64,000 bases of DNA from Oleiharenicola lentus. Lineage in GTDB: Bacteria > Verrucomicrobiota > Verrucomicrobiia > Opitutales > Opitutaceae. Of this stretch, positions 1 to 64,000 are shown piece by piece (the stretch's first letter is position 1; each line of letters starts with the position of its first letter). The notes beneath the pieces are model-generated. The model was not told the DNA's origin. It worked only from the letters and a program-made list of their open reading frames with translations, and did no database searches. The stretch spans positions 981,001 through 1,045,000 of the forward strand of contig NZ_SDHX01000002.1 in assembly GCF_004118375.1 (NCBI RefSeq), given 5' to 3'. Position numbers and translations under genes: made by a program.

Positions 1-478
1 GCCCATCACCGCCTTGACGGATGTTGCAGCTACGGGAGGTGGTGGTGGCGGCGGCGGTGCTTGCACGGCTGGCTCAACGAAGAGAGCTCTCAAGCCGGCC
101 AAGTTCGGGCTGCCTTTGCCTCCTTTCTCCGCCCACACCGCCAAGTTCGTGATCCCCATCACGAGGTCGGCATTGAGGGGAGGTAGTCCTGGCCAGATTT
201 CAACAGCCACGTTGCGAAACTTATACAGTGCCGATCTCGCGGCCAACGCAGTCGCCGAGAGGCTGTTCAACTTCGAGGGAGACATGCGATCACGTAACCG
301 GGTTGGGCAGCGTGAGACAAGCGGCGGACATCTCTTCAACGTAGCTATGTCGGCACCTAATCGAGTCCAGCAGAGGGCAACGCCCGCGTCGCAGCCCGAG
401 CTGCGGGTCCGATTTGCGATATGGATAATTGGTAAGAGAGACCGTCACGGAAGCCGCCTTGGAGGGTGGAATACGGAG
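1..478. other. No gene recognised upstream of repeat array
   Basis: Reading frames are open through this stretch on both strands, but none has protein-like composition or a credible start. It directly precedes the large repeat array and may contain badly decayed copies of it, for example around 440-475. I see no transposon-end motif like the one at 10798-10928. Confidence 0.4.
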
Positions 479-1450
479 GAGACCTATCTTTTCCGTGACG
501 CCACCTCCGAGCACATGAAAGCCAACCGCAACACTCTCGACGTGCGGACCAACACGCAACCGAAACGGCTTCGGGCAACCGCCAACAGCGAGGAGATAAT
601 CTCTTCCACGATGAATGCCACTAACCGCCCGTGCGCCCTCGTGATCGTTAAGAGCAACCGCTGGGTGCTGCCGGTCCAGCTTCACCAGAGCCCTCTCTTC
701 CCTGCCGCCGCACACTCCACGCATGAGTCGCTCCTGCGCACTCATGTGGCCGGCGCCACCACTGTGACCCGAAAGCGCCAGCAACCGAAGGGCTTCGGAC
801 GACGGGCGGAGGAGGAGACCTATCTTTTCCGTGACGCCATCCCCCAACACATGAACGCCACCCACAACAACCGCAGCACACGGACCCTCTCCCAACCGAA
901 CCCGATTCGGGCGAGCGCCAGCCGCGAGGAGATAATCTCTTCCACTATGAACGCCACCACCCGCCCCAACGCCACCGTGATCAACGAGAGCAACCGCTGG
1001 GTGCGGCCAGTCCCCTTCACCCCGGTGGGTGACCACTTCACGTATGCGTCGCCCGTGGGCACCCATGCGATTGTTGCCAATACGGACGCGCAAAAGCGCT
1101 CGCAACCGAAGCCCTTCGGACAACGGGCAGTGTGGGAGACCTATCTTTTCCGTGACGCCACCCTCCAACACATGAACGCCACCCAAAACAACTGCAGCTC
1201 ACGGAACTCCTCCCAACCGAACCCGATTCGGGCGAGCGCCAGCCGCGAGGAGATAATCTCTTCCACAATGAACGCCATCACCCGCCCCAGCGCCACCGTG
1301 ATCGTAGAGAGCCACCGGCATGAGCTGCCGTTCCACCTTCACCTAGCCACGTGGGTCTGCCCGGTCGCCCTGTTCGACCAGATGACGATCGTGCGCTGCG
1401 GGAAGATGATCGTCGCCACGACCAAGAGCGCATCACCGAAGCGGCTTCGG
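479..1450. repeat. Three imperfect ~320-336 bp repeat units with paired palindromes
   Basis: Block A (starts gagacctatcttttccgtg) occurs at 479, 815 and 1136. Block C (gcgaggagataatctcttcc) occurs at 588, 924 and 1245. Offsets are therefore 336 and 321 bp. Each unit has two hairpin cores of the form ccgaa-n4/5-ttcgg: 560-574 and 785-798, 896-910 and 1106-1119, 1217-1231 and 1436-1450. The motif atgaacgcca recurs after both A and C, so each unit looks like two related half-units. Units 2 and 3 match without gaps for about 180 bp, yet differences show no third-codon-position bias on either strand, which argues for non-coding DNA. The last hairpin lies 64 bp before the tnsAB start. Function unknown; a structured RNA, protein-binding array or decayed gene family are possibilities. 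Confidence 0.7.
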
Positions 1451-1514
1451 ACAACGAAGTGAAGGCGAGTCCATCTATTCATTACCACCAGGAAACACGA
1501 ACTCCTCCCCGAAC

Positions 1515-4223
1515 ATGAAAAACCTCTCCTCCATTCGTCGCAGCAGCACCGCCCTGCTCCGCTGGGCCGCCGGCGCCAAGCTCACCGACCGCGGCACGAC
1601 CTTCTGGACAAAAGTCCCCACCTCCCGGCCCGTCCGCCGCACTCAGGGGCGCCGCTGCGTCCGCGGCTCCTACCCGAGCCAGAAGATGGGGGTGACCATC
1701 CAGTTTGAGGCTCACCGGACTGAGCTGATGCTGATCCACCACCTCGAGAACGACCACAGTGTCATCGAATACTACGACCAGCCGGTCACCCTGAAGCTCG
1801 TCTATCTCGATGCCGATGGCCGCAAGGTCGGCTGCTTCACCACCCCTGATTTTGCCGTCGCCGAAGCGGAGTGCGCCTACTTCGTGGAGGCCAAGACAGA
1901 GGAGGACCTGCGGAAGCTCGCAGAGGAAAAGCCCAACCGCTACGTGCGCCAGCAGGATGGTTCGTGGCGCTGCCCCCCGGGCGAGGAGGCCGCGGCCGGA
2001 TTCGGGATGGGCTACCGGATCGTGGTCGCTGACCTCCTGAGTTCGGAGCTCACCCGCAACATCATCTACCTGGAGGACTATAGCCGGCGGAACTGCCCCG
2101 CCCCGGCGCCGAAGCTGGTGACGAAGGTGCTGGAAACCGTGAAGGACAACCAGGGCATCACCTACCCGGCGCTACTCGCAGAGCTGAGGTCGGAGGGGCT
2201 CTGCGCCGACGACCTCAATAACATGATCTACCGAGGAACTGTCTATGTCGATCTGCGGGCAGTGCTGCTCATTGACCACGAGAGCGTGAGGATTTTTTCG
2301 GACCAGACTACGGCTGTCGCGAACGAGGCGATCGAAAAAGCCAAAGCCCTGCCTGCCACGGGCACTGAGGGGCCGGTCCACTTTGTCCCCACCGCCAAGG
2401 TCCGGTGGAAAGGCACCAATCACACCATCACGCACGTGGATGACCAGATCGTCCATCTCATGCAGGATGGCGACGGCAAGCTCACCCCCGTGAAGCGTAT
2501 CGACCTGGAGCTTGATGTCTTCGCAGGCAAGGCGACCGGGATTGTATCGGAACATACCCGGGAGCAGGCAGCGGCAGACAAGATCGCCACCGCGGGACCC
2601 GCACGCCTGCAAGAAGCCGTCAATCGCTGGCAGACCATTCAACCTTATCTGGAGGACCGTCGGCGGCTGAAGCGTGCGCCCAAACGGAAACGTCGCACCT
2701 TTAGCCGCTGGATCGAGGACTACCGTGAGGCGCAGGATTCGTTCGGAAACGGATTTGTCGGGCTGCTGCCTGAGATTCGCGATGGACGCGCCGGCAGCCA
2801 TCTCGATGAGGCGGTCGACGAGCTGATGATCAAGATCATCAAGGAATACTTTGAAACGAACGTCAGCCCCACGATCTCCGATGCTTATGGAAAGTTGCTG
2901 GTGGCCTGCCAAGAACAGGACTTAGGGGCCCCGAGCCTGAAGACATTTGGTCGGCGCGTCCGTCTGCGCCCGCAATACGAGCAGACCCGCAAGCGCAAGG
3001 GTGGCCGACCGGCGACTCAACGTGCCAAGTTTTACTTCTTCCTGGACCAGACCACCCCGGTCCACGGAGACCGGCCCTTCGAGATCGCTCACATCGATCA
3101 TACTGAATTGGACCTGGAACTGGTCTGCCCCCGAACCGGGAAGAATCTCGGACGCCCTTGGTTGACGCTCATGATCGATGCGCGGACCCGTCGCATCCTC
3201 GCCACGCACGTTTCGCTCTTCGCCGAGAACACCGAGTCGTGCATGATGGTCATGCGGGAATGCGTCCGGAGGCATCACCGGCTGCCCCAAACCCTGGTGG
3301 TCGATAACGGCAAAGGGTTCAACAGCCTCTACTTCGAGGTGCTGCTCGCGAACTTCGGGATCACCAAAAAGTCACGCCCGGCGGGACACCCGCGCTTCGG
3401 GTCGGTCTGCGAGCGCATCTTCGGCACCATTAACACCCAGTTCATCCACAACCTCCGCGGCAACACCAAGCTGATGAAAAATGTTCGTCAGGTGTCCAAG
3501 GAGTTCAATCCGAAGACCCTGGCCGCGTGGGCGCTGGAGGAGCTCGACGACCGCATGAAGTTTTACTGCCACGAGGTTTACGACACCAACGAGCATTCGT
3601 CCCTCGGGCGCAGCCCCCGGGACGAGATGGCTGCGATCATCGAGGCCACCGGCCGACGCCAGCACACGTTCATTCCCTATAACTTTCTGTTTCAGGTCCT
3701 CACGTTGCCATCAACCAAGAGCGGCGTGGCCAAGGTCCATGCCCAGAAGGGAGTTCACATCAACTATCTCGACTACTGGAACAGCGCCTTCACCGATCCC
3801 AAGCTGGAGGGCACGCAAGTGCCCGTGCGCTACGACCCGTGGGACTCGTCCGTCGCCTACGCTTTTGTCCATGGTGCCTGGCTCCCGTGCATTTCGAGTC
3901 ATGCGATGCTGTTCAAGAACTATAGCCAGAGGGCACTGAAGCTGGCCGCGGAGGAATACCGGGCCAGGCGCAAGAAAAGTGGCCAGAACAAAAACGTAAC
4001 GGCACTCCGGCTCGCCAAGTTCATGGCGGAGGTGAAGGAGGAGGAAACCTTCCTCATCCTTCGCGCCAAGGAGGTTGCCAGCCGCGGCGATGCGCAGCTC
4101 GTCGACGAACAGACGAAGCCGCAGGACCAGCAGCCCAAGGATCCGCCCGTCGCCGATCAGGGACAGCCGGAGGAACCCGCTGACCAGGAAACCGAACAGG
4201 AATTTGAGATCGTGAACGAATAA
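1515..4223 (+). CDS. TnsA-TnsB fusion transposase
   Basis: This 902-residue protein joins both strand-cutting activities of a Tn7-like transposase. Residues ~60-135 match the TnsA endonuclease: E65 and E70 in FEAHRTE, D112 in TTPDF and the EAK motif at 125-127. The middle and C-terminal parts form a TnsB/Mu-type DDE integrase, with the first Asp in HIDHTELD (~525), the second in VVDNGKGF (~596) and the Glu in SVCERIFG (~632), all intact. TnsA is known to cut the 5' ends and TnsB the 3' ends and to join them to target DNA. The first ~45 residues are basic and not clearly conserved, so the start could lie slightly downstream. tnsC follows after 8 bp. Both active sites look complete. Confidence 0.93.
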   Translation: MKNLSSIRRSSTALLRWAAGAKLTDRGTTFWTKVPTSRPVRRTQGRRCVRGSYPSQKMGVTIQFEAHRTELMLIHHLENDHSVIEYYDQPVTLKLVYLDADGRKVGCFTTPDFAVAEAECAYFVEAKTEEDLRKLAEEKPNRYVRQQDGSWRCPPGEEAAAGFGMGYRIVVADLLSSELTRNIIYLEDYSRRNCPAPAPKLVTKVLETVKDNQGITYPALLAELRSEGLCADDLNNMIYRGTVYVDLRAVLLIDHESVRIFSDQTTAVANEAIEKAKALPATGTEGPVHFVPTAKVRWKGTNHTITHVDDQIVHLMQDGDGKLTPVKRIDLELDVFAGKATGIVSEHTREQAAADKIATAGPARLQEAVNRWQTIQPYLEDRRRLKRAPKRKRRTFSRWIEDYREAQDSFGNGFVGLLPEIRDGRAGSHLDEAVDELMIKIIKEYFETNVSPTISDAYGKLLVACQEQDLGAPSLKTFGRRVRLRPQYEQTRKRKGGRPATQRAKFYFFLDQTTPVHGDRPFEIAHIDHTELDLELVCPRTGKNLGRPWLTLMIDARTRRILATHVSLFAENTESCMMVMRECVRRHHRLPQTLVVDNGKGFNSLYFEVLLANFGITKKSRPAGHPRFGSVCERIFGTINTQFIHNLRGNTKLMKNVRQVSKEFNPKTLAAWALEELDDRMKFYCHEVYDTNEHSSLGRSPRDEMAAIIEATGRRQHTFIPYNFLFQVLTLPSTKSGVAKVHAQKGVHINYLDYWNSAFTDPKLEGTQVPVRYDPWDSSVAYAFVHGAWLPCISSHAMLFKNYSQRALKLAAEEYRARRKKSGQNKNVTALRLAKFMAEVKEEETFLILRAKEVASRGDAQLVDEQTKPQDQQPKDPPVADQGQPEEPADQETEQEFEIVNE

Positions 4224-4231
4224 TCACTCCT

Positions 4232-5392
4232 ATGCAAAACCCAGACCACATCCGCGCCGCCCAGAAAGCAAAGGCGGCACTCGACAACTCGCTGGTGAAA
4301 CACACCCGCTTTGACGAGGCCCTGAAAACGATCGAAGCAGCCCTCCTGTTCCCCACGGACACCCGGTTGCTTTGGGTGATCGGACCCAGCGGAGCGGGGA
4401 AAACCCGTCTCGCCCAGACCGTTGAAAAGTTGATCCACAAGATCGTCGCCGACAAGCTCGTGAGCGATCCCGGCTGCGTTCCCTGCGTCAGCTTCGAGGT
4501 GCCGTGCCCCGAGCTGGGTCATCGGTTCAGCTGGAATGAGCACCACTGGCGGTATCTCGACAAGTTGCAGTCGCCCCTCTCCCCGGATGGCGCAAACTGG
4601 CCGCCCCTGCCGCGGGTCGATCCGAAGCGCGGTCTGGAGCATGCCGTCCTCAATGCCCTGCACTACCGGAATCCCTTGGGGGTCCTCCTTGACGAGACCA
4701 ATCACTTTGCGTCGGTAACCAGCGGCAAGGTGTTGTTCGACCAGACCAACCGCCTGAAGAGTTTCGCGAACCGGTCAAGGGTGCTGCACATTTGCTTCGG
4801 CACCTACGAGGTCGCTCAGATGGCATCCATTTCCGGGCAGCTGGCGCGGCGCAGCGACATCATCCACCTCTCGCGTTACCGGGCCGATGTCACAGCGGAC
4901 TACGCGGCATTCAAGTCCGTGGTCCGCGCCTTCCAGAAGTGCCTTCCGGTGGTGCATCACCTCGATCTGCGCACGCAAACGGAGTATCTGCACGAACGCT
5001 CCATCGGGCTGGTCGGTGTGCTTAAGGGGTGGCTCATCAAGGCCCTGGCGCACGCCAACGGCGACGGGCGGAGCGCAATTACGATGAAGGACCTGGAGGC
5101 CACGGCCATGCCCGTCAACAAACTGCGCCTGCTGCTCCATGAGGCCACGGAGGGAGAGCATATCATGAACGATGGCGAGACTCAGCTCGATCTCTTCCGG
5201 AAGGACTTGGGGCTGGGGGGCAAGCCCCCTCGCAGCAGGGATGGGACGGGTGACCTTTTCGGCTCGCAGGATGGTGAACCTGAACCCGCTGAGAAGACTC
5301 CTTTCTCCAAGGCCAAACCATTTGAGCTCGCCCCCGAGCGCTTGCCGGTCGGTGGGGCATTCGACGGTAGCGTCGGGGCACTCGCGGGGTGA
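4232..5392 (+). CDS. tnsC: TnsC/TniB-like AAA+ ATPase of the transposon
   Basis: This 386-residue regulator presumably links target choice by TniQ to the TnsAB transposase, as TnsC does in Tn7. Walker A is GPSGAGKTR near residues 51-59 and Walker B is in GVLLDE near 150. A sensor-type region and a predicted helical C-terminal tail follow. The start ATG is 8 bp after the tnsAB stop, and tniQ begins 7 bp after its own stop, so the three genes are almost certainly one transcript. The last ~70 residues, rich in Pro, Gly and charged residues, look disordered and may contact partners. The ATPase motifs appear intact. Confidence 0.9.
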   Translation: MQNPDHIRAAQKAKAALDNSLVKHTRFDEALKTIEAALLFPTDTRLLWVIGPSGAGKTRLAQTVEKLIHKIVADKLVSDPGCVPCVSFEVPCPELGHRFSWNEHHWRYLDKLQSPLSPDGANWPPLPRVDPKRGLEHAVLNALHYRNPLGVLLDETNHFASVTSGKVLFDQTNRLKSFANRSRVLHICFGTYEVAQMASISGQLARRSDIIHLSRYRADVTADYAAFKSVVRAFQKCLPVVHHLDLRTQTEYLHERSIGLVGVLKGWLIKALAHANGDGRSAITMKDLEATAMPVNKLRLLLHEATEGEHIMNDGETQLDLFRKDLGLGGKPPRSRDGTGDLFGSQDGEPEPAEKTPFSKAKPFELAPERLPVGGAFDGSVGALAG

Positions 5393-5399
5393 CCGGACG

Positions 5400-6707
5400 A
5401 TGACAGCCAACATACAGACACCGCCGCGCAGCACTCTGTTCAGAGTGCTGCCGCAGGGCCTCGCAACCGGTCGGATCGAAAGTCTCACGAGCTACGTCAC
5501 CCGGCTGGCTGCCGCTCACCTTGTCACCCCCCTGACGCTCTTGCGCCGCGGGCTCGCCTGGTGGGACGAAGGGAACCCAAACCGGGTGGGCGAATGGGGT
5601 CGGCAGCGACCCAGTTTACGACTCAGCAACTGCATCAACGCGCACGCTTCCGGCGAGCGCTGGTGCCGCTTGCTTGAGCGACTGACCTGCATCGAAGACC
5701 TGTCGTCATGCACGATGCGGGCATGGGCGGACTTGTTCCCATCCCGCGGGCTCCTGCGCGACTATCTCGCTTGGTGCCCGGCTTGTCTGGCGGAACAAAC
5801 CGAACCATACGATCCCCTGCTTTTCTGTATCCAGGAAATCAAAGCATGCAGTCGTCATCGGTGCCGGCTGGTCGAACGGTGCCCTCACTGCGGGAGCGAG
5901 GTGCCGGTGCTTCACGCGCGCTCCGCGCCCGGGGCCTGCCCCAAATGCAAGATGCCCCGCCATGCCGCGGGGCTGCACCTGAAGATCGCGCCGGAGGAGG
6001 AAGTGCAGGTCGCGCTCCTGGCGGAAGATTTCCTATTAGCGACGGCGACCAACCGCCGGCGTCAATGGAGGCGCACCTGCGAGGTGGCAGAAGTGCTGCA
6101 GAGGTGCGTGACCGCCGCGGACGTGCCAGACGCCGCTGCCCTTGGCCGCGTGGTCAATGTCAGCCGGATCACCGCATGGGGCTGGCTCAACGGCAAATCG
6201 GCCCCGGATTTCTCGTTCACGCTGCGCCTCTGTCACTGCTTTGGCCTGAGCGTGGAGGACTTCCTGAGTGGTCGCATCCCGTCGACGCTCGTGCTTCGCG
6301 TCTGGGAGGAGCTGCCGATCCGTCCAACTCGGCGCCGCCCCGGCCGTCATGATGACATCGGTTTGGCGCAGGCTGTTGTGCGTTACTGCGAAAAGCGAAC
6401 GCAGCGGCCACCCAGTCTGGCTGAGGTCGCGGAGGCCGTGAGTGTCTCGCCGCGCGTGCTGCGCAAACGATTTCCGGCGCTGTGCAACGACATCAGCAGC
6501 CGTTGGCGCGAGTTCGTTCGGACGCGGCGGATCGCCCGCGAGGAAGAGCTGCGCCGGACGATCCGCGATGTCGCGCTGCGAGAGAAAATCAAGCGCGGCA
6601 GAATCCGGAGGTGCGACTTGATCAAACTGCTGCCCAAGCCGGGCGTCCTGCGTAGCGCCGCCACCCGCGACCTGGTCAAACAAACCCTGCTGGATCTGGA
6701 GAACTGA
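5400..6707 (+). CDS. tniQ: TniQ/TnsD family target-selection protein
   Basis: This 435-residue protein starts at the ATG overlapping the end of the tnsC region. The N-terminus has the family signature (RVLPQGL, then ESLTSYVTRLAAAH). A zinc-ribbon region follows, with CPAC, CSRHRC, CPHCG and CPKC cysteine/histidine groups at about residues 127-185. A helix-turn-helix-like segment (WLNGKSAPDFSFTLRLCHCF) lies near 265-285, and a second basic helical region is near the C-terminus. Such length and the extra DNA-binding parts fit a TnsD-like protein that recognises a fixed attachment site, rather than the short TniQ of CRISPR-associated transposons. That functional reading is an inference. Confidence 0.88.
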   Translation: MTANIQTPPRSTLFRVLPQGLATGRIESLTSYVTRLAAAHLVTPLTLLRRGLAWWDEGNPNRVGEWGRQRPSLRLSNCINAHASGERWCRLLERLTCIEDLSSCTMRAWADLFPSRGLLRDYLAWCPACLAEQTEPYDPLLFCIQEIKACSRHRCRLVERCPHCGSEVPVLHARSAPGACPKCKMPRHAAGLHLKIAPEEEVQVALLAEDFLLATATNRRRQWRRTCEVAEVLQRCVTAADVPDAAALGRVVNVSRITAWGWLNGKSAPDFSFTLRLCHCFGLSVEDFLSGRIPSTLVLRVWEELPIRPTRRRPGRHDDIGLAQAVVRYCEKRTQRPPSLAEVAEAVSVSPRVLRKRFPALCNDISSRWREFVRTRRIAREEELRRTIRDVALREKIKRGRIRRCDLIKLLPKPGVLRSAATRDLVKQTLLDLEN

Positions 6708-6709
6708 CC

Positions 6710-7375
6710 ATGCGCATCGTTGCAATTTCAGACACGCATCACCGACACGAGCAGGTCGTCGTTCCTGACGGTGATGTGTTAGTTCACGCCGGTGACCTGA
6801 CCCGATCGGGCGACCCCGCCGAGGTAATCGAGGTTATGCGGTGGCTCACGCGCCTCCCGCATCGCCATAAAATCTTTATCGCGGGAAACCATGATTGGGT
6901 TTTCGAGCTCCAGCCTGCTGTCGCAGCCGGCCTCGTCCCCGCCGGCGTCACCTACTTGCAGGACTCGGGCTGTGAAATTGACGGGGTGAGATTCTGGGGT
7001 TCACCGGTGCAGCCGACGTTTCTGAACTGGGCATTCAACCGAGCGCGCGGGGAGGAGATCGACCGGCACTGGCAGCAAATTCCAATAGGTATTGACGTGT
7101 TGATCACCCATGGACCTCCCCACGGGTTACTCGATCTGGCAGGAAGTGAGCATGCCGGATGTGAAATGCTCCGGCGTCGGGTCGAGATCATCCGTCCAGT
7201 TTGTCACATCTTCGGCCACATCCACGGAGCGAGGGGCACGGACACACTCGGCTCGACGAGGCTGATCAACGCGGCGATCTGCACCGAGGACTACCGGCCC
7301 ATCAATCCGCCGTTTGTGTTGGATCTCCAAGACGGCATCGCGGCGATTCACTCAGGAGCAGGGCTTTCCCCATGA
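6710..7375 (+). CDS. Calcineurin-like metallophosphoesterase (transposon cargo)
   Basis: A 221-residue member of the calcineurin-like phosphoesterase superfamily. The metal-binding motifs are clear: SDTHHRH near the N-terminus, HAGDLTRSG, GNHDW, THGPPHG and GHIHGARG. The family cleaves phosphomono- or phosphodiesters with two metal ions; this subgroup resembles small cytosolic phosphodiesterases of the MPPED type. The start lies 2 bp after the tniQ stop, so it may be co-transcribed with the transposition genes. The next gene overlaps its stop by 4 bp. Substrate is unknown. Confidence 0.88.
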   Translation: MRIVAISDTHHRHEQVVVPDGDVLVHAGDLTRSGDPAEVIEVMRWLTRLPHRHKIFIAGNHDWVFELQPAVAAGLVPAGVTYLQDSGCEIDGVRFWGSPVQPTFLNWAFNRARGEEIDRHWQQIPIGIDVLITHGPPHGLLDLAGSEHAGCEMLRRRVEIIRPVCHIFGHIHGARGTDTLGSTRLINAAICTEDYRPINPPFVLDLQDGIAAIHSGAGLSP

Positions 7376-7713
7376 ATAACGATCACGACTATATCCGCCT
7401 TACGAAAATCTGGGAGCGTTCCTCGTCGGCTGCAGCGGCGTTACAAGATGCTCTCACGCACGTTCCTCCTGAGGGTGCATTCGGGCATAGGCTTGGCCTG
7501 GGCTATATAATCGACGGCTGGTTTCTCGCGAATCCCACCGTCGGGCGTCCCATGATGGTGCTGCGGTTCCGGCGGAATGGACTTTGCAATCTGGGGCTTT
7601 TCACCTCGTCCCTGATACTCAACGTAAGTGAAGCAGAAATCCGCACGGAAAATTCGATCTACAAAGTCGAGCGTCGGTGGTTCGAGACTGAAACATGCCA
7701 TATCGAACATTAG
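7372..7713 (+). CDS. Hypothetical protein (transposon cargo)
   Basis: A 113-residue protein whose ATG overlaps the phosphoesterase stop by four bases (ATGA), typical of translationally coupled genes. I do not recognise a family. It is a mixed alpha/beta-looking protein without a signal peptide or membrane segment. The chosen start gives a compact frame; a longer in-frame reading upstream lies within the phosphoesterase gene and is unlikely. Confidence 0.6.
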   Translation: MNNDHDYIRLTKIWERSSSAAAALQDALTHVPPEGAFGHRLGLGYIIDGWFLANPTVGRPMMVLRFRRNGLCNLGLFTSSLILNVSEAEIRTENSIYKVERRWFETETCHIEH

Positions 7714-7724
7714 CTGCGAGGGAA

Positions 7725-8096
7725 ATGACCCCACCGCGACTCAAAGTCCTATTCGTCTGCGCCATGAATATACAGCGCAGCGTGACGGCCGAGCGCCTCT
7801 ATCGAGACGATGAGCGTCTGGAGGTTCGATCGGCTGGTGTCCGCCATGGAGCAAAGCGTCGAGTGTGCGAAGCTGACCTTGAATGGGCGGATGCAGTCTA
7901 TGTCATGGAGCATGATCACAAGCTTTGGATATCGATGCGTTTTGAAGGGATCGCCCTGCCTCCGATTGATGTCCTCGATATTCCGGATCGTTTCGAGCTC
8001 ATGGCTGACGAGCTCCAACGGACCCTCCGGACACTACTTGATCCGAGAATTGCGCACCTGTGCAACAAGACGCCCACGAAGGGCCACCGGCCATGA
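7725..8096 (+). CDS. Predicted low-molecular-weight protein tyrosine phosphatase-like protein
   Basis: The 123-residue product begins with the strand and loop LKVLFVCAMNIQRS. CAMNIQR fits the CX5R catalytic P-loop of low-molecular-weight phosphatases. The following TAERLYRDD, VRSAGV and DLEWADAVYVMEHDH segments match a family of short predicted tyrosine phosphatases (COG4551 type), as does LDIPDRFELM near the C-terminus. The ATG at 7725 is preferred because it gives the usual short N-terminus; an upstream ATG at 7695 would overlap the preceding gene. It may act on a phosphorylated protein or small molecule encoded in the cargo, but no substrate can be read from the sequence. Confidence 0.75.
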   Translation: MTPPRLKVLFVCAMNIQRSVTAERLYRDDERLEVRSAGVRHGAKRRVCEADLEWADAVYVMEHDHKLWISMRFEGIALPPIDVLDIPDRFELMADELQRTLRTLLDPRIAHLCNKTPTKGHRP

Positions 8097-8302
8097 ATAC
8101 TCATTCCCCTCGCGGACAGAAAACGCCGCAATTCGAGCACGTAAGGTCAGCAAACTTCATCGAGCCGACGCTCCTAAATGCTCCAGTCCGCCGACCTTTT
8201 GTCCAAGTTTCCGCACCACCGGCGACAACATTACAGGTTCGGATTTCCGTTGCTCCTATCCCACCGAGCCTAGGCGACTGGTTGCATGGCCGCCGAATTT
8301 AG
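8093..8302 (+). CDS. Small hypothetical protein
   Basis: A 69-residue frame whose ATG overlaps the stop of the phosphatase-like gene by four bases. The product is Pro- and Arg-rich and matches no family I know. Support is only the coupled start and the continuing direction of the cargo operon. Confidence 0.35.
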   Translation: MNTHSPRGQKTPQFEHVRSANFIEPTLLNAPVRRPFVQVSAPPATTLQVRISVAPIPPSLGDWLHGRRI

Positions 8303-8328
8303 GAGCATCCAACTAACCGATCACTTCT

Positions 8329-8649
8329 ATGAATAAGATTACGAACCAGATAGATCGCAACGGCGCTAAGGTGCCATTCGTGTTCTCAACTGCGACATTA
8401 CGCATGATTCCCATGCGTATCCGTCGGGAGATTTTCGAGGGGCGCCCGATGCTCCTCCGCTGTCCGCGAACGGGGGCCTCCCCGCTAATATACTGCCTTG
8501 TCCCGGTTTGGCGGCGCGGCATGCCGCGGGCGTATACCGCCGTTCATGTGACACCGCGCAGTTGGCCGCTGCAGTCGCCGCGCAAACGGCGGGCCGAAAG
8601 TGAGGTGTCAGACGAATGCACCAGCACCGCCCGGAAAAGGTCCCGGTAG
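8329..8649 (+). CDS. Small hypothetical protein
   Basis: A 106-residue frame beginning ATGAATAAGATTACG. The first ~70 residues look protein-like, with segments such as FVFSTATLRMIP and RGMPRAYTAVH. The C-terminal 35 residues are Arg/Ser-rich and may be run-on. No family recognised. Confidence 0.35.
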   Translation: MNKITNQIDRNGAKVPFVFSTATLRMIPMRIRREIFEGRPMLLRCPRTGASPLIYCLVPVWRRGMPRAYTAVHVTPRSWPLQSPRKRRAESEVSDECTSTARKRSR

Positions 8650-8889
8650 TGCCATCTAGGGAACACGGCACCGGATCTCGATTCCCTCCCTTATCTCGTG
8701 TTGACACACCTGAGGGTTGGTAGCGCTGGAGGATACCGCTCGGTAGACAGTTAGCGGTGCGGGCGTTTCTGGCATCGATAATCAACAAACAACGGCCTGA
8801 CCCCGTCCGACTTACACAATCCCGGCCCGTCCTACGACATCAATTTGGCCCGGCACATTTAGGGCAAGCCCAGCCTGACCCCGTCCGAC
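8650..8889. other. Intergenic stretch, left edge of inverted-repeat island
   Basis: No gene is seen on either strand. The stretch contains the 32-bp left inverted repeat (8779-8810). It also has two direct copies of a 20-bp word (cctgaccccgtccgacttac) at 8796-8815 and 8874-8893. Confidence 0.6.
8779..8810 (+). repeat. Left 32-bp inverted repeat of nested island
   Basis: This 32-bp word, which includes caaacaacggcctgacccc, is perfectly inverted at 10706-10737. Its inner half is repeated directly at 8874-8893. The two copies bound a ~1.96 kb stretch with lower GC than its surroundings, which suggests a small nested mobile or recombined segment. No transposase lies inside. Confidence 0.8.
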
Positions 8890-9381
8890 TTACCTCTTCG
8901 GCTTGGCCCTGGCTCCGCCCTTCCAAAGTTGATTCAAAATGCCAATGCTCGGCCTTGCTAATCCGCGGCTGAGATTTGCCCATTCCGGATTGATTTCCGA
9001 GAAAGTCGTTTGGGCAAGCTTCACGATAAAAAAATCCTCGAAGCCCAAAGCTATTGACGGGAATTGCTCTCCTCCAGACATCTCCAAATGACGGATTTCC
9101 CTCCCCCGAGACAATTCGCATCGGTAAATATTCCAAATTAGATGACGATTCGTTCTGATTCCCAGTTTGAATTTTCGGAAATCATGGTGCGGAAACTTCC
9201 ATGTGAAATCTCGAACTCCTACAAATTGTAGCATCCAAAGACTCCGCTTCTCATTCTGCATAATATGATCTGACAATACGTAGATGTTCACTCCGCTGTC
9301 CCATTCAGCAAAGTCGACATCTACGAGATAGGCGTCTGAGAGGATAACCTTTAGCAACTTTGTTTTTTTTGCGGCGTTCAT
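8890..9381 (-). CDS. Putative immunity protein paired with toxin fragment
   Basis: A 163-residue protein without recognisable family. It is rich in aromatic and charged residues and lacks signal or membrane segments. Its ATG overlaps the stop of the upstream toxin-like gene by four bases, the arrangement usual for polymorphic toxin-immunity pairs. Base composition is lower in GC than the chromosome. The immunity role is inferred only from position, size and coupling. Confidence 0.55.
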   Translation of the reverse strand: MNAAKKTKLLKVILSDAYLVDVDFAEWDSGVNIYVLSDHIMQNEKRSLWMLQFVGVRDFTWKFPHHDFRKFKLGIRTNRHLIWNIYRCELSRGREIRHLEMSGGEQFPSIALGFEDFFIVKLAQTTFSEINPEWANLSRGLARPSIGILNQLWKGGARAKPKR

Positions 9382-9881
9382 TTCTTTGCCGGGATGTGAC
9401 CGGCATTCGACGACGAGTCAACCGGATGCCCGTTTCGATCAAAACCTTGTCCGGAGGAATCATAGATATGCCAATGTGGCTTTTGATTTCCAACCAATGC
9501 GTCTCCTGAATCGTAGACAACCGTTGCCCCTGTGCGCGGATGCCGAAAAACCTTACGCCCTGTCGATGTCGTTTCAACGAGTTTGAAACCGGCTGCTTCA
9601 AGTGCTTTTCGCCCCGAGTTGTAACTCGCACCGTGCAAAGTGACTTCTCTCAGGCCCAATCTGCGCAGTTGCTGTAAGCCTTTTAGTGAAACGCTTCCTC
9701 GACGAGCACTACCATTTATTGCAGATTTCCCGCGCGTGGCCTCACGCGAGACTGCTGCGTCCATCGCGGCATCTCCCATTTTTAGTCCTGCGTTTACGAG
9801 TGCTTCAAGTCGATCGGTCCATTCCACGCCCATTGACTCAGCCATTTCCTCCAGTGCGATGCGCCTAATCCCGGCCCCCAC
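9378..9881 (-). CDS. Polymorphic-toxin C-terminal fragment (putative)
   Basis: The 167-residue frame has an Ala/Arg-rich N-terminal part and a compact C-terminal domain. That domain contains the run RKVFRHPRTGATVVYDSG followed by KPHWHIYDSSG and DRNGHPVD. Such tips, with a conserved PHWHIYD-like motif, resemble C-terminal domains of bacterial contact or secreted toxins. The large delivery portion (RHS or similar) is absent, so this is probably an orphan toxin module left by recombination. Downstream sits a coupled immunity-like gene. I cannot name the toxin family with certainty. Confidence 0.5.
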   Translation of the reverse strand: MGAGIRRIALEEMAESMGVEWTDRLEALVNAGLKMGDAAMDAAVSREATRGKSAINGSARRGSVSLKGLQQLRRLGLREVTLHGASYNSGRKALEAAGFKLVETTSTGRKVFRHPRTGATVVYDSGDALVGNQKPHWHIYDSSGQGFDRNGHPVDSSSNAGHIPAKK

Positions 9882-9973
9882 GAAATGGGCTCAACGATAA
9901 TGAGGCCTAGTGATTTTACCGGTCTGCCGTCCGAATGGTGGAAAAATTAACCTGAACATATCGTCTGCCGCAC

Positions 9974-10495
9974 ATGAATAAATTGATTCTGCTTTTAGGT
10001 CTGATCGCATTGAGCCGCTGTGATGCGAGTTCAGATTATTTTGTTCTCGGGAGAAAAAACACGGAGTTGATCACGGCATTCTCAAGAAATGAGAGATTTT
10101 CCGCCTCCGCGGAAGAGATTTCGTTCCAAGCGACAATCAATGGTGTTCAATGTACGCTTGTGTACAGAATGCAGGACGGTTTCTCCGTTTCGGCGCTGTG
10201 TTTTGTGTCTACCCAGAACCTTAAATTTGCAGAAGGACTTAAAAAATATTCAGCTTTGATGCAGGCTCTCGATTCTAGTGTAAGTCAGCGCGTGGTTCTG
10301 AGATTAAACGGAGTTCAGCTGCTAGGGGAAAGGTTACAGTTGGAGACGCCATTTAACTACATCCGTATTTCAGGAGAATGGAATACAGACTACGACTTTG
10401 AAGCTAGGCTGGATGGCTCCTTCCAAGAGGGTTCCATGGAAACATCGGAAGTCAGTAATTTAAGCATAACGATATCAAAAAAGATGAAGCTCTAG
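9974..10495 (+). CDS. Hypothetical exported protein
   Basis: A 173-residue protein with a short hydrophobic N-terminus (LILLLGLIALSRC) that could be a signal peptide; the Cys is placed like a lipobox but LSRC is not a good match. The mature part is beta-rich and unassigned. The gene is distinctly A+T-richer than the chromosome, indicating transfer with the surrounding island. Confidence 0.55.
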   Translation: MNKLILLLGLIALSRCDASSDYFVLGRKNTELITAFSRNERFSASAEEISFQATINGVQCTLVYRMQDGFSVSALCFVSTQNLKFAEGLKKYSALMQALDSSVSQRVVLRLNGVQLLGERLQLETPFNYIRISGEWNTDYDFEARLDGSFQEGSMETSEVSNLSITISKKMKL

Positions 10496-10705
10496 TGTAG
10501 TGCCCCGTAATTAACTCGGCATAAGGCTGCGTGAGCGCTTGGAGGGTAGCCGCCGCCGAGAGTTACTTCATCCGCGGACTTGCCGCATTTGCTCTGACGT
10601 TTCTGGCCGGCCTTTGGCTTTCGTGAAGCCCACTCGTCAGGAAGCTGGATGGCGTTTACTGGGCCGGGTGATTTGAGAGCGCCGACGTGACGGCACATGG
10701 GGAAT

Positions 10706-10737
10706 TCGGACGGGGTCAGGCCGTTGTTTGTTGATTA
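10706..10737 (-). repeat. Right 32-bp inverted repeat of nested island
   Basis: Exact reverse complement of 8779-8810. It closes the ~1.96 kb segment containing the toxin-like pair and the exported protein. Confidence 0.8.
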
Positions 10738-10797
10738 CGTACGGTTCCGGGTAAACGCCGCCTCGGGCGCCCCCCCGGTCTTGGCAGTAATCTAAGC

Positions 10798-10928
10798 CAA
10801 CTCATCGTTCCCAAATGTGATTTTGGACAACTTGTGGTTCCCTCAGCCTGTTTGATTAAAAACGGGCCCGCTCGGAGCACATGCGCAACTTGTGGTTCCC
10901 GTCAGCGCGATTTGTGGTCACATCGACA
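10798..10928 (-). repeat. Putative transposon right end with four TnsB-like sites
   Basis: The 15-bp word caacttgtggttccc is exact at 10828-10842 and 10886-10900. A 12/15 match lies at 10798-10812 (caactcatcgttccc), and a weaker one (cgatttgtggtcac) at about 10908-10921. Read from the chromosome side the end begins TGTCGATG, consistent with the terminal TGT of Tn7-like elements. Spacings of 30, 58 and ~22 bp resemble an asymmetrical transposase-binding array. Binding is inferred. Confidence 0.6.
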
Positions 10929-10943
10929 AGAATGTGTCGGGGC

Positions 10944-13484
10944 TCACGCCGACGGTGGCTCTCCGAGGACTACCGCCAAGGCTTTCAGCAATTCCGCTTC
11001 GCTGTATGGTTTGTGCAGCACGATCCTCACGCCGAATGCCTTCCAGTCCACCTCCGTCGCCGGACGGGAGCCGCTATCCATCAGCCCGGTCACCAGGATG
11101 ACCGGAACCTTGGAGCTCACCTCGCGGATGTGGCGGGCAAGGTCCCGGCCGCTCATCCTTGGCATCATCTCGTCCACGATGGCGGCGGCAAAATCACCGT
11201 GTTGCGCCTGAAACTCGCGCCACCCGTCCTGCCCGTCCACCGCCTCTACCGGACAGAATCCGCGTCCGGTGAGCACCCGGGAGGTGATAAGCCGGATGGG
11301 CTCCTCGTCGTCCACGACCAGAATTTTTCGGCCCTCCCCCTGCAATACCGGTCCTGACGCGACGACGGGGTCTCGCCGGACTTCGGTCACCGCCGCAGGG
11401 AGGATCACCTCGAAGGTCGTGCCCTCGTTTTCCTTGGTGTGCACTTGGATGACACCTCCGTGGTCACGGACGATGCCATATACCGTGGAAAGGCCCAGTC
11501 CGGTGCCCTTGCCACGCGGCTTCGTGGTGAAGAACGGCTCGAAAATGTGGTCCAACACCTCCGGTGGAATACCCGTGCCGGTGTCGGTCACCGTGATCGC
11601 GACGTATTCGCCGGGCTTGAGCGGGGCCAACGCCGGATCAACCGGGGCCACGACCGGATGGTTCCGGGCCTTGATGGTGAGCATGCCGCCCGCGGGCATG
11701 GCGTCGCGGGCGTTAACCGCGAGGTTGAGCAACACCTGATGCAGCTGGGTGAGATCGCCCACGACGGGGAAAACATCGCGGGGAGTGTCGTATTCGATCG
11801 TGATGTTGCGCGGGAAGGTCTCCTCGATAAGTCGCACGAGGTCCTTGAGCAGATGGCGCGGCTGCACCTCGGTGCGCTCGCCGCCCTCCATGCCCCGGGC
11901 AAAGGTGAGCACTTGGCGCACGATGCCGGCGCCGCGCTGCGCCGCGTTTTCCACGGTCTCGACATAGCGGCGCGCATTCGCGTCGGGATAGCGGATCTTG
12001 AGCAGCTCGATCGAGAGCAGGATCGGCGTCAGCACATTGTTCAGGTCGTGCGCGATGCCACTCGCCAGCATCCCGATACTTTCCAGACGCTGGGCTCGGG
12101 CCAGCTGTTGCCCGAGCTGTTTCTCGGCGGTGATGTCCTGCTTGATGGCGACGTAATGCGCCAGAGCGCCGTCTTCGCCGCGCACGGGAGCAATCGTCAT
12201 GCGCTCATTATATTGGCTGCCGTCCTTACGCTGGTTTAAAACCTCGCCGGTCCAAACTTCTCCTCGCTTGATGGCCCCCCACATAGCGGCGTAAAACTCC
12301 GGCCGATGCCGGCCCGACTTGAGGATGCGGGGATTTTTCCCGATCACCTCCTCCGATCTGTATCCCGTGAGCACGGTGAAGCCCGGGTTGACCCACTGGA
12401 TCACACCCTCTGGGTCGGTGACCAACCAGCCAACCGGCGCCGCCTGCACGGCAGTTTCCAAAAGACGCAGATTATCCAACGCGTCATGCTTTTCGGACTC
12501 GTCGCGGATGATCAACAGCAGGTGGGGTGTTCTTTCGTGAATGAACCGCACCATCCGTGCTTCCAGCCAGATTGCCTTGCCATAGACCGTGGTCACAGGG
12601 CCCCGGTGAAACGTCTCCTTTCCGGTAGCCAAGGTCTCCTCGGCTAGCGCCAGCAAGCCGTGCCGCCGCCATGATTCCAGCTGGCGAAAATTCACCTGTA
12701 GCACACTGGGCAGGCTCGCACCAACGATCCGCGCCGCCGACTCGTTGGCCAACACGGTCCTGCCATCCTGCCGGAAGACGAGGACCCCCATAGGGGAAGA
12801 ATCCAGCACCGCCGTGGCAAAGGCCAGGGAGTCGGCCGAGCGGGCTTCGGCGTTTTTGAGGTCATTGATGTCGGTATGGGTGCCAAGCATACGCAGGGGC
12901 CTTCCCTGACCATCGCGCTCGACCAACCGGCCGAGCGAGAGGATCCACCGCCAGTTGCCATCGGCGGTTCTCTGCCGGAACTCCACGCGATATGCATCCA
13001 ACCGGCCGGCGACGTAGTCGCTGTAAACTTGGAAGACCTTCTCCCGGTCATCCGGGTGCAACCGGTCATGCCAGGCGGCGTTGGTTTCGCGGAAAGTTTT
13101 CGGATCGTAGCCGAGCATAGCGGCATAGGTGTCGTTCACCACTGCCTCTCCGGTCTGGACGTTCAAGTCGTAGAGCCCTTGGTTGGCCGCCTCCAAGGCG
13201 AGCACCAGCCGCTGCTGACTCACCTGAAGTTCCGCCTCCACGGTGACATGGCGGGAGTCCAGGCGCTTGATCAGCGCATAAAGCAAGCCGGTGGTTACAG
13301 CGACAAACACCAAGCCCTTGGCGGAATCAAGAAGCCACCCAGCGTGTCCTTCCTCAGTCCAAAGCATCAGCAAACCGTCCCCCGCCACCACCCAGAGGGC
13401 CGAGTAGATGGCATAGAGCAGAACCACCTTGAAGGGGGAATCGGGACGGGTAAAAGCCATGATGCGTGGTGTATTCATCGGCAT
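10944..13484 (-). CDS. Hybrid sensor histidine kinase with three PAS-like domains and a receiver
   Basis: An 846-residue membrane sensor. Two hydrophobic helices lie at ~18-40 and ~50-70. PAS-type sensing domains follow at about 85-210, 218-335 and 340-460. The HisKA phosphoacceptor is H479 in GIAHDLNNVL. The HATPase domain has the N-box NLAVNARDAMP and the G-box GKGTGLGLST. A C-terminal receiver carries VVDDEEP, the phosphoacceptor D771 in IVDEMMP and the conserved Lys in LHKPYS. It probably autophosphorylates and passes phosphate to its own receiver. No separate response regulator is adjacent. The transposon end lies just past its stop codon without interrupting it. Confidence 0.92.
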   Translation of the reverse strand: MPMNTPRIMAFTRPDSPFKVVLLYAIYSALWVVAGDGLLMLWTEEGHAGWLLDSAKGLVFVAVTTGLLYALIKRLDSRHVTVEAELQVSQQRLVLALEAANQGLYDLNVQTGEAVVNDTYAAMLGYDPKTFRETNAAWHDRLHPDDREKVFQVYSDYVAGRLDAYRVEFRQRTADGNWRWILSLGRLVERDGQGRPLRMLGTHTDINDLKNAEARSADSLAFATAVLDSSPMGVLVFRQDGRTVLANESAARIVGASLPSVLQVNFRQLESWRRHGLLALAEETLATGKETFHRGPVTTVYGKAIWLEARMVRFIHERTPHLLLIIRDESEKHDALDNLRLLETAVQAAPVGWLVTDPEGVIQWVNPGFTVLTGYRSEEVIGKNPRILKSGRHRPEFYAAMWGAIKRGEVWTGEVLNQRKDGSQYNERMTIAPVRGEDGALAHYVAIKQDITAEKQLGQQLARAQRLESIGMLASGIAHDLNNVLTPILLSIELLKIRYPDANARRYVETVENAAQRGAGIVRQVLTFARGMEGGERTEVQPRHLLKDLVRLIEETFPRNITIEYDTPRDVFPVVGDLTQLHQVLLNLAVNARDAMPAGGMLTIKARNHPVVAPVDPALAPLKPGEYVAITVTDTGTGIPPEVLDHIFEPFFTTKPRGKGTGLGLSTVYGIVRDHGGVIQVHTKENEGTTFEVILPAAVTEVRRDPVVASGPVLQGEGRKILVVDDEEPIRLITSRVLTGRGFCPVEAVDGQDGWREFQAQHGDFAAAIVDEMMPRMSGRDLARHIREVSSKVPVILVTGLMDSGSRPATEVDWKAFGVRIVLHKPYSEAELLKALAVVLGEPPSA

Positions 13485-13553
13485 GACGGGCCCACATCAT
13501 GCCGTTTCCGCTCCCATAATACTGCGCAGATGTTGCCCAAGCCAAGGCCCGAA

Positions 13554-14207
13554 TCAACGGGCTGCAACCACCTGCCGGCGGCTTCTCGCCGGGAAAAGCG
13601 TGCGGCAGATTTCGCAGACCGTGCCGTCGCAACCGCGGGCGGTGCAGTGTTCGCGGCCGTAGAAGATAATCCGCAAGTGCAGCTGGTTCCAGTGCGCCTC
13701 GGGGAAAAGCCGCTTCAGGTCGCGCTCAGTCCGCTCGACGCTGCGGCCTTCACTCAGTTTCCACCGCTCGGCCAGCCGATGGATATGCGTATCCACCGGA
13801 AAGGCCGGCACGCCCCAGGCCTGGCTCATGACGACCGACGCCGTCTTGTGGCCCACCCCGGGCAACGCCTCCAGTTCCTCGAAGGTTCGCGGCACCGCGC
13901 CGCCGTGGCGCTCCATGATCAGCCGCGAGAGCTCGCTCACGGCCTTGGCTTTCTGGGGCGACAGGCCGCAGGGGCGGATGATCCCCTGGATTTTCGCCAC
14001 CGGCACGCGCGCCACGCCGGCGGGATTGTCGGCCAAGGCCCACAGGTGCGGGGTGACCTCGTTCACGCGCTTGTCGGTGCACTGCGCCGACAGGACCACC
14101 GCGACGAGCAGCGTGTAGGGATCGCGATGGTCGAGCGGGATCGGCGTCTCGGGATAAAGCTCCGCGAGGCGACGATCAACGTAGGCGGCGCGTTCGGCTT
14201 TGGTCAT
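13554..14207 (-). CDS. nth: Endonuclease III (DNA glycosylase/AP lyase)
   Basis: This 217-residue base-excision repair enzyme removes oxidised pyrimidines and nicks abasic sites. The helix-hairpin-helix is LPGVGHKTASVV with the catalytic Lys at 121, and the catalytic Asp is D139 in VDTHIHR, matching E. coli K120/D138. Four cysteines follow near the C-terminus, but their spacing is C-x4-C-x4-C-x2-C rather than the classical C-x6-C-x2-C-x5-C iron-sulphur cluster loop. The ATG at 14207 gives the usual length; an in-frame reading further upstream enters the nuclease gene and is rejected. Confidence 0.92.
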   Translation of the reverse strand: MTKAERAAYVDRRLAELYPETPIPLDHRDPYTLLVAVVLSAQCTDKRVNEVTPHLWALADNPAGVARVPVAKIQGIIRPCGLSPQKAKAVSELSRLIMERHGGAVPRTFEELEALPGVGHKTASVVMSQAWGVPAFPVDTHIHRLAERWKLSEGRSVERTERDLKRLFPEAHWNQLHLRIIFYGREHCTARGCDGTVCEICRTLFPARSRRQVVAAR

Positions 14208-14229
14208 GAACCGGGGCACGCAACCACGC

Positions 14230-14260
14230 GGCGGGGAAAAGGCAACCGCCCTTCCCCGCC
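14230..14260 (-). terminator. Hairpin between secreted nuclease gene and nth
   Basis: The arms ggcggggaaaaggc and gccnttccccgcc form a strong stem just after the nuclease stop codon and before nth. No run of T follows, so termination is likely but not proven. Confidence 0.5.
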
Positions 14261-14269
14261 CGGGTCCGC

Positions 14270-17200
14270 TCACTCGGACGGCTGAACCAGAGTGCCGTTG
14301 CCGTTGACCGTGAGCCGGTCGGCGATCACACCGCCCGTCAGCGTGCTGTTGCCGTTGACCGTGACGGTGCCGGACGGCGCCGTCACGTAGCCGGAGAGGG
14401 CGACGTTGCCGTTCAAGGTCAGACCGCCCGCGGCGAGGTTGAGTTCGAGCCACTCCGGGTGCAACGGGTCGCCGGCTGAGCCGTTGAGCGAGATGCCGTT
14501 GGCCAAATTCAGCATGACCGGGCCGACGATGACCAGTCGGCTGCTGCCGTTGAGCGTGAGGCCCTGGAGGTTGTAAACCACGGGCTCGGTGCCACCGGCG
14601 ACGCCGAACACGAAGCGGCTGCTGCCGTTGGCCGTAAACGAGCCGTAGGTGCCGGGTGGCACCGCCAGCTCGCCCGCGTTGCCGTTCAACGTGAGGTTCC
14701 GGAGGGTCGCGAAGTCACCCGGAGTCTGGCCGGCCGAGTGGATCGAGACGTTACGCGTGCCGGTGGGAGCCGGCGGAGCGACGACCACGGGCAGCGTGAG
14801 CGCATCCGTGCGACGGACGACATGCCGCAGCACCGCGCCGCCGTTGAGCGTGATCGTGTGGTCCGACGGCGCAGCCGCGCCGCTACCGTCGACCGTGCCG
14901 CCATAGGCCGGCTGACCGTTGAGCCGCACGGTCGGCGTGCCCGGCACCAACAGGTCACCTGACACCCAGGCGCTACCGTTCAGCGTGACGCTTTCCGGCA
15001 ACAGCACCTGCACCGAACCGTCGAGACCGCCGTTGAGCACCGGCGCGTGCCGCACGAGCGCGGTGATGCTCACCACCAGCGAATCGCTCAGCGATCCAGT
15101 GTAATCCGGATGATTGATCGTCGCGGTCACGGGATAAACCCCGGGATTGACCGGCGGCGTCAGCGAACCGTCATAGGTGATGACCACCGGAAGTCCGGCC
15201 GGAACCGTCGCGGCCGTGACGACGCGCGGGGTGCCGTCGTAAGTCTGGGTCAGACCGCTCAGCGTCAGGTTGGCCGGCGCCGGGTTCACCGTCAGCTGCA
15301 CCGCGCCGCTGGTCGTGCTGCCGGCGCTGTTGGTGATCACGACATCGTAGGAGCCGGCGTCGGCCGTCACCGGATTGGCGATCGTGTAGCTCGCCCCGTC
15401 GGCGCCGGGGAGGTCCACGCCGTTGCGGCGCCATTGGTAGGTCGGCGCGGGATAACCGATGACCTCCACGCTGAAGGTCACGCTGTCACCGACGGTGACT
15501 GTCTGCGCCGCAGGCCCGGTGACAATCGTCGGAGCCGCCGTAAGGTTCAGGCCCACGAGGACGGGGTCGTGGTCGGAATAGCGGTAGGGCGTGCCGGTGT
15601 TGATCGCCTGTTGCGCGGGTGACTTGTCCTCGGTGTTGTAGTCGTAGTAGATCGGCTCGTCGGAGTTGACGTGCCAGGTGGCCGCGCCGGTGACCTGCGC
15701 CGCGAGACTCGGGCTTGCGAGCGCGTGGTCGAGGTGGCCAAAGGCACCGTCAAACGCGTAGGAATACCCCTCGGCGCCTTCGTAGAGCTCGGTCAGGTTG
15801 ACATAGCCGGCGCCCTTGAGCGCGGTGATGGGATCTTCCTGCGCGTAGGCGTTCAGATCGCCGATGATCAGGAAGTCCGGATCGCCGCTGCCGGTCGGGT
15901 CGGTGGCGAGCCAGGCCGCGAGCGCCTCGGCTTCGCGCGTGCGGAGCCAGTTGTTGGCGCCCTGACCGTCGCCCTGGTCGATGTTGGGGTTGGGCACGAT
16001 GCCGTCGCTCATGCTCGAGACGCTGGCCTTGGCGCGGAAGTGGTTGATCGAAACCGTGAGCACGGCGCCGGTCGCCTTTTCGCGGAAGGTCTGCGCGAGC
16101 GGATTGCGCGCGTGGTTGTTGAAGTAGGGACTGCTCAGCATCGCCGGGGCGCCGACCGTCTCGACCGTTTCCAGGCGGTAGATGAACGCGCAGTGGATAA
16201 CGTCGGTGACGATGTTCACCGCCGCGGCATCAACGTAGGCGTAGGTCGTGCCCGCGGGGGCGGCGGCGTTGAGCGCCGCCACCAGCTGCGCGAGCGCGCT
16301 GGTCGGGCCGAAGCCGTCGTTCTCCACCTCGGTCAGGCCCATGATGTCGGGCGCCTGCGCCAGGATGGCGGCCACGGTCTTGGCGAGCTGACGCTGGTAT
16401 TCCTCAAAGTTGGTGGCTCCGCGGCTGGTCGGGAAACCGCCGCCGGCTCCGTCACCGTTGAAGAGGTTCAACACGTTGCCGATCGTGACTTTCAACGCAC
16501 CGCCGACCGCCGGCGGCGCCGCGGTCCGGGCGTTGGCGCGGCTGAAGACCGGCGCTGAGTCCGGCTGGAGCATGAACGCTCCGAACTGATAGGTGAGCAC
16601 GCCGCTCGCACCTGTGGTGGTGTCGCCCGTGCGGAGCGTCGCCCCCAAGCCGTCGTCGAAGAGGTAGGGCGTCGGGTCCGGATTTGAGCGCGAGGTGCCG
16701 TCGTCGAGCAGGATCTGGTTGAGACGGTTGGCCGCGAGCCGGGCCTGCGCCGGCGCGCCGGGTGCCACGATGTTGGTGGGCTGGAAGAGCCGGCCATTGG
16801 CAAGAATCACCTGGCCGAAGCGGCCGAGATCGTAGTTGTCGGTGACCGTGAGCGTCTGCGGCAGGCTGATGCGCATGCCTTCGTAGCGCTCCAGGTGACC
16901 CGACGCGGGCAACGGCAACGTGACCGACATTGCGGCGGGCAACGCCGCCGTGCCGTCCACACCGATGGCCACGACCGAATCCACTTCGGTGAGGCTGTTG
17001 AATTCCGTGGCCTTGCCCGTGACCGTGACCACATCGCCGACGTTCAGCGCGGCGGCCGTGGCGGCCAGCGGCGAACTGGAACCGAGGAACACATAGACGC
17101 CCTCGGAGGTGGCCGGATCGGAGTCGGCGTTGGCGTCGAGTTCCTGCACGAAGAACCCGTCGCGGGTGCCGAGCGCGCCCGTGAAGAACCCGGTCACCAC

Positions 17201-19507
17201 GCCGTTGATCGTGACCTGATAACCGACGAGCGGGCTGACCGGGCCGCTGCCCTGGATCACATGAATGCGGGTCACGCCGGTGCCGCCGTCGTCATCCACG
17301 ACGCCGGCGGTGAGGGATGGAAGCGTGAGGGCGGCCGGGTAGGCGGCATCGCCGGAGGCCACGATGGCGTGGCTGATGACGCTGAAGTGCGTGGCGGCCT
17401 CGTTGACGGTGTCGTCCGCGGCCTGCACCTGCACGAGCCTGGGTTGAAGGTCGCTCAACACGATGTCCGCCGTCGGGCCGAAGATCAGGCCGTCGGAGCT
17501 GACCAGAGTCTGGCCGTCAGCGCTGGCGCGCACGGTGACCGGACCGGCGGGCACGGTGTTGAGGCGCAGCGTGTAGGTGTCAGTGGTCAGGCCAGCCTCC
17601 TGCACGAGCGTGTCGCCGCCCGTCGGCGAGGCAAAGATCCGCGCGATGCCATCGGAGACGCTGGACACGACGATATCGTCGATACCCACCCACTCGTCGT
17701 TGCCGACGGCGTTGGTGGTCAAGAAACGCACCTGCACCTTCGCCTGGTTGTCCACCTCGGCCGGCAGCGTCGCCAACACGGGGGTAACCAGGCCGTTGAG
17801 CGCCGGGCCCTGCGTGGCATCGGGCACGAAGGCCTCGGGCACGTTGGTGAACGGCCCAATGTCACCGACCCGATACTGAAGTGCGACGGGCTGCGCGGCG
17901 TTGTCGTTGGAGCCGTCGAGGTCGCGCAGGTTGGTGGCGACGCTCACATTCGTGCGACCACGGGTGTCGAGGTGGATGACGAGGTGCGGCGCATCAGCCG
18001 TGCCCGAGCCTTGGAGCGCGATGGTGGGATTGGCGATGCCGTCGAATTCGGCGACGCCGCCGCTGCTCAGACCGTTCGGATTGGCGTGGTTGGCGATCAC
18101 ATCCACGTCGTTGGCGACGCCGCTCGTGCCGGTGAGCGCCTGCGGGTTCGTGCCCGTGCCGGTGGTGATGTCCTGACCGAGGTAACCGATGACCGAGGGC
18201 ACGGCCGACCAGTTGTCGTTGGCCGTGATGAGCGTGGTGGTGGACCAATCTTGGCTGAAATTCGCGACGGCCAGATTCCAATAGAGATCAGGCACAATGA
18301 CCGTGAGCACCGCGGGCGCGCTGGTGTCGTTGCCGGCGGAATTCGTGACCGTGACCGTGTAGTTGCCGGCATCGCCGGCCTGCACGTTGGTGAGCGTCAG
18401 GCTGGAGCCGGTCGCGCTGCCGATGGGGAAGCCGTTCTTGTTCCACTGATAGGACAGCGGTGCGGTGCCGGTCGCGGCGACGTTGAAGGTCACGCTGCCT
18501 CCGGCGAGGACCGTCTGCGAAACGGGCGGCGTGGTGACGGCCGGCGCGACGGGCACGACCACCGTGAGGGTGGCCGCGACGCTGGTCGCATCGCCCGCGG
18601 CGTTGCTGATGAACACCGAATAGTCGGCTTGATCGGCGGCCTGCACATTGGTGAGCGTGAGGGTCGCAGTCGTGGCGCCGGAGACATTGCCGACATCGCT
18701 GAGCGGGTTGCCATCCTTGCGCCACTGGTAGGCCAGCGGCGCGGTTCCAGACGCAGCGACGCTGAAAATCGCGGTTTCGCCCGCCGCCACGATCACGCTG
18801 TCGGGCTCATCCGTGACCGTCGGCGCAACGGCCCCACCGCCCACGGGCGTGATGGAGAAACTGTCCACGCCCATGGCATCGTCGGCTCCGGCGGCGTTGA
18901 AATCAGTCCAGCGCAGGTAAAAGGTCGCGCCGTCCGGAATGGAGAGACCGGTGATGTTCGCAGCCACTACCGCCGAGTGCTGCTGGGTGCCGCTGCCCGT
19001 GGCGGGCTGGCCGGGGTTGGCGTAATCGAGGGCGTTGACGTCCGTCCAGGTGCCCGTCGTGAGCGAAGATGCATCCACGCTGTATTGAAAATCGAGCCGG
19101 TCGGAGCGATTGGTGGCACCCACGCGCCAAGTCTCGCCCGTGTAGCTGATCTGCAGTTCGGTCACCGTGGCCCCGGTGTTATTGGTGAACCCCGCGCCGA
19201 CCGTCGGAATCAGCGAGCCGCTTTGCAGGCCGCCGAAGGCCCACTCCCCCGCCGTGCCGAGCAGATAGGTGTCGCCGGCGTTGCTGGACCCGGTGCCGCT
19301 GGAAATCGTGGCGTTGGCGTTGGTGCCAGCCTCCGCAAACAACCAGCCGCCGGGCATGGCAGCCGGGGTGGCGGTGTTGAAATCCTGAGCATAGGCGCCG
19401 GTCAGCGATACCTGCGCCGACAACGACAACGGGAGGGCGAACAAAAGGGTGGCAAGTGAAGCGGCCACCAGACGCGACAACCGGGGAAGCAGATTTGAAA
19501 TGAACAT
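14270..19507 (-). CDS. Giant secreted ExeM/NucH-type nuclease with Ig-like and LNG-repeat domains
   Basis: A 1745-residue exported protein. An N-terminal signal peptide of ~30 residues ends near LSLSAQ. Two Ig-like domains lie at about 226-405 (each with YQW..G), then a beta-rich region. An endonuclease/exonuclease/phosphatase domain spans about 1005-1320, with catalytic groups MGLTEVEND, IIGDLNAY and YSDHDPV. A third Ig-like domain and an MBG-like domain (YDGTPRVVTA) follow to ~1480. The last ~260 residues are rich in LNG (LNGSAW, LNGNAG, LTLNGSSRL), forming a repetitive beta structure. The ATG at 19507 is chosen because it starts the signal peptide. Probable role: degrading extracellular DNA for phosphate or nucleosides. 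Confidence 0.85.
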   Translation of the reverse strand: MFISNLLPRLSRLVAASLATLLFALPLSLSAQVSLTGAYAQDFNTATPAAMPGGWLFAEAGTNANATISSGTGSSNAGDTYLLGTAGEWAFGGLQSGSLIPTVGAGFTNNTGATVTELQISYTGETWRVGATNRSDRLDFQYSVDASSLTTGTWTDVNALDYANPGQPATGSGTQQHSAVVAANITGLSIPDGATFYLRWTDFNAAGADDAMGVDSFSITPVGGGAVAPTVTDEPDSVIVAAGETAIFSVAASGTAPLAYQWRKDGNPLSDVGNVSGATTATLTLTNVQAADQADYSVFISNAAGDATSVAATLTVVVPVAPAVTTPPVSQTVLAGGSVTFNVAATGTAPLSYQWNKNGFPIGSATGSSLTLTNVQAGDAGNYTVTVTNSAGNDTSAPAVLTVIVPDLYWNLAVANFSQDWSTTTLITANDNWSAVPSVIGYLGQDITTGTGTNPQALTGTSGVANDVDVIANHANPNGLSSGGVAEFDGIANPTIALQGSGTADAPHLVIHLDTRGRTNVSVATNLRDLDGSNDNAAQPVALQYRVGDIGPFTNVPEAFVPDATQGPALNGLVTPVLATLPAEVDNQAKVQVRFLTTNAVGNDEWVGIDDIVVSSVSDGIARIFASPTGGDTLVQEAGLTTDTYTLRLNTVPAGPVTVRASADGQTLVSSDGLIFGPTADIVLSDLQPRLVQVQAADDTVNEAATHFSVISHAIVASGDAAYPAALTLPSLTAGVVDDDGGTGVTRIHVIQGSGPVSPLVGYQVTINGVVTGFFTGALGTRDGFFVQELDANADSDPATSEGVYVFLGSSSPLAATAAALNVGDVVTVTGKATEFNSLTEVDSVVAIGVDGTAALPAAMSVTLPLPASGHLERYEGMRISLPQTLTVTDNYDLGRFGQVILANGRLFQPTNIVAPGAPAQARLAANRLNQILLDDGTSRSNPDPTPYLFDDGLGATLRTGDTTTGASGVLTYQFGAFMLQPDSAPVFSRANARTAAPPAVGGALKVTIGNVLNLFNGDGAGGGFPTSRGATNFEEYQRQLAKTVAAILAQAPDIMGLTEVENDGFGPTSALAQLVAALNAAAPAGTTYAYVDAAAVNIVTDVIHCAFIYRLETVETVGAPAMLSSPYFNNHARNPLAQTFREKATGAVLTVSINHFRAKASVSSMSDGIVPNPNIDQGDGQGANNWLRTREAEALAAWLATDPTGSGDPDFLIIGDLNAYAQEDPITALKGAGYVNLTELYEGAEGYSYAFDGAFGHLDHALASPSLAAQVTGAATWHVNSDEPIYYDYNTEDKSPAQQAINTGTPYRYSDHDPVLVGLNLTAAPTIVTGPAAQTVTVGDSVTFSVEVIGYPAPTYQWRRNGVDLPGADGASYTIANPVTADAGSYDVVITNSAGSTTSGAVQLTVNPAPANLTLSGLTQTYDGTPRVVTAATVPAGLPVVITYDGSLTPPVNPGVYPVTATINHPDYTGSLSDSLVVSITALVRHAPVLNGGLDGSVQVLLPESVTLNGSAWVSGDLLVPGTPTVRLNGQPAYGGTVDGSGAAAPSDHTITLNGGAVLRHVVRRTDALTLPVVVAPPAPTGTRNVSIHSAGQTPGDFATLRNLTLNGNAGELAVPPGTYGSFTANGSSRFVFGVAGGTEPVVYNLQGLTLNGSSRLVIVGPVMLNLANGISLNGSAGDPLHPEWLELNLAAGGLTLNGNVALSGYVTAPSGTVTVNGNSTLTGGVIADRLTVNGNGTLVQPSE

Positions 19508-19697
19508 AGGATGCAGTGTGTTGCGGCGAACACTGTCACCCGCAGGCGGCAAATCAACCCGCACTTGGTGACGATTTGCTGACATTTCATTCCCAAGGCC
19601 AGCAGACCGACTACCGGTCACTGCACGGCAGTTAATGTCGCCACCCCAGGCCCAAAACTCAGTTGCACGGCAGGGAGGCGGTTGCGTAGCGTCGAAC

Positions 19698-22580
<2,883 letters not shown>

Positions 22581-22610
22581 GGATTGGGATCGATCCCGGT
22601 TCTAAGACAA

Positions 22611-22663
22611 CGAAGCCAAGAAGCGAAGGGCTGCGTCGGTGACTTCGTTTCTTAGCTACTTCG
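22611..22663. terminator. Imperfect hairpin between convergent gcvP and Gre-like gene
   Basis: The arms gaagccaagaagcgaag and cttcgtttcttagctacttc pair imperfectly between two genes that converge. It could end transcription in both directions. No clear T-run is present. Confidence 0.35.
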
Positions 22664-22689
22664 GGTGAAATTTTCCGGTTGGTTGATCC

Positions 22690-23310
22690 TTACTCCTCAC
22701 CCTCCATCTCCGGCGGCTTGATGGCCGTGAGCAGGCGGTCGAGCTCGCCCTGCGTCGGGTTGCGGATCGAAAGCACGGTGAGGACCGACGGACCGGCCGG
22801 CAGTTGCACTGGAGTCGGCTTGCCGGCCGCGAGACCCAGCAGCGACGCGGCCAACGGCGAGCTGTGCGGGAGACACTCGATGCCACTGTCCGGATCGGTC
22901 GCCGTCTCCCCGTAGGTTGCGACGAGAAAAACGAAACGGTGTTTCCGCTTCGTGCCCACGTCCTCCTTCTCGATCCGGATGACATGCCCGAGCTGGACGA
23001 AGTCCGTCGGCTTCGTGAGCCAGCCCGCGGGATCGACCTCGATGAACGTGTTGCGCCGGTAGAAGCGGTCGAGCTCATCCATCTTACGGTCCACGGCGCG
23101 GATCGCGTCCTTGGCCGCCTTGAAACCGAAGTTCTCGCGCAAGTCGCCCTGGCTGTGCGCCTCCATCTTGTCCTCGACGAGCGCCGCCCGCTTCACCTTC
23201 AGGGCCTCGAATTCCTCCGTGAGCCGGCGCAGGAAGCCGCTCCGCACATAGATGGTCATGGGCGGCGGCGGAGCCTGACGGAAAATGACTTTGCGACGCG
23301 GGGGAGCCAT
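22690..23310 (-). CDS. GreA/GreB-family transcription elongation factor-like protein
   Basis: A 206-residue protein. An Arg- and Pro-rich N-terminus (MAPPRRKVIF) is followed by a coiled-coil region with the acidic tip GDLRENFGFKAAKDA, the equivalent of GDLSENAEYHAAKE in GreA. A C-terminal FKBP-like domain follows with an unusual sequence. Gre factors bind the RNA polymerase secondary channel and stimulate cleavage of backtracked RNA; the D and E of the tip are kept here. The extended N-terminus and diverged C-terminus suggest a specialised paralogue. A start at the MTIYVRSGFL Met is also possible. Confidence 0.75.
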   Translation of the reverse strand: MAPPRRKVIFRQAPPPPMTIYVRSGFLRRLTEEFEALKVKRAALVEDKMEAHSQGDLRENFGFKAAKDAIRAVDRKMDELDRFYRRNTFIEVDPAGWLTKPTDFVQLGHVIRIEKEDVGTKRKHRFVFLVATYGETATDPDSGIECLPHSSPLAASLLGLAAGKPTPVQLPAGPSVLTVLSIRNPTQGELDRLLTAIKPPEMEGEE

Positions 23311-23452
23311 GCGTCGCCGAGTGAGCAAAGCGCCGCCCGCAACGCAAGCCGCGGAGCAACCGCAACTGTGCCGGGCGAATCCGCCTGCTGCCGTCACTTT
23401 GGCGCCCCTCGGCCCGGTTGACACCCCGACCCGACCGTCGCATCCTGCCCCC

Positions 23453-23629
23453 GTGAGCAAGCCGCGCAAAGTCGAAGAGCCCCAGGCCCCCTACGCCGCC
23501 AAGAAGCCGGCGAAAGTCGCGGCGCAGCCTCCGGCCGGCCCCCGCTTTGCCGACCTGGAAAAAGTCCGGGCCAACAACGCCAAGCTGATCCGGGTCCATA
23601 GCAAGGTCCTGCAAAAACTGGCCCAATGA
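23453..23629 (+). CDS. Small coupled protein, putative antitoxin of Doc toxin
   Basis: A 58-residue basic protein from a GTG start at 23453. The N-terminal half is Lys/Pro/Ala-rich and looks disordered; the C-terminal half is helical (FADLEKVRANNAKLIRVHSKVLQKLAQ, given here as a 27-residue stretch ending at the stop codon). Its stop overlaps the ATG of the downstream Doc-like gene by four bases. Size, order and coupling suggest an antitoxin; no known DNA-binding family is recognisable. Confidence 0.5.
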   Translation: MSKPRKVEEPQAPYAAKKPAKVAAQPPAGPRFADLEKVRANNAKLIRVHSKVLQKLAQ

Positions 23630-24009
23630 ACGACCCCGTCTTCCTGTCGAGGGAAGCCGTTGATCTGATTCACGAAGCCTCCCTGCGGGCGTTCGGTGGC
23701 GCCGATGGCGTGCGCGACGAAAATGCGCTCGAATCCGCTCTCGCCCAACCCATGCAGGAGCATTTCTACCGGCAGGCTGACTTGTTCCAGATCGCGGCGG
23801 CTTACGCGTTCCACCTTGCCGAGAACCAACCTTATATCGACGGCAACAAGCGCACCGGGCTGCTCAGCGCGCTTAACTTTCTCGCGGAGAACGGCGTCGT
23901 GGCGGACCAACCCGTGGAAGAATTCTACGACGCCATGATCGGCATCGCCGAGAAGCGCGTGGACAAGGCCGGCCTCGCCGCAATCTTCCGCCGCGCACTG
24001 CCGACGTGA
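23626..24009 (+). CDS. doc: Death-on-curing (Doc/Fic) family toxin
   Basis: A 127-residue Doc-like protein. The Fic/Doc core motif is at residues 66-76, ENQPYIDGNKRTGL, where the family normally reads HPFxDGNKR. Here Q68 occupies the position of the catalytic His, while D, G, N, K and R are kept. Doc toxins modify proteins such as EF-Tu by phosphorylation; many relatives transfer nucleotides. The His-to-Gln change could disable or alter activity. The upstream 58-residue gene is coupled by a 4-base overlap and is the likely antitoxin. Confidence 0.8.
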   Translation: MNDPVFLSREAVDLIHEASLRAFGGADGVRDENALESALAQPMQEHFYRQADLFQIAAAYAFHLAENQPYIDGNKRTGLLSALNFLAENGVVADQPVEEFYDAMIGIAEKRVDKAGLAAIFRRALPT

Positions 24010-24068
24010 TGCCTTGTTCGTTTTGCGCCTTATGCGCTTCGTGTGGCCAACCCCCTGACCAAGCACCC

Positions 24069-25151
24069 ATGATACCCGTAAACATCCGCGACGTGCCCGA
24101 GGAGGAGCAGGTCTCGCCCGCGGGGCACTTCCAATCGTTCTGCCGCAACCTCTCGCTCGCCCTCGGTGGCGTGCGCAACGCCGGCACCTGGGGCGGCGGG
24201 CATCCCTTCGACCTCCAGCTCCGCCGCATTCCGCCCGGCAAATCCGTCTGCCCGTTTCATGTCCACTTCGCGCAGTGGGAGCTGTTTCTCGTCCGCTCCG
24301 GACACGGCACCGTGCGCGTCGGACCCGACCGCCACGCCATCCGCCCGGGCGACGTCTTCCTGCAGCCGCCGGGCATAGCGCACCAACTCCTCAACACCGG
24401 CGACACCGATCTCGAAGTTCTGATCATCACCGACAATCCTCAGCTCGACGCCTGCCACTATCCCGACTCCGACAAGTGGGGACTCCGTCCGCCGGGCAAA
24501 TTCTTCCGTCTCACCGAGGCCCCCTACTTCGACGGCGAGGAGCCGAGAATGCCCGCCGATGTTCGTATTACGAACATTGCCCCACCTGCCCCCGAGAGCG
24601 CCGTTGCGAGCAATGTTCGTAATACGAACATTGGCCGGGTTCCGCCCCTGACGGCGGCGGAGGCGCCTTTCTCCGCGCGCAAACTGAATCTCGACGACCT
24701 GGCGTGGGAGGACTGGGCGTCGCCCAAGGGCAAATTCGCGCAGTCCGGCAAACAGCTCTCGCTCGCGCTCGGGGCCAAGCACCGCGCGCCGCTCACCGCG
24801 GGCGGCCATCCGTTCGACCTGGAGCTCGCCCGCATTCCGCCGGGCAAATGCGCCTGCCCGTTTCATTTCCACGCCCTGCAATGGGAGTGCTACCTCTTCC
24901 TCGGCGGACGCGGCGAATTCCGGCTGGGGGACGAGCGCTTTGCGGTCGGCGCCGACGATCTCGTGATGGCCCGGCCGGGCGTCGCGCACACCTTCACCAA
25001 CACCGGCAGCGAGCCCCTGTCCTACCTGCTCGTCACCGACGACCCGCCCGCCGATTACTGGCACTACCCCGACTCGGGCAAATGGGGCTTCAGCACGCCG
25101 CGGAATATTTTCCGCCCCGCCGAGGTGGACTATTTCGACGGCGAAGAGTGA
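24069..25151 (+). CDS. Duplicated cupin-domain protein (bicupin)
   Basis: This 360-residue protein has two homologous cupin halves, at about 1-160 and 200-360. Each contains GGHPFDL, RIPPGK, CPFH and a C-terminal YPDSxKWG. Metal-type ligands are seen as HVH/HFH followed by QWE, and a later His in PGIAHQ/PGVAHT. The linker contains a 73-bp palindromic insertion read in frame, giving DVRITNIA and NVRNTNIG. Cupins of this kind may bind small acids or sugars; the substrate is unknown. The start ATG at 24069 begins the first cupin, while an upstream in-frame ATG at 24006 lacks support. Confidence 0.85.
   Translation: MIPVNIRDVPEEEQVSPAGHFQSFCRNLSLALGGVRNAGTWGGGHPFDLQLRRIPPGKSVCPFHVHFAQWELFLVRSGHGTVRVGPDRHAIRPGDVFLQPPGIAHQLLNTGDTDLEVLIITDNPQLDACHYPDSDKWGLRPPGKFFRLTEAPYFDGEEPRMPADVRITNIAPPAPESAVASNVRNTNIGRVPPLTAAEAPFSARKLNLDDLAWEDWASPKGKFAQSGKQLSLALGAKHRAPLTAGGHPFDLELARIPPGKCACPFHFHALQWECYLFLGGRGEFRLGDERFAVGADDLVMARPGVAHTFTNTGSEPLSYLLVTDDPPADYWHYPDSGKWGFSTPRNIFRPAEVDYFDGEE
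24559..24631. repeat. 73-bp palindromic insertion inside bicupin gene
   Basis: The 22-bp arms at 24559-24580 (atgttcgtattacgaacat plus 3 bp) and 24610-24631 are inverted copies, and each arm is itself a near-perfect palindrome. The spacer is 29 bp. The element keeps the reading frame and lies in the linker between the two cupin domains. Confidence 0.8.
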
Positions 25152-25169
25152 GCGAACGTTGCAACCCTT

Positions 25170-25219
25170 GGTGGGCCGGTCTCCGCACCTACCGCGGCCG
25201 GTGCGGAGACCGGCCCACC
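25170..25219. terminator. Bidirectional terminator hairpin between convergent genes
   Basis: Perfect 20-bp arms (ggtgggccggtctccgcacc and its complement) flank a 10-bp loop between the bicupin and OPT genes, which converge. A CT-rich stretch follows on the + strand. Very stable stem. Confidence 0.7.
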
Positions 25220-25227
25220 ACCACTCT

Positions 25228-27513
25228 TCACTTCCGCGCCGGCGCGAGGAACTTCTCCTTGGCCACGAAGTAGAGGAAGCCGCAGAGCAGGCCGTAGGGA
25301 ATCAGCGACAGCAGGTCGGCGTGCGGGCCGGCGTAGAAGGGGTTGTGCGCCGCCGCCCACTTCGCCACGGCCGCGTCGAACTTGTCGGTCACGCCGGCCA
25401 GGAAGGCGATGACGATGCCTGCGATCGCACCGCCGGCAATGTAGCCGGAAGCGAGCATCACGCCGGGGCTCTTGTCGCACTCGGCGTTGAAGGTCTCCCG
25501 GTCCATTTTCGCGTAAACGGGCTTCTTCCGCATCCACGCGTCCACCGCCCAGCGGATCATGCCGCCGATGCAGATCGGCAGCGACGCCGACAGCGGCAGA
25601 TAGACCCCGACAGCGAAGGCCAGCGCGGGCACAAACGAGAGCTGCACCGTCACCGTGATCATCGCGCCGAAGAGCACGAGCGCCCACGGCAGCTCCTGGT
25701 TGAGGATGCCCTTGATGATGTAGGAAACGAGCGTGGCCTTGGGCGCGTCGAATTTGCGCACCTCCGTGCCGTCGGGCCGCGTCGTGTGCGTGCCGTTGAT
25801 GCCCGGGTCCACGAGCCACACGGCCTCGCCGCGGTCGTTGACGAGATATTTGCCGGCCGGACCGCCGGTCTCGTCGGTCTTGTGCCAGGCGTAGTAGGTG
25901 GCGGCGTCGGTGCGGGCCTGCGGTCCGTGGAGAGACTCGCGGGCCTCCAGGCGCGCAACCTCCGTGCGCAGGCCGGCGGGCGCGACCTGCGCCGCGGGCA
26001 CATAGACCGTCGCGGATTCGTTGAGCCGCATCAGGATCGGCCCGAGCAGCACCGCCGAGGCGAGCGCGCCGGCGAGGATGGCGTATTGCTGGAGCTTCGG
26101 CGTGCCGCCGACGAGGAAACCGGTTTTCAGGTCCTGTGAGGTTGTGCCGCCGTTGGACGAGGCGATGCACACGATGCCGCCGATGGAGAGCGCCGTCACG
26201 TAGTGCGTGCCGCCGGTCCAGCCGACGAGCAGGAAGATCAGGCAGGTGAACAGCAGCGTGGCGATCGTCATGCCCGAGATGGGATTCGACGTGGAACCGA
26301 TCTCACCGGTCAGGCGTGAGGAAACGGTCACGAACAGAAAGCCGAACGCCACGATGAGCAGCGCGCCGAGCAGGTTCATGTGCAGCGAGGGCGCCAGCAT
26401 GATCGCGCCAAGCAGCACGAGGATGCCGATGCCCACGAACTTGAGCGAAAGATCGCGGTCGGTGCGCGGGGTTTCCTGCGCCGCCCCGTTGCGGGCGAAA
26501 CCCAGGTCGCGCAAGCCGCCCTGCAGGCCGTGCCAGATGGTCGGCAGCGCCTGGACGAGGCTGACCAGCCCGCCCGCCGCGACGCAGCCTGCACCAATGT
26601 AGAGAATGTAGGCGCCGCGGATTTCGCCGATGCCCATCTCGCTGATCGGCACCGCGCCCGGGGCGATCGGGACCGTCGTGCCCTGTCCGAAAAAACTGAT
26701 CATCGGAATCAGCACGAGATACGACAGCGCCCCGCCCGCGGCCATGAGGCCGCCGATGTAGGGCCCGATGATGTAGCCCACGCCGACCAGTTCCGGCGAA
26801 ATCTCCGCGCCCACGGAACCGTTTTTCAAGGGCGCGCCGAAGACCTTTTCGGGAATGTCCTTCCAGCCGCGGAACGCGACGTTGAGCGTCTTGTAGAGCA
26901 GGCCGATGCCGAAGCCGGTGAAGATGATGCGCGCACCCGGCGACTTGCCCAGGCCCGCCGCCTCGGCGGCGGCCATCTCGGCCTGGGCCGAGGGCGAAGC
27001 GGCGGCGCGCGACACCTCGTCGGCGCCGGCCTTGAGCACCGCCGCGCAGGCCGTGCCCTCGGGATATTTGAGCTGGCCGTGCTGCTTCACGATGAGCGCC
27101 CGGCGCAGCGGGATCATCATGAGGATGCCGAGCAGCCCGCCGAGCACGGCCACCAGCAGGACGCGGGTGAGCTCGAGGTCGAAGCCGAGGATGAGGATCG
27201 CCGGCATCGTGACGCCGAGGCCGAACGCGATGGACTCGCCCGCCGAGCCGGCCGTCTGCGTGATGTTGTGCTCGAGGATGGTCGCATCGCGGCCGCCGGC
27301 CTTGGCCCAGCCGCGGAACAGCGCGAGCGAGATGACGGCCACCGGAATCGAGGCGCTGACCGTGAGGCCGACCTTCAGCACGAGGTAAAGCGAGGAGGCG
27401 CCGAAGACGATGCCGAGCAGGGTGCCGGTGAGCAGCGCGCGGACGGTGAATTCAGGAATCTTGGCCGCGGCCGGAATGAACGGCTCGAATTTCGGGGAAG
27501 GCTCGGTGGACAT
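25228..27513 (-). CDS. OPT-family oligopeptide transporter
   Basis: A 761-residue polytopic membrane protein of the OPT family, which imports oligopeptides or metal chelates. The N-terminus carries the conserved FGASSLYLVLKVG and the SIAFGLG / LEHNITQTAGSAGES motifs. Many hydrophobic helices follow. A large soluble insertion at about residues 505-580 (AQVAPAG to FDAPKATLVSYI) lies between transmembrane segments. The ATG at 27513 starts a short hydrophilic N-terminus. Transported substrate cannot be read from the sequence. Confidence 0.9.
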   Translation of the reverse strand: MSTEPSPKFEPFIPAAAKIPEFTVRALLTGTLLGIVFGASSLYLVLKVGLTVSASIPVAVISLALFRGWAKAGGRDATILEHNITQTAGSAGESIAFGLGVTMPAILILGFDLELTRVLLVAVLGGLLGILMMIPLRRALIVKQHGQLKYPEGTACAAVLKAGADEVSRAAASPSAQAEMAAAEAAGLGKSPGARIIFTGFGIGLLYKTLNVAFRGWKDIPEKVFGAPLKNGSVGAEISPELVGVGYIIGPYIGGLMAAGGALSYLVLIPMISFFGQGTTVPIAPGAVPISEMGIGEIRGAYILYIGAGCVAAGGLVSLVQALPTIWHGLQGGLRDLGFARNGAAQETPRTDRDLSLKFVGIGILVLLGAIMLAPSLHMNLLGALLIVAFGFLFVTVSSRLTGEIGSTSNPISGMTIATLLFTCLIFLLVGWTGGTHYVTALSIGGIVCIASSNGGTTSQDLKTGFLVGGTPKLQQYAILAGALASAVLLGPILMRLNESATVYVPAAQVAPAGLRTEVARLEARESLHGPQARTDAATYYAWHKTDETGGPAGKYLVNDRGEAVWLVDPGINGTHTTRPDGTEVRKFDAPKATLVSYIIKGILNQELPWALVLFGAMITVTVQLSFVPALAFAVGVYLPLSASLPICIGGMIRWAVDAWMRKKPVYAKMDRETFNAECDKSPGVMLASGYIAGGAIAGIVIAFLAGVTDKFDAAVAKWAAAHNPFYAGPHADLLSLIPYGLLCGFLYFVAKEKFLAPARK

Positions 27514-27631
27514 CGCGTTGGGTGAGCCGCGACGCTGGAAAGCTTATGACATGGGCGCAATCGTGAATCTGTCCGCGCAAGAGCGGAACAGCAGGCGGGT
27601 TCTCCGTACCCCGCCGGATTCCTTGATGGAG

Positions 27632-27673
27632 GGCACATCTCCCGATGTGCCGCGGCCCGGCTGGAGCCGGGCC
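27632..27673. terminator. Two short hairpins upstream of OPT gene
   Basis: ggcacatc/gatgtgcc (27632-27651) and a second GC-rich stem (27654-27673) lie between the two reverse-strand genes panE-like and OPT. They could end OPT-independent readthrough or be repeats. Function is a guess. Confidence 0.35.
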
Positions 27674-27718
27674 CTCCACATCGAGCGGCGGGGTGCGGAG
27701 ACCCCGCCCTGCATGAAG

Positions 27719-28687
27719 CTACCGCTTGCGCGCCTTCGCCTTCAGCGCGGCGTTGCGGGCGGCGAGGCGCTGCTTGATGAGCCAATAGAGCATCTCCATG
27801 CGCGGCACGGCGGCGCCGACGGATTTGGCACGACGCACGGGTTCGCCCCAGATCTCCTCCAGCTCCACGTCGCGGCCCTCCTCGAAATCGATCAGGCTAG
27901 ACGGCCGGTAAGCGCCCATCATCGCCGTGCGCTCAAACTGCAGGTCCACGAACGACCGGGAAATCTCATGGCCGAACTTCGCGGCGGCCTCGACGATCTC
28001 CTCCATCAGGCGGCGGGCGAGCAGCTTCAGGCCTTCGTCGGCGATCAGGACATCGGTCGTGATGCCGCCGGCCACGATGGCGAGACCGTTGAAGGGCACG
28101 TTCCACACGAGTTTGTGCCAGCGTTGCGCCTCGAGGTTGTCCTGGGCGTTGCATTTCACGCCGGCCCGGCGCAGGAGCGCGGCCACGGCCTGGGTGCGCT
28201 CGCCGGCGGGTTTGCCGAACTTGCCGATCGTCATCAGCCCGGGAAACGAGCAGCTCACCACCCCGGGCGCGGTGCGCATGCAGCCGATGTAGCAGATCGC
28301 CCCGACCACGCGGCCGGGTCCGACGATGTCCGCGATGGGTTCCTCGACGCCGAGACCGTTCTGGAGCGTGAGCACGGCGGTGTCGGGCTTGAGCAGCGGC
28401 GGCAGAATGGACTTCAACGCCTCGTTGGCCGTGGCCTTGGTGGCGATGATCACCAGATCGCAGGGGCCGATCTCGTTGGCCGAGCCGTAAACCTGGATCT
28501 TGCGGGCGCTGATGCGCTCGGTGGGAGTTTTTACCTTCAACCCCTGAGCCATGAGTGCCGCCCGGTTGCTCCGGACCAAAAAGTGGACGTCCTCGCCGGC
28601 TTTTACGAGCCGCGCGCCGTAGTAACAGCCCAAGGCGCCGGCGCCGATGATTGCGATGCGGGGTTTGTCGGGGAAGGGAGTGCTCAC
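27719..28687 (-). CDS. panE: 2-dehydropantoate 2-reductase
   Basis: A 322-residue NADPH enzyme that reduces ketopantoate to pantoate for pantothenate and CoA synthesis. The Rossmann motif is IIGAGALGCYYGARL near the N-terminus. Typical later motifs are LVIIATKAT, LTLQNGLG and KLVWNVPFNGL. The GTG at 28687, with a G-rich ribosome-binding stretch 6 bases upstream, gives the usual short N-terminus; an ATG at 28732 would add 15 residues. panC lies nearby on the same strand. The C-terminus is unusually basic (KAKARKR). Confidence 0.85.
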   Translation of the reverse strand: MSTPFPDKPRIAIIGAGALGCYYGARLVKAGEDVHFLVRSNRAALMAQGLKVKTPTERISARKIQVYGSANEIGPCDLVIIATKATANEALKSILPPLLKPDTAVLTLQNGLGVEEPIADIVGPGRVVGAICYIGCMRTAPGVVSCSFPGLMTIGKFGKPAGERTQAVAALLRRAGVKCNAQDNLEAQRWHKLVWNVPFNGLAIVAGGITTDVLIADEGLKLLARRLMEEIVEAAAKFGHEISRSFVDLQFERTAMMGAYRPSSLIDFEEGRDVELEEIWGEPVRRAKSVGAAVPRMEMLYWLIKQRLAARNAALKAKARKR

Positions 28688-29134
28688 AACGCCCCCAGTC
28701 GTCCCAAAGACCGCCCCAAAACTCAACCCCACAGTCGGAGGATTCCATTAGCGAAACTCGCATTTCTTCACACTGGCGGTTTACCGCTTCGTAAAGAAGC
28801 CGCCGCCCTGGCCGGACAGGGTCCTTGGTCTCCCTCGGTCCGCCCTAGGGGGATGCCCTCAAGCCGAAGAGCCATTTTCATTCAGCAAGGTTACGCTTCC
28901 CACCCAGCTCCACTCCGGCAGCCAGTGCGCTTGTTACCAAGCTATTATAAATAAACTTATAGTCCGCGACTCTCGCGGGCCAGCGCCTGATGCGAGCCAA
29001 ACGGCCCGGCCCGACGACTTCACGACTCTGACCCACGACCTGCCCACCGGCTGTTCACATTTGCCCAAGGGCTCTTAACTCAGAGTGAGTCGCGGCGTCG
29101 GCTGACAAGTTATTCACAGCCCGCCGGGCGGTGT
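28688..29134. other. Non-coding stretch between panE and panC
   Basis: No gene is seen. An A+T-rich patch lies at about 28930-28965 (ctattataaataaac). Three words like DnaA boxes (tgttcacat, ttattcaca, gtgttcaca) lie at about 29053, 29109 and 29132. Adjacent gene content is not typical of an origin. Confidence 0.5.
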
Positions 29135-29977
29135 TCACAAGGGCATGTTGTCGGTCAGCCTCACTTCATCCACCCAGTAGGAAACCGCCATGAGGCATTG
29201 GCCGGAATTGATCTCGCGCATGGGCTCCATGGTGCGCTGGTCCACCACCGCAATGTAGATCACCCGGAGCCGGCGCTTGGCCGTGATGATATGCGTGGCC
29301 TCGGCCACGATGCGGTCGGTGCTTTTCACGCCGGAATCCACCATTTCCTTGGCCTTGCGCAGGGCGCGGACGACGGCGAGTGCTTCCTCGCGCTGCGAAG
29401 GGGTCAGGTAGGCGTTGCGCGCGCTCACCACCATGCCGTCGGCGTCGCGCACGGTCGGGCCGGTGAGGATTTCGACCGGCAGGAGCAGGTCGGCGGCGGT
29501 TTTCTTGAACACGGCCAGCAGCTGGGCGTCGCGCTCACCGAGCACGATGGCATCGGGCTGGACGATGTTCATCAGCTTCAGCCAGCAGGTGAGCGCGCCG
29601 CGGAACAAAGCCGGCCGCGTCACGCCGCACAGCGGCTTGCTGATCGCATCCTCCTGCAAAAGGGAGGAGAAACCCTTGGGAAACATCTCGTCGGCCGTGG
29701 GGGTGAAGAGAAGCTCGACGCCCTCTTTCTCGGCCAGCATCGCATCCGCTTCGGGGGTGCGGGGATACTTGGCGTAGTCCTCGCTGGCACCGAACTGCAG
29801 CGGGTTCACAAACGCCGAGACGACCACCGCGGCCCCGCTCTCCCGGGCGATCCGGATCAGGCTCGCATGCCCGGCGTGCAAGGCGCCGAGCGTCGGAAGC
29901 AGGGCCACGCGCCGGCCGCTGGCGCGCAGGGCCGCCGCAGCTGCTTTCATGGCGGAAATGGAGGTGACCTTGTTCAT
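29135..29977 (-). CDS. panC: Pantothenate synthetase
   Basis: A 280-residue enzyme that condenses pantoate and beta-alanine using ATP. The N-terminal ATP site is PTLGALHAGHASLIR. The conserved FVNPLQF, LCGVTRPALFRG, NIVQPDAIVLGERD and SARNAYL segments are present. Small changes from the usual (GERDAQ for GEKDxQ) are noted but the active site looks complete. Together with the neighbouring panE it supplies pantothenate. The start ATG gives a normal N-terminus. Confidence 0.93.
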   Translation of the reverse strand: MNKVTSISAMKAAAAALRASGRRVALLPTLGALHAGHASLIRIARESGAAVVVSAFVNPLQFGASEDYAKYPRTPEADAMLAEKEGVELLFTPTADEMFPKGFSSLLQEDAISKPLCGVTRPALFRGALTCWLKLMNIVQPDAIVLGERDAQLLAVFKKTAADLLLPVEILTGPTVRDADGMVVSARNAYLTPSQREEALAVVRALRKAKEMVDSGVKSTDRIVAEATHIITAKRRLRVIYIAVVDQRTMEPMREINSGQCLMAVSYWVDEVRLTDNMPL

Positions 29978-30158
29978 GACCGGGAAGACGCTTGAATAAC
30001 CACACGCCGTTCCCTTTATCAAGCGCTCTCGCTGGGACCGCCAAGCCTGCGAGATCCATGACCAGAGACTAACGACCAAGGAACACCGATCTTCCAACGA
30101 TCCTTGCCCGCCGGGCAGTCCTTGGTCCTTCGTCCCTGGTCCTGCCTCCCCTATTCCC

Positions 30159-31382
30159 ATGATCCGCATCAACGAGAACTACACCAAGCTCAAGGCCAGC
30201 TACCTCTTCGCCGACATCGCGAAGCGCGTGAACGCCTATGTCGCCGCCAATCCGTCCAAGCCGATCATCCGCCTCGGCATCGGCGATGTCACCGAGCCGC
30301 TCCCGCAGGTCTGCCGCGACGCCCTGCACGCCGCCACCGACGAGCTGGGCCAGCGCGCCACCTTCAAGGGCTACGGCCCGGAGCAGGGCTACGCCTTCCT
30401 CCGCGACGCCATCGCCCAGCACGACTACGCCGCCCGCGGCTGCAAGATCGAGTCCGACGAAATCTTCATCTCCGACGGCTCCAAGTGCGACTGCGGCAAC
30501 ATCCAGGAGATCTTCTCTCACGACGTCCGCCTTGCCATTCCCGATCCGGTATATCCCGTTTACGTGGACACCAACGTCATGGCCGGCCGCACCGGTGCCA
30601 ATGTGGACGGCCGTTACCAGGGCATTACCTACCTCGAGTGCACGCCCGCCAACGGCTACGTGCCCGCCGTGCCCTCGGTTGCCACCGACCTGATCTACCT
30701 CTGTTTCCCGAACAACCCGACCGGCGCCGTCGCCACCAAGGCCCAGCTCGCAGCCTGGGTCGCCTACGCCAAGGCCAACAAGGCCATCATCCTCTTCGAC
30801 TCCGCCTACGAGGCTTACATCCGCGACCCGCAGATCCCGCACTCGATCTATGAGATCGAGGGCGCCCGCGACGTCGCCCTCGAGTTCCGCAGCTTTTCCA
30901 AGACCGCCGGCTTCACCGGCACCCGCTGCGCCTACCTCGTTGTCCCCAAGACCGTCGTGGCCTACGACGTCGCCGGCAACGCCCACCCGATCCACGCCCT
31001 CTGGAACCGTCGCCACTCGACCAAATTCAACGGCGTCTCGTATCCCGTCCAGAAGGCCGCCGCCGCCATCTACACCGAGGCCGGCAAGCAGCAGACCGGC
31101 GCGCTCATCAACCACTACCTCGCCAACGCCAAGCTCATCCGCGACGCGATGACGAAGCTCGGTTTCAGCTGCGTGGGCGGCGACAACGCCCCCTACATCT
31201 GGGTGAACACCGGCCGCGACTCCTGGCAGTTCTTCGACACGCTCCTCAACCAGGCGCAGGTCGTCTGCACCCCCGGCGCCGGCTTCGGCAAGTGCGGCGA
31301 AGGCCACGTGCGCATCAGCGCCTTCAACTCCCGCGAAAACGTCGAGACCGCCCTCGCCCGCATCGCCGCCGCGCTGAAGTGA
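30159..31382 (+). CDS. dapL: LL-diaminopimelate aminotransferase
   Basis: A 407-residue PLP enzyme that converts tetrahydrodipicolinate directly to LL-diaminopimelate for lysine and peptidoglycan synthesis. The PLP lysine is K248 in [13 protein letters not shown]. Family signatures include [33 protein letters not shown] and CFPNNPTGA. DapL is known from plants, Chlamydiae, Verrucomicrobia and some others. It is divergent from panC, with a ~180 bp shared upstream region, and is followed by a terminator. Confidence 0.96.
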
Positions 31383-31435
31383 TCCAAGCCGGCGGAGGAA
31401 AAGCACGCTGACCCAAGCGCCCCCCAGACACAATT

Positions 31436-31457
31436 CAGGCCGCCCGTGGGCGGCCTG
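31436..31457 (+). terminator. Terminator after dapL
   Basis: caggccgcc-cgtg-ggcggcctg forms a 9-bp GC stem, followed by tttcaatt. It lies between the convergent dapL and a reverse-strand gene and may serve both. Confidence 0.7.
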
Positions 31458-31463
31458 TTTCAA

Positions 31464-31769
31464 TTAAGCGCCGGGGATCGCGGCGGGCGTGCTGTCGTGG
31501 ACCCAGAAGCGGGAGACCACCTGGTGGTCCTTCTTCAGCTCGTAGCCCCACTCGGTGTCCTTGATCTTGATCTCGACCACGCGGCCGGGCTTGGCGGCCA
31601 GCTCGGGCTGATTCACCGCATCCTGCCACTCGCGCAGCGCCTCCATGCGGGCGGTGTCGAAGGCCTGCTCCACGTCGTTGAACTCGCCGCAGCGCCGGAC
31701 TTCCTGCGTCAGCCGGCCATCGGGGGCCTGCTTGAGCGAGAAACGGAGAACGGAGAATCCGGTTTTCAT
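31464..31769 (-). CDS. Hypothetical protein
   Basis: A 101-residue soluble protein of no recognised family. A charged N-terminal strand is followed by helical FDTARMEALREWQD and a C-terminal strand region (VVEIKIKDTEWGYEL). It lies between dapL and the lipoprotein gene of the Mla-type system. Good start and composition support expression. Confidence 0.6.
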   Translation of the reverse strand: MKTGFSVLRFSLKQAPDGRLTQEVRRCGEFNDVEQAFDTARMEALREWQDAVNQPELAAKPGRVVEIKIKDTEWGYELKKDHQVVSRFWVHDSTPAAIPGA

Positions 31770-31854
31770 GACGTGGTGACGGCGGGTCCTTGCTTAGCCG
31801 GAACCATGCCACGGCCTCGGCGCGGCTGCAAAGAATTTTTACACCGCCCGGACA

Positions 31855-32421
31855 TCATTTTTCGACCACCGCCGCGATCGCGTCGGCCAGCTCACCGGCC
31901 GCCTCGCGCATGAGGCCGATGATGGCCCCAGGATCGCCGCCTTCCCACTTGCGCGGGGTCGCGGTGAACACGGCCGACTGGGCCTCGCCGCCCCCGGCGG
32001 GAGTGATCGCGTAGGTGGCAACCAGCTGGACCGTGTTGTCGTCGGAACGAACCAGTTCGCAGCGCTGCACCTGCACGACCACGGTGGCGCCGGTCGTCAC
32101 TGCCCGCAGGCGGTTGCGCAACACCTGGGTGAGCGCCTCGTCGAGCGGCTCGGCCCAGCGGACATCTTCCAGATAAACGACTTCATGGGCCGACACGCGC
32201 ACCGCCATGGTGCGGTTGCGCAGGTGCCCGGCCAGTCGCACCGGGCGCACAACCACGCCTTCCGTCGCGCGGCCCATCTGCGCCGGCTCGCTCAGCGTGA
32301 AATGGCGCACGGTGTCCGCCTGCGGCTCGGGCAGGATGCTGCAGGCGCTGAGAAAAAGACTGAGGGCGGAGAGCGGAACGCTGCGGGCCAGACAGCGGCG
32401 AATTGAAATCCGAATCTTCAT
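31855..32421 (-). CDS. ABC-transport auxiliary lipoprotein (PqiC/YmbA-like)
   Basis: A 188-residue outer-membrane-type lipoprotein. The signal ends in the lipobox LSAC, followed by SILPEPQADTVRHFTL, typical of the ABC-type transport auxiliary family. Conserved features include VRPVRLAGHLRNRTM and EDVRWAEPLDEALTQVL. It is the last gene of the Mla/Pqi-type operon and probably contacts the MCE protein at the outer membrane. Confidence 0.85.
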   Translation of the reverse strand: MKIRISIRRCLARSVPLSALSLFLSACSILPEPQADTVRHFTLSEPAQMGRATEGVVVRPVRLAGHLRNRTMAVRVSAHEVVYLEDVRWAEPLDEALTQVLRNRLRAVTTGATVVVQVQRCELVRSDDNTVQLVATYAITPAGGGEAQSAVFTATPRKWEGGDPGAIIGLMREAAGELADAIAAVVEK

Positions 32422-32454
32422 TTTCGTGTCTTTCGTGTGTTTCGTGGTGATACC

Positions 32455-33459
32455 TCACTCCGGTTTCTTCTTCTTGCCCACGAGGAGGGATGTCGGGTTG
32501 CGTTCGAGAGAGCTCACGAGGTTCTCGAGGGCCGTGGCGGCCTCGGCGACCTGCCGGAGGGCGGTGGTGATCTCGTCACCCACATCGCCCTGGCGCTGCA
32601 CGAAGCGCCGGGTGGTCGCGGCCGTGGAGTCGATCGTCTTGAGCGCGGCCTGCGCGTTAGCGAGGGTCTTCTTCAGTTCCTCGCTCACCGGGTCCACCTG
32701 CGTGTCGATCTTGGCCACGGCGGCCTTGGTGGCGACGAGGGCCTCGTTGAGGTTGGTGAAGGCCTGCTTGGCCTCGGGCGACTCGACAAAAGCGGTCATG
32801 GCCTCCGCCGCCCGGCTGATGCGTTCGCCCAGGCCCTTCACGTCGGCCTCGCCGATCTTTTTATTGGCGGTGGCGAGCAGGGTCTTGGCCTCGCGGGAGA
32901 TGCCGGCGAAATCCACTTTCTTCAGGTCGGCGAGGATTTCGCTGAGGCTGGCCTGGTATTCGGAGATGGCCGAGGGCACGGCGGGAATGACGACAAATTT
33001 CGGCGGGGTCGCGATCTGCGCCGCGGGATATTCCGCGGGGTTTTCGAAATCCAGTTCCACGAACAGCAGGCCGGTCGCCAGTCCGAGCACCCCCAGCTGG
33101 GCGCGCAAGCCGTGGTCCACCATGGTCTGGATGTCGGCCGGGCCGGCAATTTTCAGCGCCGCGCCCTTCTCGTCGGTGATCACGTTGCGGTTGAGTTCGC
33201 AGGTGACGACGACCACGGACTTGGTGGCGGCCTCGTCGTAGTGGACGGCCAGGTCCACCACGCGGCCGACGCGGACGCCGCGGAGCTTGACGGGCGACCC
33301 GAGATCGAGGCCGTGGATGGACTCGTCGAAATACACCATGAACCGGTGCGGCTTGGAAAACAGACTCATGCCGCCGAAGGACAGGAGCGCGATGAGGCCG
33401 ATCGCGAACGCGCCGATCACAAACACACCGACGGCGGCGGGACTGAGCTTGGTCTTCAC
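32455..33459 (-). CDS. MCE/MlaD-family lipid-binding protein
   Basis: A 334-residue periplasmic substrate-binding subunit. An N-terminal membrane anchor (VGVFVIGAFAIGLIALLSF) precedes the MCE domain with FDESIHGLDLGSPVKLRGV. The C-terminal half is long, helical and charged, likely a coiled coil that forms a channel or docking structure. MCE proteins form rings carrying phospholipids across the periplasm. Located between the ATPase gene and the lipoprotein gene. Confidence 0.88.
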   Translation of the reverse strand: MKTKLSPAAVGVFVIGAFAIGLIALLSFGGMSLFSKPHRFMVYFDESIHGLDLGSPVKLRGVRVGRVVDLAVHYDEAATKSVVVVTCELNRNVITDEKGAALKIAGPADIQTMVDHGLRAQLGVLGLATGLLFVELDFENPAEYPAAQIATPPKFVVIPAVPSAISEYQASLSEILADLKKVDFAGISREAKTLLATANKKIGEADVKGLGERISRAAEAMTAFVESPEAKQAFTNLNEALVATKAAVAKIDTQVDPVSEELKKTLANAQAALKTIDSTAATTRRFVQRQGDVGDEITTALRQVAEAATALENLVSSLERNPTSLLVGKKKKPE

Positions 33460-33590
33460 GGGTGGATACGGTTAGCGGAGTTGGGAAAAATGGACAGGAT
33501 TTTCACCGGGCTTCGCCCGTGAAAGTAACAGGTTTCAAGTTCCAAGTGCCGGGAGGTCATGGCCATTGTTTTCCTGATACTTGATCCTTG

Positions 33591-34385
33591 TTACTTGTTA
33601 CTTCCTACCCGCGGCTGGTCGCGGCGCAGGAGGAATTCCCCGACCCGCGGGTCGCGCACACGTTCCGCCAGCCCGTTGGGCGGGCCCTCGGCGATGATAC
33701 CCTGCGCGGTCCGGTCGAGCATGATCACCCGATCGGCGATGCCGAAGATCGACGCCAGCTCGTGCGACACGACCACCAGCGTCGTGCCAAAGCTGTCGCG
33801 CACCTGCAGCACGAGGTCGTCGAGCTTGCGCGAGGTGATCGGATCGAGGCCGGCGGAGGGCTCGTCGAGAAACACGATGTCGGGATCCAGCGCGAGGGCG
33901 CGGGCCAGGCCGGCGCGCTTCTTCATGCCGCCGCTGATCTCCGCGGGGTAGTAGTCCTCGAAGCCCGTGAGCCCGACCTGCGCGAGCTTGAGGCTGGTGA
34001 GCTCGGCGATCTCGCGCTTGGAGAGCGCCGTGTGCTCCTCCAGGGGCAGGGCCACGTTCTGGCGCAGCGTGAGCGAGCTCCAGAGCGCTCCACCTTGATA
34101 GAGCACGCCGAAGGTCTTGAGCAGGTTGCGCCGGGCGCCGAGGTCAGAGGCGGTGAAGGATTGTCCGAAAAACTTCACTTCGCCGGCCAGCGGAGCGTTC
34201 AGCCCGACCAGATTGCGCAGGAGCGTGCTCTTGCCGCAGCCGCTGCCGCCGATGATGAAAAACACTTCCCCGCGCTTCACCGAGAAGTTCAGGTCCTTCA
34301 GCACCGTGCGCCCCTCGTAGCCGCACTGCAGGCCCGTCACCTCGATGGCGGGGCTGGAATCGGTGTGGTTCGTGGCGAGGCTCAT
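33591..34385 (-). CDS. ABC transporter ATPase (MlaF-like)
   Basis: A 264-residue ATP-binding subunit. Walker A is GGSGCGKSTLLR, the signature motif EISGGMKKRAGLARAL, Walker B DIVFLDEP and the H-loop VVSHE. These match MlaF/Ttg2A-type ATPases, which power lipid transfer with the MlaE permease. The gene begins 4 bp after the permease stop, so they are co-translated. Confidence 0.92.
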   Translation of the reverse strand: MSLATNHTDSSPAIEVTGLQCGYEGRTVLKDLNFSVKRGEVFFIIGGSGCGKSTLLRNLVGLNAPLAGEVKFFGQSFTASDLGARRNLLKTFGVLYQGGALWSSLTLRQNVALPLEEHTALSKREIAELTSLKLAQVGLTGFEDYYPAEISGGMKKRAGLARALALDPDIVFLDEPSAGLDPITSRKLDDLVLQVRDSFGTTLVVVSHELASIFGIADRVIMLDRTAQGIIAEGPPNGLAERVRDPRVGEFLLRRDQPRVGSNK

Positions 34386-34389
34386 GGGG

Positions 34390-35517
34390 TCAGAGTCCGA
34401 GGATGTCGAAGACCACCGCGTAGAGGGCGTTGGCCACGATGATGAGCAGGATGGCGGTCACAACGGCCGAGGTCGCGGCCCGGCCGACGCCGGCGGCGCT
34501 GCGGTCGGCCTCCATGCCCCGCAGGCAGCCGGACAGGCCGATGATGAGGCCGAAGGTGCCGCCCTTGATCACGCCGGTCACGAGGTCGGACAGGTCCACG
34601 ATGGTCAGCATCTCCACCCAGTAGGCGGTGGGCGGGATGGAGAGCACGCCGCTCGCCACCGCCATGCCGCCGACGATGCCAAGGGCGTTGGCGTAGAGCG
34701 TGAGCAGCGGCATCATCACAAACAGCGCCAGCAGCCGCGGCAGCACGAGGAAGTCGATGGCGGAGATGCCAAGGGTCTCGAGCGCGTCGATCTCCTCGTT
34801 GGCCTTCATGTTGCCGAGGGTGGCCGCGTAGGCCGCGCCGGTGCGGCCGGCGAGCACGATGCCGGTCATGAGCGCGCCCATCTCGCGCACCATCGCGAGG
34901 CCCACCAGGTCGGCCACGTAGATGTCGCCGCCGTATTGGCGGAGCACGATGGCACCGATGTAGGCCAGCGTCACGCCGACCAGGAAGCTGATGAGGCTCA
35001 CGATGGGCAGCGCCATGGCGCCGCAGTTCTGCATCTCCTCGAAGGCGTCGCCCCAGCGGAAGCGGCGCGAAAGCTTCACCACCCGAATGACCCCGATGAC
35101 GCATTCGCCGATGAAATGGGAAAACCCGCGCGCCTTGTGCAGGGCGTCGAAAGTCGCCTCGCCCACCGCCGAGAAGAAATTCTCCGAACGGTCGAACGGC
35201 ACGGTCGTCTCGTGCGACACGGCCATCTGCTTCAGCAGGACCAGGATCTTTGGCGGCATCGCCCGGGTGTCGCAGAACGCGCCGGTGATCCGACACCATT
35301 GCTGCGCCTCGAAGAGAAAGAGGAGCAGGGAACTGTCCCAGTCGCCCAGGCCTTCGGCTGAGAGCAGCACCTGCTTGGGCTGGCGGCCGGCCAGGGTGGT
35401 CGTCCAATTCGGGCGGGCACCCGTGATGGACCAGTCGCCCGCAATCGCGACCTTCAGTGCCGCGCCCTCAAGGACGGTTTCGGCACGGGCAACGGGCGTT
35501 GACGAGGCGGGCGGCAT
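34390..35517 (-). CDS. MlaE-family permease with N-terminal STAS domain
   Basis: A 375-residue integral membrane protein. Residues ~15-110 form a STAS-like domain (WSITGARPNWT, GLGDWDSSLL). The MlaE permease follows with the highly conserved GAIVLRQYGGDIYVADLVG, REMGALMTGIVLAGR and LVLPRLLALF. In many systems STAS is a separate protein (MlaB); here it is fused to the permease. Good lipid-transport context with ATPase, MCE and lipoprotein. Confidence 0.9.
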   Translation of the reverse strand: MPPASSTPVARAETVLEGAALKVAIAGDWSITGARPNWTTTLAGRQPKQVLLSAEGLGDWDSSLLLFLFEAQQWCRITGAFCDTRAMPPKILVLLKQMAVSHETTVPFDRSENFFSAVGEATFDALHKARGFSHFIGECVIGVIRVVKLSRRFRWGDAFEEMQNCGAMALPIVSLISFLVGVTLAYIGAIVLRQYGGDIYVADLVGLAMVREMGALMTGIVLAGRTGAAYAATLGNMKANEEIDALETLGISAIDFLVLPRLLALFVMMPLLTLYANALGIVGGMAVASGVLSIPPTAYWVEMLTIVDLSDLVTGVIKGGTFGLIIGLSGCLRGMEADRSAAGVGRAATSAVVTAILLIIVANALYAVVFDILGL

Positions 35518-35565
35518 GGACAGCCCCAGTGTGCGGGCAGGCCTCGTCCGCGCCAGACAGATTTT

Positions 35566-36261
35566 TCAGGCCCGTGGTTTCCGCAGCACCGCGAGCTTGG
35601 TCTCGACCAGTTCAGGGGCCACGCCGTGCTTCGCGCAAAACTCCTGCACCGCCTGCCGCGAGCCGTCATAGACGTGATCAGCCTGGCAGTCGTCCACCAC
35701 GATCAGCCCGCCGGGGGCGAGCAGCGGCCAGACTTTCGCCAACCCGGCCACGGTCGGCAGGTAGAGATCCACGTCGAGCAGCACGAAGCTCAGCTGCGTG
35801 CCGGCCGGAAACGAGAAATCCTGCACCGCCGCCGCATGCGTGCTCACGCGCGTGATGCCGTTCTGGCGGAGCGTGGCCTCGAACATGGCGCGCGAGTTGA
35901 CGGTGAACTTGTCGAGCGCGCGGCGTTCCTCGCGCCCGGTCTTGCCGCGCATATCCGTTTCGTGCGCGACATCCGTCGCCACGAAGCCGCCAAAGGTGTC
36001 GATGGCCCAGTACCGCTTCCCGGGCGCGATCGCGTCGAGGTGCTTGTTCAGGAAGACCGTCGTGTAGCCGCGGTAGCAGCCGATCTCGCAGAAATCCCCC
36101 GGCGCGGCCGCCGCCTCGGTGGCCAGCGTGGTCAGGCGGGCCAGCTGGGCCGGGGTGAAGGCGTAGCGGTATTTGTAGAGCAGGTAGGGACGCAGCGGCG
36201 AACGGAACATCAGCCGCTTCGCCAGGCCGTCCCAGAAAATTTCCCAGCGGGAGTTGGTCAT
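35566..36261 (-). CDS. SAM-dependent methyltransferase (TylF/macrocin O-MT-like)
   Basis: A 231-residue class I methyltransferase. The SAM site is FCEIGCYRGYTTVFLN, followed by YWAIDTFGG and a DDCQADHVYDGSRQAV region; VLLDVDLY forms the central strand. These resemble TylF-type sugar O-methyltransferases. It overlaps the DUF2721 gene by 4 bp and lies 48 bp from the permease gene, suggesting a shared transcript. Acceptor unknown. Confidence 0.82.
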   Translation of the reverse strand: MTNSRWEIFWDGLAKRLMFRSPLRPYLLYKYRYAFTPAQLARLTTLATEAAAAPGDFCEIGCYRGYTTVFLNKHLDAIAPGKRYWAIDTFGGFVATDVAHETDMRGKTGREERRALDKFTVNSRAMFEATLRQNGITRVSTHAAAVQDFSFPAGTQLSFVLLDVDLYLPTVAGLAKVWPLLAPGGLIVVDDCQADHVYDGSRQAVQEFCAKHGVAPELVETKLAVLRKPRA

Positions 36262-36749
36262 GGCCCGCGGGGACCGCCGGTCGCCCAGGGGGCGCGCGTG
36301 GCGGGTTTCTGCCGGGCGCGCTCCACCTGCAACTGCAGCGCGTGCAGCGAGATGAAGATATCACGGAGAAAATCCACCAGCGAGGCCGTGAGCAGCACAA
36401 TGCTGGCCGCGAAGAGCAGCAGCACCACGAGGCGCATGTTCCAGTCGAACATCGCCGCGGCGAACAGCGCCACAATCATCAGGCACGACACGAGCATGCT
36501 GAGCCCGTTGGCGGTCACGGCCCGGCGGATCATCAGGGTCCGCCGCCACATGATCGCCAGCTGGTCCTCCAGGTGGGTGCGCTCATCGGGATCCGAGTCG
36601 GGAATCTTCTCCGCCAGTTCGCGTGTGCGGTCCACGATGCGGGCCATGCGGTTGGTGAGCGTGATCATGAGCGCGCCCATGCCGGAAATCAGGATGACGG
36701 GCGTGATGGCAAACTGGATGATCGGCAGCAGCGAGGAGAGGGAATCCAT
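36258..36749 (-). CDS. DUF2721 membrane protein
   Basis: A 163-residue protein with three hydrophobic segments: near the N-terminus (IIQFAITPVILISGMGALMI), ~95-115 and ~120-145. The central part is RxARIVDRTREL, typical of DUF2721. Function unknown. The start Met at 36749 gives the usual N-terminus. First gene of the putative operon leading into the Mla-type transporter. Confidence 0.85.
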   Translation of the reverse strand: MDSLSSLLPIIQFAITPVILISGMGALMITLTNRMARIVDRTRELAEKIPDSDPDERTHLEDQLAIMWRRTLMIRRAVTANGLSMLVSCLMIVALFAAAMFDWNMRLVVLLLFAASIVLLTASLVDFLRDIFISLHALQLQVERARQKPATRAPWATGGPRGP

Positions 36750-36891
36750 GGCGCCGAAACCGTGGGCGGTTCGGGCCGGCAGCGCAAAACAAGAAATCCC
36801 ACTGCCCGTGATTAAGATTGGTTTGGGATTTGGTTTTGGGCGTTTGGAGTTTGCGACCGCCGGCTGGCCCGCGTGATGCTGCGACCCTCCC

Positions 36892-37533
36892 ATGCTTCCC
36901 GCCTGCGTCCTCCTCGACCTCGACGGCACCCTGATCGACCACTTCAAGGCGATCCATCGCTGCCACACGCACGCCATGACCCGCCTTGGCCTGCCCGCGC
37001 CGACGATGGCGCAGGTCCGCGCCGCGGTTGGTGGCGGCGTCGAACTCGCCGTCGAACGCCTGGTCGGGCGGGAGCGGCAGGCCGCCGCGCTCGCGATTTA
37101 CCGTCCCCACTGGAACGCCACGATGCTCGAGGACGCCGAGATCCTGCCCGGAGCGAAGGAGCTGCTCACCGCCTTGCGCGCCCGCGGCGTGAAGACCGCG
37201 GTGTTCACCAACAAGCACGGTCCTTCCTCCCGCGCCGTCTGCGCCCACCTCGGCCTCGCCCCCCTTCTCGACGGCAACTTCGGCGCCACCGACACGCCGT
37301 GGCTGAAGCCCGAGCCCGCCTTCGCGCAGCACGTGCTGACGCAGCTCGGCGCCGAGGCAAAAACCACGCTGCTGGTCGGTGATTCGCCCTTCGACGTGCA
37401 GGCGGCGCAGAATGCCGGTTTCGCTTTCATCGGCGTCACCACCGGCACCCACAACGAGGCGGAACTGCGCGCCGCCGGCGCCTCGCATGTGTGCGCCGGT
37501 CTGCCGGAAGTCAGTCGCGCATTGGGTTTATAG
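36892..37533 (+). CDS. HAD-superfamily phosphatase (phosphoglycolate phosphatase-like)
   Basis: A 213-residue HAD hydrolase. The nucleophile motif is LLDLDGTLID, the second motif VFTNKHG, and the acidic motif LLVGDSPFDVQAA, with a KPEPAF loop. These match phosphoglycolate phosphatase-like enzymes. Divergent from the DUF2721 gene and followed by an independent dehydrogenase gene. Confidence 0.88.
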   Translation: MLPACVLLDLDGTLIDHFKAIHRCHTHAMTRLGLPAPTMAQVRAAVGGGVELAVERLVGRERQAAALAIYRPHWNATMLEDAEILPGAKELLTALRARGVKTAVFTNKHGPSSRAVCAHLGLAPLLDGNFGATDTPWLKPEPAFAQHVLTQLGAEAKTTLLVGDSPFDVQAAQNAGFAFIGVTTGTHNEAELRAAGASHVCAGLPEVSRALGL

Positions 37534-37634
37534 GCCGGAGCGCAGCCGAGGGAGCGATCCTTGGTGATGGGCCGCTCGAACGTTTCGCCTGATTTTGCAT
37601 CGCCCCGGACGCGGGGCGGTGCTGCGCTGGGTGC

Positions 37635-38504
37635 ATGGCAACCATCGCATTCATCGGCACGGGCGTGATGGGCCGCAGCATGGCGGGGCACCTCCTCGCC
37701 GCCGGCCACACGCTGCATGTCCACAACCGCACGCCGGCCAAAGCCCAGCCGCTGCTCGACGCCGGCGCCCGCTGGCACGCCACGCCCGGCGCGGCCGCCG
37801 CGGCGGCGGACTTCGTCTTCACCATCGTCGGCTTCCCTCAGGACGTGGAAGCCACCTACTTCGGCCCGGCCGGTGTTATCGCCGCCGCGAAGCCCGGCAC
37901 GGTGCTGGTGGACATGACCACCTCCAGCCCGGGCCTCGCGCGGCGCATCGCCGGGGCAGCGGCGGCCCAGGGGCTCGTCGCCCTCGACGCCCCGGTCACG
38001 GGCGGTGACGTGGGCGCCCGCGAGGCGCGGCTCTCGATCATGGTCGGCGGCGACGAGGCGGCGTTTGAGAAGACGCGTCCGCTCTTCGAGAAGATGGGCA
38101 AGATCGTCATCCGTCACGGCGGGCCCGGCGCCGGCCAGCTCTGCAAGCTCGCCAACCAGATCTCGATCGCGTCGGTCATGATGTCATGGTGCGAGGCGCT
38201 GACCTTCGCCCGGCGCGCCGGGCTCGACCCCGCGCGCGTGCTGGAGAGCATCGGCAGCGGCGCCGCCGGCAGCGTGGCGATGAGCGTGCTTGCGCCGCGC
38301 GCGCTCAAGGGCGACTTCGCGCCCGGTTTCTACGTGAAACATTTCCTCAAGGACCTGCGCCTCGCGCTCGACACCGCCGCCGAGCTGAAGCTCGACCTGC
38401 CCGGCACCCGGCAGGCGCAGCAGCTCTACGACGAGGTCGCCCGCCGCGGCGGCAACGACGACGGCACGCAGGCGCTGTTCCGGCTCTACGCGGAACGGGG
38501 GTGA
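37635..38504 (+). CDS. 3-hydroxyisobutyrate dehydrogenase-family oxidoreductase
   Basis: A 289-residue NAD-binding protein. The N-terminal Rossmann motif is IAFIGTGVMGRSMAGHL. Substrate/catalytic motifs are DAPVTGGDVGAREA and GAGQLCKLANQ, the latter carrying the catalytic Lys. The family reduces or oxidises beta-hydroxy acids such as tartronate semialdehyde or hydroxyisobutyrate; the exact substrate is not set. Ends at a hairpin shared with the convergent gene. Confidence 0.9.
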   Translation: MATIAFIGTGVMGRSMAGHLLAAGHTLHVHNRTPAKAQPLLDAGARWHATPGAAAAAADFVFTIVGFPQDVEATYFGPAGVIAAAKPGTVLVDMTTSSPGLARRIAGAAAAQGLVALDAPVTGGDVGAREARLSIMVGGDEAAFEKTRPLFEKMGKIVIRHGGPGAGQLCKLANQISIASVMMSWCEALTFARRAGLDPARVLESIGSGAAGSVAMSVLAPRALKGDFAPGFYVKHFLKDLRLALDTAAELKLDLPGTRQAQQLYDEVARRGGNDDGTQALFRLYAERG

Positions 38505-38522
38505 GTGAACGTCGGAATGGAG

Positions 38523-38542
38523 GGCTCAGCTCCCGCTGAGCC
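38523..38542. terminator. Hairpin between convergent dehydrogenase and repeat-protein genes
   Basis: ggctcagc-tccc-gctgagcc makes an 8-bp stem in a 110-bp gap between convergent genes. A further REP-like inverted word (ttcgacaagctcaagg) lies just after it. Confidence 0.55.
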
Positions 38543-38614
38543 GTTTCGACAAGCTCAAGGTCCCGAGCCTGTCGCGGGACCGCGGCCGATCAGGCGATGG
38601 GCCTTCCACCCGCC

Positions 38615-41152
38615 CTAACCCCGGCGCAGCGTGTTGATCCGCCCGGGGCTGTTCGGCGCCGGCGCCACCAACAACTGCTGCTGCACCTCGGCCGGCAGTG
38701 ATGAGCCGCGAATCCACGTCTCGGCGGCCGCGCGGTCCTGCTGCAGCCATTGCCGGCCGATCTGCTGCATGAGCCGCGTGCGCCGCTCGGCATTGGTCAC
38801 CAGGTCCAGCAGGAGCACCGCTTCCGCCGGCTGCTGATGGGCCAGCTGGTTGATGGGATTCTCGAGCATCTGGTCGCGACGCTCGCCGGCCGGCTGCGCC
38901 CCGACCCACTGCCGCGCGGTGTCGGGGTCCACGTTGAACCACTGGCCGGTGATCTGCTGGTAGATGTGAGCGGGCACCTGGCTTTCGGGCAGCGCGGCCA
39001 CCCACTGGATCGCGGCCGCCGGGTCGCGGTGGCCCCATTGCATCGCCACGTTCTGAATGACCTGGCTCTGAGTGTCGCCCAGGGGCAGCGAGGTCGCGTA
39101 TTCCGCCGCCAGCTCGACGTCGTGGTTGGCCACGCCGCTGATGAACGACTGCAAATAGGCATCGCGCGAGGGCCCCACCGGAATGCGCTCGACCTGCCGC
39201 AGCGCTCCGGCGGCATCCGCGTAACCCTGCTGCTGGCCGATCTGGCTGAGGAGTTGGGTCCGCGTCTGGCCGTCGGCCATGGTGACCGCGTAGTCGAAGG
39301 CCCCGGCCGGATCGCTTTGGATCCACTGGTAACCCACCTGCCCCATGACCTGCTGCTTGACCGCGCCTTCGGGCAGTCCGCGGATCCAGGTGGTGGCCGC
39401 AGACAGATCCTGTTGCGACCAGCTCAGGGCCACCTGCACCAAGGCGTTCTGCCGCGTCTGCCCCGCCGGCAAGGACTCGGCCAGAGCCAGCGCCTTCCCG
39501 GGATTTTGTCGTGCCAACTGGCCGGCCACGATGCCGGCGACCTGGTTGCGCAACGCGCCCGGCGCCAGTCCTGCAACCCAGTCGGCGGCGCCGGTTGGAT
39601 CGGCCATGGCGTATTGCGAGGCGATGTTGTGATAAACCTGAATCCGCTCCTGCCCGGCCGGCATGATGGCGGCGAGGCTGAGCGCGAGCTGCGGGTCCTC
39701 CTGGATGATCGGATGGATGACGCCCTGCAGGGCGCGACTGCGTGCCGCGCCGGCCGGGAGTTTCTGCACGTAGTCGAGGGCGGCCGCGCTGTCGCGCTGG
39801 GCGAGCTGGCCGAGGGCCTGTGCCAGCAGACCGTCACGTTCCCGCCCGGCGGGCAGGAGCTCGAGCCCGCCGAGCGCGCGCACCGGGTCGTTGTGCGCCC
39901 ACTGGCTGATGATGCCGTTCACCATGCCGGAACGCGCCTGGCCCGCGGGCAGCGTCAGCGCATAATCGAGGGCGGCACGCGGCTCCTTCTGGCCCCACTG
40001 GCTGACGACGGCGTTGAAGAACTGCTGCCGCTGCTGGCCGGCCGGCAACTGCTCGGCCGCGGCCAGCGCCGCGCGGACATCCTTCTGCGCCCATTGGTGG
40101 GCGATCGCCCAGATGCCGTTCTGCATGGCCTGGGGCGATGATTGCTGGCGCAACCAGGCAAACGCCGCGGCCGGATCCTTGGCCGCCCAGGCATTGGCCA
40201 GCGAATTGATCATCTGGAGCCCCGGGCTGCCTGGGCCAAATTGCGTGACGAATCGCGCGGCCTCCTCCGGGGAGGATTCGACCCAACGGTGAAGCACCGC
40301 ACCCATGGCCATCATCCGTTCCTGGGTGTTGTCCAGCGAGGCGGCCCAGCGCGCGGCGGCGGCGGGATCGCGCTGCGCCCAAATCTGCGCGATGCCCACG
40401 TAGGCATCGCGCCGGGCCTGGCCCGTGAGGGAGGCGGCGCTGGCGGCCGCCTCGGCGGGATTCGACGCCGCCCACGAGCGGTAAAGTCCGCTCTGATCAA
40501 AATCAGCGCGTCCGGCGACACCGGCCTGTTCGGCGAGCGCAAACATCGCCGCCGGATCATCGTCGGCGAGCTGCGCAAGGGCGGCGGACACGGCCTGGTC
40601 GCGCGTGCGGCCGGCAGGCAGTTTCAGCGCCCAATCGGCCAGCGGCCGGGGATCGGTGTAGGCCCAGCCATGGAAGACCGCCGCCAACGCCTGCTCGCGC
40701 TCGGATTCGACCGGGGTTTTTTCGGCGTGCGCCAGCGCCGCCGCCGCATCGCACTCCGCCCAGCGCGAATAAAAGGCGACGGTCAGCTGGTTCTTGGCGA
40801 GGGAGGGGCCGTGTTTGGCCAGCACGGCCAGCAGCGGGGGAAAATCCGGCGACTCCAGCGAGTTGATGATGATTTCCCAACGCTTGTTCATGCTCCAACG
40901 CCCGGTTTGGGCGGCGTGCTCGACGAGGGGAGTCACCTCCGCCACCGACGGCCTGCGGGTGAGGTCGAGGCGCTTGAGCGGCGCGTCGGTGAGGACGGGC
41001 TTGGGCAGGGGCGTCACCGCCCGGGCCGGGGAATCAGCCGCGGCGAGCGAGGGACTGGTCGCAGTAGCCGGTTTGCGCGAGCCAAGGAAATAACCGGCAC
41101 CGGCGGCGACGGTTGCCAGCAACGCCGCCAGCAGGATGATTTTGGGGTTCAT
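38615..41152 (-). CDS. Membrane-anchored repeat protein of W/DP/LPAG units
   Basis: An 845-residue protein with a single N-terminal hydrophobic anchor (IILLAALLATVAAGAGYFLG). From ~100 to the end it consists of about twenty repeats of ~32-36 residues, each containing W, a DPAAA-like turn and LPAGxxR (for example WGQKEPRAALDYALTLPAG). This fits an alpha-solenoid like TPR. Such proteins are common in Verrucomicrobia; function unknown, possibly scaffold or protein-protein contact in the periplasm. The ATG at 41152 starts the anchor. Confidence 0.8.
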   Translation of the reverse strand: MNPKIILLAALLATVAAGAGYFLGSRKPATATSPSLAAADSPARAVTPLPKPVLTDAPLKRLDLTRRPSVAEVTPLVEHAAQTGRWSMNKRWEIIINSLESPDFPPLLAVLAKHGPSLAKNQLTVAFYSRWAECDAAAALAHAEKTPVESEREQALAAVFHGWAYTDPRPLADWALKLPAGRTRDQAVSAALAQLADDDPAAMFALAEQAGVAGRADFDQSGLYRSWAASNPAEAAASAASLTGQARRDAYVGIAQIWAQRDPAAAARWAASLDNTQERMMAMGAVLHRWVESSPEEAARFVTQFGPGSPGLQMINSLANAWAAKDPAAAFAWLRQQSSPQAMQNGIWAIAHQWAQKDVRAALAAAEQLPAGQQRQQFFNAVVSQWGQKEPRAALDYALTLPAGQARSGMVNGIISQWAHNDPVRALGGLELLPAGRERDGLLAQALGQLAQRDSAAALDYVQKLPAGAARSRALQGVIHPIIQEDPQLALSLAAIMPAGQERIQVYHNIASQYAMADPTGAADWVAGLAPGALRNQVAGIVAGQLARQNPGKALALAESLPAGQTRQNALVQVALSWSQQDLSAATTWIRGLPEGAVKQQVMGQVGYQWIQSDPAGAFDYAVTMADGQTRTQLLSQIGQQQGYADAAGALRQVERIPVGPSRDAYLQSFISGVANHDVELAAEYATSLPLGDTQSQVIQNVAMQWGHRDPAAAIQWVAALPESQVPAHIYQQITGQWFNVDPDTARQWVGAQPAGERRDQMLENPINQLAHQQPAEAVLLLDLVTNAERRTRLMQQIGRQWLQQDRAAAETWIRGSSLPAEVQQQLLVAPAPNSPGRINTLRRG

Positions 41153-41216
41153 GACGTTTTGGCCCGTCGCGCCGCAGCAAGGCAAAGTCCGGCACCGCGC
41201 GCAAGCCGGGGCAGCA

Positions 41217-41639
41217 TCACAACGTTGGAACAGCCCCGCCCTTAGCCCGTTCCTCAGGCCACCGGTCTTTTTCGCACATCAGCGCAAACAGGTTCCCGTC
41301 GGGGTCGCGGAAAAACGAGGTCCACAGCTCGTGATCGGGCATCTTGGCCGTCAACCCGGGCGGGCGTTCTTCGCGGGCTCCGCGGGACTTGAGCGTTGCG
41401 TGAGCTGCGTCAATGTCGTCCACCAGGTAGTAAAACAGCGATGGCGCGTGATCGAGCTCCGGCGACGACGGCAGCGTGAGCATGAGCCGCACGCCGCCCA
41501 CGTCGAAGAACGAGAGGTTCGGTCCGGCATCGAAGAGATGCTTCAGCTCCACGACATCGCGATAGAAGGCAACCAGGGCCGGCACGCTCTTCGTGGTCAG
41601 GGCGATCTGCCGGATGCTTTTGACGGGCGCGGCGTTCAT
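41217..41639 (-). CDS. VOC/glyoxalase-superfamily protein
   Basis: A 140-residue protein with a VOC fold: IRQIALTTKSVPALVAFYRDV at the start and SFFRDPDGNLFALM at the end. The metal-binding positions of glyoxalase are not all obvious. Start ATG at 41639 is preferred. Function unknown, perhaps small-molecule resistance or a lyase/dioxygenase-like role. Confidence 0.82.
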   Translation of the reverse strand: MNAAPVKSIRQIALTTKSVPALVAFYRDVVELKHLFDAGPNLSFFDVGGVRLMLTLPSSPELDHAPSLFYYLVDDIDAAHATLKSRGAREERPPGLTAKMPDHELWTSFFRDPDGNLFALMCEKDRWPEERAKGGAVPTL

Positions 41640-41696
41640 GACAGACGGGAGGAACCGCAGTCTGTTCTTTGGTTGCGTGGTGCCAACCCGCAAATG

Positions 41697-42380
41697 TCAC
41701 GCCCCGTCCAGCTCGAGCGTCATCGCGCGGACGGGCTTGGGCCGGGGATCAAGCCGGTAGAGAGAGAGCGCGACCTTGAGCGGATCCTCGGCGAGCTTCG
41801 CGGAGAGTTCCTGGTCCTTGGCGGGGTGCTCGGGATCGAACACGTAGCGCCGGCCGTCGCGCCAGTATTCCAGCACCATGTGCCCCTGGCGCGCCCGCTC
41901 CGGATAAATCGCCAGCAAGCGCGCGCGTGTGGGCGGGTTCGGCTCGGCTTGCAAACGTTGCCATCGCGCCACCGCCGCGAGGAAGCAGTGATAAGGCGGC
42001 GGACGCGCCAGCGTGCCGAAGGGCGGACCGCCGGCCACCGCCGTGTAACGCCCCAGCCCCGGCTCGACCGCGCGCAGCAACGGCGCGAGATCAGCGCGGT
42101 CGGCTTCCGTGCGCCCAGCATAACGCGAGAGCGACTGCGTGCCGTCAAACTCGGTGTAGAGCCAGAGGATGCCCTGAAATTCCACCAGCAGCCCGTGAAA
42201 TTCCGCGGGATATCGGCTGCCGCGGCCGGGCCGTTCGTTTTCCAGCCGCAGGACCTGCGACCACACGCCCGGGCCGAGCATGGCCCGGGCCTGGAAGGCA
42301 GACTCCAACGACCCGGCCCCCAGCGCCGCCGGCAACAGCAGCGCGATGAGCAAACACCAGAGACGGGACGGGATCATCAC
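41697..42380 (-). CDS. Secreted protein, possible transglutaminase-like hydrolase
   Basis: A 227-residue exported protein. The signal is LWCLLIALLLPAALGAGS. Later, a Cys in PPYHCFLAAVARW, a His in GHMVLEYW and an Asp in YVFDPEHPAK are spaced as in transglutaminase-like cysteine hydrolases. This assignment is an inference from pattern only; overall family is not recognised. Confidence 0.5.
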   Translation of the reverse strand: MMIPSRLWCLLIALLLPAALGAGSLESAFQARAMLGPGVWSQVLRLENERPGRGSRYPAEFHGLLVEFQGILWLYTEFDGTQSLSRYAGRTEADRADLAPLLRAVEPGLGRYTAVAGGPPFGTLARPPPYHCFLAAVARWQRLQAEPNPPTRARLLAIYPERARQGHMVLEYWRDGRRYVFDPEHPAKDQELSAKLAEDPLKVALSLYRLDPRPKPVRAMTLELDGA

Positions 42381-42592
42381 CGGGCAAAACGCATTCGCCG
42401 CACCGGAGTTTTGCGTTTGCGACCGGGCGCGCCCCGGTCGCGACCAACCGCCACGTGCTCGCGATGATTCGCACGAGCGTCATAAGCCGGCCCGCCATCG
42501 GTTCCCGCCCGTGCAACCGGCCCGTCCCATCCGTGAAACCGCTTCACGCGCGATTGACTCCCGGCCGCCCTTGCACTCTCACTTGCGCTCCC

Positions 42593-42916
42593 ATGTCCCT
42601 CCCCACCCAGTTCACCGGCGTCACCGTCCACACCAAGGCCAACGTCTATTTCGACGGCAAGGTCGTCAGCCACACCGTGCTGATGCCCGACAGTGCCAAG
42701 AAGACCCTCGGGCTCATCTACCCCGGCAGCTACCACTTCGGCACGGGCGCGCCCGAGCGCATGGAGATCGTCGCCGGCGCCTGCCGCGTGACGCTCGACG
42801 GCTCGACCGCGGTGAAGGACTACGCCGCCGGCACCTACTTTGACGTGCCCGGCAAGAGCGGCTTCACCATCGAGGTGAAGTCCGGCCTCTGCGAATACAT
42901 CTGCTCGTTCCTGTAA
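42593..42916 (+). CDS. ppnP: Pyrimidine/purine nucleoside phosphorylase (PpnP)
   Basis: A 107-residue small protein of the former DUF1255 family. Characteristic features are KANVYFDGKVVSHTV, GLIYPGSYHFGT and ERMEIVAGACRV near the middle. PpnP is known to phosphorolyse a range of nucleosides to free base and ribose-1-phosphate. The ATG at 42593 gives close to the usual length. A strong hairpin follows the stop. Confidence 0.9.
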   Translation: MSLPTQFTGVTVHTKANVYFDGKVVSHTVLMPDSAKKTLGLIYPGSYHFGTGAPERMEIVAGACRVTLDGSTAVKDYAAGTYFDVPGKSGFTIEVKSGLCEYICSFL

Positions 42917-42928
42917 ACTGAACCGGCA

Positions 42929-42959
42929 GGAGGAGCCCGCGCGGAGCGCAGGCTCCTCC
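42929..42959 (+). terminator. Terminator after ppnP
   Basis: ggaggagcc/ggctcctcc arms with a 13-base GC-rich loop, right after the ppnP stop. No T-tract is seen, so confidence is moderate. Confidence 0.55.
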
Positions 42960-43009
42960 CCGACCCAATCCGGACTGGCCGGCCGGCCGCGTCAGGCTAT
43001 GGTAACGCC

Positions 43010-44158
43010 ATGCGCTTTCTGAAACCGCTCGCGTTCCTCGCCCTCGCCCTGTGCGCGACCCTCCTGCCGGCCACCGAACCGCTCGGCCCCGGCCTCTACG
43101 CCGAGTTCACCACGCCGCGCGGCGTGTTCGTCGCCGAACTCGACTACCAGCGCGTCCCGATGACCGTCACGAGCTTCGTTGGTCTCGCCGAGGGCACGAT
43201 CGCCGCGCGCGACGGCCAGCCGTTCTACACCGGCCTCAAGTGGTTCCGCGTGGTGCCGGGCTTTGTGATCCAAGGCGGGGACCCGGACCACTACGCCAAT
43301 CGCGACAACGACAAGGACACCGCGCACTACACGTTTCCCGATGAATTTGTCCCCGGCCGGCACCACGATGCCGCCGGCGTGCTCTCGATGGCCAACGCGG
43401 GGCCCGACACCAACTCGACGCAGTTCTTTGTCACACTCGGCGACAGCACGCGCCTGAACTACCTGCACAGCGTCTTCGGCCGCGTGCACCTCGGGCTCGA
43501 GGTGCTGCCCCTGGTGCAGGCGGACGATCCCTTCAGCATCCGCATCATCCGCGTCGGCGAGGCCGCGCGGGCCTTCCAGGCCGACGCAGCGACCTTCCAG
43601 GCCCTCGTGGCCAAGGCGAAGAAGTATTCCGGCGCCGCCGAGCCCGGCCCGACCGCGCACTTCGACGATCCCGACAAGCTGATCCCCGCCGAGCCCCCGC
43701 GCGCGAAGGCCTTCAACTTCAAACTCGCCAACTACGAGCGCGCCACCGGCCGGAAGATCTTCGCCCGCCTCTCCGGCTCGGCGCCGCCCGCGGCGGAGGA
43801 CGAGCTGGCCGGGGCTTACATGAAAGCGCTCGCCACCAAGCTCGGCACGGTCCGCGACGGCGTGCTGGTCGCGTTCTTCGCGCCCGACGATTGGCGCGTG
43901 TGGATCGGCGACGACCTCGTGCCGGTCTTCCTCGGCCGGCCGGTCGCCGACGGCGACCTCGGCGAGGGCGGCAAGCTGCATGACGCCAAGGAGGCGCTCC
44001 TCACCGCCGCGCTCAAAGCCGGTGATGAAGCCTACGCCGCCCAGAAAGCGTCGGCGGAAAAATCCGGCCGCGAGCCGCCGCCACCGGCCCAGCACCTCAA
44101 ACTGCAGGTGGACGCCCTGCTCGACGCGCTGCTGTTGCGTTTTGAGCCGAAGCGCTGA
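43010..44158 (+). CDS. Cyclophilin-type peptidyl-prolyl isomerase
   Basis: A 382-residue exported isomerase. A signal peptide occupies ~1-22. The cyclophilin domain (~27-185) has TSFVGLAEGT, WFRVVPGFVIQGGDP, GVLSMANAGPDTNSTQFFVTL and FGRVHLGLEVL. The C-terminal ~190 residues form an extra uncharacterised region ending in KRxx-rich sequence. It probably aids folding of exported proteins. The FKBP gene follows 14 bp after its stop. Confidence 0.88.
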   Translation: MRFLKPLAFLALALCATLLPATEPLGPGLYAEFTTPRGVFVAELDYQRVPMTVTSFVGLAEGTIAARDGQPFYTGLKWFRVVPGFVIQGGDPDHYANRDNDKDTAHYTFPDEFVPGRHHDAAGVLSMANAGPDTNSTQFFVTLGDSTRLNYLHSVFGRVHLGLEVLPLVQADDPFSIRIIRVGEAARAFQADAATFQALVAKAKKYSGAAEPGPTAHFDDPDKLIPAEPPRAKAFNFKLANYERATGRKIFARLSGSAPPAAEDELAGAYMKALATKLGTVRDGVLVAFFAPDDWRVWIGDDLVPVFLGRPVADGDLGEGGKLHDAKEALLTAALKAGDEAYAAQKASAEKSGREPPPPAQHLKLQVDALLDALLLRFEPKR

Positions 44159-44172
44159 GATTGTCCGGTCGC

Positions 44173-44694
44173 ATGCGCACCTACGGCATCCTTCTCATCC
44201 TCGGCGTTATCCTGATCTTCATCGCCTGGCAGGCCCGCACCGGTGTGTTCCGCCGCGCCGATCCCGGTGAACCCGCCAACAAATACATGCGGCAGGTGCT
44301 GGAGAACCCGCAGCTCAGCGAGGCCGACGCCGCCGTGCTCCGCGAGCAATACGGCACCGCGCATGTGAATCCCTCGGGCCTCCGCTACCTCGTGCGCCAG
44401 CCCGGCGAGGGCCAGCCCCCCTCGCTCGGTGCGCAGGTCCTCGCGCACTACGAAGGCTACCTGCTCGACGGCCGGAAATTCGACAGCTCGCGCGACCGCG
44501 GCGCGCCCTTCGCCTTCCGCGTCGGCACCGGCGCCGTCATCAAGGGGTGGGACGAGGCTTTTCAAGGCATGAAAAAGGGCGAGAAGCGCACGCTGCTGAT
44601 CCCGTGGTGGCTCGGCTACGGCGAGCAGGGCAAAGGCATGATCCCGCCGCGCGCGACCCTGCGCTTCGAGGTCGAGCTGCTGGAGATCCGGTAA
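44173..44694 (+). CDS. FKBP-type peptidyl-prolyl isomerase, membrane-anchored
   Basis: A 173-residue isomerase with an N-terminal anchor (ILLILGVILIFIAW). The FKBP domain follows, with VLAHYEGYLLDGRKFDSS, VIKGWDEAFQGMKKGEKR and RATLRFEVELLEI. The ATG at 44173 is taken as start; a TTG 12 bp earlier is in frame. It pairs with the cyclophilin gene upstream, so both probably act in the periplasm. Confidence 0.9.
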   Translation: MRTYGILLILGVILIFIAWQARTGVFRRADPGEPANKYMRQVLENPQLSEADAAVLREQYGTAHVNPSGLRYLVRQPGEGQPPSLGAQVLAHYEGYLLDGRKFDSSRDRGAPFAFRVGTGAVIKGWDEAFQGMKKGEKRTLLIPWWLGYGEQGKGMIPPRATLRFEVELLEIR

Positions 44695-44715
44695 AGGCAG
44701 GATTGCTCTGGAACT

Positions 44716-44743
44716 GGAGGCGGGGTGAGGGCACCCCGCCTCC
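44716..44743. terminator. Terminator hairpin between convergent FKBP and YgjP-like genes
   Basis: ggaggcggggt-ga-gggcaccccgcctcc (arms ggaggcgggg and ccccgcctcc) between convergent genes. Strong stem, weak T-run. Confidence 0.6.
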
Positions 44744-44755
44744 ACAGGTTTCACC

Positions 44756-45421
44756 TCACAACCCCAGCAGCGATCCCTCGTGCTTCAGCCAGCGCTCGGC
44801 CTCGCGCCAGGCGGGAAAATATTCCTCCACCTGCGCCCAGAAACGGTCCGAGTGGTTCATCTGCCGCAGGTGCGCGAGCTCATGGCAGATGATGTAGTCG
44901 CGCACGCTTTCCGGCGCCTGCACGAGGCGCCAGTTGAGCGAAATGGTGCCGCCGACGGAGCAGGAACCCCAGCGCGAGCGCTGGTTGCGCACGGTCACCT
45001 GCTTCACGTCGGCCCCCTTCTCGGCGGCGAGCTCCCAGGTGCGCGCCGGCAGTTCGATCTTCGCCCGGCGGGCAAACTGCGCCTCCAGCACCGCGCGCAG
45101 ATCACCTTCCAGCGCGCGCACGGGAAATACGTCCGACGCGAGACAGACCTTGGGCGCCTCACCCACCGCCGCGGCGCGGATTTCCGTCATCTCGCCCCGC
45201 CACAACACGGACGTGCCGATCGTCCAAGAAACCGCCGGACGCGGGCGCCGGGCTTGCCGCGCCCGCGCGCGGGCCAGCCAGTCCTGATGCTGCGCGACAA
45301 ATTCCCGCGCTTCCCGTTCGGAGCCGCGCGCCGGGATCGTGACCGCGGCCACGCCGTCCTTGCGCAGCGTGAGCCGGTAGGAACGGGCCCGGACGCTGCG
45401 CTTGAAGACCATTTCCGGCAT
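44756..45421 (-). CDS. YgjP/DUF45-family metallopeptidase-like protein
   Basis: A 221-residue protein. The zinc motif HELAHLRQMNHSDRFW is intact near the C-terminus, preceded by RNQRSRWGSC, diagnostic of the YgjP-like family. Function of the family is uncertain; the motif indicates a zinc peptidase. The ATG at 45421 gives the usual N-terminus VFKRSVRAR; a slightly later ATG is possible. Confidence 0.88.
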   Translation of the reverse strand: MPEMVFKRSVRARSYRLTLRKDGVAAVTIPARGSEREAREFVAQHQDWLARARARQARRPRPAVSWTIGTSVLWRGEMTEIRAAAVGEAPKVCLASDVFPVRALEGDLRAVLEAQFARRAKIELPARTWELAAEKGADVKQVTVRNQRSRWGSCSVGGTISLNWRLVQAPESVRDYIICHELAHLRQMNHSDRFWAQVEEYFPAWREAERWLKHEGSLLGL

Positions 45422-45697
45422 GGTCCCGCTCACCAAAGCTGCGTTTTCCAAATTCAATGCCGCGGAGATAGGGACAAACACCCAGGCTGACGAGTCCGAA
45501 GGGACTGGAGGCCGCGACTTCACCCGCAGTCTGCGTATTCTTACGCACAAGCGCGGAATATTTTTTCTTCCGACGAAACCTGGGGGTGTTTTCATCGTCG
45601 CTCTGGCATCACCGCACAACGCTTGCGCCTAGTTTTGTCGCTCCATGCTTGCGGCGGTGACCAAACCGACTCTACTCTCCCGCCTCGCTACCCACTG

Positions 45698-46207
45698 ATG
45701 TCCGGTTTACTTCGCAATCATCCGACTTTCCGCCGTGCGCGGGCTTTCACGATCGTGGAAGTCATGGTCGTGGTTGCGATCATCGGATTCTTGGCGGCGG
45801 CGGGTTTGCCCGGCTACCGGCATCTCACGATGCGGTCAAAGGTCACGGCGCTCGAAAACGACCTGCGTCAGTTTGCGACCGTGGTTCAAACTTTCGCCCT
45901 CCAGAACGGCCGCTGGCCCGCCGACGGTGATCCGCAAACGATCCCGGCCGATCTCGTTGCCTCCATTTCGCCCAACTTTGCCCAGAAAACCCCGATCGGC
46001 GGCGTTTATAAGTGGAATTACGACATTCCCGCCGACGGCGTGACCGCCAAAGCCGCCATCGTGGTGCAGACCGCCTCCGGCAATCCCGTCACGGACGACG
46101 AGGCCCTGTTCCTGATGATCGACAAGCAAATGGACGACGGCGTCCTTGAAACCGGCAACATCCAGGTCGGCTCGACCAATTCCCTGGTGTTCATCATCGA
46201 GAAATGA
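45698..46207 (+). CDS. Type IV prepilin-like (pseudopilin) protein
   Basis: A 169-residue protein with a class III signal: a basic leader (RNHPTFRRARA), cleavage before Phe, then FTIVEVMVVVAIIGFLAAAG with the conserved Glu at +5. The C-terminal part is a beta domain resembling type II secretion pseudopilins. It is coupled by 4 bases to the next gene. Divergent from the YgjP-like gene. Confidence 0.9.
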   Translation: MSGLLRNHPTFRRARAFTIVEVMVVVAIIGFLAAAGLPGYRHLTMRSKVTALENDLRQFATVVQTFALQNGRWPADGDPQTIPADLVASISPNFAQKTPIGGVYKWNYDIPADGVTAKAAIVVQTASGNPVTDDEALFLMIDKQMDDGVLETGNIQVGSTNSLVFIIEK

Positions 46208-47007
46208 GCGGTCCCTATCGCATCACCCTCATTCACCTGACCGCCGATGCCTCGGCGGTGGCGCCGGCCTCGGAACGGCTCGACCACGGCGGCAACCAGC
46301 CGCTGGAGGAAGTCATCCGCCTGACCGGGAAGCTCGCCAAGATCGACCAGTCCGCAAGTGTCGGCACGGAGCCGGGTCTGGTGGTGCAGCGCGGCGACAA
46401 GTCCTACCGCATCGTCGCCCATCAGGGGCGCATCCGCATCCACAAGAGCATTTCGCTGTTCGACGATTTCTGGACCATCGACAGCCCGGCCGAGCTGGCC
46501 AACCTCCCGCCGTTCCATCCCACGGCGCCCAGCAGCGGTTCCCGTCCGCCGATCCGTGCGCGCGGCAACGCCAAGCAGTCCAGCCCGCTGAAATCCGCCG
46601 CCGAGGTCATCGGCCTGTTCGCCGTCGCCGTGATCCTCGTCGCCGTCGGCCTGCGTTTCGGCCTCCCGCAAAAACGCCTGAGCGACCTCCCCGACGACAT
46701 CACGCTCATCAGCTCGCCGAGCGAGAGCGCCTCCGTTTTCGCCACCGTTGCCGGCAGCTACGCCACGGGCAAGGCGCCCGGCAACAATCTCGTCATTATC
46801 CAGTCCGACGGTCGCGTGCTCCTGACCTCAATCGGCAAGGACGGCAAGCCGGGCCTCCCACGCGTGGACGAGCAGGCTCGCGCCGGCCGACGTGGCAGCA
46901 TCGCCTGCGTGATCACTTCCTTCGGCATTATTGCCGGCACCGAGCCGCCCGAGGCCATCAACGTCGGTCGCTTCCAATACCGCCGCGCCCAGCTGGCGGT
47001 GCAGTAA
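46204..47007 (+). CDS. Hypothetical membrane protein coupled to pseudopilin
   Basis: A 267-residue protein with one hydrophobic segment at ~137-155 (AEVIGLFAVAVILVAVGL), a soluble N-terminal part and a C-terminal beta-rich part. It overlaps the pseudopilin by four bases, so the two are probably one unit. No family is recognised; it may assist pilin-like function. Confidence 0.65.
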   Translation: MSGPYRITLIHLTADASAVAPASERLDHGGNQPLEEVIRLTGKLAKIDQSASVGTEPGLVVQRGDKSYRIVAHQGRIRIHKSISLFDDFWTIDSPAELANLPPFHPTAPSSGSRPPIRARGNAKQSSPLKSAAEVIGLFAVAVILVAVGLRFGLPQKRLSDLPDDITLISSPSESASVFATVAGSYATGKAPGNNLVIIQSDGRVLLTSIGKDGKPGLPRVDEQARAGRRGSIACVITSFGIIAGTEPPEAINVGRFQYRRAQLAVQ

Positions 47008-47019
47008 GCCAGGCTGCGG

Positions 47020-47459
47020 TCAGAGCGCGACGCGCCGCCACTCCGGCGGCTTCCCGTCGGCCACCGTCAGCCACGCAAATCCGACCGTCGAACCGTCTCG
47101 CGGCCGGCACAGGGCCCCGGGATTCAGCCAGCGCACACCCGCCGCGTCCGTCTCGTCCCGCGGCACGTGGGTATGGCCGTGCAACACAAAGCGCACGCCG
47201 GCCGGCGCCTTGGCGGGAGGAATGTGCACCAGGTGAAAGGCGTGGCCGCCGCGCGCGAGCCGCCGTTCGAACGGCCAGAGGTTGTGCCACTCGTTGTTGC
47301 CGATGACGACCTGAACCGGGCGGCCGAGCGCCTCAAATTCCCCGAGCACCTCGGGCGCGCACACGTCGCCCAGGTGCCAGATCTCGTCCGCCGCCGCCAA
47401 TCGCTCCAACAGGCCGGGCGGCACCCGGTCGTGCGTGTCGGCGATGACGGCGATGCGGG

Positions 47460-47463
<4 letters not shown>
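47020..47463 (-). CDS. YfcE/MJ0936-family phosphodiesterase
   Basis: A 147-residue metallophosphoesterase from a GTG start. Metal motifs are VIADTHDRV, IWHLGDV, VIGNNEWHN and VLHGHTH. The last motif of the family, NPGAL(C)RPRDG, is also present. It overlaps the cstA stop by four bases, so it is translated from the same mRNA. Substrate unknown. Confidence 0.85.
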
Positions 47464-49517
<2,054 letters not shown>

Positions 49518-49755
49518 GGAAGGCAACCGGGCGCAGTGTCTAGGCCCCCGCCCCGCCCGCTCCAAGAGCAAAGAAGCAAATACCGAGGGGGTGAAACCTG
49601 AGGGGGTGAAGGGGTGAGGATGGCACCGCACCCCGCGGGGGATTGGGCGAATCAAACCTGAAGATTTACGAGACCCCGTATTTCCGTATCCTCCGCCTAC
49701 ACGGGTTATCCATTCTCCTCACACCCTCAGCTTTCACACCCTCACACCCTCTCCC
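49518..49755. other. Non-coding spacer with repeated caacctga-type words
   Basis: No gene is seen between divergent cstA and the cupin gene. It contains repeats such as gtgaaacctgag and ccctcagc-type inverted words, shared with other spacers in this window. Confidence 0.5.
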
Positions 49756-50097
49756 ATGCCTGCTTTCGCCCTGGCCCAACTTGACGCCATTCCGCCGGTT
49801 CCCTGCCCCTGCGGCCAGTCGCGCCGCGCCTTCGCCACCCCCGACAACCCCGTCGCCACGATCCACCTCGTGGACGCCAAGGTCGATACGCAGACCCACT
49901 ACCACAAAAAGCTCACCGAGATTTATCTCATCCTCGAGGGCGAGGGTCACATCGAGCTCGACGGCGAGCGGCACCCGGTGCGCCCGCTGACCAGCATCCT
50001 GATCAAACCCGGCTGCCGCCACCGCCTCATCGGCCAAATCCGCTTCGTGAACATCCCCGTCCCCGCCTTCGACCCGCACGACGAGTGGTTCGACTAA
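49756..50097 (+). CDS. Single-domain cupin protein
   Basis: A 113-residue cupin. Metal ligands are seen in THYHKKLTEIYLILEG and later PGCRHRLIG. The rest is a small beta barrel. Substrate unknown; relatives include sugar isomerases and epimerases. Divergent from cstA. Confidence 0.85.
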   Translation: MPAFALAQLDAIPPVPCPCGQSRRAFATPDNPVATIHLVDAKVDTQTHYHKKLTEIYLILEGEGHIELDGERHPVRPLTSILIKPGCRHRLIGQIRFVNIPVPAFDPHDEWFD

Positions 50098-50184
50098 AAT
50101 ACGAAACCTGAGGGAGGTGAAGGTGTGAAACCTGAGGATCGTAGCTCTTCTCCTCACACCTTCACCTCCTTACCCCCTCGTCTA

Positions 50185-51312
50185 TCACCCCACGACCCGG
50201 GCCCCGTCGGCCACCTGCAGGTGGATGATCTCGGGGCGGGAACCTGCCTGGGCGGCGATTTTCTCCGCCTCGGCCTGACCAAAATTATCGCGCGTGAGCG
50301 CCATCACGGCGCCGCCGAAGCCGCCGCCGGTCAGGCGGGCGCCGAGCACGGCCGGATGCGGCTCCAGCAGATCCACCAACCGGTCGAGCGCCGGGGTGCT
50401 GTTTTCGAACAGGTGTTGGGAGCTGCGGTGCGAGGCGGTGAGCAACCGGCCTGCCGCCGCCAGATCGCCCCGGGCCAGCGCGGCCACGGTCTCGGCCACC
50501 CGCGCGTGCTCCTCGACAATGTGCTTGGCTCGCTTCGCGATCACCGGGTCGAGCTTGGTGGCCTGCGCGGCGAACTGCGCGGGCGTGAGGTCGGCGAGCA
50601 GTTTCACCCCGAGGATCTTGGCCGCGGTCATGCACTCGCGGTGCCGCGTCGCGTAAAGCCCGTCCACCAGCGCGTGCTTTTCCTTGGTGTTGAAAATCCA
50701 CAGGTGGGTGTTCGCCGGCAGCGGCACCCGGGTGAAGACCGGGCCGCGGCAGTCGATGTGCACGAGGTGTCCGGCCGCGCCGAAGGCGCTCGTCCCCTGG
50801 TCGAGGATGCCGCAGGGCACGCCGACGTAGGTGTTTTCGGCGTGGCGGCCGAGGGCCGCCAGCTGGTCGGGCGTGAGGGTGCCGCCGGCCAGCTTGAGCA
50901 GGGCCAGGGCGGTCGCGAGCTCGAGCGCGGCGCTGCTGCTGAGGCCGGCCCCGGCCGGAAGGTCGGATTCCACCAGCAGGTCGAAACCCGCCGGCCGCGG
51001 CAGCTTGAAGTCACCCAGCGAGCGCCAGATGCCCAGCGGATAATTGGCCCACGCCGCTTCACCGGTCAGGCGTCCGCCGGGCAGAATCGCCAGCTCGACG
51101 GGAGCGCCGCCGCCCGTGCTGCGCAGGTGAAATTGTCCGGCCGGGGCGGCGGCCGCCGCCACCGTCACGGTGCGATTGATCGCCGCCCCGAGCACGGCGC
51201 CACCGTTGTAGTCGGTGTGGTTGCCGATGAACTCGACCCGCCCCGGCGCGCGGGCGAAAACAGCAGGGGCCTGGTTGAAATGCTTACGGAATTGTTCGCT
51301 GAAGGTGTTCAC
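50185..51312 (-). CDS. galK: Galactokinase
   Basis: A 375-residue GHMP kinase that phosphorylates galactose at C1. The N-terminal galactose motif is RAPGRVEFIGNHTDYNGG, the ATP loop LPAGAGLSSSAALELA, and the C-terminal motif LTGGGFGGAVMAL. A GTG at 51312 gives the normal N-terminus (VNTFSEQFRKHF). Upstream in-frame ATGs at about 51399 would add a poorly conserved extension. No gal operon genes are adjacent. Confidence 0.93.
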   Translation of the reverse strand: MNTFSEQFRKHFNQAPAVFARAPGRVEFIGNHTDYNGGAVLGAAINRTVTVAAAAAPAGQFHLRSTGGGAPVELAILPGGRLTGEAAWANYPLGIWRSLGDFKLPRPAGFDLLVESDLPAGAGLSSSAALELATALALLKLAGGTLTPDQLAALGRHAENTYVGVPCGILDQGTSAFGAAGHLVHIDCRGPVFTRVPLPANTHLWIFNTKEKHALVDGLYATRHRECMTAAKILGVKLLADLTPAQFAAQATKLDPVIAKRAKHIVEEHARVAETVAALARGDLAAAGRLLTASHRSSQHLFENSTPALDRLVDLLEPHPAVLGARLTGGGFGGAVMALTRDNFGQAEAEKIAAQAGSRPEIIHLQVADGARVVG

Positions 51313-51692
51313 GGCGGAGCGGCCAACCTCACAGACCCCGCCCCGCAGGGCACGCCAAAAACGTGTCACGCGGCAACCCCGCCGTCTCACGCCATTCATA
51401 GCCGCGCCTGAGTCCCGCCGCGGGCCGAAAGCGGGGGCCTTTGTTGCCGCGACCAAGGACCAGGGACAAGGGACTACGGACCACAGACCACGGACAACAG
51501 ACTTCTGACCAGGGACCCGAACTGCGCATGACTTTCGATCCCGTCATCCTGAGCTAAGCGAAGGAACCAAGAAAAGGCGCGAGCCCGGTTGGCCCCTTCG
51601 CTTAGCTCAGGGTGACCGATTCCAGGGAGACAACGTTTCCAGTAGCCCTGCGCGGGAGCGCAGACTAGCGAATAGGACTGGGCTACGTCCGC
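51313..51692. other. Non-coding spacer with dispersed repeats
   Basis: No gene is supported. It holds a run of ggacca/accaagg-type words at about 51459-51510 and the large palindrome at 51544-51615. Confidence 0.55.
51544..51615. repeat. Palindromic TCATCCTGAGC-type repeat
   Basis: Arms tcatcctgagctaagcgaagg (51544-51564) and its near-complement at 51595-51615 flank a 30-bp spacer. The same family occurs at 61504-61577. Similar palindromes are widespread in many bacterial genomes. Confidence 0.75.
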
Positions 51693-51842
51693 TTACTTTA
51701 TCTCCGATGGGGCATTCCCGATCAGCTTGTTCGCCCAGGCGAGGAAGTGGCTCATGTTGCTGCGGCTTTCGTGGCCGCCGTCGTGCTGGCGCCAGGCGAG
51801 GACGCCGTCGAAGCGGCCGAAGGTGGCGGAGGGCAACAGCGC
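51693..51842 (-). pseudogene. Truncated CE15-like esterase fragment
   Basis: The 126 bp at 51717-51842 match 52847-52972, the 3' end of the complete esterase gene, with no gaps and about 8-10 mismatches. The deduced tail runs LPSATFGRFDGVLAWRQ through KLIGNAPSEIK and stops. The 5' part of the gene is gone. It is the remnant of a tandem esterase duplicate, interrupted by loss or by insertion of the ORF6N gene. Confidence 0.85.
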
Positions 51843-51957
51843 GGGGTGTGGGTCCGCGTGTGAGGCTCATTCCGCCGTGGTGCGCGGGCGCGCCGCCCGC
51901 ACCTTTCTTCGGTCGGAATAGTGGGTGACAAACTTGGTCACACCAGTCGCAGTTGTA

Positions 51958-52545
51958 TCACCGTTTCCGTTTCAAGGTCACATGAAACCCCATCTCCTTG
52001 GCCGGTGGCTCCGGCGGCGGTGTCAGCAGCGGCTTGAGCTTCTTCCATAGCGCCAGCAAAGCGCTGTTGTGCTCCAGCAACGTCTTGTCGATCTCAGCCA
52101 GTCGCTTGAGGATGGTCGCGTTGGTCGCCAGTGCCTCGCGCATTTGCACGAACGCCCGGACAATATAGAGGCTCATCTGCACTGCCCGGGGGCTGTTCAG
52201 CACCGTCGCCGCCATCAGGCAGCCGTGCTCGTTGAAGGCCCAGGGACGATACCGTGCCCCGCGTCTGGATCTCATCGCAAATTGCGATGAGTTACCTTTA
52301 ACCAATTCCATACCAGCAGCATCCGAACTTCAAGCCGGAAATTGCGATATCAGGCTGGCCTGCTCTTCCCGCGTAAGTTGGAACCGGAAGTCTTCGGGAA
52401 ACTTATCGGCATTGCGCTTCACCGCCTCGTTGAAACGAAAAGTCGCCACGCCATACAACCGGGCGAGGTCGGTATCGAGCATCACGCGCTGACCGCGGAT
52501 CGTGAAAATGCGGCCGGCCAAGGGATCGGCATCGGGGGAGGACAT
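51958..52545 (-). pseudogene. ORF6N-domain protein gene with premature stop
   Basis: The N-terminal part (52330-52545) reads IFTIRGQRVMLDTDLARLYG and ends EEQASLISQFPA-stop. A later part (51958-52311) in the same frame starts MELVKG and contains WAFNEHGCLMAATVLNS and YIVRAFVQMREAL. Together they match an ORF6N/KilA-like DNA-binding protein of phages and mobile elements. A single in-frame TGA, not a frameshift, splits them. It may be recently inactivated. It lies between the truncated and complete esterase genes. Confidence 0.8.
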
Positions 52546-52816
52546 GGGGCGACGTTAGTTCAAATTAACCGCGGAGACGGTCCGCCTCGTGCAAGACTTG
52601 GCGGGACAAGCGGTGTGCGTCGGCCCAACCCGAAGCAAACCATCGCGTCGCCTTGCGCCAAGACCAAAGCCGCCGGAGGGCTGAAGCGGGCTTGTCTGCG
52701 TCACGACGCTTCATGAGTTCGCGTGCAAGCACGCTCCCACCGGATTCAGCCTGAGTCACCCTCAGCCTGAGCAGGGGACTCTTCGACCCTTCACACTTGG
52801 CGCTTGGCTGTTTGCC
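52546..52816. other. Non-coding spacer
   Basis: No recognised gene; a short reverse frame (52565-52759, ending near the esterase) has no family support. Contains tcagcctgagca-type repeats. Confidence 0.4.
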
Positions 52817-54346
52817 TCACTTCGCCGCCGCAGGCGGCGGAGTGTGCCCGATCAGCTTGTTCGCCCAGACGAGGAAGTGGCTCAGGTTGCTGCGGCTCTC
52901 GTGGCCCCCGTCGTGTTGGCGCCAGGCGAGGACGCCGTCGAGGCGGCCGAAGGTGGCGGAGGGCAACAGCGCCGCGCGGTAGTTCGTGGGGTCGCCGACA
53001 TCCTTCACGCCAAGGAGCCGGAAGGCTTCGCCGGCGGCGACGGTCGCCATGTAGCTGCCCTGCGCGTCGAGCCAGTGGGCGTCGCCTCTCTCGGGGACGC
53101 CGTAGCTGACGAAGGTCGGGCGCGGGGCGCAGAGGGCGAGGCGGAAGTGCGCGTCGAGCGGAATGTCGTGGGCGGTCTTGCGGCCGAAGGACGACTCCTC
53201 GGCGGCGTATTTCACGAAGTTGCCGGCCATCCAGTGGTAGGCGCCGGAGCCGGCGAGGTTCTCCACCGTCTCGCCGAAGTCGCGGCGGTGCGGCTTGGTG
53301 CCGCCTTCGCCCGACGAGGCGATCAGGCCGAAGGCGAAACGCGGCTCGAGCGCAAGCGTGACCAGCGCGGCCTTGCCGTAGCGCGACACGCCCTCGATGC
53401 CCACGCGCTTGGCGTCGGCCGCGGGCAGGGTCTCAAGGTAGTCGAGCGCACGGGCCGCACCCCAGGCCCAGGCGCGGAGGGCGCCCCATTGCTCGGGCGT
53501 GCGGCGGGCCCCCTTGTTGGTCAGGCCGATGATGCCGGACGTGAGACCGGCGCCGTTGTCGGGCTGGATGCTGGCGGGATTGAGCGCGACGTAGCCCCAG
53601 CCGGCCTGGATCAGCTGCTGATTGGACGGCGGCGCGGCGGGCTCGGCCACGCCGGGAAAACGGAACGGCGGCTCGTCTGGCATCGCGGCCGAACCAAACA
53701 TGATCAGCACCGGCACGGGGCCGGACGCCTCGGCGGGCAGGACGACGGCCATCTTGATGGTCACGGCGATTTCGGGGCAGGCGGAATTGTCCACGATACC
53801 GACCAGCCGGCGGGCGATGACGGGCACGCCGCCGACCTTCGTGTTCACGGTCTCGGTGACCTCCCACTCCACCTTGGGCACGCCGGCGGGGAGGCGACCG
53901 ACGATCTCACGCTCGAGGTCCTCGATGATTTCGGGGCGGCGTTTCTGCCACCACTGCTCGGGCGTGGTGATCTTCGTGCCGTCCTTCGCCACCATGAGCT
54001 CGGGCCAGTCGGGGAAAGGGTTGGCCTTGGTCGGGTCGTAGTTGGGTGGGTTGGTCGAACCGGCGTTGGGGTTGCGGCCTGGGCGGAGCTTGGTGATCCC
54101 GAGCTGCCTCAGCATATCCTGGTGATCCTCCTGCGACAGCCGGTTGACCAGCTGCCGGTCCGCCTGGCTCTGCTCCCAGAACGGCTTGGTGAAATCCGGC
54201 TTGCCCTGTCCTGAGCCTGTCGAAGGAGCCCGCGCCGCAATGGCCGTCGGGGCTGTGGGGGCCGCCGGGGCAGGCGCCTGGGCGTGCAGCAGGGTCGCGG
54301 AACAGGCGGTCAGGAGGAAAGCGGCGAGACGGGGGGTGGGATTCAT
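52817..54346 (-). CDS. Carbohydrate esterase family 15 (glucuronoyl esterase-like)
   Basis: A 509-residue exported esterase. Signal peptide ~1-22. A Pro/Ala-rich linker at ~24-50 contains APSTGSGQGK encoded by a short REP-like repeat (54205-54227). The catalytic Ser is S321 in GVSRYGKAAL, the acid probably in SGEGGTKPHR and the His H482 in HDGGHESRSN. CE15 enzymes cut lignin-glucuronoyl ester links or related esters in plant cell wall. It is a tandem duplicate of the truncated copy at 51693-51842. Confidence 0.88.
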   Translation of the reverse strand: MNPTPRLAAFLLTACSATLLHAQAPAPAAPTAPTAIAARAPSTGSGQGKPDFTKPFWEQSQADRQLVNRLSQEDHQDMLRQLGITKLRPGRNPNAGSTNPPNYDPTKANPFPDWPELMVAKDGTKITTPEQWWQKRRPEIIEDLEREIVGRLPAGVPKVEWEVTETVNTKVGGVPVIARRLVGIVDNSACPEIAVTIKMAVVLPAEASGPVPVLIMFGSAAMPDEPPFRFPGVAEPAAPPSNQQLIQAGWGYVALNPASIQPDNGAGLTSGIIGLTNKGARRTPEQWGALRAWAWGAARALDYLETLPAADAKRVGIEGVSRYGKAALVTLALEPRFAFGLIASSGEGGTKPHRRDFGETVENLAGSGAYHWMAGNFVKYAAEESSFGRKTAHDIPLDAHFRLALCAPRPTFVSYGVPERGDAHWLDAQGSYMATVAAGEAFRLLGVKDVGDPTNYRAALLPSATFGRLDGVLAWRQHDGGHESRSNLSHFLVWANKLIGHTPPPAAAK

Positions 54347-54934
54347 TTTAGAAAAGCAGTTGAAACGCGAAGACCGCAGAGGTCGCGGAGACGGGGTGCG
54401 GCGGCAAGAAGGGGATCAAGGCAGGATTAACCACAGATGGACACGGATTCAAACCAGCCGCACACAAGGACGGAATTTTTCCGGGCTAACGTATGAACGG
54501 GATGGCCCACGGAACACACAGAATACACGGAATGGAACTGCCAGGGACCGGATCTTGGCCTTCACTTCGTAGCCCTGCGCGAAAGCGCAGGGACAGGAGT
54601 CCACAGTTTATCTCTCACGAAGACCACGAAGGAGACGAAGTCCCAACCCAACCTACCTTCGCTTCCTTCGCGAGAAATCTGTCCCGCCTTCCGTGTATTT
54701 CGTGGGCACCTTCGGGATCATTGGCTCCCCTTTTCGTGTGCTTCGTGTTTTTCGTGGTTACCCCACTGCCATACATCCTCAGCTTCCAGGTTTCAGCTTT
54801 CAGGTCTCGACTAACTCTCTGGTTTCCTCCCGCCGGCGACTGGCGCGGGTCGGACGGCGCCAAATGCCCCGGGGGTCCTGCGGTGCTGCGCGCAGAGACT
54901 CCCCGGAGCGTGGCTACCCTTAGCCAAGGATTTG
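54347..54934. other. Long non-coding spacer between esterase and TonB receptor genes
   Basis: No gene seen. The stretch is filled with repeated simple words such as acgaaggag, cttcgtgtt and ttcgtggtta, found also near 32425. Also has a ggtttcag-type inverted word near 54785. Confidence 0.55.
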
Positions 54935-57637
54935 TCAGAAACGCAGCGTCACGCTGGCCAGCACCTGACGACCATCGAGGTAGATGTTCGAGGGCACCAT
55001 CTTGGTGCCATAGACCTGGTAGCGGAGCTTGTTCGTGAGGTTCACGCCCTGGAGCGCGAACTGCAGGTTTTTCGTGAGGCTGTAGTTGAACGAGGCGTCG
55101 AGATCGGCGTAGCCGAGCATCGTCTGGCTGAGCAGGCCGGCGTTCACGAAGTAGGCGAAGCCCGTGACGAAGTCCGCCCGGTAGTTATACGCGAGGCGGG
55201 CCGAGACCGGTCCCTTTTCATACATCGCCACGATGTTGTAGCTGCGCTTCGAGAGGTTCGTGAGCGGCGTCGTGACCGTGCCGGCGCCCGTGACGGTGGT
55301 GGGCGTGGAGCTGTCCACATAGGTGTAGTTCGCCTGCAGGCCGAGGCCGTCGAACGGTGCGGGCAGCGAGGAGAAGAAGTGCTGGAAGCCGACCTCGAGG
55401 CCCTTGATCGTCGCCGGGTTCAGGTTGCGCGACGTGCTGATCACGTAGGTGACGCCGTCATAGGTGCGCTGCTCGGAGAAGCTGGCGATGAAGCCCTTCA
55501 CGTCCTTGTTGAAGGCGGCGACATAGACCAGGTCGGACTTGTTGAAGTAGTATTCCAGCGAGAGGTCCACGTTGGTGCCGCGGATGGGCTTGAGGTCGGG
55601 ATTGCCCTGCGAGCCGGAGTTGAGGGCCGGGTTCACGGGGTTGGCGTTGAGCGTGAGCGAGGGCGACAGCGAGCCGAAGTTCGGCCGCGTGATCGTCTTC
55701 GAGAAGGCCGCGCGGAAGAAGAGATGGTCGTTCAGGCGGACGCGGCCGTTGAAGCTCGGCAGATAGTTCCAGTAGGAGCTCTGCAGGTTGAGCGGCACGG
55801 CGGAGGCCGAGTTGGGGCCCTGGAAGCCGTTGGTATCCTCCTTGGTCTGCACGGCCCGGAGGCCAAAGTTGCCCTCGACGGTGTAACCGCCGACCGTGCC
55901 CGAAAACTGGGGCATGACATAGAAGGCGGTCGTCGTCTCCTCGATGTCGAAGAGGCTGAGGCGGTTGACGGTCGCCGAGGTGTCCGGCGTGTTGGTGGCG
56001 CCGTAGGCCTTGTAGAAGGCGTTGGCGTCGCGCATGATCGCGGTGTCGCCCGCGAGGTAGGCGGGAATCTGGGGCTGGCTGTAACCGGCGAAGAAGTCCT
56101 GGACCGGGGTCGGACGCCAGAGGCCCGGATACTGGCTCAGCTGATTGGCCGTGCCCGGGATGGTGAAGGAGCCGAGGAAGAGGCCCGTCGGGTAATTGTC
56201 GCTGGTCGTCGTCGAGTAGCGCATGCCGCCGACGATCTTGGAGAGGAAGCCCCGCTTGATGTTATACTCGGCGTCGATGCGCGCGGCCTTGCCCTCGGAG
56301 TTGGAGGGGAAGAGGCGGTAGTTGACCTGGTTGAGGCGATAGACGCTCGGGTCCTGCAGGCTGACACCGCCGATGCGCACCGAAGGAATCTCGCCGGCGA
56401 GGTCGTAGGAGAGCGACGGGATGGTGACGGAGGCGAACACGAGGTTGTTGTGGAACCGGTTCGAGCTCTTGAAGCGGTTGGCGTCGAACAGCACGGTGAG
56501 ATCGCCCTCGGCGAAGCGGCCGCCGGCGAAGACCATGTCGAGCTTGTTCTGGAGGTCACGGATGAGGCCGTAGGCGGTGCCGGTGACGTTGGCGAAGCTC
56601 GCGGCGCGCACGGCGGTGTTGCTGCCGTCGAACATCACGCCGGAGCCGGCCACGGAATTGGCGGCGGTCAGGGCGGTCGTGAATTGCATCGTGTCCTGGG
56701 TGTTCCGCCACTTGTTCGGGTTGTAGCCGACATAGAACTGCCAGCGCTCGTTGGGCTCCCACTCGAGCACCGTGTTGGAACCGTTGGTCTTGAACCGGCC
56801 GTAGGAGGAGCTGACGTTGTAACCGCTCGAGGACAGCGCGGTCGCGACGCCGGTCGTGACGGTCGTGTTGGCGATGGGGTTGCCGATGCCGATCGCGTCC
56901 TCGCGCCAGGGCGTGGCGATGTCGCTCACCGCGACGAGCAGTCCGATCTTGCCGAAGTCGGTCTTGGCGGTGGCGTTGCCAAAGACGTTGTAGTTTTGCT
57001 CGTTCTTCCGGTGGAGCGACGAGTAGGAGGTGCCGACGGTCGCGCCGCCGCCGAAGCCGTCGGGGAAGTCGAAGGGCTTGCGCATGCGGACGTTCACCAG
57101 GCCGCCAAGGCCGCCGTCGATCTGGTTCGCGGCCGCGGTCTTGTACACGTCGATGCCGGCGATCAGGGCGGAGGGAATCTGCGAGTAGTCGAAATTGCGC
57201 TGACCGACACCGACGCCGGCCGTGCCGTTGGCGATGCCGCCCGGCGTGAGGACCTGGCGTCCGTCCAGCGTGTTGGTGATCTGGTTGAGGCCGCGGATCG
57301 TCACCGCGCCGTTGCCGCCCAGGCCCGAGAAGGTGTGGGCCAGCTGCACGCCGGGCACGCGGGAGAGCGCGTAAGAAACGTTGATGTCGGGCAGCTTGTC
57401 GATGTCGCTCGCGACGATGGCGTCAACGATCTCCATCTTGGACTGCTTGATCTCGGCGGCCGAGGTAAGACTGCCGCGCAGGCCGGTGACGACGAGCTTG
57501 TCGAGCGTGACGACGCCCTCCTCGTTCTTTTTGTCGGATTCGCTCGGAGTCGTGGTCTGGCCGAACAGGGGTGTCCAGCCGACGGTCAAGAGCGCCAGGA
57601 GACCGGCGCTCGCACGTGATTTCAGTGTCGTTTGCAT
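54935..57637 (-). CDS. TonB-dependent outer-membrane receptor
   Basis: A 900-residue outer-membrane protein. Signal peptide ~1-27. The plug domain spans ~45-190 with VVTGLRGSLTSAAEIK, DIDKLPDINVSYALSRVPGVQ and RGLNQITNTLDGR. The beta-barrel fills the rest and ends in VTLRF with a terminal Phe, as required for outer-membrane insertion. It probably imports an oligosaccharide given its position in the carbohydrate cluster. No partner SusD-like gene is adjacent. Confidence 0.92.
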   Translation of the reverse strand: MQTTLKSRASAGLLALLTVGWTPLFGQTTTPSESDKKNEEGVVTLDKLVVTGLRGSLTSAAEIKQSKMEIVDAIVASDIDKLPDINVSYALSRVPGVQLAHTFSGLGGNGAVTIRGLNQITNTLDGRQVLTPGGIANGTAGVGVGQRNFDYSQIPSALIAGIDVYKTAAANQIDGGLGGLVNVRMRKPFDFPDGFGGGATVGTSYSSLHRKNEQNYNVFGNATAKTDFGKIGLLVAVSDIATPWREDAIGIGNPIANTTVTTGVATALSSSGYNVSSSYGRFKTNGSNTVLEWEPNERWQFYVGYNPNKWRNTQDTMQFTTALTAANSVAGSGVMFDGSNTAVRAASFANVTGTAYGLIRDLQNKLDMVFAGGRFAEGDLTVLFDANRFKSSNRFHNNLVFASVTIPSLSYDLAGEIPSVRIGGVSLQDPSVYRLNQVNYRLFPSNSEGKAARIDAEYNIKRGFLSKIVGGMRYSTTTSDNYPTGLFLGSFTIPGTANQLSQYPGLWRPTPVQDFFAGYSQPQIPAYLAGDTAIMRDANAFYKAYGATNTPDTSATVNRLSLFDIEETTTAFYVMPQFSGTVGGYTVEGNFGLRAVQTKEDTNGFQGPNSASAVPLNLQSSYWNYLPSFNGRVRLNDHLFFRAAFSKTITRPNFGSLSPSLTLNANPVNPALNSGSQGNPDLKPIRGTNVDLSLEYYFNKSDLVYVAAFNKDVKGFIASFSEQRTYDGVTYVISTSRNLNPATIKGLEVGFQHFFSSLPAPFDGLGLQANYTYVDSSTPTTVTGAGTVTTPLTNLSKRSYNIVAMYEKGPVSARLAYNYRADFVTGFAYFVNAGLLSQTMLGYADLDASFNYSLTKNLQFALQGVNLTNKLRYQVYGTKMVPSNIYLDGRQVLASVTLRF

Positions 57638-58030
57638 GGGGTTTGAGAGGTGGCGCAGGAACGATTCCGGACGCCTGGGAGTGGGTTACAGAAAAGGGCG
57701 GGGTTGAAGGGACGCGCTTCACGCCGCCTTTCCCGCACGGCATCGGGGCAACCGATGCACACGGAAAATCTGGGCGTGGCGATGGACAGTGGCGTCCACG
57801 GAAGTTGTGGTGGGGGAACGATCCAGAAGGCTCGGATCTATCCGTTGCTGGCGGGGAACAGCTGGGGGGTGAAAGGTGCCGTCAAAAAAACGCGGGGGAT
57901 TCGCGGGGTAACGGCGCACATCATAGATGAATTTTCACGATAACACTCCCCATCGTTGGCCGAAATGTTACGGTATTCTAACCCATTTTGGGCGACGCAC
58001 AGATCCGGCCTGATTTGCCCCGATTCGGAA
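57638..58030 (-). promoter_or_regulatory. Upstream region of TonB receptor gene
   Basis: 393 bp without a gene between glpK and the receptor. It contains A+T-rich stretches (ttacggtattctaaccc, ~57960-57980) and short direct words. A promoter or regulator site is likely here but no exact box can be assigned. Confidence 0.4.
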
Positions 58031-59503
58031 CTACAGCGTGCGACCTACCGCCTGCCGCCAACCGTCGTGCAGCGCCGCAACTTTTTCCGCCGCCAGTTTT
58101 GGCTGATAAATGACCTCGTCGCGCGTGAGCGCGGCGAGTCCGGCAAGGTCGCGCTGCAGGCCAAGTCCGAGCTGTCCCGCCAGCACCGCGCCGAGCGGCG
58201 AACAGTCGGGCATCGTCGCCACGCGCAGATCCACGCCGCAGAGATCGGCGCAGAATTGCATGAGAAATTTGCTGGCCGTGGGTCCACCGTCGCCGTGCAG
58301 CGCCGTGAGCGGCACGCCCGCCTCCGCGCGCATGGCGTCGAGCGCGTCGCGCACCTGAAACGCGATGGACTCAAAGGCTGCGCGCGCGACATGACGCCGG
58401 TCACTGTGACTCGAGAGGCCGAGGATCGCCGCACGCGCGTCGGGCCGCCAGTGCGGCAGGCCGAGGCCGGTGAACGCGGGCACGAGATGCACGCCGCCGT
58501 TGTCGGGCACGGCGAGAGCGAGTTGCTCGATGGCGGGCACGTCGGCCGCGAGGCCGAGCTGGTCGCGCAACCAGGTGAGCGTCGAGGCGGACGAAATGAT
58601 GATGCCCTCGAAGGCGTAGGTCGGCCGGCCGGCGTGCGACCAGGCGAGCGCGGTCAGCACGCCCTGCGCCGAAAAGCGCGGTGTGTCGCCGATGTTGAGC
58701 AGGAGCGAGGAGCCGGTGCCGAAGGTGACCTTGGCCGCACCGGGCGCATAGCAGCGCTGGGCGAAGAGCGAGGCCTGCGAGTCGCCCATGACGCCGCAGA
58801 TCGGCAATGGTTCGACAAGCTCACCACTCAGCGTCGTCTCTCCGAACGACGCTGAGCAGTCGCGCACCTCGGGCAGGGCGCGGCGGGGCACTTCCCAGAG
58901 CGCGCAGAGTTCGTCATTCCACGCGAGGCGGCCGATGTCGTAGAGGAGCGTGCGCGAGGCGTTGGTCGTGTCGGTGGCGAAGACCTGACCGCCGGTGAGC
59001 CGGTAGATGAGGTAGGCGTCGATCGTGCCGATGAGGGCGGAGCCGTCGGCAAGCTTAGCCTTCAGTCCGGGTTGATTATGCACCAGCCACTGGAGCTTCG
59101 AGGCGGAGAAGTAGCCGTCGATCTTCAGGCCGGTGGTCCGGTGCACGAGCGACTCGTGCCTTTTCGCCGCCGCGCAGAAGCCGTCGCCGCGGCGATCCTG
59201 CCAGACGAGCGCGCGATGCAGCGGCCGGCCGGTGCCGCGCTCGAAGACGAGGATGGTCTCGCGCTGGTTCGTGATCGAAAGCGCGGCGATCTCCCCGACT
59301 TTGTCGGGGTTGCGCGCCAACAGCGTGCGCAGGACCGTGAGCGTGTTCTGCCAGATTTCCTCGGCGTCGTGCTCGACCCAGCCCGGCTGCGGGTAGTGCT
59401 GCACGTGATCGCGGGATTCGCGATCGAGCGCGTGGCCGGCCGCGTCGAAGAGCAACGCCTTCGTGGCCGAGGTGCTTTGGTCGAGGGCGAGGAAGAGGGG
59501 CAT
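58031..59503 (-). CDS. glpK: Glycerol kinase (FGGY family)
   Basis: A 490-residue FGGY kinase that phosphorylates glycerol. Motifs: FLALDQSTSATKALLFD, WVEHDAEEIW, WQDRRGDGF and GDGGPTASKFLMQF. A short in-frame insertion at about residues 216-232 (GETTLSGELVEPLPI) is encoded by a REP-like palindrome (58808-58858). Its ends keep the frame, and catalytic parts appear intact. It sits downstream of the split transketolase genes, so it may act on a sugar other than glycerol. Confidence 0.88.
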   Translation of the reverse strand: MPLFLALDQSTSATKALLFDAAGHALDRESRDHVQHYPQPGWVEHDAEEIWQNTLTVLRTLLARNPDKVGEIAALSITNQRETILVFERGTGRPLHRALVWQDRRGDGFCAAAKRHESLVHRTTGLKIDGYFSASKLQWLVHNQPGLKAKLADGSALIGTIDAYLIYRLTGGQVFATDTTNASRTLLYDIGRLAWNDELCALWEVPRRALPEVRDCSASFGETTLSGELVEPLPICGVMGDSQASLFAQRCYAPGAAKVTFGTGSSLLLNIGDTPRFSAQGVLTALAWSHAGRPTYAFEGIIISSASTLTWLRDQLGLAADVPAIEQLALAVPDNGGVHLVPAFTGLGLPHWRPDARAAILGLSSHSDRRHVARAAFESIAFQVRDALDAMRAEAGVPLTALHGDGGPTASKFLMQFCADLCGVDLRVATMPDCSPLGAVLAGQLGLGLQRDLAGLAALTRDEVIYQPKLAAEKVAALHDGWRQAVGRTL

Positions 59504-59606
59504 GGGAGACTAAAGACGAAACCTGAGACCTGAAACCTGAGAGCTGAGGATGTAATCCGAGCCCCGGTATGTGGCTGCCTTCATTTCAGGTTTCAGCTTT
59601 CAGGTT

Positions 59607-60608
59607 TCAGGTTTTCAGCAATCCCCGCGCCGTCTCGGCCAGTCCTTCCATGCTGATCCCATAATGCCGGAAGATGTCGGCCTGGGCGCCGGTGACGGTG
59701 TCTTCGTCGGGCAGGCCGACGATTTTGAAGCGCGGGGCAAGGCCGGCGGCGAGGAGCGTGGCGGCGACGGCTTCACCCAGCCCGCCGTGGACCATGTGTT
59801 CCTCCACCGTGACGACGGCGCGGCACTCGCGTCCGGCGGCGAGCACGGCGGCGGTGTCGAGCGGCTTGATCGTGTGGAAACTGAGCACGCGCGCCGAGAG
59901 GCCGGCTTCGGCCAGATGAGCGGCCGCGAGGAGCGCGTGGATGACGGTCTCGCCGCTGGCGAGGAAGGCGACGTCCTTGCCCTCGCGCAGGGTGATGGCC
60001 TGGCCGGCTTCGAATTTCGTGCCGGCGGGAATCACATCCAGCATCGCGGCCTTGCCGAAGCGCAGGAAGACCGGGCGCTTGGCCGCCGCGGCGAACTTCA
60101 CGGCCTCGCGGGTCTCGAAGTTGTCGGCCGGCGCGATGAGCGTGAGGTTGTTGATCGCGCGCAGGACCGCGAAATCGTGGAGCGAGTGGTGCGTCGAGCC
60201 AAGTGCGCCGTAGCTCACGCCGGAGCTGATGCCCACGAGCACGGCCGGGACGTTGGAGTAGCAGACGTCGTTCTTGATCTGCTCGAGCGAGCGGGCGGTG
60301 AGGAAGCACGACGGTGAGACGCCGAAGGCCTTCTTGCCGCAGGCGGCGAGGCCGGCGGTGATGCCGACGAGGTTCTGCTCGGCGATGCCCACCTCGACGA
60401 TCTGCTTGGGCAGCGCCTTGCCGTAGGGCGCGAGCTTGCCGGAACCGCGCGAGTCGGAGGTGACGGCCACGAGGTTTTTGTCGGCCGTGGCGAGCTGCTG
60501 CAGCGTGTCGGCAAACTCCTCAAGGTTGGCGCGGCCTTTCTTGAGACCGAGCTTCTCGGCCATGGCCTTGGCGGCCGGCGTGAACATGGACGGGGCGGGC
60601 GCGCTCAT
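59607..60608 (-). CDS. Transketolase C-terminal subunit
   Basis: A 333-residue protein matching the pyrimidine-binding and C-terminal domains of transketolase: IVEVGIAEQNLVGITAGLA, GALGSTHHSLHDFAVL and VEEHMVHGGLGEA. In this form transketolase is encoded by two genes; the partner with thiamine diphosphate-binding residues is next to it and overlaps by 4 bases. The two make one enzyme that transfers two-carbon units between sugar phosphates. Confidence 0.9.
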   Translation of the reverse strand: MSAPAPSMFTPAAKAMAEKLGLKKGRANLEEFADTLQQLATADKNLVAVTSDSRGSGKLAPYGKALPKQIVEVGIAEQNLVGITAGLAACGKKAFGVSPSCFLTARSLEQIKNDVCYSNVPAVLVGISSGVSYGALGSTHHSLHDFAVLRAINNLTLIAPADNFETREAVKFAAAAKRPVFLRFGKAAMLDVIPAGTKFEAGQAITLREGKDVAFLASGETVIHALLAAAHLAEAGLSARVLSFHTIKPLDTAAVLAAGRECRAVVTVEEHMVHGGLGEAVAATLLAAGLAPRFKIVGLPDEDTVTGAQADIFRHYGISMEGLAETARGLLKT

Positions 60609-61438
60609 GCGACGGCCTCCTTCAGTTTTTTCTCCGCGGCTTCCAGCTCCGCCAGCGCCTGGGCCAGCTCGGCGTCCGAGGGCACACCGTGGTGCCACTT
60701 GCCGACGTTTTCCATGAAGCTGACGCCCTTGCCCTTCACGGTGTTGGCGATGATGAAGAGCGGCTTGCCGGGGTGCGGCGTGGTGATCGCCTGCGTGAGC
60801 GCGGCGTAGTCGTGGCCGTTGACCGCGCGGACTTCCCAGCCGAAGGCGCGCCACTTTTCGTCGAGCGGTTCGTTGGACATGACGTCCTTGGTGTGCCCGG
60901 TGATCTGGAGCGTGTTGTGGTCAAGGATGGCGACGAGGTTGTCCAACTTGTAGTGGGCGGCGGCCATGGCGGCCTCCCAGTTGGAACCCTCCGCGAGTTC
61001 GCCGTCGCCGAGGAGCGTGAAGACCTTGAAAGCGTCGCCGTCCATCTTGGCCGCCAGCGCCATGCCGAGGCAGATCGGCAGGCCGTGGCCGAGCGCGCCG
61101 GTGTTCATCTCCATGCCCTTGATCTTTCGGGTCGGGTGGCCGACGTAGTAGGATTTGTAGTGGCAGACCGTGTCGAGGTCGGCGTCGGGAAAGTAGCCGC
61201 GATCGGCCATGACGGCGTAGAGCGCCTCGACGCAGTGGCCCTTGCTCTGGACGTAGCGGTCGCGCGTCGGCGAGTCCACGGTCTCCGGCGTGATCCGGAG
61301 CACGCGGTTGTAGAGCAGGCTCAGGATGTCGAGGCACGAGAGCCCGCCGCCCGTGTGCCCGGCGCCCGCCCCGTGGATGAGCGTGAGCATCCGCCGGCGC
61401 AGGGCGAAGGATTTGAGGGTGAGTTCTTGGTCAGTCAT
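60605..61438 (-). CDS. Transketolase N-terminal subunit
   Basis: A 277-residue protein matching the thiamine diphosphate domain: GAGHTGGGLSCLDIL, LGHGLPICLGMALAAK and the ThDP motif LLGDGELAEGSNWEAAMAA, plus NTVKGKGVSFMEN. Its stop overlaps the start of the C-terminal subunit gene by four bases. Split transketolases of this type are common in anaerobes and in some sugar-specific pathways. Confidence 0.92.
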   Translation of the reverse strand: MTDQELTLKSFALRRRMLTLIHGAGAGHTGGGLSCLDILSLLYNRVLRITPETVDSPTRDRYVQSKGHCVEALYAVMADRGYFPDADLDTVCHYKSYYVGHPTRKIKGMEMNTGALGHGLPICLGMALAAKMDGDAFKVFTLLGDGELAEGSNWEAAMAAAHYKLDNLVAILDHNTLQITGHTKDVMSNEPLDEKWRAFGWEVRAVNGHDYAALTQAITTPHPGKPLFIIANTVKGKGVSFMENVGKWHHGVPSDAELAQALAELEAAEKKLKEAVA

Positions 61439-61503
61439 GCGGTGGGACCGGAAATCTTGAAATCGGGCATCGGGAATCGAAAACTTAAAAGGTCAGACCA
61501 GCG

Positions 61504-61577
61504 GTCATCCTGAGCCAGGCGAAGGATCCAGATGAATTCGTGAGCCCGCTTGGATCCTTCGCAGAGCTCAGGATGAC
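61504..61577. repeat. Palindromic TCATCCTGAGC-type repeat
   Basis: 27-bp arms at 61504-61530 and 61551-61577, with few mismatches, begin gtcatcctgagc. Same family as 51544-51615. Located between the fucose isomerase-like and transketolase genes. Confidence 0.75.
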
Positions 61578-61642
61578 GGTGGCGGGGGGCATGAGCATTT
61601 CGATCCTCAGGTCTCAGGTTTCAGCTCTCAGGTTTTCCACCC

Positions 61643-63067
61643 TCACTCCTGCGGCGCCTCGTGGTGATACACTTCCCAGCCGAGGTAGCGCTCGAAGGCT
61701 TCGGCGAGGATGGGGGCGGTGCGGGAGGCGTTCATGACGACGTGGTGCTCGAAGCCCTCGCGGCAGACGTGGCGCATGAGCTTCTGGAGCTTGGGCACGC
61801 GCGCGACGGCGCGGTTGCCGAAGGTCTTCAATTCGTCGTCGGTCAGCTCGCCCTCGCCCACGTAGGTGCGGATGACGCCGGCGGCGTCGTCGGTCGTGAT
61901 GCGGCCGTAGGTGAGCGGGCGGGCCGTGGTGCGGCCGTCGAGCGCCCCCCAGGTGTTCTCGACGCCGAGCGTGGAGCCGAGGATGGGCGCGTTGAGGACC
62001 TTGATGTCGGGCAGGAAGGACTTGGCCCAGTTGCCGCAGTGGAAGAGCACGCACTTGTCGTCGGCCGCGCCGTAGTTGTTGTTCCAGTCCACGAGGGCGG
62101 ACGGCGAGCTGGAGGCCAGCTGCATCGCATACATCGTGAGCACGCCGGTGACGTCCACCTCGCAGGCGCTGGGCAGGAAATTCTCGCTCATCATGCTCAT
62201 CGAGGTGCAGACGTTGCAGCCGTGGTTGGCCTGCACGGAGGTCCAGCACTGGATGGCGGTGGCGTCGAGGTGGTTGGCCGCGACGAAGTCGTCGAGCACG
62301 ATGCCGAGGCGTGCCATCTGCGCGAGCTTGGCGGGCGGGACGGCGGTGGCGTTGGCGTAGGCCTTGATCTCGTCCACCTTCGCCACGAGGCGCTTGTCGG
62401 CGTCGGCGATCTTGCCGGCGGCGCCGAGGATCTCGGAGAGGTCCACCGTGGTGACGCTGATGCCGTTCCGCTCGAGGATCTTTTCGGAGTAGCGGACGGT
62501 GTTGAACGCACCCGGACGCGCGCCGATGGCGCCGAGGCGCACGCCCCGCAGGCCGCGAACGACGCGGCACACGGCGACGAACTGCTGCAGGTCCGCGCGG
62601 AACGAGGCGTCGAGCGGGTGGACGACGTGCTTCGTCGTGAGCGAGTAGGCGATGCCGGCCTGGCGGAGGTTGTTGCAGACGGAAATCTTGCCGCAGAACG
62701 CGTCGCGCCGGCGGATGACGTCGAGCTTGTCGAGGTCGTCGGGGTAGCCCTGGACGAGGATGGGCACGTTGAGGCCGGAGAGCTTCATCACATCGGCCAC
62801 GCCCTTCTCGTCGCCGAAGTTGGGCAGGCACACGAGCACGCCGGCGATCTGGTCGCGGTGGCGCTTGAAGAGGTCGGCGCACTTGCGCGCGTCGTTGTGG
62901 GTCTCGACGCCGCCGAGCTTGGTCTCGGCCGGATCGAGCATCACGGCCTGGAGGCCGAGCTCGCCGAAGAGCTTTACGACGTCGGCGCGCGCCTCGGGCA
63001 CGAGCTTGTCGGGGAAGAAATCGCGGTTGCCGAAGATGACACCAAGGGTGAGCGGGGTGGGTTTCAT
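61643..63067 (-). CDS. L-fucose/L-arabinose isomerase-family protein
   Basis: A 474-residue member of the L-fucose isomerase family. Metal-ligand regions are seen in SACEVDVTGVLTMYAMQLA, LVDWNNNYG and LFHCGNWAKSF. Other conserved parts are VCLPNFGDEKG, RLGAIGARPGAFNTVRYSE and IQCWTSVQANHG. The family interconverts aldoses and ketoses; the exact sugar is unknown. It is the first complete gene of the cluster with split transketolase and kinase. The ATG at 63067 begins TLGVIFGNRDFF. Confidence 0.8.
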   Translation of the reverse strand: MKPTPLTLGVIFGNRDFFPDKLVPEARADVVKLFGELGLQAVMLDPAETKLGGVETHNDARKCADLFKRHRDQIAGVLVCLPNFGDEKGVADVMKLSGLNVPILVQGYPDDLDKLDVIRRRDAFCGKISVCNNLRQAGIAYSLTTKHVVHPLDASFRADLQQFVAVCRVVRGLRGVRLGAIGARPGAFNTVRYSEKILERNGISVTTVDLSEILGAAGKIADADKRLVAKVDEIKAYANATAVPPAKLAQMARLGIVLDDFVAANHLDATAIQCWTSVQANHGCNVCTSMSMMSENFLPSACEVDVTGVLTMYAMQLASSSPSALVDWNNNYGAADDKCVLFHCGNWAKSFLPDIKVLNAPILGSTLGVENTWGALDGRTTARPLTYGRITTDDAAGVIRTYVGEGELTDDELKTFGNRAVARVPKLQKLMRHVCREGFEHHVVMNASRTAPILAEAFERYLGWEVYHHEAPQE

Positions 63068-63356
63068 GACGTTGGGGAGAGGGACCGAGGCCGGGCAGGA
63101 AGCATCCGGCAAGGGGTTTGATAGATTAGCACAGGATTACGCAATGCTTCCTCCGGACTGTGCCGAAGAATCAACCATATCATAACATGGCTTGGAATGC
63201 GGGGCGGTGCCTGCGCCGAGCCACACCCCCGCCCTGTCTGGCACCCCTCTCCAAGAGGTGACCCAGAATCGCGGCAGCGAAAGCCCCCTCTTGAGAGGGG
63301 TGGCGCGAAGCGACGGGGTGTGTAGGTGTGTTGCACCGGAACAAGTCGGCGTCGAA
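63068..63356. other. Non-coding spacer with inverted repeat
   Basis: No gene seen. An inverted repeat of cccctctccaagagg / ccctcttgagaggggt (about 63244-63305) could end transcription from the upstream gene. Confidence 0.45.
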
Positions 63357-64000
63357 TCATGGCACCACGTTGACTATGACACGCTGGTAACGGGTGAGCC
63401 GCGGGGTGCCGTGGTCGGTGACGGCGAGGATGATGTGCATCTCGCCGGTGCCGGGCGGCATGACGCGGGCGGTCGGCACGCTGAACCAGGCCCTGGGCTG
63501 GTCGAAATTTTTGATCTCGAGCGGCTGGCCGGAGCGGGCGCTGGAGAGCGGGAAGGTGCCGGCTTCGTTGTAGTAGAACCACGCGTAGGAGAGCGCGTCG
63601 CCGTCTGGGTCGGTCGTGCCCTCGGCGCTCAGCTCGATCCGCTGGCCGGGCTTGGCGGTGAGGCGCGCGGCGTGGCCGAGTTTCGGCGCGGGCGGGTGGT
63701 TCGCCTCCTTGTAGGGTTTGATCGTCCAATCCATGCGCGCGGCGAAGTCGTTCTGATACGCCTCGCGCCAGCGCCAGATCGTGGCGTGGTTGGTGTCGTG
63801 CCAGCGACCGTCGGCGCCCATGACTTCGTCGTCGGCGTCGGTGTAGATCGGGCGCGTCTCGGGCTGCGCGTGCCACTTCATCGGGCGCGGCGTGTAGAGT
63901 TCGTAGCGTCCGCCCCAGCCGCCGAAATCGGGCCGCTCGGGCACGTTGAGGCCGTTGGTGATCAGGCCGAGGAAGCTCGGGGTGTCGCCTTCCATGAGAT
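63357..64000 (-). CDS. DUF1593-like protein, C-terminal part (cut by window end)
   Basis: The last 213 residues of a larger protein. [16 protein letters not shown] and [10 protein letters not shown] match the DUF1593 (nucleoside hydrolase-like) family, followed by a beta-rich C-terminal domain with [16 protein letters not shown]. The N-terminus lies beyond base 64000. It probably hydrolyses a glycoside or binds a carbohydrate and belongs to the same carbohydrate cluster. Interior start codons in this part are not the true start. Confidence 0.78.

Follow-up and report, generated by a model that had tools for sequence, protein, structure and literature searches.

On balance, the three large tandem repeats found upstream of the tnsAB gene of Oleiharenicola lentus appear to be the repeated interior of a protein-coding open reading frame (ORF) on the plus strand, which lies just upstream of tnsAB within a Tn7-like transposon inserted downstream of a tRNA-Val gene. 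The array is best read as an orphan ORF with internal repeats, whether alive or decaying, rather than as a new RNA or a binding array. Positions given below refer to the window, that is, the whole stretch of 64,000 nucleotides that was analysed, unless a contig or another locus is named.

The original prediction described three large palindrome-bearing units leading into a Tn7-like transposase gene, and such an array is present, with the following parts:

479 to 814, plus strand: repeat unit 1, 336 bases
815 to 1135, plus strand: repeat unit 2, 321 bases
1136 to 1435, plus strand: repeat unit 3, ending at the closing palindrome
479 to 503, plus strand: block A of unit 1, a 25-base invariant run that reads ETYLFRDA, with identical copies at 815-839 and 1136-1160
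588 to 609, plus strand: block B of unit 1, a 22-base invariant run that reads EEIISST, with copies at 924-945 and 1245-1266
560 to 574: palindrome CCGAA-N5-TTCGG
785 to 798: palindrome CCGAA-N4-TTCGG
896 to 910: palindrome CCGAA-N5-TTCGG
1106 to 1119: palindrome CCGAA-N4-TTCGG
1217 to 1231: palindrome CCGAA-N5-TTCGG
1436 to 1514, plus strand: closing palindrome (1436-1450), followed by a weak, degenerate further A half-unit that reaches the tnsAB start codon

The copies of block A start at 479, 815 and 1136, spaced by 336 and 321 bases and then by 331 bases to a degenerate block at 1467. Exact copies of blocks A and B are present three times each, and a match with up to three mismatches was found in none of 100 shuffles. 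Perfect CCGAA-N4/5-TTCGG palindromes number six in 479-1455 and 14 in the whole 4.7-Mb genome, those six included, and when the array was shuffled by mononucleotides, any such site arose in 4 of 2000 trials. A palindrome would also be expected ahead of unit 1, but the sequence there (447-463) is degenerate. Counted from the block start, an in-frame ATG comes after 36 bases in A halves and after 21 bases in B halves. Over its final third, unit 3 aligns poorly with units 1 and 2. As predicted, the array stops 64 bases ahead of tnsAB, ending at 1450 with the tnsAB ATG at 1515. The degenerate A half-unit in this gap is the best non-self match of an A-half nhmmer model in 79 kb (1438-1515, E 0.05); local alignments made without the palindrome are not significant, given that 54, 132 and 170 of 1000 shuffles equal the scores against A1, A2 and A0.

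The element that carries the array is a Tn7-like transposon of 20,707 bp, with TGTCGA ends and the target duplication AGAAT on both sides. Its left end is at contig position 971222 (L003 5222), 9.8 kb to the left of the window start, and begins 28 bases after a tRNA-Val at 5117-5193 of L003. The left terminus, TGTCGAGGGAACCACG, is directly preceded by AGAAT; the right terminus, at 10928 of the window, matches it in inverted orientation (...CATCGACA) and is followed by AGAAT at 10929-10933. Given these two end positions, the window begins within the element. The ends were recognised by eye and then verified by script; a blind scan for inverted ends returned only GC-rich noise among the best 25 listed. 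The features of the element within the window are as follows:

1515 to 4223, plus strand: tnsAB fusion transposase gene (Pfam matches to TnsA N, rve, Mu C-terminal and Mu HTH)
4232 to 5392, plus strand: tnsC, a TniB-type AAA ATPase (Pfam)
5400 to 6707, plus strand: tniQ/tnsD-type target selector, start approximate (Pfam TniQ, 1.4e-13, on the longer mechanical ORF 5172-6707)
10799 to 10928, minus strand: transposon right end, with GGGAACCACAAGTT-type sites at 10799, 10829 and 10887 and the terminus ...CATCGACA at 10928

The assignment to the Tn7-like group is borne out by the Pfam matches to a TnsAB fusion, a TniB-type TnsC and TniQ, and the element shows the genes for TnsA/TnsB, TnsC and TniQ/TnsD, TGT...ACA ends with a 5-bp duplication, and insertion adjacent to a tRNA. 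Its cargo includes Avs3a and Avs3b on the left side and a PDC-S10 phosphoesterase after tniQ. The putative transposase sites of the right end are of the GGGAACCACAAGTT type, two exact and one with three mismatches, and the left end has two such sites, each with three mismatches, one in each orientation. These five end sites are the only GGGAACCACAAGTT-type matches with up to three mismatches in the whole element. Two further observations concern the same DNA. A 31-base stretch that starts AATCAACAAACAACGGCC near 8780 has an inverted copy near 10706-10736, as seen by eye, and this pair may bound a smaller nested mobile unit with two small minus-strand ORFs at 8890-9881. On the minus strand at 1-287, a divergent ORF has a proline run, an A/K-rich C-terminus and a weak coding signal; it gave no Pfam match and one NCBIfam match far below the cut-off.

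With the ends mapped, it is next to inconceivable that the array is itself a transposon end, in the form of an array of TnsB-binding sites. The array does stand just before tnsAB, and block A, compared by eye, loosely resembles the end sites of cyanobacterial relatives, a likeness from which a TnsB-site array was first favoured before the mapping of the true ends led to its rejection. Those ends, however, are elsewhere and have a different repeated motif as well as the target duplication, and the block A and B cores, searched with up to two mismatches outside the array in the 64-kb window and 35 kb upstream, match once (B, at 22074, outside the element). The array lies between the cargo and tnsAB, far from either end, and is therefore not a TnsB-bound end; the earlier suggestion of a binding array thus finds no support for transposase sites at the level of the ends.

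The candidate coding sequence that holds the array is this one:

515 to 1462, plus strand: candidate coding sequence of 315 amino acids, counted from the first ATG inside unit 1

Its start is ambiguous, with an alternative in-frame ATG at 284 that would give 392 amino acids, and no clear start codon or ribosome site was found. Within 479-1459, the frame starting at 479 has no stop codon, as compared with 17 and 8 in the other two plus-strand frames. In a neutral simulation, 7-10% of runs keep the frame free of stops, a share that rises to 43-46% when the changes are confined to the sites that actually changed; by itself, the open frame is weak coding evidence. The composition of the frame is gene-like, with GC of 0.555, 0.512 and 0.793 at codon positions 1, 2 and 3, where the third-position GC of tnsAB is 0.794. 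Scored for codon usage with 26 ORFs from 11001-64000 as the training set, the plus-strand frame of each of the three units exceeds the best of six frames in all 2000 of 2000 dinucleotide shuffles. In 150-base sliding windows starting at 422-1322, the array frame outscores the other five in 15 of 16, and the signal fades past the stop at 1462. The codon score of the array, 0.056, is close to the 25th percentile (0.04) of 300-base windows across the whole window. The codon adaptation index (CAI) of 479-1459 is 0.591, set against 0.618 for tnsAB, 0.575 for tnsC and 0.536 for tniQ, and 58 wrong-frame readings of 29 genes reach at most 0.554, with a mean of 0.331; the array is below the gene median of 0.717. 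Codon adaptation is low in block B (2.5th-10th percentile) and ordinary in block A (22nd). Successive palindromes start 225, 111, 210, 111 and 219 bases apart, and each of these steps is divisible by three, like the unit lengths of 336 and 321. Two structure models, covering a unit and the whole ORF, are poor, with mean pLDDT of 45 and 34, and a Foldseek search with the model of a unit gave nothing under E 0.9. A frame continuous from the array into tnsAB was considered and rejected: the array and tnsAB are read in different frames, and the stretch 1452-1514, taken in that of tnsAB, does not look like a gene (1019 of 5000 shuffles score as well).

The original prediction stated that the repeats are conserved at the nucleotide level with no codon-position bias. 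This holds for substitutions, which over the alignable 205 bases fall on codon positions 1, 2 and 3 as 14/17/15, 15/17/16 and 9/11/7 in the three comparisons of units; it does not hold for composition, given the GC values above. The further step, from even substitutions to a non-coding array, finds no support, even though the coding scores are modest for a gene. The dN/dS ratios between units are 0.80, 0.95 and 1.44 over 204 alignable bases; with these ratios and the even spread over codon positions, protein-level constraint is not seen, and the purifying selection expected of a protein gene is not evident. The changed positions have a GC content of 48% at third positions, 40% at first and 38% at second, so that the changes wear down the coding signature. 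The candidate ORF may therefore be dying, or it may be under diversifying selection. Among the readings offered at the outset, decayed genes come nearest, in that a coding signature is present; the frame, though, is still open.

For such an ORF, the likely history would begin with an ancestral segment of two related half-repeats; unequal recombination or slippage presumably turned it into three in-frame copies, which would later have diverged. The ORF, upstream of tnsAB, would encode an accessory protein of the element that is translated now or was until recently, and its present evolution would be under relaxed or diversifying selection. The palindromes and blocks would then be either inherited duplicate sequence or carriers of a second function at the DNA level.

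Such a function is central to a possible, though clearly less probable, alternative, in which the array is a cis-acting leader or operator for tnsAB: each palindrome-block-ATG module would be a DNA or RNA element to which a regulator or ribosomes bind, and the last of these modules, which is degenerate, would run into the start codon of tnsAB. Conservation at the DNA level is consistent with this. In the alignment of units, 146 of 200 columns are invariant, and the two longest invariant runs, of 25 and 22 bases, are jointly rare under a site shuffle (p 0.00045) or a codon shuffle (p 0.0024), although the test weakens with blocks of 6 bases (p 0.0057) or 10 bases (p 0.038). The right arm of the palindrome is kept even though its reading frame differs between A and B halves, and the distance from palindrome start to block is constant at 30 bases in five of six cases, with 31 in the closing copy. 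Together with the codons of block B and the match of the A-half model, which extends to the tnsAB ATG, the conserved runs and the kept arm keep the leader-array reading alive. The gene-like codon choice, however, would need another cause, the copy nearest to tnsAB is the least conserved, no sigma-70-like promoter was found in 200-1700, and a folding signal is absent from seven of eight stretches. It is unlikely, as a third arrangement, that the DNA carries a double code, with start-like modules (palindrome, conserved block and in-frame ATGAACGCC) nested in a coding frame that stops just short of the tnsAB start, such that copy number tunes expression of the transposase.

The folding results bear more directly on the proposal, also made at the outset, that the repeats are a family of small structured RNAs, which is highly improbable. 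Short palindromes and GA-rich/CU-rich hairpins can form, and one half-unit (447-560) folds with a z-score of -2.79 against shuffles. Eight stretches were folded in this way, one of them a unit and seven of them half-unit stretches, and the z-scores of the remaining seven range from -0.90 to +0.47; the whole array was folded without shuffles. Nothing in the window matches Rfam at its cut-offs, and the sole sub-threshold match in 300-1600 scores 19.8 bits against a cut-off of 80 (E 0.74). The proposal is thus not supported by either approach.

Relatives of the array were sought at the levels of DNA, pattern, protein and profile, and no credible relative of the repeats or of the ORF was found in the collections searched. 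In its own genome, the array occurs at a single place. The 25-base block pattern, allowing up to three mismatches, matches only its own genome among 252 genomes of the family, and a profile of the units matches only its own genome among 384 genomes of the class. DNA searches gave single short matches in G022 (among 57 genomes) and in G513 and G588 (among the 252 genomes). The last two were taken as chance, being inside open reading frames of other genes, and the G022 match was likewise taken as chance, as judged by eye. A protein search of 387 genomes of the phylum gave four weak matches, two of them with in-frame stops, which were dismissed as compositional without closer inspection. The array was not found in viral contigs, DNA searches of plasmids and phages returned nothing, and a protein search of plasmids returned one match, at E 0.6. 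Among the matches listed in a literature search, none described a tandem repeat upstream of tnsA in Tn7, which is not proof of absence.

The original prediction had named the absence of the array beside close tnsAB homologues as evidence against itself. The array is indeed absent beside the closest homologue found, in genome G453 of the same family, where the region before tnsAB has neither repeats nor similarity to the array; at 47% identity, however, that homologue is not very close. In G453, the left end of the element (TGTCGA) lies about 27 bases downstream of a tRNA-like sequence ending in CCA, and the element also has a divergent ORF with a winged-helix match under the Pfam cut-off. At about 9600-9900 of the G453 locus (L035), the tRNA-like sequence is seemingly split by roughly 200 bases, as judged by eye; ARAGORN and Rfam call nothing at this locus. 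When 14 regions upstream of related tnsAB genes were compared with themselves, 12 had no self-match at E 1e-3; L012 (206 bases upstream) and L016 (690 bases) were left out of this comparison. The two regions with self-matches, L018 with CRISPR repeats and that of G216 with TnsA-like ORFs, are both unlike the array, and short, chance-like repeats occur in some of the upstream regions. The L018 repeats, at 5100-5720, resemble a CRISPR array by eye and immediately precede the left end of a TnsAB element from a cyanobacterium, an arrangement like that of a CAST.

The G216 element (L027 10018-11311) has ORFs of 183, 175 and 59 amino acids in tandem before tnsAB, all of which start like that tnsAB; the two longer ones have no Pfam match, and their likeness to TnsA past the start was judged by eye. 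It is like the window in having tandem repeats directly upstream of tnsAB and in belonging to the same bacterial order, and it differs in that its copies match the start of their own tnsAB, which the array of the window does not beyond a weak score. As a distant element of the same order, G216 shows that tandem copies of the tnsAB start occur. It is nonetheless very doubtful that the array likewise goes back to the TnsA-coding start of tnsAB, copied in tandem and since decayed. A profile of the TnsAB N-terminus does score best in the plus-strand frame, at 5.3-6.3 bits, which 8 and 4 of 3000 residue shuffles equal. The best-scoring stretch, however, falls in unit 3, the consensus unit reaches only 1.1-1.3 bits, three profile-profile comparisons with hhalign give probabilities of 0.5-0.6% and E of 0.10-0.12, and the likeness was spotted by eye prior to testing. 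A TnsA origin is borderline in the first of these tests and unsupported in the other two.

The preferred reading, a repeated ORF beside tnsAB, can be placed among described elements. In the part of the literature consulted, Tn7-like transposons are described as carrying defence cargo along with genes of unknown function and as inserting downstream of tRNAs, with Verrucomicrobia among their uncommon hosts (PMC8649781). The element of the window similarly combines defence cargo, an orphan ORF and a tRNA-adjacent insertion; it differs from the cargo ORFs described there in that its orphan ORF stands directly ahead of tnsAB, with cargo on one side and tns genes on the other, and contains three in-frame repeats. 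Among CRISPR-associated transposons, CyCAST homes 30-33 nt after a tRNA, and a tRNA-Val target plasmid is named for PmcCAST, according to the portion of that report consulted (PMC10293859). With the I-B2 and I-D types of CAST covered there, the element shares a TnsAB fusion, TnsC, a TniQ/TnsD-type protein and insertion after a tRNA, at 28 bases here. It differs in that no Cas gene is among the genes of the element that were examined, and a repeat-bearing ORF before tnsAB is not mentioned for those types in that portion (PMC10293859). A MerR-type repressor, CvkR, is reported to adjoin CAST genes and to control the element (PMC9938897). The candidate ORF also adjoins transposase genes; unlike CvkR, the ORF of the array is matched by no regulator family.

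After this analysis, a conspicuous array no longer counts as a likely new RNA and has its place in a defined element whose ends are mapped. The case also illustrates that even changes over codon positions do not, taken alone, exclude a coding origin. Were the double code to prove true, the array would be a leader gene, expandable in tandem, for the transposase of a Tn7-like element. If the candidate ORF is translated, an unstudied protein is encoded beside the transposase of a Tn7-like transposon that carries defence genes.
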